Of a DNA stretch of 64,000 nt, positions 1-64,000 are shown in pieces (the stretch's first letter is position 1; each line of letters opens with the position of its first letter). The translations under genes were made by a program, and so were the position numbers. Origin of the DNA: Natronomonas gomsonensis (GTDB taxonomy: Archaea > Halobacteriota > Halobacteria > Halobacteriales > Haloarculaceae); NCBI RefSeq assembly GCF_024300825.1, contig NZ_CP101323.1, forward strand, positions 2,418,001 to 2,482,000, in the 5' to 3' direction. Under the pieces are notes generated by a model that saw only the letters and a list, made by a program, of their open reading frames with translations, was not told the origin of the DNA and did not search any database.

Positions 1-30
1 GGCGTCGAGATGTGTGAGGACGGAAAGACC

Positions 31-38
31 GTTTAGGG
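31..38 (+). promoter_or_regulatory. TATA box of the M29 aminopeptidase gene
   Basis: GTTTAGGG lies 20 to 27 bases before the ATG at 58. That is the spacing expected for a haloarchaeal leaderless transcript starting at or next to the start codon. It supports the ATG at 58 as the start. Confidence 0.5.
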
Positions 39-57
39 CTCCGGTCGAGGTGAGCGT

Positions 58-1155
58 ATGGACGAACGCGTACGCGAACACGCCGAGGTGCTCGTCGAGT
101 GGAGCGCACGAATCGAGGCGGGCGACGATGTCCTCGTCGATGTCGCCGAGGACGCCCACGAGTTGGGCGTCGCCGTCGCCGAGAAACTCGGCGAGGTCGG
201 TGCCAACGTCGTGACGACCTACGGCTCCGACGAACTGTCACGGGCGTATCTGAAGGCCCACGACGGCGATTTCGAGGTCGGCGAACACGAACTCGCTCTC
301 GTCGAGAACGCCGACAGCTACCTCCGGTTGGGTGGCGGCCGCAACACGACTGCGACCGCCGACGTCGACAGCGAGACGCGGCAGGCGTACACCCGCGCCC
401 GAAGCGACGTTCGGGAGGCGCGGATGGACACCGACTGGGTGTCGACGGTCCACCCCACCCGGAGTCTCGCCCAGCAGGCCGGCATGGCCTACGAGGAGTA
501 CCAGGAGTTCGTCTACGACGCCGTACTGCGCGACTGGGAGTCGCTGGCCGAGCGGATGGCGAAGGTCAAGGAGGTCCTCGACGACGGCAGCGAGGTCCGA
601 CTGGTCATCGAACGCGAGGACAGACCGTCGACCGATATCACGATGTCCATCGAGGGCCGGACCGCGGTGAACTCCGCGGCGTCGGTGGCCTACGACTCCC
701 ATAACCTCCCCTCCGGAGAGGTGTTCACCGCCCCCTACGACACCGAAGGCGAGGTGTTCTTCGACGTGCCGATGACCATCAACGCCCGTCGGGTTCGGAA
801 CGTCCACCTCGTCTTCGATGACGGCGAGGTGGTCGACTTTTCGGCCGAACAGGGCGCGGACGCCCTCCAGTCGGTGTTGGACACCGACCCCGGCGCTCGA
901 CGCCTCGGCGAACTCGGCATCGGGATGAACCGCGGCATCGACCGCTTCACCGACAACATCCTCTTCGACGAGAAGATGGGCGACACCGTCCACATGGCGG
1001 TCGGCCGCGCCTACGACTCGAATCTCCCCGACGGCGAGACGGGCAACGAGTCGGCCGTCCACGTCGACATGATTACTGACGTTTCCTCGGCCTCGCGGCT
1101 GGAGGTCGACGGCGAGGTAATCCAAGAGGACGGCCAGTTCTGGTTCGAGGCGTAG
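58..1155 (+). CDS. Aminopeptidase, peptidase family M29
   Basis: A 365-residue cytosolic metallo-aminopeptidase that removes N-terminal residues from peptides. The C-terminal third carries the family's metal-site pattern: the ELGIGMN block, FDEKMGDTVHMAVG with its histidine near residue 320, and the HVD motif (VHVDMI) near residue 345. Glutamate ligands are expected in between. The length is close to the roughly 365-410 residues usual for M29 enzymes such as AmpS and AmpT. A TATA-like box sits about 25 bases upstream of the ATG, so the transcript is probably leaderless. There is no signal peptide. The gene stands alone and converges on the small minus-strand gene that follows. The family is clear; the substrate preference cannot be read from sequence. 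Confidence 0.9.
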   Translation: MDERVREHAEVLVEWSARIEAGDDVLVDVAEDAHELGVAVAEKLGEVGANVVTTYGSDELSRAYLKAHDGDFEVGEHELALVENADSYLRLGGGRNTTATADVDSETRQAYTRARSDVREARMDTDWVSTVHPTRSLAQQAGMAYEEYQEFVYDAVLRDWESLAERMAKVKEVLDDGSEVRLVIEREDRPSTDITMSIEGRTAVNSAASVAYDSHNLPSGEVFTAPYDTEGEVFFDVPMTINARRVRNVHLVFDDGEVVDFSAEQGADALQSVLDTDPGARRLGELGIGMNRGIDRFTDNILFDEKMGDTVHMAVGRAYDSNLPDGETGNESAVHVDMITDVSSASRLEVDGEVIQEDGQFWFEA

Positions 1156-1162
1156 TGGGCCG

Positions 1163-1537
1163 TCAGTCCCCGTCGTCCCTCGGGTCGGAGGGTATCACCC
1201 GTGCGACGGCGTCGTCGAACGTTTCGGCGTACGTCGCCGTCAGTTGACTCATCGACAGCACCGTCGTGAGAAAGCGGTCTTCGGCGCGGTCGGACAGTTC
1301 TTGCATCGAGTCGAAGCGCCCGTCGACGACTCCGTGGGCACACTTCGCGTCCACGCCGGTCGTGCGTTCGAGGGCGTGTAACTGCATGTGCGTCATCGCG
1401 CGGGCGGCACTCGTCGTCTCTCGCTGGAGGGTCGAACCAGTCGAAATCAGCTCGAAAGCCGTTCGGCTGAGTTTCCGTTGGGCTTCGGCGGCGTCGGGCA
1501 GCGGGGAGAGGCGTCCGCCGGGTAGTATGTGTTGCAT
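1163..1537 (-). CDS. Conserved-looking hypothetical protein, 124 aa
   Basis: I do not recognise this protein. It is mostly helical, with no membrane segment, no signal peptide and a single cysteine. The acidic C-terminus ends in DPRDDGD. The coding frame is supported by a TATA-like element (GTTATAAAC, plus-strand positions 1577-1585) about 40 bases upstream of the ATG and by a purine-rich CGGAG before the start. It ends 7 bases past the aminopeptidase stop, so the two genes converge. Function unknown. Confidence 0.65.
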   Translation of the reverse strand: MQHILPGGRLSPLPDAAEAQRKLSRTAFELISTGSTLQRETTSAARAMTHMQLHALERTTGVDAKCAHGVVDGRFDSMQELSDRAEDRFLTTVLSMSQLTATYAETFDDAVARVIPSDPRDDGD

Positions 1538-1576
1538 GGTAGCACTCCGCGACTGTCAGCCGAGTTGCACTCCGTG

Positions 1577-1585
1577 GTTATAAAC
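1577..1585 (-). promoter_or_regulatory. TATA box of the 124-aa hypothetical gene
   Basis: On the minus strand this reads GTTTATAAC. It is 40-48 bases before the ATG at 1537, implying a leader of about 15 bases. Confidence 0.4.
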
Positions 1586-1734
1586 GTTAACCAGTGTTCA
1601 CAGTTCAATACTCGGGTCGCCGCTGACTATCGTCCGCTACCCGCGGTCACGGATGGTTTGTGTGGTCTCTAATGGCTTCTAATGGTTTTGAAACCCGGGA
1701 AAATCTAAACGCTGTTCCACGCGTGGGTGTTCCG

Positions 1735-2748
1735 CTACGCCCACCAGGCGCTCCGACGCTCCTCGTAGCTCGCGCTCTCCCTGAGCGGTTCGGGGTACTC
1801 GCTGTCGTCGGTGTGTCCGAACCCGGTTCCCAGCCACCGGCCGACGTGCCAGCCGATTACGTCCACGTCGAGGTCGACCAACACGACTGTCAGCGAGTCG
1901 TAGTACTCCAGGGCGCCGTCGCCGTCCTCGTCGCCACCCGAGAGGGTGCCACAGGACCCCGGCCCGCTCCGACACGCCGCCGTCCCGTCGAACTCGACGA
2001 CGATATCCGCGTCTTCGCGGGAATCGGCGGCGTAGAACGTCACGTTCTCGGGGACGGTGCCGCCGGCGCCGTCGGCGTAGTAGCCGAGTGCGGCCCGAAC
2101 CTGTCGTCTGGCTTCCTCACGGTCTGTCTCCGGCAGCGCCTCGTAGTCGGCGTACACGCGGAGTTCGTTCGTCCGCCACGGCAGCGCGCGGTCGGTCGCG
2201 TTCGGCTTCGGGACGGTGTTCAGCGCCGAGTACGCCTGCATAACCTCCCGTGGGGCGTCGCCGTGGCGCAACCCGAGGGTGTGTCCGAACTCGTGTTTCA
2301 GCACCTGGACGGTCGACTCTTCGGAGAGGCCGGTACGGACTCGCACGTCGACCGGCCGGTCGACCTGTCGAGCGTCGGTCAGAACGGGTGCACAGCCGGC
2401 GGTGTGTTCGTCGCTGTGGGCGCCACACTCCGAGACGCGCTCGACGAACCGGACGTGGATATCGGCGTTCTCGGCGGAGTCGACCAGCCGCAACCCCACG
2501 TCGTACCCCGCGTACCGCTGGCTGTTCTCAGTCCAGTAGGCCGCCGCCCGGTGGACCAGCCGTCGGTAGTCGCGGTCGTCGTCGGGGGCGGACTCGTAAC
2601 TGACCGCGATGACCTCCGAACGCCAGTGGTTGTCGGGGTCGCCGTCCCAGTTGTCAGTGTGTTCGAGAACTTCCGGGTTTATCGGTCCGACACACCCCGA
2701 CAGCGCGAGCAACAGCGCGACAGCGACGGCACACCACCGGCGATTCAT
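1735..2748 (-). CDS. Secreted lipoprotein with a metzincin-type zinc protease motif
   Basis: A 337-residue predicted surface lipoprotein. The ATG at 2748 is chosen because it places a Sec-type signal directly at the N-terminus: NRRW, a hydrophobic stretch, and the lipobox LALSGC with the modified cysteine at residue 19. A longer upstream frame would bury the signal. Near the middle is HEFGHTLGLRHGD, which fits the HExxHxxGxxH zinc site of metzincin proteases (two His, the catalytic Glu and a third His). The acidic, extracellular domain would act at the cell surface. Natural substrate unknown. It lies downstream of the RNase P RNA on the same strand. The catalytic motif is plain; the exact family name is not. 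Confidence 0.8.
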   Translation of the reverse strand: MNRRWCAVAVALLLALSGCVGPINPEVLEHTDNWDGDPDNHWRSEVIAVSYESAPDDDRDYRRLVHRAAAYWTENSQRYAGYDVGLRLVDSAENADIHVRFVERVSECGAHSDEHTAGCAPVLTDARQVDRPVDVRVRTGLSEESTVQVLKHEFGHTLGLRHGDAPREVMQAYSALNTVPKPNATDRALPWRTNELRVYADYEALPETDREEARRQVRAALGYYADGAGGTVPENVTFYAADSREDADIVVEFDGTAACRSGPGSCGTLSGGDEDGDGALEYYDSLTVVLVDLDVDVIGWHVGRWLGTGFGHTDDSEYPEPLRESASYEERRSAWWA

Positions 2749-2834
2749 CGATTCGACGCACGCGTGTGAACTAAAAGACAGTTTCGACCGATTCGGCGGG
2801 GCGAAGCGACGCCCGTCGGCGGGGCTACGCACGT

Positions 2835-3250
2835 AGTGGCTGAGGGTAGTAAGCCCCCTTCTGTTTTCACCCGGTATTCGGCTGAGCACCCGTCGCGTCT
2901 CCGGGCTACCAAGTGCGACGGGCTTGCACCGGTGAGGATTCGCCGTTCCATCCGTCCTTCCGCGTCTACTTGCGGTCTAACGACCACGCGCGCGCTCGGC
3001 GGGTTAACTCCCTTCCCTTGCGGGTCGGTTCGCGCGCTTGCGGCCGGGCCGCAAGCGCCACGGGCCGCCAGTGGCGGCCCGCACGCCTCATCGCTCGGCG
3101 GAAGCGGTCTCGTTTCTGTTCCAGTGCCAGCGGTCTCCCGCTCCGGGCTTGCGCCCGGTCACCTGCCCGGAGGGTGGGGGGACTTTCCTCATGAGTGTCG
3201 TCGGCGCGTCGCGCCGACGCAACCCACGGGGACCGGGCTTCCTCTGCCGT
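2835..3250 (-). ncRNA. rnpB: RNase P RNA (archaeal type A)
   Basis: Read on the minus strand, the segment near 3180-3195 is GAGGAAAGTCCCCCC, the universal CR-I/P4 core of RNase P RNA. The segment near 2845-2875 is ACAGAAGGGGGCTTAC, the matching CR-V core that closes helix P4. Just upstream of CR-I is a perfect hairpin GTCGGCGCG/CGCGCCGAC (about 3199-3219) in the position of P3. The RNA processes the 5' ends of tRNA precursors together with archaeal Rpp proteins. The 5' end is set by a TATA-like element at 3271-3280, and the 3' end is approximate because I could not resolve helix P1. Apparent ORFs across this stretch are not genes. Confidence 0.9.
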
Positions 3251-3270
3251 TCGTCGGTAGGCGAGTCGCC

Positions 3271-3280
3271 CGTTTAAGGG
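3271..3280 (-). promoter_or_regulatory. TATA box of the RNase P RNA gene
   Basis: The minus strand reads CCCTTAAACG. It lies 21-30 bases upstream of the estimated RNA 5' end near 3250 and 23 bases downstream of the preceding stop codon. Confidence 0.5.
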
Positions 3281-3302
3281 ATTCGGTGGTCCGAGCGGCG
3301 AC

Positions 3303-4442
3303 TCACTCGGCAGCCCGGAAACCGACGCGTCGAGCGTCGGCCGCCGCGCGGTCGATGGCCGCATCGAGGTCGAACTCGGCGACGACCTCGCCGTCGCGGA
3401 CGAGCGGTTCCAGAAGCGATTCGCCGTCGGTCGGCCCCGGTTCGTCGGCCAACGCGACGTGGTGGCCGCCGTCGGGCGTCCGGTACACCGACTTCGTCCC
3501 CGAGAGTTTGCCCTTCTTGGCGGCCGGTTCGCCACCGATTTCGACGATGTCGAGGGCGAAATCCACCGGGTCGGCGTTGGAGATGTAACTGCCGACGCCG
3601 AAGCCGTCGGCCACGTCGCGCAGTTCCCGAATCGTCTCCGGCGTGATGCCGCCGCTGACGAATATCTCGACGTCCTCGTGGCCCTCGGCGTCGAGTTCCC
3701 AGCGGGTCTCGCGAATGATGTGCCGGAAGTCGCCGCGCCGAGAGCCGGTCGTATCGAGGCGAACGCTGTCGAAGCCCATCTCGGCGGCCCGAATCGCCTC
3801 GTCGGCCTCGTCGTCGTAGGTGTCACACAGCGCGATGCGGGGAGTCTTCTCGTCGACCGCCTCGTCGAAGGCCCGCCAGGCGTCCTCTTGATTACCGGGG
3901 CCGAAGCAAATCATCAGCGCGTGCGGCATCGTTCCCGACGCCGTCCGGTCGAGTTGGTCGCCGGCGGCGACGTGAGAGAACCCGTCCAGGCCGGCCAACA
4001 GCGCGTTCCGCTCGACGACGGTGGCGATGGAAGGGTGGACGTGGCGGGCGCCGAAGCTCAGAATCGAACTGTCGGGGGCGGCCCGCCGTGCCTCCAGCGC
4101 CGCCGTCGCGATGCCGGATGCGTGAGAGAGAAAGCCCAGAAGCGACGTTTCGAGCCGACAGAACTCCAGATACGGCCCTTCGATGCGCATCACGGGACCG
4201 CCGTCGAACAGCGTCCCCTCCGGCAAGGCGTCTACGTCCACGTCGTAGCCCGCCAGTAGGTTCGCGGCGTCTTTCACGCCCGCGAACACCTCGAACTCGC
4301 CGGTGGCGAACTGATCTGCGGTCACTTCCGCGACGACCTCGGGGTTCCGGCCGGCGTGTTCCAGCGCCTCCTCGGTCCGCAGGAAGTAGGCGTCCGTCGC
4401 CCGCCCCTCGACGATGGCGGACTCCGGAACGATGTCGAACAT
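3303..4442 (-). CDS. pncB: Nicotinate phosphoribosyltransferase
   Basis: A 379-residue enzyme that joins nicotinate to PRPP to give nicotinate mononucleotide, the entry step of NAD salvage. The ATG at 4442 begins MFDIVPESAIVEG, a typical N-terminus of the short archaeal/bacterial enzymes of about 390 residues; the upstream frame is arginine-rich shadow. Motifs include FGARHVHPSIA in the central substrate region and VRLDTTGSRRGDF followed by VSGGI, the phosphate-binding end of the quinolinate/nicotinate PRTase barrel. It is cytosolic. A nicotinamidase-like gene follows about 1.6 kb away on the other strand, which would supply nicotinate from nicotinamide. Function is secure at family level. 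Confidence 0.93.
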   Translation of the reverse strand: MFDIVPESAIVEGRATDAYFLRTEEALEHAGRNPEVVAEVTADQFATGEFEVFAGVKDAANLLAGYDVDVDALPEGTLFDGGPVMRIEGPYLEFCRLETSLLGFLSHASGIATAALEARRAAPDSSILSFGARHVHPSIATVVERNALLAGLDGFSHVAAGDQLDRTASGTMPHALMICFGPGNQEDAWRAFDEAVDEKTPRIALCDTYDDEADEAIRAAEMGFDSVRLDTTGSRRGDFRHIIRETRWELDAEGHEDVEIFVSGGITPETIRELRDVADGFGVGSYISNADPVDFALDIVEIGGEPAAKKGKLSGTKSVYRTPDGGHHVALADEPGPTDGESLLEPLVRDGEVVAEFDLDAAIDRAAADARRVGFRAAE

Positions 4443-4513
4443 ATCGGTGTCTCGTGGGGCACGTCGAAAAAGGTAGTCGTTGTCCGCCGGTTGTCGCTCG
4501 GTTCGCCGCCGAA

Positions 4514-5959
4514 TCAGCCCTCCGCTGGCGCGTACACGTCGCCGAGGTCCTCGTCGGTCGGTGCGTGGACGACCGTCACCGACCGGCCGTCCCGTTCGAC
4601 CCACACCGCGCCGTCGAAGGGGCTGTCGGCGACGGTAAAGCGCCACACGGTCGCCCCCTCACGGGTCTCGACAGTCTCGGCGCCCCAGTACTCAAGCAGG
4701 TCGGCGTGGCCGCCGTAGAACTCGGTGGCGTTGGCCCGGTCGTCGAACGTGACGTTCCAGACGTAGGCGGTCTCGTTGCCGGCGGCGTAGGCGTGGAGTC
4801 GGTCGGCGTACCACCCCTCGGCGTAGGAGACGTCGTAGGTGAACGGCCGGGTCGAATCGAGTCGCCCGGTCGTCTCGTTGCGGTTGTAGAAGGCGTCGCT
4901 GTCGATGAGCGCGTTCTCGCGGTCGTAGCCGTCGGCGAGCGTGTAGGCGAACATCGAGACAAGGCCGGCCTGTCCGACCGTCGCGTGGTCGGGGCCACTC
5001 GCCGGGGTGACGCGATTCCACTCCGTGTCGTTGTGGTCGGCGACGGTCGCCGTGCCGTAGGCGTCGGCGCCGTAGGTCTGGGCGTACACCACCTCCGCGC
5101 TGGTGTCGGGCACGTCGTCGTACATCGGGTCGATGGCGTCCCAACCGCCGCGCTCGCGGTGGTAGTTGACGAACGACGGTCCCTCGGAGTACGGGAAAAA
5201 GCCCGCGTAGTAGACGCCGAAGTGGAAGTTCTCTCCGGGGGCGCCGGCGGAGGTGCCCGTGTCGACGCTGACACACTCCCACTCGCCGCTCTCGCAGTTG
5301 CGGCGGTAGGCGTTCTCGACGACCGTCGCGTCGCCCTCGACGAGGCCGTTGCGGGCGTTGACGGTGTCCATCGTTCCGGTGGGCAGCGACGAGAGGTTGA
5401 ACCGCTGGTCCTGTAAGGCGTGGACGAGTTCGTGAGCCAATGTGAGCTCGCCCTCCAGCGTCGCGGGGTCGGACTCGCTGACGATGACGAGTCGTTCGGC
5501 CCCCGGTTGATAGAAGCCGAGGACGTTGTCGCCGCGGTTCCCTCGCCGTACGTCGACGATGTCGCGGTCCGACCCGACGAGCAACAGCGCCTCGTACTGG
5601 GTGTTCTGTAAGACGCGGGTGTCCTCGCCCGGTTCCGGCGTGGTGACGTTGCCGAACTCCTCGCGGTACTCCCGTCTGGAGATGATGTCGACGTCGACGC
5701 GCTCCTCGAAGCGCTGATTCCGGAGCAGTTGGACGCGTGCCATCGCCCGCGAGACGACTGCCTCCTGTTGACCCTCCGTGAGTCCGTCGGCAGCGTCGAA
5801 CTCGAAGGTGGCGTTGTGCCAGTAGCCGTCGTAGTAGCCTAACCGTTCGTCGTCGGGCGGTGGGGCGGGTTCGGGCGCGGGCGATTGATAGCCGGCCGAA
5901 CAGCCCGCTAACACGAGCAGCACCGCCAGAGCAATCGCCGCCGTCGGTCGCCGCTTCAT
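4514..5959 (-). CDS. Haloarchaeal surface lipoprotein with HExxH motif (Hvo_1808-like)
   Basis: A 481-residue predicted lipoprotein. The ATG at 5959 gives a compact signal peptide, KRRPTAAIALAVLLVLAGC, with the lipobox cysteine at residue 20, followed by a Pro-rich linker. The central LAHELVHALQDQ contains an HExxH-type metal motif in a helix. The rest is acidic and Tyr/Asn-rich, with N-glycosylation-type NxT/S sites as on cell-surface proteins. Overall it resembles the haloarchaeal family typified by H. volcanii Hvo_1808, annotated only as a surface protein; this assignment is from memory. Protease activity is an inference from the motif. Convergent and divergent neighbours are unrelated NAD-salvage genes. 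Confidence 0.78.
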   Translation of the reverse strand: MKRRPTAAIALAVLLVLAGCSAGYQSPAPEPAPPPDDERLGYYDGYWHNATFEFDAADGLTEGQQEAVVSRAMARVQLLRNQRFEERVDVDIISRREYREEFGNVTTPEPGEDTRVLQNTQYEALLLVGSDRDIVDVRRGNRGDNVLGFYQPGAERLVIVSESDPATLEGELTLAHELVHALQDQRFNLSSLPTGTMDTVNARNGLVEGDATVVENAYRRNCESGEWECVSVDTGTSAGAPGENFHFGVYYAGFFPYSEGPSFVNYHRERGGWDAIDPMYDDVPDTSAEVVYAQTYGADAYGTATVADHNDTEWNRVTPASGPDHATVGQAGLVSMFAYTLADGYDRENALIDSDAFYNRNETTGRLDSTRPFTYDVSYAEGWYADRLHAYAAGNETAYVWNVTFDDRANATEFYGGHADLLEYWGAETVETREGATVWRFTVADSPFDGAVWVERDGRSVTVVHAPTDEDLGDVYAPAEG

Positions 5960-6067
5960 TACCGACACCGACGGCCTCCACGAGCAAAAGTTCACGGCAG
6001 TCGGTCACCTCGGTTCCCCGTCCGTGGCGGGACAACGGTTTTGCGCTCGCCGTCCGAATCGGCGCCC

Positions 6068-6646
6068 ATGAGCCTCGAACTGGACCCGGACAGCACCGCC
6101 GTCGTCGTCGTCGACATGCAGAACGGCTTCTGTCACCCGGATGGGTCGCTGTACGCGCCCGGCAGCGAAGAGGCCCTCCAGCCGTGTGCCGACCTCGTGG
6201 ACGACGCCCGCACCGCGGGCGCGTCGGTCGTCTTCACCCGCGACGTACACCCGCCCGAGCAGTTCGAGGACAATCACTACTACGACGAGTTCGACCGCTG
6301 GGGCGAACACGTCCTCGAAGGCTCTTGGGAGGCCGAGTTGGTCGATGGACTCGACCCACGCGACGACGAGTTAGTCGTCGTGAAACACACCTACGACGCC
6401 TTCCATCAGACCGAACTGGAGGGGTGGCTGGAGAGCCACGCCATCGACGACCTCATCATCTGTGGGACGCTGGCGAACGTCTGTGTGCTCCACACCGCTG
6501 GTAGCGCCGGCCTCCGGGACTACCGGCCGATTCTCCTCGAAGACGCCGTCGGCTACATCGAGGAAGACCACCGCGAGTACGCCCTCGAACACGCCGACTG
6601 GCTGTTCGGTGAGGTCCAAGAACGGACGGACATCGAGTTCGTCTAA
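6068..6646 (+). CDS. pncA: Cysteine hydrolase of the isochorismatase family, probable nicotinamidase
   Basis: A 192-residue enzyme likely to hydrolyse nicotinamide to nicotinate. The catalytic triad of the family is visible: Asp in VVVDMQNGF, Lys in VVKHTYDAF, and Cys in TLANVCVLHTA. RDVHPPEQF matches the DxHP metal-site region of nicotinamidases. The ATG at 6068 is chosen over an upstream codon because it starts MSLELDPDSTAVVVVD, the normal family N-terminus. The nearby nicotinate phosphoribosyltransferase supports an NAD-salvage role. The alternative is another isochorismatase-like amidohydrolase. Its stop codon shares bases with the convergent thioesterase stop (CTAA at 6643-6646). Confidence 0.82.
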   Translation: MSLELDPDSTAVVVVDMQNGFCHPDGSLYAPGSEEALQPCADLVDDARTAGASVVFTRDVHPPEQFEDNHYYDEFDRWGEHVLEGSWEAELVDGLDPRDDELVVVKHTYDAFHQTELEGWLESHAIDDLIICGTLANVCVLHTAGSAGLRDYRPILLEDAVGYIEEDHREYALEHADWLFGEVQERTDIEFV

Positions 6647-7101
6647 CTCCGGAACAGCCGGTAGGCGCCCTGTCCGACCGCGATGAGTTCCTCCGAGCCG
6701 TCGGGCGTCTCGCTTACGACTTCGATGTAGGAGACGCCGACGGACCCTCCGGCGCGGATGACCTCCGCCGTCGCCGTCAAATCGCCCGCCGCCGGTCGGA
6801 GGTAGTTGACGTTGAGATTGATGGTGGCGATGTCGTCGTCCAGCGGGTCGGTGAGATACGGCCGCAGCGCGATGCCGCCGACCACGTCGATGAGCGTCGA
6901 AGCGACGCCGCCCTGCACCGTCGGCGGGTCGGTCGGATTGGTGAGTTTGTCGTCGAAGGGGATGGTACCCACCATCCGGCCCGTTTCGAACTCGTTGACG
7001 GTGAACCCGAGCCACGAGAGGAACTCGTGTTCGTTTTCGAGGTACTGCTGGAGCATCGCGACGGCCTCCTCGGGCACGTCGTGTGGTTCCACGTCTGTCA
7101 T
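6643..7101 (-). CDS. PaaI-family hotdog-fold thioesterase
   Basis: A 152-residue single-domain hotdog protein of the PaaI/YdiI type, which hydrolyses acyl-CoA thioesters. The signature is QGGVASTLIDVVGGIALRP, where the Gly-Gly turn and the acidic residue of the hot-dog helix line the active site, followed by the strand TINLNVNYLRPA. Length is normal for the family. The native thioester is unknown and the genes around it do not identify one. The stop codon overlaps the stop of the convergent nicotinamidase gene, leaving no room between the two genes. Confidence 0.85.
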   Translation of the reverse strand: MTDVEPHDVPEEAVAMLQQYLENEHEFLSWLGFTVNEFETGRMVGTIPFDDKLTNPTDPPTVQGGVASTLIDVVGGIALRPYLTDPLDDDIATINLNVNYLRPAAGDLTATAEVIRAGGSVGVSYIEVVSETPDGSEELIAVGQGAYRLFRS

Positions 7102-7195
7102 GACTCCTCCTGCCGAGCGCTGGGGCTTGTATGCTGGGGTCGCCGTTTCCCGCCCCCTGTGTTCAAGTCGGCGGCGGTTCTACGTCGGGGCCACG

Positions 7196-7477
7196 ATGGA
7201 GGAGTTCGACGCCGAGGCACTGGCGGCCGGCCTGGAGACGTTCGGTGGCGACGAGGCCGAACGCCGCGCAGTCGCACGACACGCCCGCGACCTCGCCGAC
7301 AGCGGCCGCTACGTCGAGGATGCCGACGTCGAACTCACGCCCGAACACGTCGTCGTCCAGTTGGCCGACGCCCCCGAAGGCAGTCCCGCCGAGCGGTGGA
7401 ACTGGTGGGTCGGGGCTCTGGAGTTCGCCTACGGCGGCTACACGGAGTTCCAACTGCGGCGCTGGGAGAGCGAGTGA
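7196..7477 (+). CDS. Hypothetical protein, 93 aa
   Basis: A small acidic protein starting MEEFDAEALAAGLETFGGD; the ATG at 7196 begins the part with normal haloarchaeal composition. It has an alpha-helical, acidic N-terminal half and a C-terminal segment with several aromatic residues (RWNWWVGALEFAYGGYTEF). There is no signal, membrane span or cysteine. I do not recognise the family. It is monocistronic, starting 94 bases from the start of the divergent thioesterase gene and converging on the LUD gene. Confidence 0.65.
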   Translation: MEEFDAEALAAGLETFGGDEAERRAVARHARDLADSGRYVEDADVELTPEHVVVQLADAPEGSPAERWNWWVGALEFAYGGYTEFQLRRWESE

Positions 7478-7505
7478 CGAACTAAAACGGAGCCGGGAAC
7501 GTCGA

Positions 7506-8162
7506 TTAGTACCCCAGCTGCTCGCGGACGAGGACGACCGTGGTCCGGCCCTCTTCGAGCTCCTGCCGGAAGATGAGCTGTTTCGCGACGGCCGATTCGA
7601 CGCCGTAGGCTTCCTTTGCGCGTTCGTTCTCCAGCGGGTAGGCGACGGATTCGAGTCGGTCCAGTGCGTCCTCGAGCGTCGGGACGATTTTGTTCACGCC
7701 GCTGACGATGACGACGTTGCTCGCGGCGAAGGGGTAGGCACCGATGCGGCTTCCCGAGCGGTCAGCGGCGACCAACTCGCCGGTCTGGGCGATGGCGTTG
7801 ATGCCGCCGAGGAAGTAGTCGGCAGTCTGGGCGTCACGCCGAGCGGCCTGTCGTTCGGCGTCGTCGTCGATGCTCCAAATCCGGTCCGGCAGGCTCTCCC
7901 AGTCGTGGTCTCCCTCTGAGAGGTACTCGATGAACCCGATTTCCTCCAGCGTCGTCGAGTGGCCGTTCATCACCGAGACGCCGCTGGGGATGTGTGACTG
8001 GAGCGTTTCGAGTGCCTCCTCGGCGGTGTCGACGACTACGACGTCGAACCCGTTGGCTTCGAGGCTCTCGACGGTCGTCTCGATGGCGCCCTCGTCGGGC
8101 GTGCCGTCGAGTTCGCTTTCGATTGCCGTGTCGTCGATGTAATCGGACTTTTGCTGAGACAT
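7506..8162 (-). CDS. LUD-domain protein (LutC/YkgG-like, DUF162)
   Basis: A 218-residue cytosolic protein. MNGHSTTLEEIGF and the later SNVVIVSGVNKIV segment are typical of the LUD (lactate utilisation) fold, also seen in YkgG and LutC. The ATG at 8162 is preferred to one seven codons upstream because it starts MSQQKSDYIDD without the extra residues. In bacteria LutC works with LutA and LutB in lactate oxidation. No Fe-S partner genes are adjacent here, so the role is open; many stand-alone LUD proteins are uncharacterised. Confidence 0.8.
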   Translation of the reverse strand: MSQQKSDYIDDTAIESELDGTPDEGAIETTVESLEANGFDVVVVDTAEEALETLQSHIPSGVSVMNGHSTTLEEIGFIEYLSEGDHDWESLPDRIWSIDDDAERQAARRDAQTADYFLGGINAIAQTGELVAADRSGSRIGAYPFAASNVVIVSGVNKIVPTLEDALDRLESVAYPLENERAKEAYGVESAVAKQLIFRQELEEGRTTVVLVREQLGY

Positions 8163-8330
8163 AGTGGAATCGTTCCCGTCCATTCATAGCGGTCGTGGCG
8201 TGTTAAGCGCTCGCGGACGCCGGTGTTAGGTGGTTACAGTGACGATACGCGACGGTGTGACACGGAGTCCGATATCACTCAGGCGCGGCATCCCGATGCT
8301 TTTCCGTGGCGGGAACGTATTATCGAGTAT

Positions 8331-8507
8331 ATGGGCTTCGGTAGTTACGATGAATCCGAACAGAAGGACCAGAACGTCGAGACCGACGATTCGGAAGCCG
8401 TCAACGTCCACGAGAAGGACCACGACGGCGACGTGAACTTCGAGTTCGACGACGAGGAGTCGCTCATCGACCGTCTCGGTGAGATGAAAGACGACGACGA
8501 GGAGTGA
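8331..8507 (+). CDS. Small acidic haloarchaeal protein, DUF5786-like
   Basis: A 58-residue, highly acidic protein beginning MGFGSYDESEQ, which I recall as the hallmark of a haloarchaeal small-protein family (DUF5786). The name is from memory and should be checked. The end is rich in Asp and Glu (MKDDDEE). The ATG at 8331 is preferred because AT-rich TATA-like sequence (about 8318-8330) lies directly before it and the upstream in-frame part looks non-coding. Function unknown. Confidence 0.72.
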   Translation: MGFGSYDESEQKDQNVETDDSEAVNVHEKDHDGDVNFEFDDEESLIDRLGEMKDDDEE

Positions 8508-8664
8508 CTCCGACCGCGGCCGCGTAGCGCCTGCTGTCTCCGAAACAACGCCCTCCGACGATTCGTGTTCTTTTGCCCGATAGCTTTTGCTCCGTTCCTC
8601 ACCTCTGGTGGTTTCGAGACGGGAACCGACGAAGGCAAACCACCCGCCCGACAAGGACGACGCA

Positions 8665-9897
8665 GTGAACGTCCAGTTCCTCGGCGGCGCGGGCGAAGTC
8701 GGCCGCAGCGCGATTCTGGTCAACGACGCGCTGCTGTTGGATTTCGGCATCAAGACCGATTCCCCGCCGCAGTATCCAATCGGCGACATCGACCCCGAGG
8801 CGGTCGTCGTCAGCCACGGCCACCTCGACCACGCCGGGGCGGTGCCGTCGCTTCTGTCCGGCGATTCCCGCCCGCCGACTCACTGGACGCCGCCGACGTA
8901 CGAACTCGCCCTGACGCTGGCCCGCGACACGCTGAAACTCCACGGCGGGACCCCACAGTGTCCCTTCACCGAGGAGGATGTCCGCCGCGTCACCGAAGTC
9001 TCCGAGACCCACGGCTACCGCGAGGCCTTCGAGGCGGCGGGCCACCGCATCGAGTTCTTCAACGCCGGCCACATTCCCGGTAGCGCACACGTCCTCGTGG
9101 ACGACGGGGAGACGCGCTTGCTGTATACGGGCGATTTCCACACCGACTCGCAACGACTCGTCTCGCCGACGACCGAACGCCCCGGCGCCGACATCGTCAT
9201 CACGGAATCGACCTACGCCGACGTGGAACACGAGTCCCGCGAGACGGTCGAATCCCGGTTCGTCGACAGCGTGCGGACGACGCTGTGGGAGGGTGGTACC
9301 GTCGTCGTCCCCGCCTTCGCCATCGGCCGGACCCAGGAACTCATGCTCGTCTGTGCGGCCCACGACATCGACTGCTACGTCGACGGGATGGGCAAGGAGG
9401 TGACGCGGCTCCTTCGACAGTATCCCGAGTTCCTCAGGGACGGCGAGGCGATGCGAAAGGCCAACTCCAACGCCCGGTTCGTGACGGGGCGGGACGGCCA
9501 ACGAAAACGCATTGCCGACCAATCGACGGTCATCATCACGACGGCGGGGATGCTCTCGGGCGGGCCGGCGATGACCTACATCCCCGAAATTCACGCCAAC
9601 CCCGTCAACAAACTCTGCTTTTCGGGGTATCAGGTCGAGGGGACGCCGGGTCGGGAGATACTGGAGACGGGTAGCGCCGAACTCGGCGGCCGGCACCTGC
9701 AGGTCAGCGCCCAAGTGGAATCCTACGACTTCTCCGCCCACGCCGACCGCGACGGCCTGCGGTCGTTTCTGGAGGCCTACCGCGAAACGCCGCTTTTGGT
9801 CAATCACGGCGACTCCTGTGAGTGGTTCGCCGGACAACTGGAATCGGAGGGCCACGAGGCGCGAGCGCCCGAGTTGGGCGAGACGGTTGAGGTGTGA
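8665..9897 (+). CDS. Beta-CASP metallo-beta-lactamase ribonuclease (archaeal RNase J-like)
   Basis: A 410-residue nuclease predicted to act on RNA. The N-terminal metallo-beta-lactamase core has SHGHLDHAG (the HxHxDH di-zinc motif), a later GHIPGSAH, and TGDFHTD. The beta-CASP insertion follows (VVVPAFAIGRTQE). The C-terminus has SAHADRDGL and LVNHGD, beta-CASP motifs B and C. The GTG at 8665 begins VNVQFLGGAGEVGRS, the normal start of this family; the upstream in-frame extension is implausible. There are no KH domains, so it is the RNase J-like rather than the CPSF1/FttA type. Probable 5'-3' exoribonuclease in mRNA turnover. Confidence 0.9.
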   Translation: MNVQFLGGAGEVGRSAILVNDALLLDFGIKTDSPPQYPIGDIDPEAVVVSHGHLDHAGAVPSLLSGDSRPPTHWTPPTYELALTLARDTLKLHGGTPQCPFTEEDVRRVTEVSETHGYREAFEAAGHRIEFFNAGHIPGSAHVLVDDGETRLLYTGDFHTDSQRLVSPTTERPGADIVITESTYADVEHESRETVESRFVDSVRTTLWEGGTVVVPAFAIGRTQELMLVCAAHDIDCYVDGMGKEVTRLLRQYPEFLRDGEAMRKANSNARFVTGRDGQRKRIADQSTVIITTAGMLSGGPAMTYIPEIHANPVNKLCFSGYQVEGTPGREILETGSAELGGRHLQVSAQVESYDFSAHADRDGLRSFLEAYRETPLLVNHGDSCEWFAGQLESEGHEARAPELGETVEV

Positions 9898-9967
9898 GAC
9901 GGCGTCGTCCGCCGTGGGACGGTATTCCGAAGTGTGACTTAAGCCGCTCGAACTACTAGAACCGGTA

Positions 9968-10537
9968 ATGACTGCCCATCCCCTCTCTCCCGGCTCGACG
10001 CTGCTCGTCGACCTCGACGGCGTTGTCGCCGACCAGCTCCCGCGGCTCGTGACACACCTCAACGAGGAGTTCTCCCTCGGCGTTTCTCCCTCTGACATCG
10101 ACGAGTGGTCCTACGAGCACCCGGCCATCGACGGCCACATCGGGGATGTCATCACCGAGTTGATGACCGAGCGGCCGGAATGGTACTTCGGCGGGATGGA
10201 CCCCACGCCCGGCGTCGCCGACGCCCTCGGGGCGCTCCGCGAGGAGTACCGCGTCGAAATCGCGACCCACCGGGTGCCCGAGACCCACGACGTCTCGAAG
10301 GCGTGGCTGGACGAACACGGCGTCCCCTACGACGAGTTCCACGAGAAAGTCCCCCGGGACAAGGGCGCGGTGCCGGGCGATGCGCTCATCGACGATTATC
10401 ACGGTAACGTTGCCAATGCCCTCGACGCCGGCAAAGCGGGGTTCCTGATGCGACAACCGTACAGCGACCCCGCGGCCTGCGACGGCGCCCACGTCGTCGA
10501 CTCGTGGGACGACGTTCGTAATCTCCTCGGCGTGTAG
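9968..10537 (+). CDS. HAD-superfamily 5'-nucleotidase-like phosphatase
   Basis: A 189-residue haloacid dehalogenase-fold enzyme. Motif I is LLVDLDGVVAD, with the nucleophilic Asp and the general-acid Asp two residues later. Motif III/IV is the region KGAVPGDALIDDYHGNV, which carries the metal-binding acidic pair. The pattern DPTPGVADALGALRE resembles the 5'(3')-deoxyribonucleotidase (NT5C) family. It likely dephosphorylates (deoxy)nucleotides, but the substrate is an inference. A TATA-like CTTAAGCC lies about 30 bases before the ATG. Confidence 0.78.
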   Translation: MTAHPLSPGSTLLVDLDGVVADQLPRLVTHLNEEFSLGVSPSDIDEWSYEHPAIDGHIGDVITELMTERPEWYFGGMDPTPGVADALGALREEYRVEIATHRVPETHDVSKAWLDEHGVPYDEFHEKVPRDKGAVPGDALIDDYHGNVANALDAGKAGFLMRQPYSDPAACDGAHVVDSWDDVRNLLGV

Positions 10538-10567
10538 GCTTTTGTCGGTGGCGGCCGACGCTTGGGT

Positions 10568-11386
10568 ATGGACACTTTCGATATCGGCGGCGAACTCACG
10601 GTCGGTCGACTCGGCTTCGGTGCAATGCGAATCACCGGCGAGGACATCATCGGCGAACCCGACGACGTAGAGGGCGCCCACGACGTACTTCGGCGAGCGA
10701 GCGACCTCGTCGACCTCGTCGACACCGCCGACTCCTACGGTCCCGGCGTCTCCGAACGGCTCATCGGCGAGACGCTCGCGCCCTACGATGACGTGGTGGT
10801 GGCGACGAAAGGCGGACTGCTCCGGAACACCGACGGCGAGTGGCTCCCGCGCGGCGATCCGGATTACCTCCGAAACGCCGTGCTGTGCAGTCTCGACCGC
10901 CTCCGCGTCGACGAAATCGACCTCTATCAGTTCCACCGTCCGGACCCCGAGGCCGACTTCGAGGAGAGCGTCGCGACGCTCGCCGAGATGAAAGACGAGG
11001 GATTGATTCGACACGTCGGCCTCTCGAACGTCAGCGTCGAGCAACTGGAGACCGCACGCGACATCGTCGACATCGCGACCGTCCAGAACCGCTACAACGT
11101 CGGCTACCGCGAGGAAAGCGACGTGCTCGAAGCCTGCACCGACTACGGCATCGGCTTCATTCCGTGGTACCCGCTTGCGGCCAACGACCTCGATTCCGTC
11201 GACGGAATCGAGGAGGTAGCCGACGCCCACGACGCGACGCCACAGCAAATCGCCTTGGCGTGGCTGCTCGAACGGTCGCCGGTCGTGTTGCCGATTCCGG
11301 GCACCTCAAGTGTCGCCCACCTCGAGGAGAACGTCGCCGCGGCGGACATCGAGTTGACGCCCGAGGAATTCGAGAAACTGGCCTGA
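10568..11386 (+). CDS. Aldo/keto reductase
   Basis: A 272-residue NADPH-dependent oxidoreductase with a TIM barrel. The catalytic tetrad can be placed: Asp in LVDTADSYG, Tyr of the same segment, Lys in VVATKGG, and His in LYQFHRPDP. The C-terminal LPIPGTSSVAHLEEN is the NADP-binding loop typical of the family. The start is taken at the ATG at 10568 rather than a TTG six bases upstream. The cytosolic carbonyl or sugar substrate cannot be inferred from the neighbours. Confidence 0.9.
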   Translation: MDTFDIGGELTVGRLGFGAMRITGEDIIGEPDDVEGAHDVLRRASDLVDLVDTADSYGPGVSERLIGETLAPYDDVVVATKGGLLRNTDGEWLPRGDPDYLRNAVLCSLDRLRVDEIDLYQFHRPDPEADFEESVATLAEMKDEGLIRHVGLSNVSVEQLETARDIVDIATVQNRYNVGYREESDVLEACTDYGIGFIPWYPLAANDLDSVDGIEEVADAHDATPQQIALAWLLERSPVVLPIPGTSSVAHLEENVAAADIELTPEEFEKLA

Positions 11387-11413
11387 CTGGACGCACACGT
11401 GAGGCCAGGGGTA

Positions 11414-11695
11414 TCAGCCCTCGCTTGTCTCGACCTTCTCGGCGTGTTTTTCGAGGTCGGCCGCCAGCGTCCGGGCCTCCTCGGCGGAGAGTCGAACCGT
11501 CTCCGCGTGTGCTTCGAGGTGTTCTAACTGTGTGTTGTCCAACTCCACCTGCAGTGAGACGTGGTCGGGGTTCTCCCGTGGACTCGTCACGTTCACCACG
11601 GCGTAGGCCTCTTCCTCGAAGCCGTGTCCCTCGACTTCGCCGTCGAGGAGGTCCAGCGTCGTGTACGCGTTGACCTTCATGATGCGGTCGGCCAT
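11414..11695 (-). CDS. Small haloarchaeal protein, 93 aa (possibly DUF6360)
   Basis: A short acidic protein starting MADRIMKVNAYTTLDLLDG. The first half looks like beta-strands and the second is a helical segment rich in Glu, Ala and His (AEEARTLAADLEKHAEK). I associate this pattern with a conserved haloarchaeal family, tentatively DUF6360, from memory. There is no signal or membrane span. It converges on the aldo/keto reductase. Function unknown. Confidence 0.68.
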   Translation of the reverse strand: MADRIMKVNAYTTLDLLDGEVEGHGFEEEAYAVVNVTSPRENPDHVSLQVELDNTQLEHLEAHAETVRLSAEEARTLAADLEKHAEKVETSEG

Positions 11696-11747
11696 GTCCC
11701 GACGGTGGTCTCGGAGTGGGGTAAGCGTGACGCCCGACCCCAGGCGT

Positions 11748-12620
11748 TCACTCCGGGAGGGCGACCTGCTGTTGGAGGTTGTACGGGTGTTCGCCGGCGG
11801 TCCACCGGTAGATGTACTCGAGGGCCGTCCGCTCGGTTCGGACGCCGTCGTGGTCCGTCTCGATGGCGACGTTGGTCGCGCCCTCGAGTTCGGGGCTCTG
11901 CCGGCAGTTCCAGAACAGGGAGTCCTCGGTTCCCCGGAGCGTGTAGTAGTCGATGTCGCCGGGGGTCTCGTTTTCGTTGAGTCGGGCCAGCGGATGGCCG
12001 TCGACCGAGTCGTGGTCCTCGCGGAGGAACTCGCTCACCCGGTAGGGACCGTGGTCGAGTCCGCTGTCCGCACACCACGTGTTGAGAACGGTCCCGTGGT
12101 TGGCGCCGGCGAGGCCGACGAAGCTATCGACCCACGACAGCCGGTTCCGGGCGGCGAGCCAGCAGCGAACGCCGGTGACACCGAGGCTGTGTGCGACGAC
12201 GTCGACGCTTTCGACGCCAGCGTACTCCCGGACCGACCCGACGAAGGCGTCGAGTTCCTCGACCATCGCCGCGTGACTCGGGGTCCCCTCCCGGAACGTC
12301 ACCGCCCAGAGGTCGTCGCCGCGGTAGCCCCGCCGGAGGAAGAACTCGGCGTGGCGCTCCCAGTCGCAGGCGTCCCGTTGGTTGCCGTGGACGAACACGA
12401 TAGGCGTTCGCTCGCTGCCGGGCTCGGTTCCGTGGTACTCGTGGCCCCCCCACCCGCCGTAGGCGTCGTCCGTCGACCACGGGAGGCGTCCGTCGTCGGC
12501 ACGGTCGTGTTCACACCCCGTCGCACAGCCACCACGACGACGCGCGCGCTTGAGTTCGCGGACGTTACGCAATAGCTCCCGCGAAAACGGCCACCCTTGA
12601 GTCGGATTAGCGAGGGACAC
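11748..12620 (-). CDS. Lipase class 2-like alpha/beta hydrolase
   Basis: A 290-residue serine hydrolase. IVFVHGNQRD is the oxyanion-hole strand. VVAHSLGVTG is the nucleophile elbow (GxSxG variant AHSLG). GLAGANHGT and the final TDHDGVRT carry the expected acid and His segments. This arrangement is typical of lipase class 2/EstA-like hydrolases, esterases of acyl esters. The N-terminus has an Arg-rich patch but no convincing signal peptide, so location is uncertain. A TATA box lies 25-32 bases upstream of the ATG (12645-12652), consistent with a leaderless transcript. Confidence 0.83.
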   Translation of the reverse strand: MSLANPTQGWPFSRELLRNVRELKRARRRGGCATGCEHDRADDGRLPWSTDDAYGGWGGHEYHGTEPGSERTPIVFVHGNQRDACDWERHAEFFLRRGYRGDDLWAVTFREGTPSHAAMVEELDAFVGSVREYAGVESVDVVAHSLGVTGVRCWLAARNRLSWVDSFVGLAGANHGTVLNTWCADSGLDHGPYRVSEFLREDHDSVDGHPLARLNENETPGDIDYYTLRGTEDSLFWNCRQSPELEGATNVAIETDHDGVRTERTALEYIYRWTAGEHPYNLQQQVALPE

Positions 12621-12644
12621 ACTACCAGTACCCGGGGTGGCGCT

Positions 12645-12652
12645 AAAATATA
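12645..12652 (-). promoter_or_regulatory. TATA box of the lipase-like gene
   Basis: The minus strand reads TATATTTT, 25 to 32 bases before the ATG at 12620, matching leaderless initiation. Confidence 0.55.
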
Positions 12653-12740
12653 CCCCATCACCGGGACAAATCCTGTGGGAGGGGAAAGCTACTTAACAAT
12701 GTAATATGTTGCCGCTTTCTCGTGGTTTCGGCCGCCAGCG

Positions 12741-12761
12741 GTGTGCGCACAGTGCGCACAC
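12741..12761. promoter_or_regulatory. 21-bp perfect palindrome, candidate operator
   Basis: GTGTGCGCAC, one A, then GTGCGCACAC: ten-base arms that are exact reverse complements. It lies 43 bases before the ATG of the small ORF at 12804 and about 30-45 bases after AT-rich TATA-like sequence (12692-12709). A repressor bound here would cover the start of the transcript; a hairpin in the 5' UTR is the alternative. Confidence 0.5.
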
Positions 12762-12803
12762 GCGCGTGCGATTCACGGCCCGTGGGACCGAACTGTAGAC
12801 GAG

Positions 12804-12929
12804 ATGAGCGAATCAACAGATGCGGAGCCAAAGCGGCCGCAGTTCAGGGGTTGTGCGTTCTGTTATGCCGGCGAGTGGGTCTACTACGGCGCGAAACGGG
12901 CTGTCAGACGGGTAGGGGATTCGGGATAG
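12804..12929 (+). CDS. Possible small protein, 41 aa
   Basis: A short frame starting MSESTDAEPKRPQFRGC, with CAFC (one CxxC pair) followed by AGEWVYYGAKRAVRR. The acidic start and mixed body look like a haloarchaeal microprotein, but a full zinc finger would need two more ligands. Support comes from the TATA-like region and palindrome upstream rather than from family recognition. Weak; it may be non-coding. Confidence 0.35.
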   Translation: MSESTDAEPKRPQFRGCAFCYAGEWVYYGAKRAVRRVGDSG

Positions 12930-13091
12930 CGGCGGTTCGGCTCCGGTAGACGGGCGTCGATGGCGACCTTGCTATTCGTGGGTCGCTTCGCTCACGTTCC
13001 GCTACGAGGTCACCACGGGCGACCTCGCTACTCGCGGGTCGCTTCGCTCCCCGCTCGTCAACCGAGACTCCTCGCGTTGCTCGGAGTCTCG
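12930..13091. repeat. Gene-free stretch with a 34-bp imperfect direct repeat
   Basis: Two copies, 12963-12996 and 13019-13052, are nearly identical. Each reads roughly GCGACCTYGCTAYTCGYGGG followed by TCGCTTCGCTC, and they differ at only a few positions. The copies lie between the small ORF and the 3' end of valS. I see no reading frame that explains them; a decayed mobile or intergenic repeat element is possible. Confidence 0.5.
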
Positions 13092-15710
13092 CTACTCCAC
13101 CACCAACACCGTCGCTTCCCCTGCTTCGAGGACGACGACCTCCTCGCCGCTCTCGGAGCGCTGCTCCTCGACGATGTCGAACATCTCGGCGCCGACGGTG
13201 ACCGTCTCGCCGCCGAGGTCGAACTCGACGTGCCCCTCCGTCTCCAGTTCGGCCTGCAGTTCGGCGGGGTCGGCCGCTTCCAGTTTTCCGATGACGGCGC
13301 CGGCCTGGTCGCGGAAGGCCGGCCCCAGTTCGCTGTGCTCGATGTCCACGTCGACGGGGACGAGTTCGATGTTCGGCCGGCCCTGCTCGATGTAGACGGG
13401 GCCGTTGACGGTGTCCGCGAGGTCGTAGGTGTCCAACGGGAGGTCCTCATCGAGGTACACTTCGATGCGGTCGAGGTCGGCGTTCAGGGGCTTCCCCTCG
13501 TCGGATTTCCAGCCACGAACCGTGGCCGCGACCTTTGCGATGAGTTCGCCCCGGCGTTCGGTTTCGGCGTCGCCCTCGGGCAACTCGGGCCAGTCGGCGT
13601 TGTGGACGCTCCCATCGGTCGGGAGATGGCTCCACGCCTCCTCGGTGATGAACGGCGCAAAGGGCGAGAGCATCCGCAGGGAGGCGGTCAAGGCGGTGTA
13701 CAGCGCGTGTTGGGCGGCCTTCCGCTCGCCGGGTCGCCCCTCGTACAGTCGGCCCTTCACGAGTTCGAGGTAGTCGTCGGCGAGGTCGTGCCAGACGAAC
13801 TCCCGGACCTCACGCAGGGCGCTGTCGAAGCGGTATTCGTCCATGTCCTCGGCGACCGAGTCGGCGACGCGGGCGCACTTCGAGAGAATCCACTCGTCGG
13901 CGTCCCGGTAGGCGGGGTCGGTGATGTCCGCCGTCGACTCGTCGACGTGGCCGGAGGCGAACTTCGTGATGTTCCAGACCTTCGTCTGGAAGCGACTCGC
14001 GGAGGTGACCTCCTTCCACTGGAACTGGATGTCGCTGCCGGGTTGGCCGCCGAGCGCCATCGCCTGCCGGAAGGCGTCGGCGCCGTACTCTTCGACGACC
14101 TCCTCGGGTTGGACGAAGTTGTCGCGGGATTTGGACATCTTGTTGCCGTCCTCGCCGAACACCATCCCGTTGATGAGGGCCTCCTCCCACGGAGTCGTGT
14201 CCTCGAGGGCGGCCGTCCGGAGGATGGTGTAAAACGCCCACGTCCGGATGATGTCGTGGCCCTGCTCGCGCAGTTGGACGGGTTCGAAGTCGGCGTCGGG
14301 CCAGCCAGCGACGTACAGCGGAGAAATCGACGAATCCATCCACGTGTCCATCACGTCGGTTTCGCCGGTCCACGACTCGCCACCGCACTCGATACAGGTC
14401 TCGACGGCCGGGTCCTCCGTCGTCGGGTCGACCGGAACGTCCTCGCCGTCGGCGATGTGGACGTGCCCGCAGTCGTCACATTCCCAGGCCGGAATCGGCG
14501 TCGCGAAGACGCGCTGTCGGGAGATGACCCAGTCCCACTCCATCCCTTCTGTCCACTCTTCGAGTCGACTGTACATGTGCTCGGGGAACCACTCGACGGC
14601 CTGGGCCTTCTCCAGAATCTCCTCTTGGTTGACGGTGACGAACCACTGCTCTTTCGAGAGGATTTCGATTGGCGTATCACAGCGCCAACACTGGCCGACG
14701 GACTGTTCGGTCGGCTCTTCGTCGTTGAGGTGGCCGGATTTCTGCAGGGCGGTCGCGATGGCGTCTTTCGCCTCGTCGATGGCCAGCCCCTCGAACTCGC
14801 CGGCGAGTTCGTTGAGTTTACCGTCTTCGGTGAACACCGGCCGCAAATCGAGGTCGTGTTCGACCCACCAGTCGACGTCCTGTTTGTCGCCGAACGTACA
14901 AATCATCACGGCGCCGGTCCCGAAGTCGCCGTCGACGTCGTCGTCGGCGATGAGCTCGACTTCTTGGCCGAACAGCGGCACCTCGAAGGTGTCGCCGATG
15001 CGGTCTTCGTAGCGCTCGTCGTCGGGGTCGACGGCCATCGAGACACACGCCGCGAGCAGTTCGGGGCGGGTGGTCGCGATTTCGATGTCGTCGTTGCCGA
15101 CGCCGTCGAAGGTGATGTAGTACAGCGTCCCCTCGTGGTCTTCGTTTTCGACCTCGGCGTCGGCGATGGCTGTCTCGCACCGGGGACACCAGTTGACGGG
15201 GTGTTCGTCTTGGTACACGTAGCCGTTTCCGGCCATTTCGACGAACGAGCGCTGGGTCTCCCCCCAGTAGTCGGGGTCCATCGTCCGGTATTCGTGGTTC
15301 CAGTCCTGTGAGAACCCGAGCGTCCCCATCGTCTCCTTCATCGCACCGATTTGGTCGTTTGTGTGTTCGATACACCACTCCCGGAACTGCTCGCGGGAGA
15401 CTTCGGTGCGGTGGATGTCGCGGTTCTCTTCGACTTTGACTTCCGTCGGCAGGCCGTGGCAGTCCCAGCCCTGCGGGAACAACACGTCGTCGCCTTTCAG
15501 GCGGTGGTACCGCGCCGCGAAGTCCATGTAACACCAGCCGAGTGCGTTCCCGATGTGGAGATTTCCGGTCGGGTACGGCGGCGGCGTGTCGATGATGTAG
15601 TCGGGGCGTTCGGGGTCGTCGTCGTAGCTGTACACGTCGGAGTCGGCCCACTCCTCGTGCCACTTCTGTTCTGCGGCGTCGGGGTCGTAGCTGTCAGGAA
15701 CCTCGCTCAT
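13092..15710 (-). CDS. valS: Valine--tRNA ligase
   Basis: An 872-residue class I synthetase that charges tRNA-Val in the cytosol. The first signature is [17 protein letters not shown], the HIGH-type ATP site (LHIG then N). The second is KMSKSRDN, the KMSKS loop near residue 525. [15 protein letters not shown] and CIECGGE are the zinc ribbon cysteines of the archaeal enzyme. The editing domain and helical anticodon-binding domain follow, and the length is normal. Minus-strand TATA-like GGTTTTTATC near 15831-15841 implies a leader of about 95 bases, long for this kind of organism. The ATG at 15710 starts [19 protein letters not shown], a standard ValRS N-terminus. Confidence 0.97.
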
Positions 15711-15846
15711 GATTGGGGTGTCGCGTAGACCGGTCGGTAGGCAGTTCGCATGCGCGCCGAGAGAAAGGCGCGGTTACAGTCCACGTACTACCGACTGACT
15801 CGCGCTCATACCCGTTGGCATGGCTGTTGCCGATAAAAACCTTCGC

Positions 15847-17286
15847 TTACCGTCGTCCCGGCGGCGTCGGGGTGTCACAGTCCGCCCGAATGTCCTCACA
15901 GGAATGATACTGCTGATTTCGGCCGGGGAAGGCCCGCTTCGAGCGGTAGTGGAAACTGAGATGATTCCCCCACTCCCCGTCGGCCAACAGCCGCGAATCG
16001 GCGTCGTGGTACCCCGACTCGTCCGACTCTTTCAGCCACCGGTCGAACCACGCGACGGTGTAGTGGTCGGCGAGGGCGTTGCCGAACTCCCAGGAGGTTG
16101 CGGGAAACGTCGGCAGTAGCGACCACTCGTAGTGGGTCCCGCCCCGGACGACGAGTTGATACGCGGGGACGCCGGCCTCCCGGAACCGCTCGAATCCACC
16201 CGATTTCCCGTCGGGGTCGGGCGGTCGCTCGTGGGGCGTCGGCGTCAGGAAGTAGTCGCCGGATTGCCCCATCGCGGGGACACGAGGCTCGACGCTACCC
16301 TCCGGGACCGTCTCGAAGAAGCGTGCGGCGTCGGTGGCCTCGCTTTCGGGTCCGTCGCCAGCCACGCTGTCGCTGTCGCCGAGGTTGTCCCAGGCGACGA
16401 CCGCATCGACGGGGTTGTCGCCGCTGGTCGGCCACGGCTCCAGTCCCTGTACGATGCTCGCGCCAATGGCGCCGGCAGAGTGGCCGGCGATACCGAGCCG
16501 AGAGTGGTCCAGCCGGTCGAAGACGGGATTGTACTCGACGACCGGTGCGTCGTCGTCGCGGTCGTAGGCGGCGTTCGGCGCGTACGGCTCCTCGGGCGTC
16601 GAGTGGAAGAAGTCGATAGCGTCGATTTGGTTCGTCACGAACACCTCACCGTTGGCGTTGCCGCCGGGTTCGCCCGAGGGCGTGAGACTGTCCGAACGAC
16701 CCTGTCCGCGGGGGTCGTAGGTCAACACGACGTAGCCCGCCGCGACGAGCGACTGGGCGGCCCACCAGTACAGCGGTTCGGGCGCCTGTACCGACCCGTT
16801 CGTGATGACGATGCCAGGGCGGGCCTCGTCGGCCTCCGCTTCGACGGGCGTCCAGACGTGGCCGGAGAGCCGAGCGCCCTCGCGGTCGTAGAAGGCGACA
16901 CGGCGACGTTCACCGACGGTGCCGTAGAAGTTCCGAGCGTCGATGTCGCGGTACAGCGCGGGGTCGCCGGTGCACTGTTCGCCCCACGTCGCACAGAGGT
17001 TCGCGTGGCTCCGCCAGCCGGGTTCGGCGGCGACGCGTTCGGCGTAACTCGCGGCGTTTTCGGTGCTTCGCCGCTGCCAGCGCCGCATGAAATCCGGGTC
17101 GGAGGTCTGCTCTGCGGGTGCCTCCTGTGTCTTCGCGTAGTTGCGAAACTCCCGACGCAACCACTCGGGGTCGGAATCCAGCGAATCCAGTTCCGGGAGC
17201 GCCGCCGCTTTCCCGCCCCCCAAGGCGGTCGTCGTGAGTCCCGCCGTGGCGGCCAACAGGGTCCGCCGTGTGAACTGCCCGCGCAT
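15847..17286 (-). CDS. Tat-exported alpha/beta hydrolase
   Basis: A 479-residue predicted secreted hydrolase. The N-terminus FTRRTLLAATAG is a twin-arginine signal followed by a hydrophobic, Ala-rich segment. LTYDPRGQGRSD is the oxyanion region, IAGHSAGAIG the nucleophile elbow (GHSAG), and RGGTHYEWS a candidate catalytic His segment near the end. The size and large insertions suggest an esterase, peptidase or cocaine esterase-like fold; substrate unknown. It lies upstream of valS with separate promoters likely (a TATA-like box for valS falls between them). Confidence 0.8.
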   Translation of the reverse strand: MRGQFTRRTLLAATAGLTTTALGGGKAAALPELDSLDSDPEWLRREFRNYAKTQEAPAEQTSDPDFMRRWQRRSTENAASYAERVAAEPGWRSHANLCATWGEQCTGDPALYRDIDARNFYGTVGERRRVAFYDREGARLSGHVWTPVEAEADEARPGIVITNGSVQAPEPLYWWAAQSLVAAGYVVLTYDPRGQGRSDSLTPSGEPGGNANGEVFVTNQIDAIDFFHSTPEEPYAPNAAYDRDDDAPVVEYNPVFDRLDHSRLGIAGHSAGAIGASIVQGLEPWPTSGDNPVDAVVAWDNLGDSDSVAGDGPESEATDAARFFETVPEGSVEPRVPAMGQSGDYFLTPTPHERPPDPDGKSGGFERFREAGVPAYQLVVRGGTHYEWSLLPTFPATSWEFGNALADHYTVAWFDRWLKESDESGYHDADSRLLADGEWGNHLSFHYRSKRAFPGRNQQYHSCEDIRADCDTPTPPGRR

Positions 17287-17435
17287 CCTTTCGAGTCGAT
17301 GTATCCGTAACTATAGCCAAAGGGTTACTGGCGCCTCTATCCGGTCATTTATGTGCGAACCGGACCCACGACCGGCGGCCGGTGAACGCACGCGGAATCA
17401 CAACCCTCACTTGCGGCCCCGACGAGGGGTCCGAT

Positions 17436-18338
17436 ATGCAACTGGGCGTCATCGGACTTGGCCGGATGGGCCGTATCGTCGTCGACCGGGTACTCGAAGA
17501 CGGACACGACGTGGTCGCTTTTGACCTCGACGACGACGCCGTCTCGGCGGCGGCCGATGCCGGAGCAACTCCCGCCGACTCAATCGAAGCGCTCGTCTCG
17601 GAACTCCCCGAGGCGAAGCGAATCTGGCTGATGGTGCCCGCAGGCGACGCTGTCGACGCGACGCTCGACGACCTCGACCCGCTGCTCGACGCCGACGACG
17701 TGGTCGTCGACGGCGGCAACTCCCACTTCGAGCGCTCCGTCGAGCGCGCCGAAGCACTCGACGCGGCGTATCTCGACTGCGGCACGTCGGGCGGCCCCGC
17801 TGGCGCCGAGTTGGGCTTTTCGCTGATGGTCGGCGGCCCCGAGTGGGCCTACGAGGCGATGGTGCCCGTCTTCGACGCCGTCGCCACCGGTCCCGACGGC
17901 CACGATCGCATGGGCCCCTCCGGGTCGGGCCACTACGTGAAGATGGTCCACAACGGCGTCGAGTACGCGCTGATGCAGGCCTACGGCGAGGGGTTCGAAC
18001 TGCTCTCCGAAGGACGGTACGACCTCGATATGGAGTCGGTCGCCCGGACGTGGAACAACGGCGCCGTCATCCGATCGTGGCTGCTGGAACTCTGTGAGGA
18101 GGCGTTCCGCGAGGAAGGAAACGACCTGGGCGATGTCGACGACCACATCGCCGGGGGTTCGACTGGGACGTGGACCGTCCAAGAGGCGCTCGAACAGGAA
18201 ATCGCGGTACCGCTCATCTACGAGGCCCTCGGCGAGCGCTTCGACTCCCGCGCCCCTGAGGAGGGGAAATTCTCCCGGCGTCTCGCCAACCGCCTGCGGT
18301 ATGGCTTCGGTCGACACGAAGTCAAACGGCGGGAGTGA
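17436..18338 (+). CDS. gnd: 6-phosphogluconate dehydrogenase, decarboxylating (NAD-type, short form)
   Basis: A 300-residue enzyme converting 6-phosphogluconate to ribulose 5-phosphate and CO2, giving reduced cofactor and pentose. GVIGLGRMG is the Rossmann dinucleotide loop, CGTSGGPAGAE the substrate-binding motif, and KMVHNGVEYALMQAYGEGF carries the catalytic Lys and substrate contacts. The length matches the short GndA/YqeC-like enzymes, not the roughly 470-residue form. The acidic Asp (AFDLDDD) after the second strand favours NAD over NADP. The ATG at 17436 begins MQLGVIGLG, the natural start. The next gene follows on the same strand after 43 bases. Confidence 0.9.
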   Translation: MQLGVIGLGRMGRIVVDRVLEDGHDVVAFDLDDDAVSAAADAGATPADSIEALVSELPEAKRIWLMVPAGDAVDATLDDLDPLLDADDVVVDGGNSHFERSVERAEALDAAYLDCGTSGGPAGAELGFSLMVGGPEWAYEAMVPVFDAVATGPDGHDRMGPSGSGHYVKMVHNGVEYALMQAYGEGFELLSEGRYDLDMESVARTWNNGAVIRSWLLELCEEAFREEGNDLGDVDDHIAGGSTGTWTVQEALEQEIAVPLIYEALGERFDSRAPEEGKFSRRLANRLRYGFGRHEVKRRE

Positions 18339-18381
18339 CCCGACAGAACACTCATACACGCCGCCGGCGTAGGCCCGCGAA

Positions 18382-18996
18382 ATGACACGCGTCGTCGTCG
18401 TCCGCCACGGCGAGACCGACTGGAACAAGAACGGCCGGATGCAGGGGTGGGCCCCCGTCCCGCTGAACGAGCGGGGCCGACAGCAGGCCACGGCCGCCGG
18501 CGAGTTCCTCGCTTCGGAGTACGACATCGACCGCGTCTTCTCGTCGGATTCGGTTCGGACTCGCCAGACGGCCGACCGCCTGCTGGAGGGCGTCGGCGAG
18601 GTACCCATCGAGTTCGAACCACACTGGCGGGAGCGCGATTTGGGCGTGTATCAGGGCCTCACCTACGGCGACGTCGAGGAGCGCTTCCCGGAGTTCGGTC
18701 TCGGCGAAGCCGCCTACGAGGCGTCGCTGCGCATCCCCGAAGGCGGCGAATCGTTGCGAGACGTGGCCGACCGCGTGACCAACCGCTTTTGGTCCGTCGT
18801 CGACGCCCACGACGACGCGACGCTGTTGGTCGTCACTCACGGCGGGCCGATTCACGTCCTGCTCGGATACGCCAAGGGAATGGCCCTCGAGGAAGCGCTC
18901 GGAAGCCACCATCAGGCCAACTGCGCGGTCAACGAGATTCGGGTCGACGACGGGATGGCGGTCGTTCGGGAGAACGTGACGGAGTGGGAGCGCTAG
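18382..18996 (+). CDS. Histidine phosphatase (phosphoglycerate mutase-like)
   Basis: A 204-residue member of the histidine phosphatase superfamily. VVVRHGETDWNKNGRMQGW is the RHG signature with the phosphohistidine. RERDLGVYQGLTY and VTHGGPIHVL hold the second catalytic His and the acid. It could be a cofactor-dependent phosphoglycerate mutase, but the size and sequence fit a broad-specificity phosphatase better. It follows 6-phosphogluconate dehydrogenase by 43 bases and may share its transcript. Its stop shares CTAG with the stop of the convergent acetone carboxylase gamma gene. Confidence 0.85.
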   Translation: MTRVVVVRHGETDWNKNGRMQGWAPVPLNERGRQQATAAGEFLASEYDIDRVFSSDSVRTRQTADRLLEGVGEVPIEFEPHWRERDLGVYQGLTYGDVEERFPEFGLGEAAYEASLRIPEGGESLRDVADRVTNRFWSVVDAHDDATLLVVTHGGPIHVLLGYAKGMALEEALGSHHQANCAVNEIRVDDGMAVVRENVTEWER

Positions 18997-19499
18997 CGCT
19001 TATCCGGCGCCTTCTCGCCCAGCCACTCCTCGTAGAAGGTGTCGATGTCGGGTTCGAAGTTCTGTAAGACGGGATAACCCGCCGGCACGGCGTCCACGTC
19101 GAGTTGGGCGAAACAGCCGGGACAGAACCACTCCCGCAGTTGGAACGTCCAGTCGGGGTGTGGCGTCTGGTACTCCGGGTAGATTTCGCGGTGGTCTGCC
19201 TCGTCCTCGCGGACGCGGATTCGTGCGTGTTCCTTCCAGTTCTTCTCGACGCCGCAGAACTCGTGGCCACAGTCGCACTTGACGATGCGGCCCTGTTCGG
19301 AGCCGACGACGTAGAGGTGGTCGTTCAGCGGGAGCAGGATGGGGTTGTCCCACTCGACGTCCTCCTGTAGCAGTCGTCGGGTCACCTCGAAGCGCTGGTC
19401 ATCCTTCGGGTCCGGCAACACGTCGTTGCGCAACTCCTCCCAGCCGAGTTCGCCGTCGATGAGCTTTTCGACCTGTTGTCTGTCGGTTTCGGTTGCCAT
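18993..19499 (-). CDS. acxC: Acetone carboxylase, gamma subunit
   Basis: A 168-residue subunit of the heterohexameric acetone carboxylase, which converts acetone, bicarbonate and ATP to acetoacetate. The sequence carries KCDCGHEFCG and WFCPGCFAQLD, cysteine clusters that form the gamma subunit's zinc-binding site. The ATG at 19499 is chosen because it follows the alpha subunit stop by two bases and begins MATETDRQQVEKLIDGEL; the longer frame is a shadow. It is the last gene of the three-gene operon. The family assignment rests on cysteine pattern, size and context. Confidence 0.87.
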   Translation of the reverse strand: MATETDRQQVEKLIDGELGWEELRNDVLPDPKDDQRFEVTRRLLQEDVEWDNPILLPLNDHLYVVGSEQGRIVKCDCGHEFCGVEKNWKEHARIRVREDEADHREIYPEYQTPHPDWTFQLREWFCPGCFAQLDVDAVPAGYPVLQNFEPDIDTFYEEWLGEKAPDKR

Positions 19500-19501
19500 T
19501 G

Positions 19502-21775
19502 TCAGAATCCACTCCTGTCGATGTCCCAGAACTCGTCGAACTCCGCGTCGAACTCCTCGGAGATGTCGAAGGCGTCGACGTACATCTCGGCGACGGGGTC
19601 GGAGACGTCGCCGTCCTGAACGCGCTCGCGCTCTGCTTCGAAGAACTCCTCGAAGGGGACGCTCTCCTCGGCGCGCCGCTCTCGAATCTTCTCGCGGGCG
19701 GCGTCGGTCGCCTCCTGGTCTATCTCGAAGACGCGGTTCTTCTCGTCGAACTCGCCGACGACGCCGTACACTTTCTCGACGGTCTCCGGCGAGTAGATTT
19801 CCTCCTCTACGTCGGCGACGACTTTCTCCAGTGGGCGCTCCAGTGGGTCGCCCCACCCGGGGCCGCCGCCCATCTGGAAGTGCATCACGTCGTGGTTGTC
19901 GAACTCCTTGGGGAAGTAGTTCCCACGGTGGGTGCGCTCGATGTCGCCGTCGATGTGTTCTTCGAAACTGCCGGGTGGGGTGTCGCCGGTCGGATACGGT
20001 TCGCCCTCCCTGGCCCGGTCGGCGAGGTCGGTGTCGTGGGCGCGGACGGCGTACTTCGTCGACCCGGGGTAGCCGCCGGCCATCCCCGCCGTCGAGAACG
20101 CCACGTCGGGGATGGAGGCCTTATACAGCGTGCAGTCCTCGGTACCCATCACGGTCATGACGCCCTCCCACCCGGAGCCACCGCGGTACTTCCCGTGGCC
20201 CGCCGAATCGGTCTTCATCTGTCGGGAGAGGTACTGGGTCCCCCACTGGACCATCTCCCACTCCTCTACGTCGCCCATGTCGGCCTCGGGGTTCCACATC
20301 GCATAGCCGTGGTCGAGGCCGTCCCGGACGGCCGACGCCCCCAACCCCTGACAGGAGAGGTCGAAGGGGCTGACGGGGAAGTAATCGCCCACTTCGTCGG
20401 GAATCATCTGGGCCATGCTCTCCATCAGCGTCCCGCCGCCCTGAACGGTGTCGGTGGTCTCGGAGTAGCCGGTGACGACCTCCTCGCGGAAGCCGCGGGA
20501 GAAAAACGCCTGCGAGACGTTCTGCCACACCGACTGGAACGCCGGCATGATGGTCCCCCACGGCGCGTGAAACGACAACTGTGGGTCGTCGGGGTTCGTC
20601 AGGCTCCCCTCCGGGAAGTTCGTCTCCAAGGCGTAGTGAGAGCCGTCGTTGACTTTTCCGTCGTGGAGCAGACACTGGGTGAGCGACACCCACAGCCCGC
20701 CGGTCATCGACCCCTCGGCGGCGTTGAAGGAGTGTTTCCCCTGCGAGGAGGTCCCCTCCATGTCCAGCGACATCGTGCCGTCGGCGTTGATGTCCATCTC
20801 GACGGGGAGGTGATGGAGGCTGTCTTTCTGCTGTTCGGGCTTCCAGCCCTCCTCGGCCAGCGGCAGGCCGACGAATGAACTGTTCCGGTAGGTGCCGGGG
20901 AACAGTCGCTCCTGGACGCGGGACTCCATCGTCCGGCGGCCCTCCTCGACGGCCTCTCGGGTGAACTGCTTGAACGTCTCGGCGCCCACGTCGTCGATAA
21001 TCTCGTGGACGGCCTCTCGAATCATGTGACAGCCGGCGAGACGGCACTTCTCGTCTAGGTCCCAGTACATCGGCGTCCGGGTCGACCGCTCGCCGCGGGT
21101 CTTCCAGTCCTGATACAGTTCGTCGCCCTCGCCGATTTTCTCACACGTCGCGTAGATGCCGTCCTCGAAGCGGGAGGTGTGGACGATGGAGGTGTGGCCC
21201 TGTGAGGCGCCGCCGATGTCGGCCTCGTGGGTGACGCCGTCGGCCCACGCCACCAACTCCCCGTCGTGGAAGATGGGGACGATGGTGTGGACGTCCGTCG
21301 TGTGGACGTTGCCGAGGTCGTTGTCGTTGTTGCAGAACACGTCGCCGGGTTCGATGCCGCGGTCGTGTTCGTAGTCCTCCTCTATCATCCACTTGATGGC
21401 CAGCGAGCCGGTGTGGACGTGGACGATGATGCCCGTCGAGACGGCGATGGAGTCGCCCTCCGGGGTGTAAATCTGGAAGCACAGTTCGCCGATTTCCCGG
21501 ACGATGGGCGACGCCGAGACGTGGAGTGCGGTCTCCCGGGCAGAGACCAACGCCCCACGGAGCCGGGAGTAGAGCCGCTCGTACTCGAAGCGGTTCTCCT
21601 CTTTCAATTCGAGGTCCTCCAACCCTCGGTAGTGGCCGGTCTCCTCGGTTAACCGCTCGGTCTCTGCGAGCATCGACTGCAACGATTGCCCGTCCCAGCC
21701 GATTTCGCCCCCGTTGGTCAGCTTCTCCGTGACGGCGAGTTTCTCCTCGCCGACTTTGTCGTTCTCGATGCTCAT
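19502..21775 (-). CDS. acxB: Acetone carboxylase, alpha subunit (HyuB/hydantoinase B family)
   Basis: A 757-residue subunit related to hydantoinase B and oxoprolinase. In acetone carboxylase it carries the manganese site where acetone enolate is carboxylated. FCNNDNDLGNVHTTDVHT, a DPGDPY-like region, supplies metal-ligating Asp and His residues. ADIGGASQGH and SSQGKHSFNAA also match HyuB. The beta subunit stop and this start overlap in ATGA, so translation is coupled. The three subunits are encoded in the order beta, alpha, gamma, as in bacterial acx operons. The alternative is another HyuA/HyuB amidohydrolase, but the gamma gene argues for acetone carboxylase. Confidence 0.86.
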   Translation of the reverse strand: MSIENDKVGEEKLAVTEKLTNGGEIGWDGQSLQSMLAETERLTEETGHYRGLEDLELKEENRFEYERLYSRLRGALVSARETALHVSASPIVREIGELCFQIYTPEGDSIAVSTGIIVHVHTGSLAIKWMIEEDYEHDRGIEPGDVFCNNDNDLGNVHTTDVHTIVPIFHDGELVAWADGVTHEADIGGASQGHTSIVHTSRFEDGIYATCEKIGEGDELYQDWKTRGERSTRTPMYWDLDEKCRLAGCHMIREAVHEIIDDVGAETFKQFTREAVEEGRRTMESRVQERLFPGTYRNSSFVGLPLAEEGWKPEQQKDSLHHLPVEMDINADGTMSLDMEGTSSQGKHSFNAAEGSMTGGLWVSLTQCLLHDGKVNDGSHYALETNFPEGSLTNPDDPQLSFHAPWGTIMPAFQSVWQNVSQAFFSRGFREEVVTGYSETTDTVQGGGTLMESMAQMIPDEVGDYFPVSPFDLSCQGLGASAVRDGLDHGYAMWNPEADMGDVEEWEMVQWGTQYLSRQMKTDSAGHGKYRGGSGWEGVMTVMGTEDCTLYKASIPDVAFSTAGMAGGYPGSTKYAVRAHDTDLADRAREGEPYPTGDTPPGSFEEHIDGDIERTHRGNYFPKEFDNHDVMHFQMGGGPGWGDPLERPLEKVVADVEEEIYSPETVEKVYGVVGEFDEKNRVFEIDQEATDAAREKIRERRAEESVPFEEFFEAERERVQDGDVSDPVAEMYVDAFDISEEFDAEFDEFWDIDRSGF

Positions 21776-23940
21776 TGTTCCTGTAGGTGGTAGATTCGGT
21801 TCTCGTCGAGCGGTGCCTCATACCCCGGCGGCACGAGGATGGTCGTCGCGGGCGCCTCGATGACCGAGGGGCCCTCGATGCGGTTGCCCGGCTGGATGTC
21901 GCGCATCTGCCAGAGGTCGGCGGCGTGCCAGGCGTCGTCCCAGTAGATGTCCCGGGTGCCCTTGTGGGCGTCCTCGGGTGGCGTCTCACCGCGTAACTCC
22001 TCGTGGGGGATGGTCGGCTTCGCCGAGGGGCCGACGCCGACGCCGATGGCCATCGTAATCTGATAGCCGTTCTCCGGCGACTTCGCGGCGCGCTGGAACA
22101 CTTGGTCGAACTTCGCCTCGTAGCGGTCGATGACGTCTTCGACGCCCTCGCTGTCGATGCCTTCCTCGTCGTCCCAGACCTCGCCGATGTCGACTTCGAG
22201 GTCGTCGAGCATCCCGAGATACTGGATGCGAAGCGACGGCTGGAACTCGACGGTTTCGGGGTCGACGCCGTCGCGGTCGAAGGCCGTCTCCGCCCGTTTG
22301 CGGAGGGTTTCGAGGGTGTCGTTGATGGAGTACGCCACCGAAGAGGCGTTCGAGAAATCCGGCTGGAGTATCTCGTCGACCGACTGGTCGTAGCGATAGG
22401 CCGAGTCGGCACACGCACAGCCGAACGCCGAAAACGCCGCCGCCCACTGTGGGATGAGGATGTCCTCGAACTCCAGTCCGCGGCTGTAGCCGGCGGCGTG
22501 CAGCGGCCCGCCGCCGCCGTAGCTCATCAGCGTGTAGTTCTCCGGGGAGTAGCCCAACCCGAGGATGAGGCCGCGGAGTTCGTTCGACATGTCGCGTTCG
22601 ACGATGTCGAGGACGCCGCGGGCCGTCTCGATGGGGTCCTCGTCGAGCGGACTCGCTATCTGGTCGTCGATGGCGTCGATGGCCACCTCGCGGTCCATCG
22701 GGATGTCGCCGCCGAGGAACGAATCGGGGTTGAGATAGCCGAGGGCGAGCGTGCAGTCGGTGACCGTCACCGTGTCCACGTCGCTGTCCATGTTCGAGTA
22801 GCCGACCTTGTACCCCGCCGAATCGGGGCCGACCTCGATGCGCTCGGAGGTCCGGTCGACGCGGACGTACGACCCCGTCCCCGACCCGATGGTGTCCATC
22901 GCCGTCATCGGGATGTTCACCATGAACTGCGCGAGGCTCTGGTCCCACCGGGTGGGGTAGTGGCCCTCGGTGATGAGTCCCACGTCGAAGGAGGTCCCAC
23001 CCACGTCCGAGCAGACGAGGTTGTCGATGTCGAGTTCCTCGGCGAGGAACTCCCCACCGAAGATGCCGCCGATGGGACCGGACAGCATCGTATCGACCAG
23101 CCAGTCGTGTTCGGGGGCGACCGTCCCGCCCGAGGAGGTGAGCACCCGGACGGGTGATTCCGAGCCCAACTCGGTGAAGCCGTCGTCGACCTGCCGGAGT
23201 TGTTCGCGGGAGGGTTCGGCGGCGTAGGCCTCGATGACCAAAGTGTTCAGTCGCGGCAACTCCCCGCGAATCGGCTTCTGTTCGGAGGACAGCCAGATGG
23301 GGACCGACTCGCCGCGCTTTTCCATCACCTCTTCGGCGATTTCCTTGATTTTCTGCTCGTGGTTGTCGTTGAGATACGAGTAGACGAGGCAGACGCAGAT
23401 GACCCGAACGCCGCGGTCGAGCAGGTCGTGAATCGCGTCGTAGGCCTCGTCTTCGTACAGCGGCAGCGTCGGTAGCCCGGTCATGTTCATCCGGCCGCGG
23501 ACGCCGCGGATGTTCTCCCGCGGGACGAGCGGTTCGGGGTGTTCGTGTTCGCGGGCATGGAGGCGACCCGCATACGAGCGGTCCGCCCACGACTGGATGC
23601 CGCGGCCGAACCGGAGTTGGTCCTCCATGCCGCCGTTGGTGATGACGCCGATGTTTCCCGACCCCTCTCGTTCGAGCAGGCGGTTCAACATCGCCGTCCC
23701 GGAGTAGACGATGCCCTCCAGTTCGCCGGCACCATCGGTAGGGTCGAGGCCCCAGTTGTCGACGGCGTCGGCGAAGGAGTTCGTCGTACACACCGACTCG
23801 TCGTCGGGCGTCGTCTGTGCCTTTCCGACGGTGTAGTTCGCCTCGTCGTCGACGACGAAGGTGTCGGTCATCGTCCCGCCGGTGTCCATCGCGAGTAGAC
23901 GCGGACGGTTGTGGTCGTCGTCGGCGCTCACGACGACCAC
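21772..23940 (-). CDS. acxA: Acetone carboxylase, beta subunit (HyuA/hydantoinase A family)
   Basis: A 722-residue ATP-dependent subunit of the HyuA/ASKHA superfamily that, in acetone carboxylase, phosphorylates acetone and bicarbonate. RLLAMDTGGTMTDTFVV is the N-terminal phosphate-binding loop. CSDVGGTSFDVGL is the second phosphate loop and YGGGGPLHAAGY the adenosine loop. The start is a GTG at 23940; a GTG three codons later or an ATG at codon 18 is possible. A TATA-like ATTATTAAT lies at about 23988-23997, so a leader of roughly 20-25 bases is likely. First gene of the operon, divergent from a universal stress protein gene. Confidence 0.87.
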   Translation of the reverse strand: MVVVSADDDHNRPRLLAMDTGGTMTDTFVVDDEANYTVGKAQTTPDDESVCTTNSFADAVDNWGLDPTDGAGELEGIVYSGTAMLNRLLEREGSGNIGVITNGGMEDQLRFGRGIQSWADRSYAGRLHAREHEHPEPLVPRENIRGVRGRMNMTGLPTLPLYEDEAYDAIHDLLDRGVRVICVCLVYSYLNDNHEQKIKEIAEEVMEKRGESVPIWLSSEQKPIRGELPRLNTLVIEAYAAEPSREQLRQVDDGFTELGSESPVRVLTSSGGTVAPEHDWLVDTMLSGPIGGIFGGEFLAEELDIDNLVCSDVGGTSFDVGLITEGHYPTRWDQSLAQFMVNIPMTAMDTIGSGTGSYVRVDRTSERIEVGPDSAGYKVGYSNMDSDVDTVTVTDCTLALGYLNPDSFLGGDIPMDREVAIDAIDDQIASPLDEDPIETARGVLDIVERDMSNELRGLILGLGYSPENYTLMSYGGGGPLHAAGYSRGLEFEDILIPQWAAAFSAFGCACADSAYRYDQSVDEILQPDFSNASSVAYSINDTLETLRKRAETAFDRDGVDPETVEFQPSLRIQYLGMLDDLEVDIGEVWDDEEGIDSEGVEDVIDRYEAKFDQVFQRAAKSPENGYQITMAIGVGVGPSAKPTIPHEELRGETPPEDAHKGTRDIYWDDAWHAADLWQMRDIQPGNRIEGPSVIEAPATTILVPPGYEAPLDENRIYHLQEQ

Positions 23941-24069
23941 CCATGTTCTGTGTTACTGTGGCTCACGGCAACGGGTACTGAACACGATTAATAATGTAGT
24001 TGTAGCCTCGCACCGGAGGGGGGTTGAAATATCGACAGGCGTTTGTACGTTTATCGGTAACAACACACG

Positions 24070-24969
24070 ATGACTACGGAGCCCGAAGTCGTCGTCGCAG
24101 TCGGAAATCCCGACCACGTCGAGCAGTTGGTTCGAACCGCGGGCGACCTCGCCCGGGCCCGAGACGGCCGGATTCGACTAGTGAGCGTCGCCGTCAAATC
24201 CCACGACTCGCCGTTCGAACTGTTCTCCGACGAGACGATTCGACGAGAGTACTCGGGAAACCGACAGGCGCTGTTGGACCGGGCGACGGCGACCGCACCG
24301 TCGGACGTTCCCGTCGAAGCCGAACTCGTCGTCGCGAAGTCGGTTGCGGCAGGCGTGTTGGACGTGGCGGCCGCCCCTGCCGTCGAAGCGCTCTTCATCG
24401 GCTGGCACGGGCCGTCCCGACGTTCGGAGGTCGTTCTCGGAACGAGCGTCGACAGGCTACTCCGTCGGGCCCCCTGTGATGTCTACGTCGAGCGCATCGG
24501 CCGTACCGCCGATGGGGTCAACCGAGTGCTCCTGCCGGTGGCCGGTGGACCACACGTCCGGCCGGCGGCGACAGCCGCGGCGGCCATCGCCGCCAGCAAC
24601 GACGCGACGGTGACCGTGGTGTCCGTGATACCGCCGGGAGCAGACCGCGAGGAACCTCGTAGATGGCTCACGGCCGCCGTCGAGGCGCTCTCGGCGACAC
24701 CCGGTCCGGAGGTGACAATCGAGACGGGGGTACGCGAGTCCGACAACGTCGAGGACACCCTCGTCGAGACTGCCACCGACTACGACGTCTTCGTTTTCGG
24801 TGCCACCAGACAGAGCGGACTCCGGAAGCGACTCGTCGGGTCGGTCCCGCGTCGCGTCGCCGACCGAACCGACCGGACGGTCCTGTTGGCTCGGGCGGCC
24901 GACGCCGTCGACGGTCCGCTGCGCTCGATTATCAGTCGCCTCGAATCCCGCCGCCGCCGGGGCATATGA
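24070..24969 (+). CDS. Tandem universal stress protein (two UspA domains)
   Basis: A 299-residue protein with two Usp domains of about 140 residues each. The first runs from the start (VVVAVGNPDHVEQLVR) to about residue 145, the second from NRVLLPVAGG to about residue 285. The end of each domain carries a degenerate version of the ATP-loop GxxGS...S (LGTSVDRLLRRAPCDVYV and VGSVPRRVADRTDRTVLL). The stop overlaps the phosphate transporter start (ATGA), so the two are coupled; the protein probably modulates or accompanies the transporter. A TATA-like CGTTTATCGG lies about 20 bases before the ATG. Confidence 0.85.
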   Translation: MTTEPEVVVAVGNPDHVEQLVRTAGDLARARDGRIRLVSVAVKSHDSPFELFSDETIRREYSGNRQALLDRATATAPSDVPVEAELVVAKSVAAGVLDVAAAPAVEALFIGWHGPSRRSEVVLGTSVDRLLRRAPCDVYVERIGRTADGVNRVLLPVAGGPHVRPAATAAAAIAASNDATVTVVSVIPPGADREEPRRWLTAAVEALSATPGPEVTIETGVRESDNVEDTLVETATDYDVFVFGATRQSGLRKRLVGSVPRRVADRTDRTVLLARAADAVDGPLRSIISRLESRRRRGI

Positions 24970-26168
24970 CGGCGACGTTCTGGGCACTCGTCGGATTCGC
25001 GGCGCTGGCCGGGCTGTTCATGGCGTGGGCGCTCGGAGCCAACAGCAACTCCCCGCCGTTCGCCCCGGCGGTCGGTGCCAACGCCGTCCCGACGATGCGT
25101 GCGGCGTTTCTCATCGGCATCTTCGCCGCGCTCGGGGCGCTCACACAGGGCGGGAGCATCTCCGAGACCGTCGGCACGAGCCTCATCGGCGGCGTCGCCA
25201 TCACGCCGCTGGCGGCGACGGCTGGTCTCCTCACCGCCGCGACGTTCATGGCACTCGGCGTCTACTCCGGCTACCCGATTCCCGCCGCCTTCGCCACGAC
25301 CGGCGCTATCGTCGGCGTGGGACTCTCACTCGGCGGCACGCCGGCTTGGGAGACCTACAGACGACTCGGGATGTTCTGGCTCGCGGTGCCGTTCATGTCC
25401 GCCAGTGTCGCCTACGTGACGGCGACGCTGCTGCGCCGTGACGACGTTTCGGAGGCCGTCGGCGTCCCGCTGTTGGCGGCGGTCGTCGCCGGCATCGTCG
25501 CGAACATCCGTCTCGGCATCATCCCCGCTCGGGACGCCGACCAGGGGACGATAGCCGGCGCGGCCGGCCTGCCGTTCGGGAGTCCGACCGTCGCCGGCGT
25601 CGATGTCGTCGCCGTGGTGACGACCGTCGTCTTCGGGGCCCTCGCGTTCCGGTATCTCCGAGGGCGTATGCTCGAGGACGTCGACGCCGGTATCAGGATG
25701 TTCCTGTTGGTACTCGGTAGCGTCGTCGCCTTCTCCAGCGGCGGCAGCCAAGTCGGCTTGGCGACCGGCCCCCTCGAGAACCTCGCTCGCGGGGAGTTGG
25801 GGCTTCCAGCCATCGCGCTGTTGGCCTTCGGTGCCAGCGGCATCCTCGCCGGGGCCTGGATGGGCGCCCCGCGACTCCTGCAGGCGACTTCCCGTGAGTA
25901 CGCCCAACTCGGTGTTCGGCGCTCTATCGCCGCCTTGGTCCCCGGGTTCCTCATCGCGCAACTCGCAATTGCACTCGGCATCCCAATCTCGTTCAACAAC
26001 ATCATCATCTCGGGCGTCATCGGGGGTGGTCTCGCGGGCGGGTCGGCGGGCGTCTCGCGGGGAAAAATCGTCCGAACCGTCGTCTTCTGGTTCATCACGC
26101 TCGGCTCGTCGGTCGCCGTCGGTTTCGGACTCTACAGGGGGCTTACGACCGCACTCGGTATCCGCTGA
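24966..26168 (+). CDS. Inorganic phosphate transporter, PiT family
   Basis: A 400-residue membrane protein with about ten hydrophobic segments. WALGANSNSPPFAPAVGANA near residue 25 is the first half of the inverted PiT signature (GANxxxN-like). FNNIIISGVIGGGLAGG near residue 335 is the matching second half. Family members import phosphate with a cation. The ATG at 24966 overlaps the Usp stop in ATGA; an upstream in-frame extension lies inside the Usp gene and is not used. Paired with a tandem Usp protein, which suggests stress-linked control of phosphate uptake. Confidence 0.9.
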   Translation: MTATFWALVGFAALAGLFMAWALGANSNSPPFAPAVGANAVPTMRAAFLIGIFAALGALTQGGSISETVGTSLIGGVAITPLAATAGLLTAATFMALGVYSGYPIPAAFATTGAIVGVGLSLGGTPAWETYRRLGMFWLAVPFMSASVAYVTATLLRRDDVSEAVGVPLLAAVVAGIVANIRLGIIPARDADQGTIAGAAGLPFGSPTVAGVDVVAVVTTVVFGALAFRYLRGRMLEDVDAGIRMFLLVLGSVVAFSSGGSQVGLATGPLENLARGELGLPAIALLAFGASGILAGAWMGAPRLLQATSREYAQLGVRRSIAALVPGFLIAQLAIALGIPISFNNIIISGVIGGGLAGGSAGVSRGKIVRTVVFWFITLGSSVAVGFGLYRGLTTALGIR

Positions 26169-26177
26169 GTGCAGTCG

Positions 26178-26615
26178 CTACCGGATGACGGTGACCGGGA
26201 CGGGCGCGTCGCCGACGACGGCCGTCGCGACGGTGCCGAGGAGCCGTCGGGCGAGAGCGTTCCGCGATTCGCTGTGACTCCCCATCACGATGTGGTCGAT
26301 GCCGTGACTCTCGGCGTAGTCGATAATCGTCTCCGCGGGGTCGCCCGTCTCGACGGCCGTTTCGATGGTTCCTCCGGCGACTTCGGCCTGCTCGCGGGCG
26401 CGCTCCAGCACCGTCTCGGCGTGTTCTTCGGCCGCCTCGCGCCGGTCGTCGTCCAACTCGAGAATGCCCCCTTCGCTCATCGGGCCATCGAGCGGCGTGA
26501 CGACGTTCAGTACCGTTATCCGGCAGTCGTACACCGCGAGGGTGTGCTCCAGTGCCGCTTCTGCCAGTGGTGAACCGTCCAGCGGCACCAGCACGTGTGT
26601 GGGCACCCTGTCCAT
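26178..26615 (-). CDS. Universal stress protein, single UspA domain
   Basis: A 145-residue protein with the full Usp ATP-binding pattern: HVLVPLDGSPLAEAAL at the start and DHIVMGSHSESRNALARRLLGTVATAVVGDAPVPV at the end, the GxxGS..(S/T) loop with the adjacent helix. It can be expected to form an ATP-binding homodimer. It converges on the phosphate transporter, with only 9 bases between stops, and is separate from the tandem Usp on the plus strand. Confidence 0.9.
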   Translation of the reverse strand: MDRVPTHVLVPLDGSPLAEAALEHTLAVYDCRITVLNVVTPLDGPMSEGGILELDDDRREAAEEHAETVLERAREQAEVAGGTIETAVETGDPAETIIDYAESHGIDHIVMGSHSESRNALARRLLGTVATAVVGDAPVPVTVIR

Positions 26616-26690
26616 ACCGATGCTTCGCCGTCCACCCGCAAGTACTCTCGGCCGACTGAGGCGACGGGCCCGTCCGGTCGAACGCTCGGA

Positions 26691-27551
26691 CTACGTCGGG
26701 TACTCGGTGTCCAATACGTCGCTTTCCTCGGGTGTGTCCGTCTCGCCGGCCGGCGAGACGCTCCCCGTTCGATAGCCCGCCAAATCGAGCGTGACGTGGT
26801 CGAAGCCGGCGTCGGTGAGGTGTTCGCGTGCGGCGGCGGCGAAGTCGGAGTCGAGCGCCCGCTCCAGTTCCGACTCGCCGACCTCGATGCGGGCGAGTCC
26901 GTCGTGGTCGCGCACCCGGAACTGCTCGAAGCCCCACGTCCGCAGCAGTGTCTCGGCTTTCTCGACGCGGCCGAGTTTCTCCTCGGTGACTTCTAGGCCG
27001 GTCGGGATGCGCGAGGAGAGACACGCCATCGACGGCTTGTCTGCCACCGAGAGGTCATAGTGGCGGGCGATTTCCCGGACTTCCTCCTTGGTGATGTCGT
27101 GTTCCAAAAGTGGGGAGTAGGCGTTCAACTCCTCGACGGCACGCAGGCCGGGGCGGTGGCCCTCGCCGGGGTCGGAGGCGTTCGTTCCGTCACAGACGAT
27201 GTCGATACCCAACTCCCGGGCGGTGTCGAACATCCGGCCGAGTCGCATCGACCGGCAGTGATAGCAGCGCTCGTCGTCGTTTTCGACGAACGCCTCGCTG
27301 TCGAGTTCGGAAAACGAGACGATTTCGTGGCGGACGCCGATTTCCTCGGCGACGCGGGTGGCGTCGGTCAACTCGGCGTCGGGCAGCGTCTCGCTTTTGG
27401 CGGTGCAGGCGACGGCGTCGTCGCCGAGAGCCTCCTCGGCCAGCGCGGCGACGACGGCGGAGTCGACGCCGCCGGAGAAAGCCACGAGAACGCCGTCGCG
27501 TTCCCGGAGGTCCTCGACTGCGGCCGCCCGTTTCGCCTCGACCGTGGTCAT
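26691..27551 (-). CDS. larE: ATP-dependent sulfur transferase, LarE family
   Basis: A 286-residue PP-loop enzyme. In the family, LarE adds sulfur to the pyridinium-dicarboxylate precursor of the nickel-pincer cofactor of lactate racemase. VAFSGGVDSAVV (residues 23-34) is the PP-loop. Cysteines 96 and 99 (CYHC) and 177 (ACLSS) form the three-cysteine set of the [4Fe-4S]-type LarE; the single-cysteine type sacrifices its own sulfur instead. No larB or larC is nearby, so the substrate here could be another thiolation. The catalytic class is secure and the pathway is inferred. Confidence 0.87.
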   Translation of the reverse strand: MTTVEAKRAAAVEDLRERDGVLVAFSGGVDSAVVAALAEEALGDDAVACTAKSETLPDAELTDATRVAEEIGVRHEIVSFSELDSEAFVENDDERCYHCRSMRLGRMFDTARELGIDIVCDGTNASDPGEGHRPGLRAVEELNAYSPLLEHDITKEEVREIARHYDLSVADKPSMACLSSRIPTGLEVTEEKLGRVEKAETLLRTWGFEQFRVRDHDGLARIEVGESELERALDSDFAAAAREHLTDAGFDHVTLDLAGYRTGSVSPAGETDTPEESDVLDTEYPT

Positions 27552-27665
27552 GTTCGAATCGTCGTGATGAGCGTAGAAAAGCCCAGCGCCACGCCCCTGT
27601 CACCGTCGAGCGAACGCCCGAACCGGAACACCACGTACAAGCCCCCGCGCCACGCATCTCCGCCG

Positions 27666-27929
27666 ATGACAGAGAGCGAACGCGTCTGGCTGGTCGAACG
27701 CACCTACACCGACCGCGACCTCGTGGTCCTCATCTATGCGACGCCCGACGGAACGCGCAAACTCCGAAAGGAACTGGCACCGACGATGGTCCAGCGGACG
27801 ACGGTGACCGCGGCGACCGACGCCGACCCCTCGAACCTCGAAACGGTCGAGGACAGCGAGACCATCGAGCGCTACACCACCGAGGTCGAGCGGGTCCGTG
27901 AGGGTCACGACCCCGACGACCCGATTTAA
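27666..27929 (+). CDS. Hypothetical haloarchaeal protein, 87 aa
   Basis: A small acidic protein starting MTESERVWLVERTYTDRDLV. It is a probable alpha-beta fold with a basic middle (RKLRKELAP) and a helical, acidic end. There are no cysteines, signal or membrane span. The ATG at 27666 is the sensible start; the long upstream frame runs through larE antisense. It lies between larE and the ABC genes as a single transcript. I do not recognise the family. Confidence 0.65.
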   Translation: MTESERVWLVERTYTDRDLVVLIYATPDGTRKLRKELAPTMVQRTTVTAATDADPSNLETVEDSETIERYTTEVERVREGHDPDDPI

Positions 27930-28001
27930 TCGTGTGGGTAAATAACACGGCGCAGGGAAGCCTCAAGGCCTATAATCCGTGGGTTTGAACCCCGATTCGA
28001 C

Positions 28002-28910
28002 ATGGCCGCCATCGAATTGGACGACGTACGGAAGGGGTTCGGCGACGTGCAGGCGTTGCGCGGCGTCGACCTCGAAGTCGAAGAGGGAGAGGTGTTCGGC
28101 TTCCTCGGCCCGAACGGCGCCGGGAAGTCGACGACCATCAACATCGTTCTCGATTTCGTCCGGCCGGACGAAGGGTCCGCCCGCGTGCTCGGCCACGACG
28201 CCCGCGAGGAGAGCGTCGCCGTCCGGGAACGAACCGGCGTCCTCCCCGAAGGCTTCGACCTCTACGACCGACTGACCGCCCGCGAACACCTCCAGTTCGC
28301 CATCGACTCGAAGGACGCCGCCGACGACCCCTACCCGCTTCTCGAACGTGTCGGCCTCGAAGACGCCGTCGACCGGAAGGCCGGCGGCTTCTCGACGGGG
28401 ATGCGCCAGCGTCTCGCCCTCGCGATGGCGCTGGTTGGCGACCCCGACCTCCTCATCCTCGACGAACCGTCGTCGGGTCTGGACCCGAACGGCGCCCGCG
28501 AACTCCGCGAACTCGTCGAGGAAGAGGCCGCCGACGGCACGACGGTCTTTTTCTCCAGCCACATCCTCGGGCAGGTCGAGGCGGTGTGTGACCGCGTCGG
28601 CATCATCCGCGAGGGCGAACTCGTCGCCGTCGACACCATCGAAGGCCTCCGCGAGAACGTCGGCGGCGGGTCGACGCTCGTCGTACAGGTCGATTCGGTC
28701 CCCGACGACGTTGACCATCGGCTGAAGAGCATGGAAGGCATCGACAGCGTCACCGTCGACGGGACGACGCTCCGTATCGGCTGTGCAGACGACGCGAAGA
28801 TGACCGCCATCTCCGAACTGGAGGACATGGGAGCGACGGTGTCGGACTTCTCGACGGAGGAAGCGCCGCTGGAGGACCTCTTCGCCGCCTACACGGAGGG
28901 TGAAAAATGA
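28002..28910 (+). CDS. ABC transporter ATP-binding protein (exporter type)
   Basis: A 302-residue nucleotide-binding subunit. FLGPNGAGKST (Walker A, residue 36 on), FSTGMRQRLALAMAL (signature helix), LLILDEPSSGLDPNG (Walker B and D-loop) and FFSSHILGQVE (H-loop) are all present. The C-terminal extra domain with the STLVVQVDSVPDD region is common in NatA- and NosF-like exporters. The stop overlaps the permease start by four bases (ATGA), so the two proteins form one transporter. Substrate unknown. Confidence 0.93.
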   Translation: MAAIELDDVRKGFGDVQALRGVDLEVEEGEVFGFLGPNGAGKSTTINIVLDFVRPDEGSARVLGHDAREESVAVRERTGVLPEGFDLYDRLTAREHLQFAIDSKDAADDPYPLLERVGLEDAVDRKAGGFSTGMRQRLALAMALVGDPDLLILDEPSSGLDPNGARELRELVEEEAADGTTVFFSSHILGQVEAVCDRVGIIREGELVAVDTIEGLRENVGGGSTLVVQVDSVPDDVDHRLKSMEGIDSVTVDGTTLRIGCADDAKMTAISELEDMGATVSDFSTEEAPLEDLFAAYTEGEK

Positions 28911-29761
28911 GCGTCCGTGCCGTCGCCGAGAAGGACTTCCGGGACGCGCTCCGGTCTCGGTTGCTCATCGTGTTGACGGCGCTGTTCGCGCTGTTCGCCG
29001 CCGGCGCCTCCTACGTCGTCACGAACATCCAACCGCCACAGCAGGCGCAGTTCACCGGCGAGGTGACGACGGTGCTTCTCATCGTCGGACTGGTGAGCGC
29101 GACGGCGGTGTTCATTCCCATCGTCGCCATCGCCGCCGCCTATCGGTCGCTATCCGGCGAGCGACAGAGCGGAAGCCTGAAACTGCTGTTGTCGCTGCCG
29201 AACAGCCGTCAAGACGTCGTCCTCGGAAAGTTCCTCGGCCGCGCCGGGGTCGTCTCGATTGCCCTGCTCATCGGGTTCGGAATCGGGTTGGTGTTCACGG
29301 CCGTCTTCGCCGACGCCTTCTCGGCGGCGGAGTACCTCGCCTTCGTCGGCGTCTCGCTGCTGTTCGCGTTCGTCTTCGTCGCAATCGCCGTCGGCGTCTC
29401 GGCGTTCACTTCCTCTACCTCCCGGGCGGCTTACGGCGCATTCGGACTGTTCGTCGTCTTCCAATTCCTCTGGAGCATCCTCGTTCAAGGCGCCGTCTAC
29501 GTCCTCAACGGCTTCTCCTTCGAGGGGCTCGAACAGGGGGACACCCTCATCGAACTCTCACAGGTGCTGCAGATTCTCAGCCCCACGACGGCCTACCAGC
29601 AGGGGACGCTGTGGACGGTCCGGCGCCTCGCGGAGAACCAAGAGGCCCAGAGCGCCGAGGCCTTCTACCTCGAACCGTGGTTCGGCTTCGTCACGATGGC
29701 GCTGTGGATTATCCTGCCGCTTGCGGTCGGTTACCTCCGATTCGAGGGTTCGGACCTGTAG
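28907..29761 (+). CDS. ABC transporter permease (ABC-2 / NosY-like)
   Basis: A 284-residue membrane subunit with about six hydrophobic segments (the first near residues 19-38). YRSLSGERQSGSLKLLLSLP is the cytoplasmic loop characteristic of ABC-2/NosY permeases, where the coupling helix meets the ATPase. It partners the preceding ATPase gene by overlap. Substrate unknown. Confidence 0.88.
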   Translation: MSVRAVAEKDFRDALRSRLLIVLTALFALFAAGASYVVTNIQPPQQAQFTGEVTTVLLIVGLVSATAVFIPIVAIAAAYRSLSGERQSGSLKLLLSLPNSRQDVVLGKFLGRAGVVSIALLIGFGIGLVFTAVFADAFSAAEYLAFVGVSLLFAFVFVAIAVGVSAFTSSTSRAAYGAFGLFVVFQFLWSILVQGAVYVLNGFSFEGLEQGDTLIELSQVLQILSPTTAYQQGTLWTVRRLAENQEAQSAEAFYLEPWFGFVTMALWIILPLAVGYLRFEGSDL

Positions 29762-29806
29762 GGCCGATACGCTTTTTCTCGCTCGCGTCGATACTCTAGG
29801 ACTGCC

Positions 29807-30223
29807 ATGGCCCGAAACCCATTCGACGAAATCGAGCGGATGTTCGACCGGATGAGCCACCAGTTCGAGACGCTCGACGACGACCTCTTCGAGGGCTCTG
29901 TCGCCGTCGACATCGAGGATACGGGCGATGCGTTCGTCGTCACCGCCGACCTCCCGGGGTTCGACGGCGACGACATCGACGTGGAACTGTCGGGTGAGAC
30001 GCTGACGCTGTCGGCGGCCCACAGCGAGTCCACCGAAACCGAAGACGAGGACGACCATCGCTACATCCGCCGGGAGCGCCGCGAGCAGTCGGTCAATCGG
30101 TCGATTCGACTTCCGGCGCCGGTCGAAGAAGCCGACACCGAGGCGTCGTACAACAACGGCGTCCTGACGGTGACGCTATCCAAAGTCGGTGCCGGAGAGG
30201 GCCACGACATCCCCATCAACTGA
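29807..30223 (+). CDS. Hsp20/alpha-crystallin small heat shock protein
   Basis: A 138-residue chaperone that holds unfolding proteins. The N-terminal region (MARNPFDEIERMFDRMSHQ) precedes an alpha-crystallin domain of about 90 residues, from DIEDTGDAFVVTADLPGFD to the strand NNGVLTVTLSKV (the GVL motif of the family). The C-terminal tail carries IPIN, the short I-x-I-type oligomerisation motif. There is no signal. It lies 46 bases after the ABC permease but has a distinct promoter region with no overlap, so it is probably a separate unit. Confidence 0.92.
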   Translation: MARNPFDEIERMFDRMSHQFETLDDDLFEGSVAVDIEDTGDAFVVTADLPGFDGDDIDVELSGETLTLSAAHSESTETEDEDDHRYIRRERREQSVNRSIRLPAPVEEADTEASYNNGVLTVTLSKVGAGEGHDIPIN

Positions 30224-30342
30224 CGGACCGACACGTCCCTTCGACGGCCACCCGGTGCCGTCTGTCGACCGTCGAACGACCGTCTGACACCAGTTTCACC
30301 ACGCTCCCGTATTGCGGTTTCACTTTCAGTCCGCATGGCCGG

Positions 30343-30424
30343 GTTTTATTATACTCCGACTCCCAGCGTCAAGTGCACACGCTCCTTCCCCTTTGGTCTC
30401 ACGTCGCCCAGCGGCGGCGCTGGG
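30343..30424 (+). promoter_or_regulatory. Upstream region of ilvA with TATA box and hairpin
   Basis: TTTTATTATAC near 30344-30354 is the best TATA match before ilvA, putting transcription start about 110 bases before the ATG. CCCAGCG-GCGG-CGCTGGG (30407-30424) is a perfect 7-bp hairpin in that leader. A leader of this length is unusual for this organism and may be regulatory. Confidence 0.4.
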
Positions 30425-30485
30425 CCGCCCGGCGGCCAGCCCCGGCGTCGGAAGGCATACCACACAGCCACCAGTAGTCGACGGT

Positions 30486-31694
30486 ATGCTCGAACTCGCG
30501 GACGTGGAGGCGGCCCGGGGCCGCGTCGCCGAGACGGCCCGGCAGACGCCGCTGGAACAGTCGAACACGTTCTCGAAGCGCACCGGCGCCGACATCCATC
30601 TCAAACTGGAGAACTTCCAACGCACCGGCGCGTTCAAGATTCGCGGCGCGACGAACAAAATCGCCCAACTGAGCGACGCCGAACGGGAGGCCGGCGTCGT
30701 CACCGCCAGCGCGGGCAACCACGCACAGGGGGTCGCACTGGCTGCGACGCGGGCTGGCGTCGATTCCGTCATCGTCATGCCGGAGTACGCGCCGATTTCG
30801 AAAATCAACGCCACCGAATCCTACGGCGCCGAGGTCGTCCTCCACGGCATCGACTACGACACCGCCGCCGAGCGCGCTCACGAAATCGAACGACAGGAGG
30901 GCCGTACCTACGTCCACGCTTTCGACGACCCCGCGGTGATGGCCGGACAGGGCACCATCGGCCTCGAAATCGTAGAGCAGTGCCCCGAGGTGGACACCGT
31001 GGTCGTCCCCATCGGTGGCGGCGGTCTCATCTCCGGTATCGCCACCGCTGTGAAGGCGAAAACCGACGCCCGCGTCATCGGTGTCCAAGCCGAGGGTGCC
31101 TCCAGCGTCGCCGAATCGCTCCAGAAGGGCCACCGAATCGAACGGGAGTCCGTCGACACCATCGCCGACGGCATCGCGACCCGAACGGTCGGGGAGTTGA
31201 CTTTCGAGGTCATCAAAGAGCGCGTCGACGAGGTGGTCACCGTCACCGACGCCGAAATCGCCAACACGCTCACCTCGCTGCTGGAGCGGTCGAAGACCCT
31301 CGTCGAGGGTGCCGGCGCCGTTCCGCTCGCGGCCGTCGTCGAGGAGCGCTTCGACTACGACGACGGCGAGACCATCGTCCCGGCGCTCTGTGGGGGCAAC
31401 ATCGACCTCAACGTCCTCACGACGGTCATCACCCGCGGACTGGTCGAACGCGGCCGGTTCCTGCGCATCAAGACGGTCCTCAAGGACCGCCCCGGTGCGC
31501 TCCAGGAACTCGTCGAGTTGCTCGTCGACCACCGGACGAACATCCACGCCATCGAACACGACCGGGCCTCGAAGGATATCGCGATGAACGCTGCCGAGGT
31601 CGAACTCGACCTCGAAACGCGCGGCGAGGAACACGTCCTCGAACTGCTGGACGCTCTCGAAGCGGCGGGATACGAAGTCGAAGTGCAGGTTTGA
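30486..31694 (+). CDS. ilvA: Threonine ammonia-lyase
   Basis: A 402-residue PLP enzyme that converts threonine to 2-oxobutanoate, a step toward isoleucine or catabolism. FQRTGAFKIRGATNK carries the PLP-binding Lys, SAGNHAQGVAL the substrate loop, and GGGGLISGIATAVK the glycine loop for the PLP phosphate. The C-terminal KTVLKDRPGALQELVELL is an ACT regulatory domain, so allosteric control is likely. The ATG at 30486 gives the standard MLELADVEAARGRV start. The leader is long, with a GC-rich hairpin upstream. Confidence 0.92.
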   Translation: MLELADVEAARGRVAETARQTPLEQSNTFSKRTGADIHLKLENFQRTGAFKIRGATNKIAQLSDAEREAGVVTASAGNHAQGVALAATRAGVDSVIVMPEYAPISKINATESYGAEVVLHGIDYDTAAERAHEIERQEGRTYVHAFDDPAVMAGQGTIGLEIVEQCPEVDTVVVPIGGGGLISGIATAVKAKTDARVIGVQAEGASSVAESLQKGHRIERESVDTIADGIATRTVGELTFEVIKERVDEVVTVTDAEIANTLTSLLERSKTLVEGAGAVPLAAVVEERFDYDDGETIVPALCGGNIDLNVLTTVITRGLVERGRFLRIKTVLKDRPGALQELVELLVDHRTNIHAIEHDRASKDIAMNAAEVELDLETRGEEHVLELLDALEAAGYEVEVQV

Positions 31695-31840
31695 GCAGTT
31701 GGTCCCTCCGCGAACATCGTCCGTTTTAGGTCTGTCTGGGTTCCGTTCGGTCTTCAAATAGTAACGAATCGGATCGATTCCGGCTTTGAGGAGTGACACT
31801 GTGGCAGCAAGCCGTGTCCGTATGAATACGTGATTGTATG

Positions 31841-31848
31841 TTTATATC
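31841..31848 (+). promoter_or_regulatory. TATA box of the DUF5684-like gene
   Basis: TTTATATC is 45-52 bases before the ATG at 31893, implying a short leader of about 20 bases. Confidence 0.5.
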
Positions 31849-31892
31849 TATGAAAAACTGTTAAGTAATGGCCGAGACATGTGTGGCGACGT

Positions 31893-32312
31893 ATGTTCCC
31901 GAACATAGCACAGCTGCTCGTTCCGTTGCAAAACGGCGGCGGTGGCGGTGGAATCGCTGGTATTGTGGGGCTCATCGTGTATCTCGCCATCATCGTGGCG
32001 GTAATCGCCGGCTTCTGGAAGGCGTTCGAGAAAGCAGGCGAACCGGGGTGGGCGGCGATTATTCCCATCTACAACGTCTACGTGATGGTCAAGGTGAGCG
32101 ACAATCCGTGGTGGTGGCTCATCCTGTTTTTCATCCCCATCCTGAACATCATCGCGGTGTTCAAAATCAGCATCGACGTGGCCAAGCAGTTCGGCCAAGG
32201 CGTCGGCTTCGGTCTCGGCCTCGCCATCCTGTCGTTCATCTTTTGGCCGCTGCTCGGCTTCGGTGATTATCAGTACGGTGGCGGTTCCGGCGGCGACGCA
32301 GCGGCAATCTGA
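31893..32312 (+). CDS. DUF5684-like membrane protein
   Basis: A 139-residue membrane protein with roughly three hydrophobic segments. A Gly-rich stretch (NGGGGGGIAG) follows the start, then WKAFEKAGEPGWAAIIPIYN. The pattern KAGxPGWxAxIPIYN is the signature I associate with DUF5684 (from memory). The ATG at 31893 is preferred to a GTG four codons upstream. Function unknown. A T-rich stretch after the stop probably terminates the transcript. Confidence 0.78.
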   Translation: MFPNIAQLLVPLQNGGGGGGIAGIVGLIVYLAIIVAVIAGFWKAFEKAGEPGWAAIIPIYNVYVMVKVSDNPWWWLILFFIPILNIIAVFKISIDVAKQFGQGVGFGLGLAILSFIFWPLLGFGDYQYGGGSGGDAAAI

Positions 32313-32314
32313 AC

Positions 32315-32329
32315 GCGGCCGCCCTTTTT
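32315..32329 (+). terminator. Possible terminator between converging genes
   Basis: GCGGCCGC, a self-complementary 8-mer, is followed two bases later by five T residues. It sits between the stop of the DUF5684-like gene and the stop of the minus-strand gene. Haloarchaeal terminators are often just T-rich, so this is a weak call. Confidence 0.4.
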
Positions 32330-33830
32330 AGAGCCAATCGAGGAACGTGCCCTCGATGAGCGTCTCGGTCTGTTTGTCGATGTATTCGGCCTGCATCCCC
32401 CAGACGGCTTGAGCGAACGGTTCGCCGCGACCGACGGCTTCGGCGACGCGTTCGTGTTTCCAACTGGCGGGCGTCACGCGGCGGTCGACGCGCTCTCTGA
32501 GCGGTTGGATGTAGCGGTTTGCCTCTTCTGCGTCCAACCCGCGCAGTTCGAGACCGTCGCGAGCGAGTTCGAACAGTTCGGCGTACAACTCTTCGGTGTC
32601 CGTCGTCTCGGTGCCGTCGGCGGTTATCCAGCGCAACTCGGCGTCAAGCCCGTCACGGACGGCGGCATAGAAGTTCTCGCGGGCGTCGGCCCACGGTTGG
32701 TTGTAAATCGGGTGTTCGCGGCGCGGGAGGCTCTCTAGTAGTCCGGCGAACACCGCCTGCAGCGCGATGGTGTCCCGAACCGTGGGCTGACACGGCAGCG
32801 GCCGGAATTCGATACGGGCGTTGGCGCTCTGTTTCGTCGGGCCGTCGAACACCGGTCGAACCCACCGCCAGAAACTGCCGTGTTTGTGTCGGAAGTGCTC
32901 GAAGCGGTCGTCGAAGCGGTCACCGCGGTCCAGAAGCGTCGGGACGACCGTCTCGTCGTCGGCGATACGCTGGAGGGCCTCGCCGATGCTGTCGATGTCC
33001 TCGGGAAACGTCACCTTCGGGTCGCCGTCGGGGTTGAGGACGGACTCGAACACCGGCACCCGGTTTTCCATCCAGCCCTCCGAGAGGATGGCTTCTGGGT
33101 CGGCGTCGTAGAGGTCCGGCGGGAAGAACGGCGAGTTGACGGCCATCGCGAGCAGCGGCCCGGTGACCCGCAGCGCATACCGGAAGTTCTCCGGGAGGTC
33201 GTGGGCGTGGGCCACCTGATAGTGGGGCTGAATCGAGGTGATGAGGCTCTCCGGCATCACCGTGTCGGCGTCGAGACTGACGTGTGGCGCATCGAGTTGT
33301 AACTCGGCGGCGTAGTCGGTGTTGGCCATCGCATGGTACCGAACCGACGCCGACATGTTCGTCGCCATCCGGATGCCGTCTTCCTCGATGCTGTCGGTGA
33401 GGTACTGCGTGGCCGTCTCGCCGACCGGCGGCACCGTCCAGAGGCCGTCGCTGACGAGGGCCATCCCCTCGCGGGTCACTTCGTTTTCGGCGGCGTCGAG
33501 TTTCGCTTGGACCTCCGCTTCCTGTGCGCGAAGCCCGTACTTCGACAGCGGCTGTGGCGCCGTCGACAACTCGGCGTTGTGTAACCCGAGTTCCTTCTCG
33601 AAGCCGATGTACTCGAGTAGACGCCGGGGCACGCGCATCAGCGCGTCCGTCTCGGCGTTGACCGCGTAGAACTCGTATTCGAGTCCCACGATGGCCTGTG
33701 GGTTGTCGAAGGTGCCGTCGTCGATTTCCGCACGGAGCGCCTCGACTTCCTCGTCGACTCGCGACGCGAACTCCTCGCCGTCGACTTCGAGTGCCTCCCT
33801 GACCTGCGCCGCGAGTTCTGAGGCGGACAT
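32328..33830 (-). CDS. Glutamate-cysteine ligase-like protein (carboxylate-amine ligase)
   Basis: A 500-residue protein. VGLEYEFYAVNAETDALM near residue 48 matches the N-terminal motif of the glutamate-cysteine ligase (GCS2) superfamily, where the acidic residues bind magnesium and ATP. NARIEFRPLPCQPT near residue 340 is the second conserved block. Halophilic archaea use gamma-glutamylcysteine as their main thiol, made by a GCS family enzyme of about 360 residues; this protein is longer, so it may be a different ligase. Substrate uncertain. Soluble, no signal. Confidence 0.72.
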   Translation of the reverse strand: MSASELAAQVREALEVDGEEFASRVDEEVEALRAEIDDGTFDNPQAIVGLEYEFYAVNAETDALMRVPRRLLEYIGFEKELGLHNAELSTAPQPLSKYGLRAQEAEVQAKLDAAENEVTREGMALVSDGLWTVPPVGETATQYLTDSIEEDGIRMATNMSASVRYHAMANTDYAAELQLDAPHVSLDADTVMPESLITSIQPHYQVAHAHDLPENFRYALRVTGPLLAMAVNSPFFPPDLYDADPEAILSEGWMENRVPVFESVLNPDGDPKVTFPEDIDSIGEALQRIADDETVVPTLLDRGDRFDDRFEHFRHKHGSFWRWVRPVFDGPTKQSANARIEFRPLPCQPTVRDTIALQAVFAGLLESLPRREHPIYNQPWADARENFYAAVRDGLDAELRWITADGTETTDTEELYAELFELARDGLELRGLDAEEANRYIQPLRERVDRRVTPASWKHERVAEAVGRGEPFAQAVWGMQAEYIDKQTETLIEGTFLDWL

Positions 33831-33926
33831 GGGTGGCTCTGTGAGGGCAAACGGTTTGAAAGGTACGGCTCCCGCGATGCCCCGAGGTATAACTGCGATG
33901 GCTGTGAACGAGTATCAGAGAACTGG

Positions 33927-34907
33927 ATGACGACGACCCAACTCGACGCTGGGAGTGTCGGCCTTTCGGTGCTGCTCGGTGACGACGAGGAGACCTTCGG
34001 CCGGGCCGTCGATGGCCCAACGACTGGCCCACTCGCGGTCATCGGCAGCCCCTTCGGCGGGCGAGAGACGGTGCTAGCGCGTGCCGCCGACCGCCTTGAC
34101 GCCCGCCACGTCCGATTCGACGCCGACACCAACGCGGACGACGCCGTCGACGCCCTCGCCGGCGGACCGGTCGTCGTCGAGGGGTGTCACCACCTCTTCA
34201 CCCGCACAGTCGGTGGCTTCCGACCGCTGTCGCGGTTCCTCGATGCGCTCGCCGAAACCGAGACGACGGCCGTCACCGGGTGGAACCGCTTCGCGTGGTC
34301 GTATCTCGACGCGGTTCGTGGCATCGAGACCGTCTTCCCGACTCACATCGAGGTCGGAACGCTCTCCGGCGAGGACATCACGGAAGTCGTCGAGGCGAAC
34401 ACGACCGAGCGGCCGACGTTCCTGCGGGACGAAACCGATGAGAGTCCGCTCACCGTTCGGCGGCGTGAGGTGACTGTGGCCAATCGCACGGTGTCGGTTC
34501 CCGTTCCGGCCCTCGACCGCAAAGCCATCGTGGCCCGCCGGACCGAGGACCTCGACCCCAAGACGGCGACGTTCGAGCGACTCGCGGCCGTCTCCGATGG
34601 AAACCCCGGCGCGGCGCTCGCCATCTGGGAGCGCTGTGTCGACGACGAAGTCCGCCCGACGGGCATCGAGGCACCGGACCTCGACGCGGACCTCGACCGG
34701 GAGGCAGCGTTCTGTCTCCGCATCGTCCTCTCGACGGAGCGGGTCGACCGGGGGACGCTGACCGACCGAATCGGCCCGCGGACCCCGCGACTTCTCGGGC
34801 AGTTCGCCCGGGCGGGCATCGTCACGAGCGAAGACGGGACGGTTCGGCTCCAACCGGCGGGCGTTCCGTCCGCCGTCGCCATGACCGAACGGAGGGGTGT
34901 ACTGTGA
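33927..34907 (+). CDS. P-loop-like protein with degenerate Walker A, coupled to MscS
   Basis: A 326-residue soluble protein. GSPFGGRETVL near residue 41 sits where a Walker A motif would be, but the Lys is Arg and the next Ser/Thr is Glu, so ATP hydrolysis is doubtful. VVVEGCHHLF near residue 81 resembles a Walker B strand. The second half looks like an AAA lid and a winged helix (RLLGQFARAGIVTSEDGTVRL). Its stop overlaps the GTG start of the MscS channel gene (GTGA), so the two are translationally coupled. No named family recognised; a channel-associated regulator is an inference. Confidence 0.7.
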   Translation: MTTTQLDAGSVGLSVLLGDDEETFGRAVDGPTTGPLAVIGSPFGGRETVLARAADRLDARHVRFDADTNADDAVDALAGGPVVVEGCHHLFTRTVGGFRPLSRFLDALAETETTAVTGWNRFAWSYLDAVRGIETVFPTHIEVGTLSGEDITEVVEANTTERPTFLRDETDESPLTVRRREVTVANRTVSVPVPALDRKAIVARRTEDLDPKTATFERLAAVSDGNPGAALAIWERCVDDEVRPTGIEAPDLDADLDREAAFCLRIVLSTERVDRGTLTDRIGPRTPRLLGQFARAGIVTSEDGTVRLQPAGVPSAVAMTERRGVL

Positions 34908-35758
34908 TTTCGCTCCAATCGGATGGTGTGGCCGCCGCGCCGGAGGAACTCGCCAACGCCATCGAACTTTCTGCCATCTCCGATGCGCTGTTGGTGTTCG
35001 TCGCCGCCTACGTCTTCGCGCGCGTGCTGACGTTCCTGCTGTCGGCGACCGCCGAACGCAGTCCGAGCCGACGTATCACCATCAAGATGTTCATCCCAGT
35101 GGTGAGACTCTTCGTCTACGCTGTCGCCGTCTACGTCGTCACCGTTCCCCTGTTGGAACTGAACTCGACGCAACTGGTCGCGGCGTCGGGGCTGTTCGGC
35201 GCCGCACTCGGGTTCGGTCTCCGTGACATCGTCGCGGGGCTGTTCGGCGGCCTGTTCATCGTCTTCGAGAAACCGTTTCAGGTCGGCGACAAGGTGTCTA
35301 TCGGCGACGACTATGGCGAGGTGATTCGCATCGGCCTGCGGTCGACCACGCTGCGGACGCCCGACGACACCGCCGTCGTCGTCCCGAACGACCGGCTGTT
35401 CACCGCCAACGTCGGCAACGCCAACGCCGGCAGTCCACACATGATGGTCGTCACCGAACTGAGCGTCGCACCCAGCGCCGACATCGACCGGACGAAAGCC
35501 GTCGTCGAGGAGGCCATCGTCACCTCGGCGTACGTCCACGTCGACGACGACCACCCAGTCACCGTGTTGGTCGACGACGAGACCTACTATCGACGGATCC
35601 GCGGCAAAGCCTACGTCGACGACCTCAGAGACGAGTTCCCCTTCGCCTCCGACGTGACCGAACGGAGCCTCGAAGCATTCGCGGAGCAAGGCATCGAGAC
35701 ACCCGAGTTGCCGCCCCCGGACTACCGGCTGGAGACGACCACGACCACGAGCGGCTGA
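34904..35758 (+). CDS. Mechanosensitive ion channel, MscS family
   Basis: A 284-residue channel that opens under membrane tension to release solutes. There are two to three membrane helices. The pore-lining helix and beta domain are visible in LVAASGLFGAALGFGLRDIVAGLFGGLFIVFEKPFQVGDKV, split as SGLFGAALGFGLRD and AGLFGGLFIVFEKP. The soluble part includes TTLRTPDDTAVVVPNDRLF, typical of MscS proteins. It starts with GTG at 34904, overlapping the upstream stop. At 284 residues it is about the size of E. coli MscS. Important for an organism facing osmotic changes. Confidence 0.92.
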   Translation: MISLQSDGVAAAPEELANAIELSAISDALLVFVAAYVFARVLTFLLSATAERSPSRRITIKMFIPVVRLFVYAVAVYVVTVPLLELNSTQLVAASGLFGAALGFGLRDIVAGLFGGLFIVFEKPFQVGDKVSIGDDYGEVIRIGLRSTTLRTPDDTAVVVPNDRLFTANVGNANAGSPHMMVVTELSVAPSADIDRTKAVVEEAIVTSAYVHVDDDHPVTVLVDDETYYRRIRGKAYVDDLRDEFPFASDVTERSLEAFAEQGIETPELPPPDYRLETTTTTSG

Positions 35759-35802
35759 CCCAGCGCCGAACGATTCATACCTCGGTGGCCGACACTGTGG
35801 GT

Positions 35803-37146
35803 ATGACTCACGGCCCGACACGACGACGCTTCCTCGGCGCTGCAGCGACCGCCCTCGGCGTGAGCGTCGCCGGCTGTAATGTCTTCGACGGCAACGGAAC
35901 GCCCCCCGACGGTCGCACGGACGCGCCAGGGTCGGACGCTGGAACGTCCGACGCCGCCCTCCCCGAGTCGGTCGCCCTCGAAACGCTCGTTTCGGGACTC
36001 GATGCCCCGCTCGATATCCGGTTTTCGCCCGATGCCGACCGCCGCTACGTCGCCGAACAGCAGGGGCTCGTCCACGTCCACGAGAGTGGGGGACTCCGAG
36101 CGGAACCGCTCCTCGACCTCCGGGAAACCGTCGACTTCGGCGGCGAAAAGGGATTGCTCGGCATCGAACTCCACCCCGACTTCGCCGAGACCCGCCGGTT
36201 GTTCGTCCGCTACAGTTCCCCGCGGCGGGAGGGAACGCCGTCGAACTACAGCCACACCTTCGTCCTCGCCGAGTTCGAGGTGCGCGAGGACGGCCGCCGC
36301 GTCCGTGCCGACTCCGAACGGACCGTCCTCGAAATCCCCCAACCGCAGGGCAACCACAACGCCGGCGACCTCGCATTCGGACCCGACGGCTACCTCTACG
36401 TCGCCGTCGGCGACGGCGGTGCCGGCGGCGACCAGGGGCGGGGCCACGTCGACGATTGGTACGACGGCGTCGCCGGCGGCAACGGACAGGACGTGACGGA
36501 GAACCTGCTCGGTAGCATCCTCCGACTCGACGTCGACGCCGGCGGACGCGGGGACTACGAGGTTCCCGACGACAACCCGCTCGTCGGCCGCGAGGGACTC
36601 GACGAACAGTTCGCGTGGGGATTGCGCAACCCCTATCGGATGTCCTTCGACGGTGCGGAGTTGTTCGTCGGCGACGTGGGGCAGAGTCGCTACGAGGAAA
36701 TCAACCTCGTCACGGCGGGCGGCAACTACGGCTGGAACGTCCGCGAGGGCGCCCACTGCTATGAAGCCGACGAGTGCCCGACCGAGACGCCACCAGATGT
36801 TCGCGGTAGCGAGGCGCTCGTCGACCCCATCGTGGAGTATCCACACTCGGATGCCGCAGTCGGCGGTATCTCCGTCATCGGCGGGTACGTCTACCGCGGG
36901 TCGGCCGTCGAGGGACTCGGCGGCGCTTACGTCTTCGGCGACCTGCAGGCCAACGGTCGGCTGTTCGTCGCCACCCGTCCCGACGAGGGACGCACGTGGC
37001 CGACGCGAGCGGTTTCACTCGCCAGTGACGCGGATGAGCGACTCCAGCGAGTCCTCTCGTTCGGCCGGGACGGCGACGGCGAGGTGTACGTTCTCGGGCT
37101 GGGGTCGGAGGGTGGTGCGGTCCACCGGCTCGTGGCCGCGGAGTGA
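35803..37146 (+). CDS. PQQ-dependent sugar dehydrogenase, Tat lipoprotein
   Basis: A 447-residue extracellular six-bladed beta-propeller of the soluble aldose dehydrogenase type. The ATG at 35803 gives a Tat lipoprotein signal: TRRRFLGAAATALGVSVAGC, with the cysteine at residue 25. GNHNAGDLAFGPDGYLYVAV (starting near residue 185) is the signature with the active-site His region, and LRNPYRMSFDG and QSRYEEINLV are further propeller motifs. The family oxidises sugars using PQQ and passes electrons onward. PQQ synthesis genes are not in this window, so the cofactor source is unknown. Converges on the lipoprotein operon. Confidence 0.87.
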   Translation: MTHGPTRRRFLGAAATALGVSVAGCNVFDGNGTPPDGRTDAPGSDAGTSDAALPESVALETLVSGLDAPLDIRFSPDADRRYVAEQQGLVHVHESGGLRAEPLLDLRETVDFGGEKGLLGIELHPDFAETRRLFVRYSSPRREGTPSNYSHTFVLAEFEVREDGRRVRADSERTVLEIPQPQGNHNAGDLAFGPDGYLYVAVGDGGAGGDQGRGHVDDWYDGVAGGNGQDVTENLLGSILRLDVDAGGRGDYEVPDDNPLVGREGLDEQFAWGLRNPYRMSFDGAELFVGDVGQSRYEEINLVTAGGNYGWNVREGAHCYEADECPTETPPDVRGSEALVDPIVEYPHSDAAVGGISVIGGYVYRGSAVEGLGGAYVFGDLQANGRLFVATRPDEGRTWPTRAVSLASDADERLQRVLSFGRDGDGEVYVLGLGSEGGAVHRLVAAE

Positions 37147-37161
37147 AAAAGAGTAAGTCCC

Positions 37162-39588
37162 TCAGCCAACCCGGTGTTCGACGCAGTCCTCGTCGGCTGG
37201 ACGCTGTGGCGTCGATAGTTCGACGCAGTTCTGAGCGGTGTCGTCCTCGCCGGGCCAGGAGTCAGCGCCGGTGACTTCAACCGAAACACGGAGCACGGGG
37301 AGACAGTCGCCTGCTTCGAGTCCGACCGCGTCGTAACGGGCACGGAACCGACTGCCACCGGAAGCGGGGTCGACCGTCCAGCCGTCTCCCTCGGCGGCAG
37401 CGAACGTCATCCCATCGGGAAGTTCGTCGGTCAACTCGACGAACTCCTCATCGCAGCCGCCCTCGCCGACGTTGCACACCTCGAAGGCGTACGTTCCCGT
37501 TTCCCCGTACTCGAAGCGACTTGCAACCCGCTTTTCGACGGCGAGTTCACACTCCCCTTCGTGGCCGACGACCGGGTGTCGGACGCAGTCGTCGTCTATG
37601 GCCTCCCCATCGTGCTCCAGACGGACGCAGTTCTCGGCGACGTCACCATCGGGCCACTTCTCTGGGTCGGGGAGTTCGACGTCGAGGGTCAGAGCGGACA
37701 GACAGTCGCTTGGTGGGAGTCCGCCCGCGTTGTCGTGTCGGCAGACGACCGACCCGCCCTGCTGCTGACAGTCCCACCCGACCCCGGCGTCTCCAGCCAA
37801 GTTCATCCCCTCTGGGAGGTCGTCGGTCACCTCGATTGGCCCCTCACAGCGCCCCCCTCCGTCGTTGCACACCTCGATTCGATACTGACCCGTCTCCCCG
37901 AGATGGAACTCGCCCTCGGCTGTTTTCCTCACGGAGAGGTCGCACTCACCGGCCGGGTCGCCACCGTCGCCGGCACAGCAGTACCGAACCCTGAGGGTCG
38001 CGAAGTCGACGGCTGTGTCGTCTTGGACGTGGATGTCCAGCCGGCCGTGGTTGTTCAACACCGGTAGCAGGTCCGTCGTCGAGCCGTCGGCCTCCGGCAG
38101 TTCAGAGAGGTCAAGCGTGAGGCAACGCTCGCCGGTGTCGTCGGCGTCCCACTGGGTATCGAAGACGCCCGGCGAGCCGTCGTGGTTGCCAAGATAGCGG
38201 CTCCAGCGGCCCAACTCCGAGCCGTCGTCGTCCCAGACGCCGAGATTGATTCGGTCGTTGGTGTCGAGACTGCTTCCCTCCGGCCGGAGACAGAGTTCGA
38301 GTTCAGCGTCACAGATATCGCCGACCTCACGGGAGGGTCGAAGTTCGTCGAACGTGTGGCCGAAGTGGGTGTTGATACCCGATTCGTCGAACCCGTCGAA
38401 CGGCCCGGGCCACCGCGCCTGAATGCCTTGACTCGGCGCGGCGGGTTCGGCGTTCCCCGTATCGAAGTCGTCGTCGACGCCGGCCTCGAAGGTGCGTTCG
38501 CCTTCGACGCAGGGACGCGTGCAGTCGCGGTCGTTGTGCGGTTCCGCCCCGCCAGTTAGCAACTCGGCGCAGTTCGAGACGCCGTTTTCGGCCGGGAAAT
38601 CACCGAACGGGGCTACCGAAACGTCGATTCGGAGCGATGGCAGACACTCCCCGGGAGCGAGTCCGTTCGGGTTGGGGTGGGTCGCCTCGACGCGTCCTCC
38701 AGTAACACCGACGTTCCACCCCGGCCCGGACGCGGCCTGGAAGTCGACACCGGCAGGCAACTCGTCTTCGAGCTCGATGGCCTGCTCGCAGTCGCCGTCA
38801 CCCGCGTTGCACACTTCGAGACGGTATGTACCCGTCTCGTCGAACTCGAAGGGCCCTTCGTGTGTCTTCTCGACGGTGAGGTCACACGACCCACGACAGC
38901 ACTCGCCGTTGCTCGCTGTCACTGTCCCGATGAGGTTCAGCCCCGTTACGACGGCGGCGGTGTCCCGAACGACGACTGTCAGGAAGTTTTCACCGGACTG
39001 AAAGAACCGCCGGTATCGCTGGCCGTATCGTTCCTCGATAGGCGGTCCCGAGAAGCTCCCAGTACCGCTGAACGGCAGGGAGTTGCCGTTCAGTTGGATG
39101 TCCTCGACGGCGTCGTCGGCCCGCAGCCGCAACTCCAGCTCCGGCTCGCTGAACCCCTCGCTCAGACAGAAGCAGTAAGTGTACTCGAAGGTCTCGGTGT
39201 CATGGCTGAGACCACCACCGCCGCCGCAGGCGACTGAAACCCACTGACTGTCCGGAAATGGCCCGGCCCACGCTGGGTCGGGGTTGATGACATCTGCTGG
39301 GCGTGAAGTGGGGCCGTGGATGACATCCTCGTGGGTAATCTCCCAGTCGTCGTCGGCACTACACGGACCGATGGTCGAATCCGAGGACTGGTCGTAGCCC
39401 GTGTTGAGGACGTACTCGGCGTCCGGACAGGGCCGGTCGTCGCTGGGGGTCTCCGTCGGCGTCACCGTCGGCCTGTCGGTTGGCGTAGCGGTCGGGTCAC
39501 CGCCGTTACAGCCGGCCAGTGCCGCCGCGCCACCGACACCGACGGCCTGTAGGATTCGCCGTCGCGACAACGTCGGTTCGTCGCTCAT
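37162..39588 (-). CDS. Cysteine-rich Tat lipoprotein with three DUF11-like repeats
   Basis: An 808-residue surface protein. SRRRILQAVGVGG and AALAGC give a Tat lipoprotein signal with Cys27 modified, followed by a Thr/Pro-rich spacer. Three modules share the pattern CDLTVEKTHEG / CDLSVRKTAEG / CELAVEKRVAS, then GETGTYxxEVCN...GDC and a D/E-rich DELPxGM strand (starting near residues 235, 555 and 690). They resemble DUF11 beta-sandwich repeats. Between repeats 1 and 2 is a module with a jelly-roll look. I count 34 cysteines, remarkable for an exported haloarchaeal protein and suggesting many disulfides or metal sites. It is the last gene of an operon with the two genes upstream. Confidence 0.75.
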   Translation of the reverse strand: MSDEPTLSRRRILQAVGVGGAAALAGCNGGDPTATPTDRPTVTPTETPSDDRPCPDAEYVLNTGYDQSSDSTIGPCSADDDWEITHEDVIHGPTSRPADVINPDPAWAGPFPDSQWVSVACGGGGGLSHDTETFEYTYCFCLSEGFSEPELELRLRADDAVEDIQLNGNSLPFSGTGSFSGPPIEERYGQRYRRFFQSGENFLTVVVRDTAAVVTGLNLIGTVTASNGECCRGSCDLTVEKTHEGPFEFDETGTYRLEVCNAGDGDCEQAIELEDELPAGVDFQAASGPGWNVGVTGGRVEATHPNPNGLAPGECLPSLRIDVSVAPFGDFPAENGVSNCAELLTGGAEPHNDRDCTRPCVEGERTFEAGVDDDFDTGNAEPAAPSQGIQARWPGPFDGFDESGINTHFGHTFDELRPSREVGDICDAELELCLRPEGSSLDTNDRINLGVWDDDGSELGRWSRYLGNHDGSPGVFDTQWDADDTGERCLTLDLSELPEADGSTTDLLPVLNNHGRLDIHVQDDTAVDFATLRVRYCCAGDGGDPAGECDLSVRKTAEGEFHLGETGQYRIEVCNDGGGRCEGPIEVTDDLPEGMNLAGDAGVGWDCQQQGGSVVCRHDNAGGLPPSDCLSALTLDVELPDPEKWPDGDVAENCVRLEHDGEAIDDDCVRHPVVGHEGECELAVEKRVASRFEYGETGTYAFEVCNVGEGGCDEEFVELTDELPDGMTFAAAEGDGWTVDPASGGSRFRARYDAVGLEAGDCLPVLRVSVEVTGADSWPGEDDTAQNCVELSTPQRPADEDCVEHRVG

Positions 39589-40214
39589 GGCCGCAGCCTC
39601 GCTGCGCTCTTGTCGTGTTTCTTCCCCTCGGTGGTGGCGCGTTGCGTGTGTTTATCCTTCTTTTTCGCCCGTTTCGTTGCGGCCGCATTGGCGTCGTCTC
39701 CGTCACCGTGCAGCATCTTCTCGCCCTGCTTCGCGCCACGGGTCATAGTGAGGTCGTCGAACTCCGGTCGGGCGGCACTCTCCCCCATCAGTTCGCCGTT
39801 GCCGTCGAAACGCAGGTTCAGCGCGCGGTCGTTGGGCTCGCCATCGCCGCCGTCGGCCGCGCCGTCGTCATCGTCCCACAAAACGATGGTAATGACGATG
39901 GTTCCGTTGGGATACACCGTTACATCGATGGACGGTCCCGCCATCGCCACCGTGTCGTTGCTCCCGTCGCCGCCGTTGACGTTCACGGTCCTCCGATTCG
40001 CTTTCGTTCGTTCGGCCTCGGAGTCGTCAGTCGCGTTCGCGGCCGTGTTCGGAGTGGTGTGTCGGTCGTCTTCGGTCGTCCCGTGTCGGTCGTCTTCGGT
40101 CGTCCCGTGTCGGTCGTCTTCGGTCGCTCCCACCGCGACGGGAGCGACAAGTAGGCCGCTGACGAGCAGTGCTGCGAGCAGTACCGCGAGTCGTCGGTTG
40201 TTGATGTGGCTCAT
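39585..40214 (-). CDS. Exported protein with EDDRHGTT repeats and Lys-rich tail
   Basis: A 209-residue protein with an N-terminal signal (HINNRRLAVLLAALLVSGLL). Immediately after the predicted cleavage site is a tandem repeat EDDRHGTT x3 (24-bp DNA units). A hydrophobic beta-like stretch (IDVTVYPNGTIVITIVLW) follows, and the tail is Lys-rich (TKRAKKKDKHTQRA). The ATG at 40214 has a GAGGTG ribosome site just upstream. Its stop overlaps the start of the cysteine-rich lipoprotein (ATGA). Likely a secreted partner of that lipoprotein; family not recognised. Confidence 0.7.
   Translation of the reverse strand: MSHINNRRLAVLLAALLVSGLLVAPVAVGATEDDRHGTTEDDRHGTTEDDRHTTPNTAANATDDSEAERTKANRRTVNVNGGDGSNDTVAMAGPSIDVTVYPNGTIVITIVLWDDDDGAADGGDGEPNDRALNLRFDGNGELMGESAARPEFDDLTMTRGAKQGEKMLHGDGDDANAAATKRAKKKDKHTQRATTEGKKHDKSAARLRP
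40061..40130. repeat. Three tandem 24-bp units inside the exported protein gene
   Basis: TCGGTCGTCTTCGGTCGTCC is the start of each unit; the three copies begin at 40062, 40086 and 40110 and encode EDDRHGTT, with a variant last unit. Such units can expand or shrink by slippage. Confidence 0.8.
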
Positions 40215-40224
40215 CGTGGTCACC

Positions 40225-40392
40225 TCAGTCCATTTCCTCCAGTCGGACCGCCGCGTCGGACTGAATCCAGCGGTCGTCGTTCTCCCGGTCGTACACGAGC
40301 AGCCCGTCGTCATCGACGAGGCTGCCGTAGCGACCGAACATCGGTTCGTTGGCGCTGTGCGTCGAGTCGTCCACGTTTTCTGGTATGCTCAT
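40225..40392 (-). CDS. Small acidic protein, first gene of the lipoprotein operon
   Basis: A 55-residue protein ending DRWIQSDAAVRLEEMD, with MFGRYGSLVDDDGLLVYD in the middle. This looks like a widespread small haloarchaeal family (I think DUF7331, from memory). The ATG at 40392 follows a CGGAGG ribosome site, so it is preferred over earlier in-frame ATGs. TATA-like CTTTATACG lies at about 40517-40525, about 125-130 bases upstream. The gene ends 10 bases before the next start, making a three-gene operon. Confidence 0.7.
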   Translation of the reverse strand: MSIPENVDDSTHSANEPMFGRYGSLVDDDGLLVYDRENDDRWIQSDAAVRLEEMD

Positions 40393-40638
40393 TGTTTGTC
40401 CTCCGTCGTGGGCGTCCCCCGGACCCCTCCCGCAACCGCCGAGGGGTCGGCGGGACATCGCTAGTCTCTGGATACCGTTCGTCGCATCGCAATCGCTCAT
40501 ACCTGCCATACTATCGTATAAAGGGGCGATTCTGTGGGTGGATTTGAGCCACTCCAACCGAATCCAGCCGAATTTATCGAGCCGCAGTACTGTGGTTCCC
40601 CGTAACGCTCCGATACCGGTCTGTTGAACGGTAGAAAA

Positions 40639-40649
40639 ATTAATATACT
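40639..40649 (+). promoter_or_regulatory. TATA box of the membrane-anchored regulator gene
   Basis: ATTAATATACT lies 20-30 bases before the ATG at 40669, typical of leaderless initiation and a reason to prefer that ATG. Confidence 0.55.
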
Positions 40650-40668
40650 AGTATTCTATCCGGAAGAG

Positions 40669-41778
40669 ATGGTCTCGCGGTTTCGGCCGAAGGTTTACGG
40701 TACAGGCCGTAAATCGGTCGAATCGATGCACGGTATGTCGGGGGCCACCGTGTTGGTGGTCGCGGTCGTGGTTCTCGCTGTCGGGGGCGCCGCCGCTCCT
40801 GCGAGCGCCGCGTCGGGCGCGGACGCGTGGTCGTCACTGCAAAACGGGACGGACCTCGACCCCGACCGAGTCGTCACCGAGGTCGAGGTTCGACCCGACG
40901 GCTCGGCCCACTGGAGTGTAAACTACCGCGTTCGACTCGACAACGAGAGTGTGACCGACGCCTTCGAGGCGATTCGTGCGGATATCGCGGCCAACCGCCT
41001 CGAACGCGCGGGTCGGTTCAAACTCCGCACCGAATCGGTCCTTGCTGCTGCGGCCAACGAGACGGGCCGAGAGATGGAACTTCAGGAGGTGACCGTCCGG
41101 ACGGACCGGCGACAACCGCCGGGTACCTCAGAGGAGTACGGCGTCGTCACCTACGAGTTCGTGTGGACGAACTTCGCGACGACGACGGACGACGGACTCA
41201 CCGTCGGCGGCGCACTACCGGGGTTCTTCCTCACCGAGGACACGACGATGCTCCTCACGTGGCCCGAGGAATACCGACTGGTGGACGCTACGCCCGCCTC
41301 CGACGAGACCAGAGACGGCACGGTCGTCTGGAACGGTCCAAAGGAGTTCAGCACCGACGGTCCCCGCGTAGCCATCGAACCGACCGGCGGTTCGACGGGA
41401 ATCCCCGGTCCGGGAATCCCGGTGGTGGTGGCGGCTATTGTAGTTCTGACGGTCGTTTTGGGCGTGGGTTGGTATCGACGCGAGGAGGAGACAGACAGCG
41501 ACCCGGAGACGACGGCTGCCACGGAGCCAGTGGAAACGGCACCGTCGTCGGGTTCGGGGACGCCCTCTGAGGACCTGTTGAGCGACGAGGAGCAACTCCT
41601 TCGGCTGATTGAGGAACGCGGAGGGCGGATGAAACAACAGGACGCTGTCGAGGAACTGGAGTGGTCCGAGACCAAGACCAGTCAGGTCGTCACGGAACTG
41701 TACGAGGCCGAAAAAATCGAACGGTACCGACTCGGACGGGAGAACGTACTGGCGCTTCCGGGGGAGATGGACGTATGA
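40669..41778 (+). CDS. Membrane-anchored winged-helix protein
   Basis: A 369-residue protein with a signal-anchor near the start (SGATVLVVAVVVLAVGGAAA), an extracytoplasmic domain of about 200 residues, a second membrane segment (VVVAAIVVLTVVLGVGWYRR), a Thr/Glu-rich linker and a C-terminal winged helix of about 65 residues (LLSDEEQLLRLIEERGG... KTSQVVTELYEAEKIERY). It would sense outside signals and act on DNA from the membrane. I recall related haloarchaeal proteins with DUF7345 and DUF7343, but the names are unverified. The ATG at 40669 is chosen because of the TATA box 25 bases upstream. The next gene follows after 61 bases. Confidence 0.75.
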   Translation: MVSRFRPKVYGTGRKSVESMHGMSGATVLVVAVVVLAVGGAAAPASAASGADAWSSLQNGTDLDPDRVVTEVEVRPDGSAHWSVNYRVRLDNESVTDAFEAIRADIAANRLERAGRFKLRTESVLAAAANETGREMELQEVTVRTDRRQPPGTSEEYGVVTYEFVWTNFATTTDDGLTVGGALPGFFLTEDTTMLLTWPEEYRLVDATPASDETRDGTVVWNGPKEFSTDGPRVAIEPTGGSTGIPGPGIPVVVAAIVVLTVVLGVGWYRREEETDSDPETTAATEPVETAPSSGSGTPSEDLLSDEEQLLRLIEERGGRMKQQDAVEELEWSETKTSQVVTELYEAEKIERYRLGRENVLALPGEMDV

Positions 41779-41839
41779 CCCACGAAACGCTCGACAATCA
41801 GCGTAAATTCGGCGGGATTCGGCCGGAGCGTGATACGGT

Positions 41840-42808
41840 ATGATACGGTTCGCTGACGGACGGTCAGATATGATTCGGCGTGCTGTGGTGGTCGCAGTGA
41901 TCCTGTTTGTGGTGTCGGTGTCCATCGTTGGAGGCTTTGGCACGGCAACGAGCGGTGTCGACCAACAGAGCCGGCCGGCCGACAACGAAACGGCAGCCGG
42001 CGAGCGGCTGGCTGGCACCATCGCGGTTGAGGATACAGCGGTTTCGGGGGCGGTCGAACGCGCTCGATTCCGGCGGGCGCTCCGGACAGCCGATACGGAG
42101 ACTGCGCGAGCCGAGGTCATTGCGACCTACCTGAACCGCAGTCGAGACCACCTCGATAGGCTCGAAACACGCGAAGACGCCCTCGATGAATCCCTCAAAA
42201 ACGGTTCAATGACTGCCGGCGAACACGAGGCACGAACGGCACGCCTCGGTGCCCACGGAGACGCTCTCGGAGAGTTGACCGCCGCGTTGGCGACCGCCTC
42301 GGAGAACCTCTCAGCCGAACGGCGAGAGGAGTACGGTATCGAACCGGTGACGATTCGGCAGGTCCGAGACCGCGCCGACGCCCTCGCCGAGCGAACGCTC
42401 GAGGAGCGATACCGCACTGACACCGCGGTCTTCGGCGATATCGCTCGGATGACCGATGCGTATAACGCCCACGTCGACGGCGACTCGGGTATCCTCCGTA
42501 ACCGAATCCAGGGCGAACGAGTGAACCTCCATGTCGAGTCATCAAACGGCCCGGACGCAGTCGTCTCCTTCCGCATCGACAGCGACGGCCGGTTCACTGA
42601 GGTCCGGGCCGGACCGCGTGGCGACGCCACCCTGCAAGCGGTGACCGATGGCCGAACCGTCCAACGAATCGGAACTGCCGGCGACGCCGCCGACGCCTTC
42701 TATCGCGCCGTCGACGAAAACGAGATTCGACTCGAAGGAGTCGGTATCGTCGGTGGCCTCGAGTGGCGACTCATCGAGTTGGCTGACTCCCTCCGGGGAC
42801 GGACGTGA
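41840..42808 (+). CDS. Exported haloarchaeal protein, 322 aa
   Basis: A predicted secreted or membrane-anchored protein: RRAVVVAVILFVVSVSIVGG is the only hydrophobic segment. The remainder is a charged helical domain (residues 60-200, coiled-coil-like) followed by a mixed domain. It has no cysteine. The start may be the ATG at 41840 or ten codons later at 41870. It follows the membrane-anchored regulator on the same strand, a pairing worth noting. It resembles DUF7096-type proteins from memory only. Function unknown. Confidence 0.7.
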   Translation: MIRFADGRSDMIRRAVVVAVILFVVSVSIVGGFGTATSGVDQQSRPADNETAAGERLAGTIAVEDTAVSGAVERARFRRALRTADTETARAEVIATYLNRSRDHLDRLETREDALDESLKNGSMTAGEHEARTARLGAHGDALGELTAALATASENLSAERREEYGIEPVTIRQVRDRADALAERTLEERYRTDTAVFGDIARMTDAYNAHVDGDSGILRNRIQGERVNLHVESSNGPDAVVSFRIDSDGRFTEVRAGPRGDATLQAVTDGRTVQRIGTAGDAADAFYRAVDENEIRLEGVGIVGGLEWRLIELADSLRGRT

Positions 42809-42902
42809 ACGTCGCCGTACAGACTGTCCTTCGCCTGCAGTAGAGGGACGCAGAATCCCTCATCGTGGGCGGAACTATCGGCTTCGAAACGCCCGAAGTA
42901 AT

Positions 42903-42974
42903 AGTCCATCCTGGATTCGAACCAGGGTCGAAGCCCCCAGAAGGCTTCAGGATTGGCCACTACCCCAATGGACT
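42903..42974 (-). tRNA. tRNA-Gln, anticodon CUG
   Basis: A 72-base tRNA on the minus strand. The 5' strand starts AGTCCATTGGGG and pairs with the 3' end CATGGACT-type acceptor (AGTCCAT/ATGGACT). The anticodon stem is AAGCC/GGCTT around the loop TTCTGGG, which reads CTG at positions 34-36, so it decodes CAG. The T-arm is CCTGGTTCGAATCCAGG. An A1-U72 start is usual for haloarchaeal tRNA-Gln. No intron, no encoded CCA. Confidence 0.95.
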
Positions 42975-43104
42975 GTGCGCATTGGAATGCAAGCCGTGGG
43001 TCTATTTATGATTGTCGTGTTCGGCCGACAGTTGGTCGCTCGTCGAGCGTCCGTCACGACGCCGAACCGACACCGACATACTGCCGCCGGGGGCAGAGAC
43101 GGGT

Positions 43105-43683
43105 ATGTACGTCGGTCGCTTCATCGTCGTCGCACCGGACCGGGCCGCCTACCGCGTCTCCTCGCGGTCGTTCCCGAACCGCCGCGTCATCGAACGCGAG
43201 GGCGCGCTCACCGTCGCTCCGACGCCAGACGCCCCGGAGACGGACAACCCCTACATCTCGTATAACTGCCTGCGAACCACCGAGGACGGCGAGGCCGCCG
43301 TCATCGGCAACGGGACCCAGGTCGACCCAATCGTCGAGAAACTCCAGTTGGGCTACCCCGCTCGCGACGCCCTCGTGGAGTCGCTGCTCGCCTTGGACTA
43401 CGAGAAGGACGACTACGACACCCCGCGAATCGCCGGCGTCGTCGGCGAGGAGAGTTACGTTGGTATCGTCCGACGGGACGCCGTCCTCGTCGAGGCTGTC
43501 GAGGAACCGACGCTGGTCGCCACCTACGAGAAGGACCGCCCGGAGGCCGTCGACTTCGAACCGACCGACGCCGGCGCGATGGCGGAGGAACTCTACGAGT
43601 TCGACTTCGAACATCCGGTGTGTGCCGCCGCAGTCGCACGAACCGACGACGGCTTTGAGACGGGCTACTACAACGGCGAGTAG
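43105..43683 (+). CDS. purO: IMP cyclohydrolase, archaeal PurO
   Basis: A 192-residue enzyme closing the last ring of purine synthesis: FAICAR to IMP. PurO replaces the bifunctional PurH in many archaea. [11 protein letters not shown] at the start and [20 protein letters not shown] are characteristic blocks, and the length matches the family of about 200. The ATG at 43105 is the natural start; the longer frame upstream runs into the tRNA promoter. A single gene, convergent with the histidine kinase. Confidence 0.93.
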
Positions 43684-43695
43684 CGCTCGCCCGTC

Positions 43696-44778
43696 TCAGG
43701 TCTGCTGGAGGCGAATCCGGACGCGGTTGCCGCCGAGGTCGCTCTCCTCGAAGGCGAGTTCGCCGCCGGAGCGGTCGACAATCCACTTGACGAGCCACAG
43801 CCCGAGGCCGCTGCCGTGGTGTTTCGGCGTGATGTCGGCGCTGCCGGTGACGACGTTTCGCTCCATCGGCGGGATGAGCGGTGCGTCGTCCTCGACGAGG
43901 ATGTCGACCCAGCGGCCGCCGTCGACGCTGTCGATGCTGACGTGGACGCGGGGGTCGTCGCTGGGGTTGTGCTCGATGGCGTTCTCGACGACGTTCTCGA
44001 CGGCGAGTTGAAGCCGTCCGGTCGCCGAGACGGGTCTCGAGTCGGGTACGTCGACGGTAATCGCTGCGCTCGGGGCGGACGTTCGGACCCCCTCGACTGC
44101 GGCACGAACGACCGGCACACAGTCCAGCGTTGCCGTCTCCGACTGCGGGGACTGCAACACGTCGTTGATTCGTGCGGCGTCGCTGGCCAGTCCGAGCAAC
44201 CGCTCGGCGCGGTCGTTGATTATCGTCGCCGTCCGAACGGCTTCCTCCTCGTCGGCGTCGAGGATTTCCAACAGCCGTTCGGCGTTTCCGTCGATGATGT
44301 TCGCCTCGGTTCGTAAGTTGTGTCGGAGGACGCGGCTCAACACCTGTAGCTGCCGCTCTTTCCGGTTGATGTCGGTGAGGTCGGTGTAGACGGCGAAGCC
44401 GTCGATTCGGGTCGTCCCGTCGCTGTAGGGGATGCCACGGTAGAGGAACTCCCGGAGTCCATCGTCCGTCTGTCGCTGGACGCGCTGGTAGTTGATTTCC
44501 CCCGAGGCGGTCCGCTCGTCGAGCGTCGCGGCCTCCTCGGCGCGCCACTCGGGGACGATGTGTTCGTTGAGCGGGGCGTCGAGGACGGTGTCGCGGTCGT
44601 AGCCGAACAACTCGAGGAACGACGCGTTGACGCTCCGGATAATCGGTTCCTCCTCGATGAGTTCGAACGCTACGACGGCGTCCTGAATGTGGCCCAGGAG
44701 GTGTCGCAATCCGTCCGATTCCTTGATGTCGAAGGACTCCTCGTCAGTTTCGTGGCCGTCTTGTTGTGCTTCGTTCAT
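43696..44778 (-). CDS. PAS-domain sensor histidine kinase
   Basis: A 360-residue soluble kinase with no membrane segments. The PAS domain spans about residues 25-140 (HIQDAVVAFELIEEEPIIRS...NASFLELFGYDRDTV). LSRVLRHNLRTEANII is the dimerisation and H-box with the phosphorylated His. The catalytic domain has ENVVENAIEHN (N-box) and GSGLGLWLVKWIV (G2-box). Such cytoplasmic PAS kinases are typical of haloarchaea and sense internal cues such as redox. No response regulator is adjacent. Confidence 0.9.
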   Translation of the reverse strand: MNEAQQDGHETDEESFDIKESDGLRHLLGHIQDAVVAFELIEEEPIIRSVNASFLELFGYDRDTVLDAPLNEHIVPEWRAEEAATLDERTASGEINYQRVQRQTDDGLREFLYRGIPYSDGTTRIDGFAVYTDLTDINRKERQLQVLSRVLRHNLRTEANIIDGNAERLLEILDADEEEAVRTATIINDRAERLLGLASDAARINDVLQSPQSETATLDCVPVVRAAVEGVRTSAPSAAITVDVPDSRPVSATGRLQLAVENVVENAIEHNPSDDPRVHVSIDSVDGGRWVDILVEDDAPLIPPMERNVVTGSADITPKHHGSGLGLWLVKWIVDRSGGELAFEESDLGGNRVRIRLQQT

Positions 44779-44947
44779 CTGATTCTGAATCTGGTGTCTG
44801 TATGTCTATCTATACTGCCCAAAGTTAAAAACTACCGTATATATTAGACAAAAGACACAAAGAATGTAACGATATTCCGTGTCGAACTGGCCTGTCGGGC
44901 AACGCTGACCGACAGGTCTTACGGGCCCGCGGTCCCACACCGAACTG

Positions 44948-45607
44948 ATGCGAGTGGGGGTACTCTCCGACATCCACGCCAACCGGGTTGCACTACGGGC
45001 CGTACTCGATGATATGCCTCCGGTCGACGCCGTCGTCTGTGCCGGCGACGTGGTCGGCTACAACCCCTGGCCCGCCGACTGTATCGACGCGCTTCGCGAG
45101 CGGAGCGTGCCGACGATTATGGGAAACCACGACCGCGCCGTCGCCACGGGAACCGGTTTCGGGGGCAACGGCATGGCGGATGCCGGCGCTCACTACGCCC
45201 GCGTGGAACTGGACGAGAGCCAACTGGAGTGGCTCCGGGACCTGCCGGCCGAGCGCCGTTGCTTCGAGGGGCGCCTGAAACTCGTCCACGGCCACCCGGA
45301 GGACCCGAACCGCTACACCTATCCGGCGTTGTTCTCCCCTGCGTTGCTCGACGAGGAGGACGTACTCGTGATGGGTCACACTCACGTCCAGGCCCACGAA
45401 TCCTACGACGAAGGCGTCGTGATGAACCCCGGAAGCGTCGGCCAACCGCGGGACGGCGACCCTCGTGCCGCCTACGCCGTCGTCGACCTCGATTCGCTGA
45501 CCGTCGACCAGCGGCGCGTCGAGTACGATATCGAACGCGTCGTCGAGGCCGTCGCGGAGGCAGGACTGCCCGAGGGAACCGGAACCAGACTGCGAAAAGG
45601 GCGATAA
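44948..45607 (+). CDS. Metallophosphoesterase (calcineurin-like)
   Basis: A 219-residue phosphodiesterase or phosphatase. VGVLSDIHANRVAL, VVCAGDVVGYNPWP, MGNHDRAV, LVHGHP and VMGHTHVQAHE are the five metal-binding blocks of the calcineurin fold, all intact and in order. Similar small proteins act on phosphodiesters or diadenosine compounds. Substrate unknown. It stands alone, convergent with aspartate kinase. Confidence 0.9.
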   Translation: MRVGVLSDIHANRVALRAVLDDMPPVDAVVCAGDVVGYNPWPADCIDALRERSVPTIMGNHDRAVATGTGFGGNGMADAGAHYARVELDESQLEWLRDLPAERRCFEGRLKLVHGHPEDPNRYTYPALFSPALLDEEDVLVMGHTHVQAHESYDEGVVMNPGSVGQPRDGDPRAAYAVVDLDSLTVDQRRVEYDIERVVEAVAEAGLPEGTGTRLRKGR

Positions 45608-45620
45608 CGTCGTTCGTGCG

Positions 45621-46805
45621 TTAGACTGCTTCTTGGATGATTTCGAGTGCTTCCTCGCGGTCGTCCCAGTCGACGAAGACGGCGACGGAGGTGGCGCTGG
45701 TGATGAGGTCGTGGATGGTTATGTGTTCCTCCGACAGCGGGTCGATAATGCCTCTGAGGATGCCCGATTGGTTGGGCAATTCGCCGCCGGTGACGCGGAT
45801 GACGGCGACGTTGTCGTCGACGGTGACGCTGGAGAGCGGTTCGGCATCGATAACCGCCTGATGGAGGACGTTCTCGGCGCGCTCGGCGATTTCCTCGTCG
45901 ATGTAGAACGTCACCGAGTCCATCCCGCTGGCGACGGCGTCGACGTTGATATCCGACTCCGACAGCGCCACCGACAGCTCCGAGAGGATGCCGGGAGTGT
46001 TGCGGATGGCCCGGCCGGCGACGGTGAGACACGCAAGCGGCGTCTCCCGGAGGTCGATGAGATTCTGGAACTGCCCCTCGATGGTCGTCCCGCCCTCCAG
46101 TAAGTCGCCGTGTTGGTAGTGGGCGACCCGGACCGTCATGTCGTTAGTCTTGTACGACAGCGCGGAGGGGGCGACGACTTCGGCACCGCGGAAGGAGAGA
46201 TTGCGGAGTTCGTCGACGGTGATTTCGCCGACGTTGCGTGCGCCCTCGACGACGCGGGGGTCGCCGGTCATGACGCCTTCGACGTCGGTGATGATGACCA
46301 CCTCGTCGGCGTTCATGTAGTTGCCCATCATGACGGCGGTGGTGTCGGAACCGCCGCGGCCCAGCGTCGTCACGTTGCCGGCGTGGTCCTGTGCGAGAAA
46401 GCCCGTAATGACGGGGACGTACCCCTTCGAAGTCATGTCGGCGGCCAACTGTTTGGCCCGGCGTTGGGTTTCCTCGACGTCGACTTCGCCGTGTTCGTCG
46501 GTGATGACCGGCCAACTGTCGGTGCCGGGTTCGAGGAACTCCGCGTCGATGCCGCGGGCGCCGAGGGCGGCCTTCAGCATCCGGACGGAGGTGCGTTCGC
46601 CCATCGAGACGATTTCTGCCTCGTCTGCCTCGTCGGCCTCGAACTCGATGGCGTCGAGCAGGAAGTCGGTGGTCGACCCCATCGCACTCGCGACGATGGC
46701 GACCTCGTGGCCTTTTTCGACGGCGGCAGCGATGGAGTCGGCGGCACGGTTGACCCGGTCGCCGTTGCCGAGACTCGTTCCGCCGAACTTGGCGACTACG
46801 CGCAT
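45621..46805 (-). CDS. lysC: Aspartate kinase
   Basis: A 394-residue enzyme phosphorylating aspartate, the first step toward lysine, threonine and methionine. VVAKFGGTSLGNGDRV is the N-terminal signature and TTLGRGGSDTTA the ATP and substrate loop. The C-terminus holds two ACT domains (LTVAGRAIRNTPGILSELSV and VIRVTGGELPNQSGILRGII), which mediate feedback inhibition. The ATG at 46805 has an AGGTGATT ribosome site just upstream. It is single and convergent with the metallophosphoesterase. Confidence 0.94.
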   Translation of the reverse strand: MRVVAKFGGTSLGNGDRVNRAADSIAAAVEKGHEVAIVASAMGSTTDFLLDAIEFEADEADEAEIVSMGERTSVRMLKAALGARGIDAEFLEPGTDSWPVITDEHGEVDVEETQRRAKQLAADMTSKGYVPVITGFLAQDHAGNVTTLGRGGSDTTAVMMGNYMNADEVVIITDVEGVMTGDPRVVEGARNVGEITVDELRNLSFRGAEVVAPSALSYKTNDMTVRVAHYQHGDLLEGGTTIEGQFQNLIDLRETPLACLTVAGRAIRNTPGILSELSVALSESDINVDAVASGMDSVTFYIDEEIAERAENVLHQAVIDAEPLSSVTVDDNVAVIRVTGGELPNQSGILRGIIDPLSEEHITIHDLITSATSVAVFVDWDDREEALEIIQEAV

Positions 46806-46959
46806 ACAATCACCTGCTGTACGGTGTGATGGCTCATACCCGCCGGTAGCCAGTCACGGGAGATAATCCTGTTCATGTTCCGTGGGCTTGACACAGGGGC
46901 GGCTTACGGCGATTATTGCGTCACCGGTGCGGTCACTCCCCGCTCCGGCGCGGGGGAAG

Positions 46960-46966
46960 TTTATTT
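46960..46966 (+). promoter_or_regulatory. TATA box of the GNAT-like gene
   Basis: TTTATTT lies 24-30 bases before the ATG at 46990, consistent with leaderless transcription. Confidence 0.5.
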
Positions 46967-46989
46967 CCCGCGAGTGTCTTATCGGGTGT

Positions 46990-47376
46990 ATGGACATCCG
47001 GGACGCCGTCGAGGCCGACGCCGAACGGCTGGCGACGCTGACCGGCGCGCCGACGGACGTGATGCGGAACCTCGTCCACGACCGAACGGTTCGGGTCGCC
47101 GACGCCGACGACGGCGTGGTTGGGTTCGTCAGCTACGACGCACAGGGGACGACAGTCCACGTCACGCAACTGGAAGGCGACGCCGACCTCTGTGAGCGAC
47201 TGCTCGAAGAGCCGACCCGGTTCGCCGAACGGGAGGGTATGTCCGTCGAGTTGCTCGTTCCCGACGGCGACGAGGCAGCCCACAAAGCCGTCGAACGCGC
47301 CGCCTTCGAGGAACACGGCCCCGGTCCGCGCTTCGACGGCACGACGACGACGCGGTATCGGTGGTCGCCCGACTAG
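46990..47376 (+). CDS. GNAT-like acetyltransferase domain protein
   Basis: A 128-residue protein beginning MDIRDAVEADAERLATLTG, the usual start of GNAT folds (IRxAxxxDxxxLxxL). VGFVSYDAQGTTVHVTQLEG resembles the central strands, followed by a helical RFAEREGMSVELLV segment. The acetyl-CoA loop is not clear, so catalytic function is unsure. A TATA-like TTTATTT lies 24-30 bases upstream of the ATG. The stop shares CTAG with the convergent gene. Confidence 0.7.
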   Translation: MDIRDAVEADAERLATLTGAPTDVMRNLVHDRTVRVADADDGVVGFVSYDAQGTTVHVTQLEGDADLCERLLEEPTRFAEREGMSVELLVPDGDEAAHKAVERAAFEEHGPGPRFDGTTTTRYRWSPD

Positions 47377-47960
47377 AGGTGGCGGTCGATGACCGCCTTC
47401 GCCGCTTGGGCCTTCTCCTTCCAGCCGTAGCCCTGTTCGTAGACGTGTTTCTTCGAGTCGACCAACTCAGCGGGTGAGGCTTCCTCGAAGCCGCCGCGGT
47501 TCCACGTTCCCGAGGTTTCCAGCCAGCCGATGGTGTTCTCGCGGGTCTCCTCCCACGAGAGGCCCACCATCTCGTAGAACGCTATCATGGCGAAGACGCT
47601 GTTGTCGTGGGCACCGGGAACGCTGCCCTTCTCGTAGATGGTCTTCAGCGGCTCGAACGTGGGTTGAGAGACCCGCTCTTTGTACTCCTCGGGCGTCAGC
47701 AGTCGGAGTTCGTCCTCTTCATCGACGACCCGTTGGTCGCCTCGGAGCCGACTCAAAACGGCGGCGTGGAGGCCGCTCCACCGCTCCGGAAGCGCCTCGC
47801 GGAGTGCGTCCTCGTCGTCGTAGGTCCGGGCCGACAGCGGCGCCAAAAGGTCCGTGTAGGCCTTCTCGATGTGTCGGCGGTCGGTCCCCTCGAACTCACA
47901 CTCGGGGTCGTGGAGGTTGCTCGTCGTCCGACAGCCGGGACAGCGATACCTGAGACGCAC
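47373..47960 (-). CDS. Zinc-ribbon-containing hypothetical protein
   Basis: A 195-residue protein starting, by my choice of the GTG at 47960, VRLRYRCPGCRTTSNLHD, with a GAGG-type ribosome site before it. The N-terminus has CPGC and a later Cys (DPECEFEG), a partial zinc ribbon. The rest is helical with a WxxT-rich C-terminal domain (MVGLSWEETRENTIGWLET). I do not recognise the family with confidence; a nucleic-acid-related role is suggested only by the zinc ribbon. A start at 48038 would add 26 residues. Confidence 0.65.
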   Translation of the reverse strand: MRLRYRCPGCRTTSNLHDPECEFEGTDRRHIEKAYTDLLAPLSARTYDDEDALREALPERWSGLHAAVLSRLRGDQRVVDEEDELRLLTPEEYKERVSQPTFEPLKTIYEKGSVPGAHDNSVFAMIAFYEMVGLSWEETRENTIGWLETSGTWNRGGFEEASPAELVDSKKHVYEQGYGWKEKAQAAKAVIDRHL

Positions 47961-48337
47961 GGGTTGTTCCTCGGGTCGGGGTGGGCGAGTATAGGCGTGT
48001 CGACTCTCTGGAGACGATTGCTTGGACGGACCGACCACGCACTTCTCGTATCACGTATTCAGTACTGCCTCCGAAGCCCTCGGCTGGCTCGACTCCCGCG
48101 GACCGCTCTGTGCTCACCTTCGATTCCGCCAAGGACAGCACAGCACCGCAACCACGCTCCTCCCCAACCGACTCACTCGACGCTTCGCGTCTCGTTCGCC
48201 CCTCGCGCGTTTCTCGCGCGCCGGATGAAAGATGCTCGGCCGGGAGCGCATGTCGGCCTTTGCCGACCGCGCAATCCGGGGAAGGGCAGGGCTACAGCGG
48301 GTCGAACAGCGACATCCTCGGCGGACTGAAAGGGCGA

Positions 48338-48422
48338 GGCGCGGTGGCGCCGAAGGAGTGTCGCTGCTCGGGCACTACCCGAACGAAGTGAGGGTATCCC
48401 GAGCAGCGGCCGCCACCGCGCC
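48338..48422. repeat. Nested inverted repeat (cruciform-forming intergenic element)
   Basis: Outer arms GGCGCGGTGGCG (48338-48349) and CGCCACCGCGCC (48411-48422) are perfect reverse complements of 12 bases. Inside them GCTGCTCGGG (48363-48372) and CCCGAGCAGC (48398-48407) form a second perfect 10-base pair. The core TACCCGAACGAAGTGAGGGTA also folds. The element lies about 110 bases before priL; elements of this type recur in intergenic DNA of haloarchaea, from memory. Confidence 0.7.
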
Positions 48423-48500
48423 GAGGGCTTTCGAGGTAGTGCTATCCTCGTTCCCACGCCCGACTCCCAAAACGAATAATCCTGCAGTCGGGGTCGGTGC

Positions 48501-48507
48501 GTTTATC
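48501..48507 (+). promoter_or_regulatory. TATA box of priL
   Basis: GTTTATC is 25-31 bases before the ATG at 48532, supporting that start and a leaderless transcript. Confidence 0.5.
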
Positions 48508-48531
48508 GGCCCCGCAACGATACCCGAGAGC

Positions 48532-49596
48532 ATGCAGCGGCTCCACGCTCGGTATCCGTTCCTCGACGCCTCCCGCGAGGCCGTCGAGGCCGCGGAGGTC
48601 GACCTCGCAGCCCTCGTCGTCGAGGGAGGGCCAGCCGTCGACCGCGGCCGCGAGCGCGTCCAGCGCGCGCTGTTGGAGGGGACCACCGAAGCCGAAGAGC
48701 CGCGAGCCTGGAGCGACCGGGCGGAACTACTCTCCTATCCGGTCGCCCGCGTGCTCGTTTCGCTTCTGGACGTGCCGGGTGCCGTCGAGAAGTACGCCGC
48801 CGCCGAGGCCGCGACGGCCCGCGAGCGGTTTGTCGAGGATTTCGAGGCCGATTTGGAGTTGAAGAGCGCCGGTGGCGAGCGGCTCACGCTCGACCGCCTG
48901 CTCGCGGACTTCGGGCTGTCGGGACGTATCGAACCCACCGGTGACGGGGAGTTCAGCGTCGCCGTCACGGCGTATCTCGAACTCGCGGCGGCGCTGTCGG
49001 GCGAGCGGTGGCGTCTCGTCGGCCGACCGCTCGACTCGGGGCGCGTCCCCGTCTCGCGGCCGGAGTTGTACACCTTGCTTCGGGAGGCCGTCGGCCGGCG
49101 CGTCGAGGAGGGGCTTCCGCTGTCGGTGCCCGAGGCCATCGGGGACCCGCTCGATTCGGAGTTGTCGGCGATTCGCCGCAGCGTCGCGGACCTCGACCCG
49201 CCGACGGCGTTCGACGCGGTGGTCCCCGGACTGTTCCCGCCGTGTATGCGTGCGCTGTTGACTCGCGCTCGGGAGGGGGAGGCGCTTTCGGACCGCTCGC
49301 GGTTCTCGCTCGTCGCTTTCCTCGTGAGTGCGGGACTGGACCGCGATGAGGTCGTCGAGTTGTGCGCGGTCTCGGGGGAGGCCGCCGAGTCGATTCGCCA
49401 GCAGGTCGACCGACTCCGCGAGGAAGGCGGCGAGGGGTCGGTCGCGGCGCCGCCGTCGTGTGCGGTCATGGACGACTACGGCGACTGTGCCGACAAAGAC
49501 GAGTTGTGTGAGTCCATCGAGCACCCGCTGTCGTACTACGAGCAACGGCTGGAGTCGGCCCCCGGAGAACAACTCGCTGACTGGCGCGCTCAGTAG
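48532..49596 (+). CDS. priL: DNA primase large subunit
   Basis: A 354-residue subunit that supports the small primase subunit PriS in making RNA primers at replication forks. The N-terminus MQRLHARYPFLDASREAV is characteristic. The C-terminus holds the four conserved cysteines of the [4Fe-4S] cluster: FPPCMRAL, then PPSCAVMDDYGDCADKDEL with further Cys residues, and HPLSYYEQRL, the usual end. The ATG at 48532 is chosen since a TATA box lies 25-31 bases upstream and the longer frame crosses the palindrome. It overlaps the convergent small membrane gene by seven bases. Confidence 0.93.
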   Translation: MQRLHARYPFLDASREAVEAAEVDLAALVVEGGPAVDRGRERVQRALLEGTTEAEEPRAWSDRAELLSYPVARVLVSLLDVPGAVEKYAAAEAATARERFVEDFEADLELKSAGGERLTLDRLLADFGLSGRIEPTGDGEFSVAVTAYLELAAALSGERWRLVGRPLDSGRVPVSRPELYTLLREAVGRRVEEGLPLSVPEAIGDPLDSELSAIRRSVADLDPPTAFDAVVPGLFPPCMRALLTRAREGEALSDRSRFSLVAFLVSAGLDRDEVVELCAVSGEAAESIRQQVDRLREEGGEGSVAAPPSCAVMDDYGDCADKDELCESIEHPLSYYEQRLESAPGEQLADWRAQ

Positions 49597-49787
49597 CGCC
49601 GGGAGAGGCCGACGCCGATGACGGACATGAAGACGATGAAGAAGGCGATAGCGCCGACCAGGGCGACGCCGCCATCGCCCGAAAGCCCGCCGTCGTTGTA
49701 CGTGTTGCCGATGTAGAGGATGATGGCGACAAGTGTGGCAACGCCGACGAACGCGACGATGGCTTCGACGACGGCATCACGGTCCAT
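49590..49787 (-). CDS. Small membrane protein, 65 aa
   Basis: A 65-residue protein with two hydrophobic segments (VVEAIVAFVGVATLVAIILY and VALVGAIAFFIVFMSVIGV) joined by a Gly/Asp loop. The ATG at 49787 starts MDRDAVVEAIV. Small two-helix proteins of this kind are common next to priL in haloarchaea. Function unknown. Its stop overlaps the priL stop region. Confidence 0.72.
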   Translation of the reverse strand: MDRDAVVEAIVAFVGVATLVAIILYIGNTYNDGGLSGDGGVALVGAIAFFIVFMSVIGVGLSRRY

Positions 49788-50004
49788 GGTCGGGATTCCG
49801 ACGGTGTAGGCCAAAAGCGCTTCGAAGGCGAGACGCCCCGAAGGCGAAGCACCAACGGAGTCGTCGACGGCCAAGGGTAGCGAGCGGTGCACCGGGACAC
49901 TCGAAATCGGGGGTAATCGCGCAGAATTAGGGCGGAAACGGCGTGAACGGTCGTGAAACGTCGAGTGACTCATTAGCCTTCGACGCCTACGTTTCGACTG
50001 GAAC

Positions 50005-50652
50005 ATGACGCATCCAGAACGCACACCTGCGTCATCGGACTCCTCGCGTCGGCGGCCCTTAGCGCCCGATACGCGCCGGCTGGACGACCGCTCGGCGCGG
50101 GCGTGGACGGAGCCGATGGCGGTCAGACCGCTCGGTAGCGGCCGCTACGCCGTCGACAGCAGTTCCGGCGCCACCTACGTCGTCGACCTCCCCCGTGGCG
50201 ACTGCAGTTGTCCGGATCACGAAATCCGCGGCGAGCGCTGCAAACACCTCCGCCGGGTGGCACTGGAAGTTACAGAGCGACGCGTCCCGCCGCCGGGTAA
50301 GCGGCGGGCCGACTGTGAACTCTGTGGCCACGAGTCGTTCGTCCCCGAGTCGGGGCCGGCGGTTTGTGGCGATTGCTGGCTCGAACGCGGCGACATCGCG
50401 ACGGACCGCGAGACGGGCGATACGGTCGTCGTCTACCGACTGACCGACGAGCGCGCAGACGAGCGCTACATCGACGCCGCTGGGTGTACGGTCGCGAAGT
50501 ACCCGAAAAACGAGGGGTATCCGCCCGAAGACCCGGTCGTGGAGGTCGTCTATCCGTTTTCGGGCGACGCCGACTCGGCCCTCGACGAGCGGCCGCGTTA
50601 CGCCTTCCCGTACGCGCGGCTTGCGGTCCACGAAGAGATGCTCATCGAGTGA
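50005..50652 (+). CDS. SWIM zinc-finger protein
   Basis: A 215-residue protein. CSCPDHEIRGERCKH (near residues 68-82) is the SWIM zinc finger (CxCxnCxH) and CELCGH ... CGDCW (about residues 104-122) is a second, ribbon-like zinc site. SWIM domains bind DNA or protein, and in archaea small SWIM proteins are seen near repair and recombination genes. The C-terminal third (YIDAAGCTVAKYPKNEGYP) is of unknown fold. It is near hjc on the opposite strand, a modest context hint. Confidence 0.85.
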   Translation: MTHPERTPASSDSSRRRPLAPDTRRLDDRSARAWTEPMAVRPLGSGRYAVDSSSGATYVVDLPRGDCSCPDHEIRGERCKHLRRVALEVTERRVPPPGKRRADCELCGHESFVPESGPAVCGDCWLERGDIATDRETGDTVVVYRLTDERADERYIDAAGCTVAKYPKNEGYPPEDPVVEVVYPFSGDADSALDERPRYAFPYARLAVHEEMLIE

Positions 50653-50653
50653 C

Positions 50654-50821
50654 CTACCGCCACTCGGAGAGGTCCGTTTCCTGCCCGGCGGGAACCGACA
50701 GCCACGCGTCGTCGGTCGTGACGTCCGCGATGATGAACGCGGGCTCGCCGTTCCGGTAGTCGTACGACGACTGTACACCGTTCTCTGAACCAGACGCCCG
50801 AACGTTCTCCGAACTACTCAT
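50654..50821 (-). CDS. Small protein, 55 aa (DUF7556-like)
   Basis: A short ORF below the usual length cutoff. It reads MSSSENVRASGSENG, then a body rich in Tyr and Asn (YDYRNGEPAFIIADVTTDD) and ends AWLSVPAGQETDLSEWR. The pattern IIADxxxDDAWL...LSEWR is typical of small haloarchaeal proteins I know as DUF7556, from memory. The stop codon lies just after the end of the converging SWIM gene. Function unknown. Confidence 0.65.
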   Translation of the reverse strand: MSSSENVRASGSENGVQSSYDYRNGEPAFIIADVTTDDAWLSVPAGQETDLSEWR

Positions 50822-50966
50822 TTCAGTTTACGATTATCAATCAAGAACATGAATGTTTCGAAGATAATCCGATAATACTCTGTCGAGATATTCGTTCGGG
50901 TGGCTGTGTCGGGTGATACTGTACTCGCGTTCACTCAATTCAGTAAAAACGGGACAAATCGTATTT

Positions 50967-51482
50967 CTACAACATCTCGGCGGCATCGTCGACCGAGAGG
51001 TCCCCGCGTGCCAGGGCTTTCAGTACGTCGCGGTCGGGGGCGTCGTCGGAGTCGACGGCGACCTCATCGAGCGTGACCTTCTCGGTGTCGCCGACGAACT
51101 CCGCGAAGTCGGTGCCCTCCGCGATGGCGGTTTCCTTCTTCACTCGGTAGTTGCCGCCGTCGGTCGTATAGAGGTCACCGGGGTGAAAGAAGTACCAGTC
51201 CTCGCGGTCGAAGCGGGCGGCGACCCGTGGCTTCGCGCCGAAGTTCCGCGAGAAGTACACGAGCGCCTCGATTTCCTCGCCGGTCAAATAAATCGGGTCG
51301 CCGCTCGAGGACTTCGCCTCGATGGCGTAGAACATCTCGCCGTCGCCCGCGAGCACGTCCGGCAGTTCCCGCTCGGTCGCGCTGCCGGAGGCCGGCGCTC
51401 GCATCACCGCAAAGCCCGCCCCGTCGAGTTCGTTGACGAGTTCGCGTTCCCGGCGGTCGCCCTTCGCGTTCGAGTTCGGCAT
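50967..51482 (-). CDS. hjc: Holliday junction resolvase Hjc
   Basis: A 171-residue archaeal nuclease that resolves four-way DNA junctions in recombination. [20 protein letters not shown], with its catalytic Glu, and [21 protein letters not shown], with the Asp, Glu and Lys of the PD-(D/E)XK active site, are the Hjc pattern. A C-terminal extension ([16 protein letters not shown]) is usual for haloarchaeal Hjc. A DUF7556-like gene lies 145 bases downstream on the same strand. Well supported. Confidence 0.93.
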
Positions 51483-51540
51483 CTACCGAGTGTCGGTGTC
51501 GAACGGTATTAAATCGGCCGACGTGGTGGCCCTTGAGGGG

Positions 51541-52818
51541 TCAAACGCCGAAGATTTCGTGGAGGTGGTCGTTCAGGAACAACCCCTCTCGGTCCAACTC
51601 CGCACGCACGTCGAGGAACGACTCCCACTCGGGGTACAGCGACGTGAGGTCGGCGGCCGTCTTGGTGTGGTGTTTCCCCCAGTGGGGGCGGCCCTCGAAG
51701 CGGTCGAAGACGGATTCGGCGTCGGCGACGAGCGATTCGTAGGGCCGGCGATGGTAGGCGTGGACCGCGATGAACGTCGAATCGCGGCCGGTCGCCGGCG
51801 ACAGCGGTATCGAATCGCTGGCCACGTCGCGGAACTCGACCGGAAACAGCACGTCGTGAGACTCGACGACATCGCGGAGTTCCCGGAGGACTTCGGCGGC
51901 GTCCTCACGGGGAACGCCGTACTCGGTCTCGTTGAACCGCACGTCGCGGGTCGTCGGGTAGATGTCTTTGGCCGGGCCGACCCGCTCGGAGTCGGCGAAC
52001 GTCCCCGTAGTGATGCGGTTCAGAGATGGTGCGGCCCGTGGTAGCCGTCTTCCGACGCGGTTGATGCCTTCCCACGCGAGGTTCTCGATGCGCTCCTCGA
52101 TGGCGTCGAGACGGCCGGGTTCGCCCGTCTCGTCGGTCTCTTCGAGCGTCTTCACCAGCGCCGTGTCGGTGTGGGGGAACCACCAGAACTCGAAGTTGCG
52201 GAACTCGCGGTAGTCCTCGAGGTTCGCGAGTACGTCCTCGATGTCGACCGGTCGTTTCCGCTCGCGGAGGCGGTAGCCGTCGACCACGTCGAGGGTGACG
52301 GTACTGAGGACCCCAAGTGCGCCGAGTGACACCTGTGCGTGGGGGAAGCGGTCGTCGCCGCGTCCGAGGTCGAGGACGCTTCCGTCGGCGGTAATCAACC
52401 GTAGTCCGGCGGCCTGCGTCGCCATCACGCCGAAGTCGGTGCCTGTGCCGTGGGTGCCCGTCGACAGCGCGCCGGCTATCGATTGGGCGTCGATGTCGCC
52501 CATGTTCTCCAGCATGAGGCCGTACTCCGACAGCGCCTCGGTCAACTGCCACAGCGGCGTCCCCGCGCGGACGGTTACCTGCCGGGCCTCGGGGTCGGCG
52601 TCGACGAGGCCAGTGTAGCGCTCAAGTGAGACGAACGTCGCCTCGGATTTCGCGACCGGCGGGAAGGAGTGACCCGCACCGGCGACCCGAAGTGTCTCCC
52701 CGGCGTTTTCGACGACAGTTCGGAGTTCACTCTCGGTTTCGGGGTAGTGGACGTGTGTCGGGCGTGCGCTGACGCTTCCCGACCAATTCTCCCAGACGCC
52801 ATCTGTCAGATGTAACAT
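51541..52818 (-). CDS. FAD-linked aldonolactone oxidase-like protein
   Basis: A 425-residue flavoprotein of the VAO type, related to D-arabinono-1,4-lactone oxidase and L-gulonolactone oxidase. GAGHSFPPVAKSEATFVSL holds the FAD-binding His and SIAGALSTGTHGTGTDFG is the glycine-rich phosphate loop. The C-terminal RPHWGKHHT and LFLNDHLHEI are the family's C-terminal motif. It overlaps the upstream gene by 13 bases. This pairing of a PLP aldolase-like enzyme and an aldonolactone oxidase is also seen in actinobacteria, so a shared pathway is likely but unknown. Confidence 0.88.
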   Translation of the reverse strand: MLHLTDGVWENWSGSVSARPTHVHYPETESELRTVVENAGETLRVAGAGHSFPPVAKSEATFVSLERYTGLVDADPEARQVTVRAGTPLWQLTEALSEYGLMLENMGDIDAQSIAGALSTGTHGTGTDFGVMATQAAGLRLITADGSVLDLGRGDDRFPHAQVSLGALGVLSTVTLDVVDGYRLRERKRPVDIEDVLANLEDYREFRNFEFWWFPHTDTALVKTLEETDETGEPGRLDAIEERIENLAWEGINRVGRRLPRAAPSLNRITTGTFADSERVGPAKDIYPTTRDVRFNETEYGVPREDAAEVLRELRDVVESHDVLFPVEFRDVASDSIPLSPATGRDSTFIAVHAYHRRPYESLVADAESVFDRFEGRPHWGKHHTKTAADLTSLYPEWESFLDVRAELDREGLFLNDHLHEIFGV

Positions 52819-53984
52819 CGGCCATCACCTCGGTACGTACTCCAGGTGTCGACGACTTCCTCGCCGTCGACGACCGCCAACTCCTCGAAGAACCGGCACA
52901 ACTCGCCCGCCTTCCCGTGTCGCATCACGATCGGGTCGCCGAGCGCGAGGTCCCCGTCGTAGCGGACCGGCGTCTGGACCTCGCCGGCACCCTCGTTGTC
53001 CAGCAGTTCGGCCCCCTCGGGGAGCCACGGGACGGGAGCCTTGTCGGGACCGACCGGGCCGGAGGCGACGTAGCCGCCGCCGCGGCACGTGTAGATGCCG
53101 TCGGTCGGTTTGCGGGTCACCTCGACGGCGTAGCCGGCGGCCGGTTCGTAGTCGAGGTGGTCGTACCAATCGAACTGTCGCGGCGCGAAGAAGCCCGACC
53201 CGACGGTCACCTCCGTCACGTGTGGGTCCTCGCGGGTGAACTCGACGCTTCCCGTCCCACCACCGTTGACGAAATCGAGACCGTATTCGCCGTCCAGCGA
53301 CGCGGCGATGGACTGTCGACGCTCGCGGACGACGGGCTTCGAGCGCTCCTTGAGCAGGCGCATCGCGGCGTTTTCGATGGCCCCGTTGGCGGGATTTCGG
53401 TCCGGTAGGCCGGCGATTTGGGCCTCATAGCCCATCAGTCCCGTGAGATGGACGCCCGGGGCTTCGGTGACGGTTTCGGCGACGGTGCGGGCATCCTCGA
53501 CCGTCCGAATCGGTGACCGGCGGACGCCGAAGTACACGCCGAAATGTTCCGTCGAGCAATCGAGGTCGAGACACACCGGTACGTCGGCACCCGCTTTCTG
53601 GGCGGCGTTCGCGATTCGTTCGACGTGTTCCGGCGAATCGACCATCAGCGTGATGTCGGCGCCGTCGGCGATGCGTTCGGCGACTGTCCGGAGTTCGGCA
53701 TCGTCGACAACGGGGTAGGCGACGAGCAAATCGTCGAATCCCGCGTCCGCGAGGTCGACCGCCTCGCGGCCGGTGTAACACATCACGCCTTCGAAGCCGT
53801 CCTCGGAGAGGATCCGCTCCAGTGCCGCCCGACACCGCACGGACTTCGAGGCGACGCGAACCGGGAGACCGTCCGCTCGGTCGACCGTCAGCGCGATGTT
53901 CGCAGCCAGCGCCGCGCGGTCGACGAAGGCCGTCGGCAGCTCCCGCCCCTCGAAGGCGGCCCGGTAGGCGCCGTACTCGTTCAT
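52806..53984 (-). CDS. PLP-dependent amino acid deaminase/aldolase (D-threonine aldolase-like)
   Basis: A 392-residue protein with an alanine racemase-type N-terminal barrel. VRVASKSVRCRAALERIL carries the PLP-binding Lys, and the strand LDLDCSTEHFGV and GLMGYEAQIAG follow. The second half is the DSD1/D-threonine aldolase beta domain with VNGGGTGSVEF and the metal-binding region near residue 370 (VMRHGKAGELCRFF). Members cleave or deaminate D-beta-hydroxy amino acids. The ATG at 53984 starts MNEYGAYRAAFEGRELPT, normal for the family; the upstream 44 residues are discarded. Coupled to the flavoprotein by a 13-base overlap. Confidence 0.85.
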   Translation of the reverse strand: MNEYGAYRAAFEGRELPTAFVDRAALAANIALTVDRADGLPVRVASKSVRCRAALERILSEDGFEGVMCYTGREAVDLADAGFDDLLVAYPVVDDAELRTVAERIADGADITLMVDSPEHVERIANAAQKAGADVPVCLDLDCSTEHFGVYFGVRRSPIRTVEDARTVAETVTEAPGVHLTGLMGYEAQIAGLPDRNPANGAIENAAMRLLKERSKPVVRERRQSIAASLDGEYGLDFVNGGGTGSVEFTREDPHVTEVTVGSGFFAPRQFDWYDHLDYEPAAGYAVEVTRKPTDGIYTCRGGGYVASGPVGPDKAPVPWLPEGAELLDNEGAGEVQTPVRYDGDLALGDPIVMRHGKAGELCRFFEELAVVDGEEVVDTWSTYRGDGRCYI

Positions 53985-54084
53985 ACGTTCGGATTCGCCT
54001 CTCGACACCTGAGGTTTCCGGCGTCGATGTGCGGTCAGTTTAATCGCCCGAGCCTTCAAGTGGGATGCCGGGACCACCGCCCGT

Positions 54085-54186
54085 ATGCCGACGACCACCA
54101 TCGCCGGAGACTGCAACGTCTACGTCGACGGCCGCCGAGAGACCCGACAGCGCGGTCACGTTCTCGTCGTTGTCAAGCCCGACTAA
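54085..54186 (+). pseudogene. Truncated N-terminal fragment resembling haloarchaeal NucS/DUF91-type proteins
   Basis: A 33-residue frame, MPTTTIAGDCNVYVDGRRET, then ending VLVVVKPD and a stop. Haloarchaeal endonuclease NucS/DUF91 proteins of about 250 residues start with this AGDC...QRG...VVVKPD pattern, from memory, and continue for over 200 more residues. Here nothing continues in any frame after the stop. It looks like the residue of a deleted or transferred gene; a genuine microprotein is the less likely alternative. Confidence 0.45.
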
Positions 54187-54276
54187 GATAGAGAACCACT
54201 AGTAACCACGGCGCTGACGAACTGTCCTAAAACGACGGCTGAATAGAGCCGAACTTCATCGTCACCGGCTCGTCAT

Positions 54277-54510
54277 TCAACGTCGTACCGTCGCCGACTC
54301 GCTTGCCGAGAGCAGTTTTTCGTCGCCGTCCGGTCCGTACAGAACGAGCGTTCCGTCGGCCCGTCTCTCCCCTCGAAACATCGGCGCAGTCGGGATGTCG
54401 TAATCCGCCGGACTCCGGTAGTTCGCCGCGATGACCCACGTGCGTGCGAGCATCCGTCCCGCCCCGTCCGGCGTCGAATCGCCACTTCCGGGGTCGTCAC
54501 TTCGGGCCAT
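54277..54510 (-). CDS. Small protein at the end of the hydroxylase operon, 77 aa
   Basis: A 77-residue acidic protein starting one base after the XdhC stop (TAG, T, ATG), so probably translated by coupling. It reads MARSDDPGSGDSTPDGAG... and includes PMFRGERRADGTLVLYGPDG and a Ser-rich end. No known family. The frame is chosen over two overlapping ones because of its composition and the tight spacing. It may be a hydroxylase-associated small protein. Confidence 0.55.
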   Translation of the reverse strand: MARSDDPGSGDSTPDGAGRMLARTWVIAANYRSPADYDIPTAPMFRGERRADGTLVLYGPDGDEKLLSASESATVRR

Positions 54511-54511
54511 A

Positions 54512-55648
54512 CTACTCCGTTGGTGTCTCCGGCCGGTCGTGTATCGGCCCCGATTGGCGGTTGAGGTGCTGTGGCGTCCGGTCGTTCGAGACGGCGAGCA
54601 ACTCCGAGACGATGCTGAACGCTATCTGATAGGGCGTATCGCCGCCTAAATTCAATCCGATTGGGGTGAAGATGCGCTTACGGTCGGCCTCCGAAACCGT
54701 GGTTCCCTCCTCGTCGCACGCCTCGAGTATCTCCTCGAACCGTTCGTCCGGTCCCATCAAACCGATATAGGGGATGGGCGTGTCGAGCAGTTCGGCCAGC
54801 GTGAGTCGGTCGTCGACGAAGTTGTGTGTCATCACGACAGCGTAGCTGTCGTCGTCCCACTCCCGGAGGTTCTCCACGTCCCTCGGCGACGCCGAGACGA
54901 CGCTGTCGGCCCGTTCGAACCGGTCGTCGTCCGCTTGGCCGCCCCGGAACGCGACGACGGTCACCCGGAAGTCGACGCGTTTCGCCAACTCGACCACCGG
55001 GCGAACGTCGTGGCCGGAGCCGAAGACGACGAGTTCCGGCGGGGCACGGACGGCGTCGACGAACACCTCGACGGCGCCGTCCGCGTACTCGATACGGAGG
55101 GTGTCGCTCGTCCCCTCCGCGAGGAACTGCTCGACGGTGCCGTCAAGTGCCGCCCGAAGCGATTCAGGAAGCGACTCCCCCGTGAACCCCGAATCCGAAC
55201 GGTACACGCCACGCGTTCCGAGTGGGAGATCCCCATCGAGAACCGTGACGACACCCACGTTCTCGCCGCTCTCGCGGGCCGCCACGACCGGCCGAAAGCT
55301 CTCTCCAAGGGGTTCGAGGAGGACCGTGATGACTCCGTTACAGCCGACGCCCATCCCCCAAACGTCGTCGTCGCCGGTGAGGTCCCACGTTTCGATGCGC
55401 GGTTCGCCGGCCGCGAGTACGTCCGCGGCGAGCGTTCGAACCTCGTCTTCCAGACAGCCGGCGGTGATACTGCCAGCGCCGCCGCCCTCGGGGTCGAGCA
55501 GCATCTTCGCCCCCGGCCGGCGGTAGGCGCTCCCCTCGATGTCGACAACGGTCGCCAACACGGCGTCCTCCCCCGCTTCGAGGGTGTCTCGTATCCGCGC
55601 GAACAGTTCGGTCTCCGGAACGCTCCACTCGTTGGATGTCGTGCTCAT
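54512..55648 (-). CDS. xdhC: XdhC/CoxI family molybdenum hydroxylase maturation protein
   Basis: A 378-residue protein that in this family binds molybdenum cofactor and helps sulfurate and insert it into hydroxylases. The N-terminal XdhC domain has AVLATVVDIEGSAYRRPGAK and SITAGCLEDEV with the conserved Cys. The C-terminal Rossmann domain has VVFGSGHDVRPVVEL, MTHNFVDDRLTLAELL and PYIGLMGPDERF. The ATG at 55648 overlaps the coxE stop in ATGA; a longer upstream frame is a shadow. Belongs to the eight-gene operon. Confidence 0.9.
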   Translation of the reverse strand: MSTTSNEWSVPETELFARIRDTLEAGEDAVLATVVDIEGSAYRRPGAKMLLDPEGGGAGSITAGCLEDEVRTLAADVLAAGEPRIETWDLTGDDDVWGMGVGCNGVITVLLEPLGESFRPVVAARESGENVGVVTVLDGDLPLGTRGVYRSDSGFTGESLPESLRAALDGTVEQFLAEGTSDTLRIEYADGAVEVFVDAVRAPPELVVFGSGHDVRPVVELAKRVDFRVTVVAFRGGQADDDRFERADSVVSASPRDVENLREWDDDSYAVVMTHNFVDDRLTLAELLDTPIPYIGLMGPDERFEEILEACDEEGTTVSEADRKRIFTPIGLNLGGDTPYQIAFSIVSELLAVSNDRTPQHLNRQSGPIHDRPETPTE

Positions 55649-56940
55649 TGGTAACTCGTCCCCCGTCTGGGGTCGTACTCGTAGCCGATGCGTCCGCCGG
55701 GGCCGTGTCGTCGGAGTTGTCGGCCCATCTCTTCGAGGTCGTCGGGACCGCTGAACGCGAACAACCCGTCGACGAACGGGTGCGCCGTGGCCATCCCCGC
55801 CGCCGTCGGTTCGTACTCCGGCGACGACGCCAACGGATTGAGCCACAGCACGCTCGCCGCGTTGCGTGACAGCCACGCCATCTCGCGTTCGAGGCGGTCG
55901 ACATCGCCCATCTCCAAGCCGTCGCTGACGACGAAGACGAACGTCCGTCCGTCGACCGCATCGGGGTCGTCTTCCCGGAGTCCGGCGAGTGACGCGCCGA
56001 TTCGTGTTCCACCGCCCCACTCCGTTTCGGCTGCCGTGAGCGCCTCGAGCGCCGCGGCCGCGGTCGGTCGGTCGAACGCCGCCGACACTTCGCGGTGTGC
56101 CTCGTCGAAGAACACCACGCGGCTGTCGCGCCACTCGACGCGCCCACAGCGGAGGACGCCGAGCAGGAACGAGCGATCGACGGTGTCGAGGACCGACCGG
56201 CTCACGTCGACCAGCCACAGCGCTCGATACGCCGTCTCAGGGCGGCTCCGTCGCGGCACCGAGACGACGGTGCCGCCGGTGGCGAAACTCGACCGGAGGG
56301 CCTTGCGAGCGTCGGCCCGTTCGTCGCCCTCGGAGCGCCAGCGCCGACCCTTCAGCGTCGCCAGCGCGTCGCCGAAGGCGTCGAACGCCGCCGACAGCGA
56401 CGGCTCACCGACCGGCGTAGATGCGACGCTCGATGCCGCACCCGCCGGACTGTACCACGCCGCCTCTATCGCCGTCCGCTCTTCATCGTCGTCGCTCGTC
56501 GCCGCGACAACGGCTCCGAGCGGCGTCGTCACGTCGGCGGCATCGCCGCCATCGTCGGCATCGCTGTCCGTCTCCGCGTCCCCGTCCCCGCCCGGCGAGT
56601 CCTCCGCCGTGTCGTCGGCCAGGGGAGCGAGCGTCCCCTCCGGTGTGTCGTCCCGTCGCGGCGCCGGTTCGCCGTCGATACCCGCCCTGAGCCGCCGCCA
56701 GAACTCGGGGAACTGCCGGTCGAAGGTCGCGATGTCGTCGGCGTCGGACACCACGGTCGCACGGAGCGCGGCGCGGGCCTCCGCCTCGTCGTCGAATCCC
56801 ACCTCGACGAGCGCCCGCGCCGCGGAGGGAGCAGCGTTCGCCGGAACCGAGACTCCCGCCCCGCGCAAGGCCCGAAGGAACCTGACCAGTTCGTCTCTGA
56901 CGTGGTCCCGCGCCGTGACGAAGTCGGGCACGTTGCTCAC
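55645..56940 (-). CDS. coxE: CoxE-like VWA-domain protein
   Basis: A 431-residue protein with a disordered, acidic middle (DDGDAA-rich stretch) and a C-terminal von Willebrand factor A domain. ALWLVDVSRSVLD carries a DxSxS-type MIDAS start and TFVFVVSDGLEM the later acidic metal residue. CoxE works with the MoxR ATPase (CoxD) to activate the large subunit's metal centre. The GTG at 56940 overlaps the MoxR stop (GTGA). Function by family and context. Confidence 0.87.
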   Translation of the reverse strand: MSNVPDFVTARDHVRDELVRFLRALRGAGVSVPANAAPSAARALVEVGFDDEAEARAALRATVVSDADDIATFDRQFPEFWRRLRAGIDGEPAPRRDDTPEGTLAPLADDTAEDSPGGDGDAETDSDADDGGDAADVTTPLGAVVAATSDDDEERTAIEAAWYSPAGAASSVASTPVGEPSLSAAFDAFGDALATLKGRRWRSEGDERADARKALRSSFATGGTVVSVPRRSRPETAYRALWLVDVSRSVLDTVDRSFLLGVLRCGRVEWRDSRVVFFDEAHREVSAAFDRPTAAAALEALTAAETEWGGGTRIGASLAGLREDDPDAVDGRTFVFVVSDGLEMGDVDRLEREMAWLSRNAASVLWLNPLASSPEYEPTAAGMATAHPFVDGLFAFSGPDDLEEMGRQLRRHGPGGRIGYEYDPRRGTSYQ

Positions 56941-57857
56941 GACTCGGCCTCCTCGCCGGCGTTTCCGGCGGCGTCGAGTAGTACTTTGAGGAACTCGTCG
57001 TCGACACGCTCGATGTCCTCGACCTCCTTCAGCAGACAGCCGAGCGTCGTCCGGAGTTCCGACGCGGACAACGGTTCCTCGCCGTTTCCGCCGTCGCTTC
57101 GAAGCGCCGCGACCGCCCGTGCCCAGTCGATGGTCTCGGCGGCGCCGGGCGGCTTCCGGAGTGGTTCCTCGCGCAGTCGCTGGGTGACGCGACACAGTTC
57201 CGCGGCGACCGCACCGTCGAGTTCCGGCACCCGCCGTTCGAGGATTGCCCGCTCTTTTTGGGCCGAGGGCGGGCTGACGTGGAGGTACAGACAGCGTCGC
57301 TTCAGCGCATCGCTGAGCGCCCGCGTCCGGTTCGAGGTGACGATCACGACCGGCGGTGTCTCCGCCCGAACGCTGCCGAATTCCGGTATCGTCACCTGGA
57401 ACTCGCTGAGCAGCTCCAACAGCAGCGCCTCGAACTCCTCGTCGGCGCGGTCGACCTCGTCCACGAGGAGCACCTTCGAGGGGCCGCCGCCACGGAGCGC
57501 TCTCAACAGCGGCCGCTCGAGGAGGTACTCCTCGGAGAACACCGATCCTTCGTCGCCGGACTGGACCGCGAGCAGCTGTTTCGTGTAGTTCCACTCGTAG
57601 AGGGCGTTCTCGGCGGTCAACCCCTCGTAACACTGGAGCCGGACCAACTCCGTCCCGAAGCCCGATGCCAGCACCTTCGCCAGTTCGGTCTTGCCGGCGC
57701 CGGGTTCGCCCTCGACCAGCAGGGGCTTTCCCAGCCGAAACGCCAACAGGACGGTCGTCACGATGTCGTCGTCGGCCACGTACGCCTGTTCGTCGAACAC
57801 CTCGCGCAGTCGCTCGGCGGAGACGTCGGCGAACGTCGTCGGCCGTCTCTCAGTCAT
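56937..57857 (-). CDS. coxD: MoxR-type AAA+ ATPase (CoxD-like)
   Basis: A 306-residue ATPase chaperone for metal-enzyme maturation. PLLVEGEPGAGKTELAKVL is Walker A (residues 50-57 core), VLLVDEVDRADEEFEALL Walker B, IVTSNRTRALSDALKRRCLY the sensor/arginine-finger region. CoxD in Oligotropha helps insert the active-site sulfur and copper; here it should serve the form II hydroxylase. Spaced 73 bases from coxM with a hairpin between. Confidence 0.9.
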   Translation of the reverse strand: MTERRPTTFADVSAERLREVFDEQAYVADDDIVTTVLLAFRLGKPLLVEGEPGAGKTELAKVLASGFGTELVRLQCYEGLTAENALYEWNYTKQLLAVQSGDEGSVFSEEYLLERPLLRALRGGGPSKVLLVDEVDRADEEFEALLLELLSEFQVTIPEFGSVRAETPPVVIVTSNRTRALSDALKRRCLYLHVSPPSAQKERAILERRVPELDGAVAAELCRVTQRLREEPLRKPPGAAETIDWARAVAALRSDGGNGEEPLSASELRTTLGCLLKEVEDIERVDDEFLKVLLDAAGNAGEEAES

Positions 57858-57882
57858 TGGGTGTCATTGATGTGGTGAAGAT

Positions 57883-57923
57883 GACCCCCGGCCCGCCGAT
57901 GCCCACGGCTGCGGACCGGGGTC
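57883..57923 (-). promoter_or_regulatory. Intercistronic hairpin between coxM and moxR
   Basis: On the minus-strand transcript GACCCCGGTCCGC pairs with GCGGGCCGGGGGTC, with one wobble and one bulged G and a 14-base loop. It begins 7 bases after the coxM stop. There is no T tract, so it is not a standard terminator; it may stabilise or process the mRNA. Confidence 0.5.
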
Positions 57924-57930
57924 TGCCATC

Positions 57931-58821
57931 TCAGTCGGCGGCGGCGAGCGTGCCGACTCGCTCGCTCGTCTTCTCGAGTGCGCGCTTCGTGTACACCTCC
58001 AGCAGATGCTCGCGGAACTCGGCCGACGCCTGAAGGTCGTCCATCAGAAGGTCGGTGTCCAGTCCCTCGCTCGCTCGCGCCGCGGCCGCCTCGATGCGTT
58101 CGTCGTCGAGGGTCACGCCGTCTAGTTCGTCCTCGACGCCCTCCAGTCGGACGCCGTGGTCGAGCACACCATTGGCCCCGATTCGGGCCGACCGGACGGT
58201 GCCGCCGTCGGTGTCGAGGAGTGCCGAGACACCAACCACCGCATACCCCGACGACGGGGATGCCTTCTTTGCGTAGGCGCCGACCGAATCGGCCGCCGAC
58301 GGCACCTCGATGCGGACGAGCAACTCGTCGGGGTCCAGCGCCGTCGCGTACATCCCGAAGAAGAACTCGTCGACCGGAATCTTCCGCTCGCCGTTCGGTC
58401 CGGCAGCGACGAGCGTGGCGTCGGAGGCGAGCGCCGCCCCCGGCAGGTCCGACGCAGGGTCGGCGTGAGCGAGGTTCCCGCCGACGGTGCCGCGGTTGCG
58501 AACCTGCGTGTCGCCGACGTGGGAAACCGCCTCGGTCAACGCGGGGGCGTGTTCGTGGGCGGCATCGGCGTCGAGTAGGTCGCTGTACCGGGTCATCGCA
58601 CCGATAGACAGCGTCTCTCCCTCGACGCTGACGCCGTGCATCGGATCGATCTCGCCGATGTCGATGAGTACGTCCGGACTGGAGAGGCCGCTTTTCATCG
58701 CCGGCAGCAGGCTGTGGCCGCCGGCGAGCAGTTCGGTCTCGGCCATCGCGTGTTCCTCGAGGAGTTCGAGCGCCTCCTCGACCGTCGAGGCCTCGTAGTA
58801 GTCGAGGTCGTCCGGGAACAT
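57931..58821 (-). CDS. coxM: Molybdenum hydroxylase medium (FAD) subunit
   Basis: A 296-residue flavin subunit taking electrons from the iron-sulfur subunit. ELLAGGHSLLPAMKSGLSSP is the FAD diphosphate loop (AGGxS), GNLAHADPASDLP the second FAD-binding motif, and the C-terminal domain follows. The start is taken as the ATG at 58821; a GTG one codon upstream is possible. The CoxL stop overlaps this start. One of three catalytic subunits. Confidence 0.93.
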   Translation of the reverse strand: MFPDDLDYYEASTVEEALELLEEHAMAETELLAGGHSLLPAMKSGLSSPDVLIDIGEIDPMHGVSVEGETLSIGAMTRYSDLLDADAAHEHAPALTEAVSHVGDTQVRNRGTVGGNLAHADPASDLPGAALASDATLVAAGPNGERKIPVDEFFFGMYATALDPDELLVRIEVPSAADSVGAYAKKASPSSGYAVVGVSALLDTDGGTVRSARIGANGVLDHGVRLEGVEDELDGVTLDDERIEAAAARASEGLDTDLLMDDLQASAEFREHLLEVYTKRALEKTSERVGTLAAAD

Positions 58822-61256
58822 CACGCATCACCTCCGTGGTCCGCGGTCCCGCCATCCGCGGCCGTGCTCTCCTCGACGGCTTCCCAGACGCGTTCGGCCG
58901 TCATGGGCATCTCGACGCCGTCGACGCCGAACGGTTCCAGCGCGTCGGCAACCGCGTTGACGACGGCCTGAGGTGCGGCGATGGTTCCCGCTTCGCCGAC
59001 ACCCTTCACGCCGAGTGGATTGTGGGGACTCGGCGTTACCGTCGAATCGGTCTCCATGTCGGGGATGTGTTCGGCCTTCGGCACGGTGTAGTCCTGCATC
59101 GACCCGGTCACGAGCGTGCCGTTGTCGTCGTATTCCGCCCCCTCGTACAGCGCTTGCCCGATGCCTTGGGCGACGCCGCCGTGGACCTGTCCCTCGACGA
59201 TCTTCGGGTTGATCTGGTTGCCGACGTCGTCGACGGCGACGTACTTCTCGAACTCGATCTCGCCCGACTCGGGGTCGACCTCGACGATCGCGACGTGCGT
59301 CCCGAACGGGAACACGAAGTTATCGGGGTCGTAGAACGAGGTTGCCTCCAGCCCCGGCTCCATGTCGTCGGGGATGTCGTGGGCGAGATACGCCTGTTGG
59401 GAGGCCTCCTGGATACCGATAGCGCGGTCCGGCGCGCCCGCGACGTGGAACTCGCCGTCCTCAAAGGCGATGTCGTCGGGGTCGGCTTCGAGTTGGTGGG
59501 CCGCTATCTTCTTGGCCTTCTCGACGACCTTCTCGGAGCTCTTGACGAGGGAACTCCCGCCGACCGCCGCCGAGCGGGAGCCGTAGGTGCCCATTCCCTG
59601 TGGAATCTCGTCGGTGTCGCCCTCGACGACCTCGACGTCGTCGTAGGGGACGCCGAGTTCGTTGGCGACGATCTGTGCGTACGTCGTCGCGTGGCCCTGT
59701 CCGTGGCCCGAGGTCCCACAGAAGGCGGTCACGGTGCCGGAGGGGTGGACGCGGACGAGACTCGACTCCCAGAGGCCGGCTTGAGCGCCGAGTTGGCCGG
59801 CGAGTTCCGAGGGCGCGAGCCCGCAGGCCTCGATGTAACACGAGAAGCCGATACCGAGGTACTTCCCCTTCGCGCGGGCCTGTTCTTGGCGCTCGCGGAA
59901 CGACTCGTAGTCGACCAACTCGAGGGCTTTGTCCAGCGGTTTCTCGTAGTCGCCGCTGTCGTAGACGACGGCGACCTGAGTCTCGTAGGGGAAGGCGTCG
60001 TCCGGGACGAAGTTACGTCTGCGGAACTCCGCTGGGTCCATCCCCATCTCCTTGGCCCCCAAGTGGACGAGTCGCTCGACGAGGAACGACGCCTCGGGAC
60101 GGCCCGCACCGCGGTAGGCGTCGACCGGCGGTACGTTCGTGTACGCGCCCGTGACATGGCCGTAGATGGCCGGGATGTCGTACTGTCCCGACAGCAGCGT
60201 CCCATAGAGGTACGTCGGCACCGCGGGAGCGAACGTCGAGAGGTACGCCCCGAGGTTCGCCTCGGTGTCGACGCGCAGGCCGACGATGGTGCCGTCGTCG
60301 TCCATCGCCAGTTCCGCGGTGGTTTCGTGGCCCCGTCCCGGCGCGTCGGTGAGGTACGTCTCCGAGCGCGTGGCGGTCCACTTGACCGGGCGTTCGAGCA
60401 GCTTCGAACACCACGCGACGAGCGCCTCGTCCGCGTAGTGGTGGATCTTCGAGCCGAAGCCGCCGCCCACGTCGGGAGCCTTGATTCGGAGTTTGTGCTC
60501 CGGATGTCCGATGACACCCGCCATGAGCAGCCGGTGGAGGTGGGGGTTCTGGCTGGTCATGAACACGTCCAACTCCTCGGAGCCGGGGTTGTAGGTGGCG
60601 ACGGCCGCCCGCGGTTCCATCGCGTTCGGGATCAACAGCTGATTGGACAGCTCTGTACGCACGGTGTGACTCGCCGACTCGAAGGCCTCGGCCGTCTTCT
60701 CCTCGTCGCCGATCTCCCAGTCGAGGGCGACGTTCCCCTCGGCATCGTCGCCGTGCAGCGAGGGGGCGTCCTCGCCCAGCGCCTCACTCGGGTTCGTCGT
60801 CGCGTCGAGTCGCTCGTAGTCGACCTCGACCGCACCGGCGGCGTCGTGTGCCTGATAGCGGTTCTCCGCGACGACGACCGCGATGCCGTCGCCCTGATAC
60901 CGCACCTTGTCCTTCGCGAGGACGGGGTGAGAGACGTTGTTGAGACTCGGCAGCAGCCAGCCGACCGGGAGTTCGAACGACCCACCGCCCGGTGTGTCCT
61001 CCCGATGGAGGTCGTCGTGGGTGTAGACGCCGATGACGCCCGGCATCTCCTCGGCGTCGCTCGTGTCGACGCCGTCGATTTGCGCGTGGCCGTAGCGACT
61101 CCGGACGACGGCGAGGTGTGCCGTGTTCGGGAGTTGGATGTCGTCGGTGTACTCGGCGTTGCCCGTGAGGAGTGCGGGGTCCTCCCGGCGCTCGATGGCC
61201 GAGCCGAGGATGTCGGCCGCGGAAACCTCGTCGGGATCTATCGACTCGATGCTCAT
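58821..61256 (-). CDS. coxL: Molybdenum hydroxylase large subunit, form II CoxL type
   Basis: An 811-residue molybdenum-binding catalytic subunit. PDVGGGFGSK (residue 261 on) and GVGEAGTIAAPQ with the catalytic Glu near the end are conserved in the xanthine oxidase family. The substrate loop at residues 380-386 is AYRGAGR. True CO dehydrogenases (form I) carry AYRCSFR with the copper-binding Cys at this place; here there is none, so this is a form II enzyme, whose substrate is unknown. It has partners CoxS and CoxM in the same operon. Confidence 0.93.
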   Translation of the reverse strand: MSIESIDPDEVSAADILGSAIERREDPALLTGNAEYTDDIQLPNTAHLAVVRSRYGHAQIDGVDTSDAEEMPGVIGVYTHDDLHREDTPGGGSFELPVGWLLPSLNNVSHPVLAKDKVRYQGDGIAVVVAENRYQAHDAAGAVEVDYERLDATTNPSEALGEDAPSLHGDDAEGNVALDWEIGDEEKTAEAFESASHTVRTELSNQLLIPNAMEPRAAVATYNPGSEELDVFMTSQNPHLHRLLMAGVIGHPEHKLRIKAPDVGGGFGSKIHHYADEALVAWCSKLLERPVKWTATRSETYLTDAPGRGHETTAELAMDDDGTIVGLRVDTEANLGAYLSTFAPAVPTYLYGTLLSGQYDIPAIYGHVTGAYTNVPPVDAYRGAGRPEASFLVERLVHLGAKEMGMDPAEFRRRNFVPDDAFPYETQVAVVYDSGDYEKPLDKALELVDYESFRERQEQARAKGKYLGIGFSCYIEACGLAPSELAGQLGAQAGLWESSLVRVHPSGTVTAFCGTSGHGQGHATTYAQIVANELGVPYDDVEVVEGDTDEIPQGMGTYGSRSAAVGGSSLVKSSEKVVEKAKKIAAHQLEADPDDIAFEDGEFHVAGAPDRAIGIQEASQQAYLAHDIPDDMEPGLEATSFYDPDNFVFPFGTHVAIVEVDPESGEIEFEKYVAVDDVGNQINPKIVEGQVHGGVAQGIGQALYEGAEYDDNGTLVTGSMQDYTVPKAEHIPDMETDSTVTPSPHNPLGVKGVGEAGTIAAPQAVVNAVADALEPFGVDGVEMPMTAERVWEAVEESTAADGGTADHGGDA

Positions 61257-61774
61257 TCGGCGTCACCTCCGTCTTCGATCTCCCCGCCATCGGCGACCGC
61301 GCCGCCCGACATCTCCTCGGCGGCGTGTTCGACGGCGTTGACGATGTTCTGATACCCCGTACATCGACAGAGGTTCCCCTCTAACCCTTCTCGAATCTCC
61401 TCGCGGGTCGGGTTCGGGTTGTCCTCCAGAAGGTCGTTGGCGGTCAGCATCATGCCGGGCGTACAGTAGCCACACTGGAGACCGTGCTCCTCCTGGAACC
61501 CCTCTTGGATGGGGTGGAACTCGCCGTCCTCGCCCAACCCTTCGACCGTCTCGATGTCCGCGCCGTCGGCCTGTACCGCCAGTGCCGTACAGGACTTCAC
61601 GGCGTCCCCATCCAGACGGACCGTACAGGCCCCACAGAGGCTGGATTCACAGCCGATGTTCGTTCCCGTATAGCCCAACTCGTCACGCAGGGCGTGGACG
61701 AGTAGGGTTCGAGCCTCGACCGTGAGGTCGTGCTCCGTGCCGTTCACCGTCAGTGTGATGTCGTGTGTTGTCAT
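61253..61774 (-). CDS. coxS: Molybdenum hydroxylase small [2Fe-2S] subunit
   Basis: A 173-residue electron-transfer subunit with two clusters. The first, ferredoxin-like, is GCESSLCGACTV followed by a Cys; the second is HGLQCGYCTPGM and NLCRCTGYQNI. The ATG at 61774 overlaps the upstream CoxG stop (ATGA); an upstream extension is discarded. The length is typical of the family (about 160). Confidence 0.94.
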   Translation of the reverse strand: MTTHDITLTVNGTEHDLTVEARTLLVHALRDELGYTGTNIGCESSLCGACTVRLDGDAVKSCTALAVQADGADIETVEGLGEDGEFHPIQEGFQEEHGLQCGYCTPGMMLTANDLLEDNPNPTREEIREGLEGNLCRCTGYQNIVNAVEHAAEEMSGGAVADGGEIEDGGDAE

Positions 61775-62415
61775 TTTGAATCGGATGTGTTCGACCCCGA
61801 CCGACCGAGCAGTCGGTCGACGATCCCGGTGTCTTCCGTTTCTTCTCCCGCCGGTTTCCCGTCCATCTCCGCGAGCGTCAGTTCGTGCAGCGTGGTCTGT
61901 ACCGACGAGAAGAACCGCTTGACCAGTCGGTTCGCGACGGGGTTGATGACCCGCTGGCCGACGCCCGCGACCTTGCCGAAGACGTCCGCCTCGGTCTCCC
62001 ACTGCACCTCGACGCCGCCGTCCGTCTCGGTGAGCTCCATCCCCGAGGACATCTCGAAGGAGCTGTCCCCGGAGTTACCCTCACCCTCGGCGCGCATCCG
62101 TGGTTGGTCCCGCTCTACGATGGTGACCACCGTCTCGAAGGTCGGGTTCACCGGACCGACGCTGACCTGCATCAACGCGGCGTACTGTTGGCCCTCTCGG
62201 AACGCCCGCTCCGCGATGGTTTCGGGGTCCCCCGAGAGCTCCTGATCCCGCGTCTCCGCCTCTTCGCCGAGTTCGTCGAAATCGACGTCGCCGTCGACCG
62301 CCAGCAGGTACTGACAACCCGGCAGCGAGTCGGCGATCAAGACGGGGTCCGAGAGTGCCAGCCACACTTCCTCGACCGTCGTGTCCTCGAGTTCGAACGT
62401 CCCACTGAATTCCAT
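61771..62415 (-). CDS. coxG: CoxG-like SRPBCC domain protein
   Basis: A 214-residue protein with a START/SRPBCC-type fold used in the CoxG family, which binds the membrane or hydrophobic ligands and anchors CO dehydrogenase-type enzymes. MEFSGTFELEDTTVEEVWLAL and DPVLIADSLPGCQ are the typical first strands. The C-terminal 35 residues are a variable, charged tail. First gene of the eight-gene operon, with a GAGGGG-like ribosome site about 13 bases before the ATG and an inverted repeat across the promoter. Confidence 0.87.
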   Translation of the reverse strand: MEFSGTFELEDTTVEEVWLALSDPVLIADSLPGCQYLLAVDGDVDFDELGEEAETRDQELSGDPETIAERAFREGQQYAALMQVSVGPVNPTFETVVTIVERDQPRMRAEGEGNSGDSSFEMSSGMELTETDGGVEVQWETEADVFGKVAGVGQRVINPVANRLVKRFFSSVQTTLHELTLAEMDGKPAGEETEDTGIVDRLLGRSGSNTSDSK

Positions 62416-62434
62416 AAGTTCGTGCCCCTCGTGT

Positions 62435-62451
62435 TAGTGTATCCCACACTA
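62435..62451. promoter_or_regulatory. Inverted repeat TAGTGT-ATCCC-ACACTA, candidate operator
   Basis: Six-base perfect arms separated by five bases, 20-36 bases upstream of the coxG ATG, where the core promoter should be. A dimeric repressor bound here would block the operon. Only one copy is visible in the region. Confidence 0.5.
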
Positions 62452-62505
62452 CATGCTACCAAACGACTACGTGAACAAAAACATTTGCAATAATCGCCTA
62501 AATCA

Positions 62506-62533
62506 GAAATAAGTAATGGGAAATAGTTATTTC
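62506..62533. promoter_or_regulatory. Inverted repeat GAAATAA...TTATTTC, candidate regulatory site
   Basis: Seven-base perfect arms with a 14-base spacer; the arm centres are 21 bases apart, two helical turns. It lies midway between coxG and moeA, in AT-rich sequence, so it could serve either divergent promoter. Confidence 0.42.
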
Positions 62534-62604
62534 AGATGTCGGTGAAACCGGATTCGGAACACGGGCGACCGAAAGCATAAGCCGATTCTCCGGCGTGATA
62601 CGGT

Positions 62605-63798
62605 ATGGCATCCGACGACACTGTGGCCCGTGTGACGGCGAGTGCACGCCTCCGCGACCGACACGATATTCGGGCCACAGAAGCCGTTTCGGTGGAGCGA
62701 AGCGCCATCGCCGGACGAACGGTCGCGTCGGCCGTCACCGCACCCGCCGACGTACCGCCAGCGGACTTCGCGACGATGGACGGGTTCGCCTTCCGGAGCG
62801 GCGACGACTACCCCCTAGACATCGTCGACAGCGTTGCCCCGGCCGACGACGCACCGGCGATAGAGGGGGGCGAGGCCGTTCGCATCGCGACGGGCGCGCC
62901 GCTGCCGGGCCGTGCCGACGCCGTCCTCCCTCGGGAGGACGCGACGGTAACCGAGGGTCGCCTCTCGGGGCCATCCCTGGAGTCGGGGGCGAACCGGTTT
63001 CTGGCCGGCGCTACGGCGACTGCGGGCGAGGAACTCTTCGCTCCCGGGGCGCGACTCGCACCACGGCACGCCGCCCTCCTCGCGGATGTCGGTGTCGAGC
63101 GCGTGACGGTGTTTCGCCCCCTCTCGGTGGGGGTGCTCGCGACGGGAACGGAGATACACACCGGCGAACAGCCGGATAGGGACTCCGAGATGTTGATGAA
63201 CCTCGTCCGACAGTGGGGCCACGACCCGACCCGTCTGGAATCGGTCCCCGACGACCTCGAGCGGGTGCGAACCGCCATCGAGGCGGCCGCCGCCGACCAC
63301 GACGCCGTGTTCACGTCCGGCGGCACGAGCGTCGGCGCCGGCGATTACGTCGGTCGGACGCTCGCCGACCACGACCCGCTGTTTTCGGGTGTCGAACTCC
63401 GCCCCGGGCGGCCGCTGACCGTCGCGGTGGTCGAAGACACGCTCGTCTGTGCGTTTCCCGGCAAACCGCTGGCGGCTCACACTGCCGCGACGCTCGTGGT
63501 CCGGCCGGCGTTCACCGGCAGCGGTGGCCCGCTCCCGACGGTTCGGGCCGACCCGACTCGGCGGGTCGAACTTCCCGATGCCCCGTTCGAATACGCGATT
63601 CCAGTGACGCTCGAAGACGGGCGAGCGAAGCCGCTCGGCGGGCCCGCTTCGCCGAAGGCAGTGTACGGGGTACGGTTCGCCCCCGGTCGGGTCGCCTCGA
63701 GCACGCGGCTGACGCTGGCCGACGGCGTCGCGGTCACGACCGATCCGCTCGTTCCCGGCCGTCCGGTCGACGTGGTGCCACACGAGGTGGTCGAATGA
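62605..63798 (+). CDS. moeA: Molybdopterin molybdotransferase MoeA
   Basis: A 397-residue enzyme that inserts molybdate into adenylated molybdopterin. ADFATMDGFAFRSGDDYP holds the conserved domain-1 motif (A-MDGfA), GVLATGTEIHTGEQP the domain-3 start, and TSGGTSVGAGDYVGR the molybdopterin-binding loop. The C-terminal domain is a beta barrel. TATA-like GCATAAGCC lies about 30 bases before the ATG. Divergent from the hydroxylase operon, providing its cofactor. Confidence 0.93.
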   Translation: MASDDTVARVTASARLRDRHDIRATEAVSVERSAIAGRTVASAVTAPADVPPADFATMDGFAFRSGDDYPLDIVDSVAPADDAPAIEGGEAVRIATGAPLPGRADAVLPREDATVTEGRLSGPSLESGANRFLAGATATAGEELFAPGARLAPRHAALLADVGVERVTVFRPLSVGVLATGTEIHTGEQPDRDSEMLMNLVRQWGHDPTRLESVPDDLERVRTAIEAAAADHDAVFTSGGTSVGAGDYVGRTLADHDPLFSGVELRPGRPLTVAVVEDTLVCAFPGKPLAAHTAATLVVRPAFTGSGGPLPTVRADPTRRVELPDAPFEYAIPVTLEDGRAKPLGGPASPKAVYGVRFAPGRVASSTRLTLADGVAVTTDPLVPGRPVDVVPHEVVE

Positions 63799-64000
63799 CC
63801 GACGGGGTACCGGTCGTCGACCCGCCGGCGGGAACCGACGCCGACCCCTCCGGCGTCGTCGGCGTCGTACTCGCGGCCGGCACGAGTTCCCGGTTCGGAG
63901 ACGCGAACAAACTCCTCGCGACCGTCGAGGGCGTCCCGCTCGTCCGGCGTGCCGCGCGGACCCTCCTCGACGCCGGGATGGACGTGGTCGTCGTTCTCGG
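63795..64000 (+). CDS. MocA-like nucleotidyltransferase (partial, runs off the window)
   Basis: The start overlaps the moeA stop in ATGA. The visible 68 residues contain VVGVVLAAGTSSRFGDANKLL, the nucleotide-binding loop of MocA/MobA-type transferases (LAAGxSxRxGxxK). MocA converts molybdopterin cofactor to its cytidine dinucleotide form, which CO dehydrogenase-type enzymes use. The presence next to moeA and the cox operon supports that. The 3' end is beyond the window. Confidence 0.82.
   Translation, partial: MTDGVPVVDPPAGTDADPSGVVGVVLAAGTSSRFGDANKLLATVEGVPLVRRAARTLLDAGMDVVVVL

Follow-up and report, generated by a model that had tools for sequence, protein, structure and literature searches.

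In the haloarchaeon Natronomonas gomsonensis, the last gene of a three-gene cluster (gene C) would encode a lipid-anchored protein of the stalk or adhesin type, in which an isopeptide bond plus three or four disulfides would hold each DUF11/CLIPPER module together. We give this reading a probability of roughly two in three. The domain identity, the fold, the conservation of residues, the paralogue and the relatives were computed, and from there we infer the bonds, the surface exposure and the adhesion role. There are precedents for the domain, for the anchor and for disulfides occurring alongside isopeptides; an invariant six-cysteine form in haloarchaeal Tat lipoproteins was not found described in the literature searched.

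Results

Layout of the locus

The window is a 64,000-nucleotide stretch of contig NZ_CP101323.1 (positions 2,418,001 to 2,482,000), and positions given below for the locus are those of the window. The first-pass annotation had read genes for a 55-aa protein, an exported protein and an 808-aa protein, the first two 10 bases apart and the last two overlapping in ATGA. The coordinates bear this out, with all three genes on the minus strand (Table 1): positions 40215-40224 separate genes A and B, and the stop codon TGA of gene B and the start codon ATG of gene C share the ATGA. Codon usage scored 0.33 for gene A in the named frame vs at most 0.03 in the other five frames, and 0.22 vs at most -0.04 for gene B, in which the final 50 codons, encoding the Lys-rich tail, were the weakest part (0.04).

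Table 1. Features of the A-B-C locus in window coordinates; residue numbers refer to the product of gene C.
Feature	Position	Strand	Description
Gene A	40392..40225	minus	55 aa; member of DUF7331 (PF24018, E 8e-9), which has four copies in the genome
Gene B	40214..39585	minus	209 aa; exported; EDDRHGTT repeats and Lys/Arg-rich tail; without convincing homologue
Gene C	39588..37162	minus	808-aa Tat lipoprotein, 34 Cys; three DUF11/CLIPPER modules of six or eight Cys and two more domains
Tat signal peptide and lipobox	39508..39588	minus	aa 1-27; SRRRILQ ... LAGC; Cys27 is the predicted lipid anchor
N-terminal domain	38890..39432	minus	aa 53-233; beta-rich; 7 Cys
DUF11/CLIPPER module 1	38521..38886	minus	aa 235-356; 6 Cys; triad K241/D275/N339
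Middle domain	37954..38511	minus	aa 360-545; 6 Cys
DUF11/CLIPPER module 2	37585..37944	minus	aa 549-668; 8 Cys, two of them the optional pair C607/C616; triad K555/D589/N653
DUF11/CLIPPER module 3	37183..37551	minus	aa 680-802; 6 Cys; triad K686/D721/N787

The ATG of gene A is directly preceded by GGAGG. With a TTTATA-like box about 125 bp ahead of gene A (40500-40530, minus strand), the untranslated leader would be about 100 nt, which is long for a haloarchaeal mRNA. On the plus strand, the divergent neighbour at 40624-41778 carries DUF7345 and DUF7343; it is a membrane protein with a winged-helix-like domain and a possible regulator of the A-B-C operon. The convergent neighbour at 35785-37146 (+) is of the glucose/sorbosone dehydrogenase type (PF07995) and, like gene C, has the signal of a Tat lipoprotein.

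Gene C carries a Tat lipoprotein signal and two extra domains

Cysteine is rare in haloarchaeal proteins. In the product of gene C it makes up 4.2% of the residues, vs 0.85% across the window's 41 other predicted proteins, an enrichment that is not due to chance. The earlier description of this product as a Tat lipoprotein with 34 cysteines is upheld: the RR motif and the lipobox Cys can be read directly from its N terminus and the relatives start with the same Tat/lipobox signal, with the Pfam TAT_signal profile staying below threshold on gene C (12.1 vs 22.7 bits). A Tat signal with a lipobox Cys is the usual anchoring route of haloarchaeal lipoproteins (PMC2945643). As judged from this signal and from the three CLIPPER modules, gene C appears to have the exported, surface-anchored, repeated-stalk build of a fibrillar adhesin.

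Module 1 is flanked by two unrelated domains, one after the signal peptide and one before module 2. Neither the N-terminal nor the middle domain matched a Pfam family, and no convincing solved chain was found for either by sequence. The model spanning both was poor (mean pLDDT 60) and too weak for a fold search of either. The N-terminal domain, with its odd number of cysteines (7), is common to seven relatives at 30-47% identity across this domain and module 1. A search for relatives of the middle domain across 391 class genomes, plasmids, phages and the PDB found none; weak matches in two genomes (G116 and G121) were discarded because their frames were out of step with ordinary genes.

The modules belong to the DUF11/CLIPPER family

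The HMM check that had been proposed for the 808-aa protein was run. Pfam DUF11 (PF01345) matched the whole protein in three stretches (E 4e-16; 59.8 bits vs a gathering score of 24.6) and the NCBIfam DUF11-type repeat TIGR01451 matched with E 9e-10, so that the three related repeats noticed at first are three DUF11 modules. Module 1 on its own scored 23.8 bits, just under the gathering score. In a profile search of the PDB, the crystallised CLIPPER domain 9ifr was matched with E 7e-6, and its Lys and Asp align with the Lys and Asp of the module.

The fold points the same way. Modules 2 and 3 were modelled by AlphaFold2 with pLDDT 93, and in a structure search a module from this model aligned with 9ifr over 119 of 123 residues (Z 14.5, rmsd 2.5 Å). 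When module 1 was taken from the model of mean pLDDT 60, in which most of the module scores about 76-93, the top row was again 9ifr (Z 14.0, rmsd 2.6 Å, 120 residues aligned). In these models the modules of gene C have the CnaA-like Ig beta-sandwich of DUF11/CLIPPER. Integrin rows, top by Z in the structure search, were not taken as kin; what they share is a general Ig-sandwich likeness, at 5-6 Å rmsd across two domains.

DUF11 is now called CLIPPER, an isopeptide-forming stalk domain of fibrillar adhesins with the triad Lys715/Asp748/Asn806, in which the Lys-Asp spacing is 33 and the Lys-Asn spacing 91; of all CLIPPER domains, 29.7% combine the isopeptide with disulfides (PMC12617251). The Lys, the catalytic Asp and the Asn, a triad which is not universal in DUF11, are all present in gene C, in the CLIPPER order and with spacings of 34-35 (Lys-Asp) and 98-101 (Lys-Asn).

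Six cysteines and the triad are invariant

All 62 modules (16 open frames, 14 genomes) have six Cys together with a Lys, an Asp and an Asn. Since the modules were cut out with a regular expression in which Cys1, Cys3 and, with one alternative residue permitted, Cys2 were mandatory, the invariance is free of selection bias only for Cys4-6 and the triad. An optional Cys pair at profile positions 60 and 69 is complete in 10 modules, wholly absent from 48 and represented by one Cys alone in 4. Ordinary DUF11 domains in 40 related genomes have 0-2 Cys per about 125 aa, and most canonical ones have Arg, not Lys. For this reason the Cys-rich modules are, on sequence grounds, a distinct DUF11 subfamily.

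Bacterial relatives with partial sets of cysteines offer a means of pairing them. Two modules from Saprospiraceae have Cys at positions 27 and 82 only. Two full modules from Ciceribacter have Cys at 105 and 121 together with 60 and 69, and lack those at 1, 27, 34 and 82, and in Synechococcus Cys 60 occurs with 69 or 71 only. These bacterial modules also have Cys at positions 14 and 20, which are absent from the haloarchaeal ones. In the model of modules 2-3, model residues 61 and 70, both Cys, lie opposite one another across a hairpin (strands 59-64 and 67-72). The likely pairs are C2-C4 and C5-C6, both assigned from the bacterial sets, C1-C3 by subtraction, and the optional pair of the hairpin; the scheme as a whole was built up from two or three bacterial proteins and by exclusion.

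It had been proposed that the repeats are linked by disulfides or by metal. A metal or redox cofactor held by these cysteines would make gene C an extracellular metal-binding or electron-transfer protein, as its high Cys content and the richness of its modules in acidic residues would allow. However, no CxxC-type pair or CxxCH motif occurs in the modules, the cysteines lie on separate strands, the bacterial relatives keep or lose theirs pairwise, and the optional pair is cross-strand within a hairpin. Metal binding was therefore rejected on the absence of the motifs, and we regard a cofactor-binding role as very improbable. The disulfide half of the proposal stands, since disulfides appear to explain the module cysteines best.

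Relatives are sparse Tat lipoproteins of several modules

A direct peptide scan of genome contigs and viral contigs with gene C gave no match, nor did phage records; an alignment of the paralogue and relatives was needed. The genome of N. gomsonensis holds one paralogue, a 703-aa frame (G000:C1:1743567-1745651). Six more genomes from its taxonomic family have a homologue, as do seven from other families of the order, and homologues were also found by name in Halorubrum, Halorientalis, Natronorubrum, Natrinema and Haloglomus. The family is sparse: it occurs in 7 of 146 genomes of the taxonomic family and in 10 of the 391 class genomes sampled, the latter count leaving out two spurious middle-domain hits. 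Each relative is a Tat lipoprotein containing three to six modules, a layout that counts for the stalk reading, and some of them have the N-terminal domain.

The closest homologue of gene C (G105:C76, 6210-9443, minus strand) is interrupted by a single in-frame TAG codon within its N-terminal-type domain, giving frames of 644 aa and 409 aa, which together resemble one protein. This assembly is incomplete (63% complete, 110 contigs), and the TAG may mark a pseudogene, a sequencing error or a real stop. In three genomes of one genus (G047, G048 and G049) the Cys-rich gene is preceded by a conserved gene with a LEFTIEADAFxLGRVL stretch, which resembles a regulator of the bacterio-opsin-activator type and is unrelated to genes A and B.

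The same cross-linked stalk could have another role, that of an envelope spacer or protective coat, whose modules would stabilise the cell envelope without an external ligand. Some relatives, namely the Halorubrum proteins and the paralogue in this genome, are CLIPPER modules alone, and DUF11 repeats have been reported in proteins proposed as part of an archaeal S-layer (PMC12617251). In contrast, gene C and several relatives carry non-CLIPPER domains, as expected of a stalk that presents a binding part. No recognised adhesive domain was found in gene C with Pfam or with a sequence search of solved chains, and an adhesion role is one that we would infer solely from the behaviour of the family. 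We consider the spacer role unlikely, without being far-fetched.

Genes A and B are probably local neighbours

Gene A scored 36.3 bits against the DUF7331 profile of Pfam (gathering score 27). DUF7331 is a common, scattered haloarchaeal family, present in 13 of 13 relatives tested and never near the Cys-rich gene; no paper on it was found in the literature searched. The features first ascribed to gene B, an exported protein with EDDRHGTT repeats and a Lys-rich tail, are all there: a Sec-type signal peptide is followed by EDDRHGTT EDDRHGTT EDDRHTTP, in the DNA three tandem copies of a 24-bp repeat (100, 100 and 92% identical), and then by the Lys/Arg-rich tail. Gene B matched no family and had no convincing homologue among 146 genomes of the family and 391 of the class. 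Weak matches at eight loci (L049-L054, L105 and L107) were rejected because the common part was signal peptide, acidic stretch or repeat only.

The first-pass annotation had taken the three genes for a surface assembly of their own, with the Lys-rich exported partner attached to the acidic lipoprotein or to the cell wall. In such an assembly the small acidic protein might be a regulator or chaperone. The operon-like spacing (10 bp and the ATGA overlap), the two exported products and the opposite charges of the tail of gene B and of gene C all fit such an assembly. However, its own test, conservation of the trio in other haloarchaea, came out against it: no homologue of A or B was found in the flanks of the Cys-rich gene (up to about 9 kb per side) in any of 13 other genomes, or near the paralogue in this genome. 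In addition, gene B is an orphan, and DUF7331 is a common and scattered family. We judge a dedicated three-gene assembly improbable. Because no homologue of A or B accompanies the Cys-rich gene in relatives, the trio is probably a local arrangement, with A and B as operon neighbours of gene C, not obligatory partners; the three genes may be functionally linked in N. gomsonensis alone. The estimates given for the different readings do not sum to one, since the spacer role and the three-gene assembly overlap with the preferred reading.

Discussion

In the preferred reading of a stapled, lipid-anchored stalk, gene C would be exported via Tat and anchored by Cys27, and its Ig-like DUF11/CLIPPER modules would extend it outward from the membrane, with the two extra domains as the likeliest binding parts. 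Each module would hold one Lys-Asn isopeptide, the Lys lying on the first strand, the catalytic Asp before LP and the Asn just before Cys5, together with three disulfides (C1-C3, C2-C4 and C5-C6), to which module 2 may add the optional fourth across its beta-hairpin. The result would be a rigid rod resisting protease and salt.

Tat exports folded proteins, and for this reason the cross-links might form before export. It is conceivable that these proteins make up a haloarchaeal family of Tat-exported CLIPPER stalks, with an isopeptide and three disulfides per module, that are stapled in the cytoplasm and exported in that state; we put this forward tentatively, at somewhat less than even odds. 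The family would make it easy to ask whether cross-links of either kind, isopeptide or disulfide, can precede Tat export. Such a sparse family, with six invariant cysteines and an intact triad in each module, would also reveal the way in which archaea keep long surface proteins stable in saturated salt. A 2025 survey (PMC12617251) rarely detected co-occurring domains in archaeal CLIPPER proteins, and the present family supplies such proteins with co-occurring domains outside Pfam.

The novelty first claimed for the locus needs dividing. The domains do have a structurally characterised relative, DUF11/CLIPPER, and it is their six-cysteine haloarchaeal Tat form that holds up as undescribed, no paper on Cys-rich haloarchaeal DUF11 proteins having been found in the literature searched. 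Among known systems, DUF7331 (PF24018) includes gene A by score, and only its position in the operon sets gene A apart. Haloarchaeal Tat lipoproteins (PMC2945643) share the export signal of gene C and differ in cargo. Ordinary haloarchaeal DUF11 domains, found in related genomes, belong to the same Pfam family as the modules of gene C and differ in their few cysteines and in the Arg that mostly stands at the place of the isopeptide Lys. A further comparison is with 9ifr, from the Acinetobacter silvestris fibrillar adhesin B9T28_05395, which has the same CnaA-like Ig fold, the same places for the Lys/Asp/Asn triad and exported tandem repeats. The CLIPPER domain of 9ifr has one CTTC motif, whereas the modules of gene C have six invariant cysteines, predicted to form three disulfides; and where the Acinetobacter protein follows bacterial export and sorting, gene C carries an archaeal Tat lipoprotein anchor.
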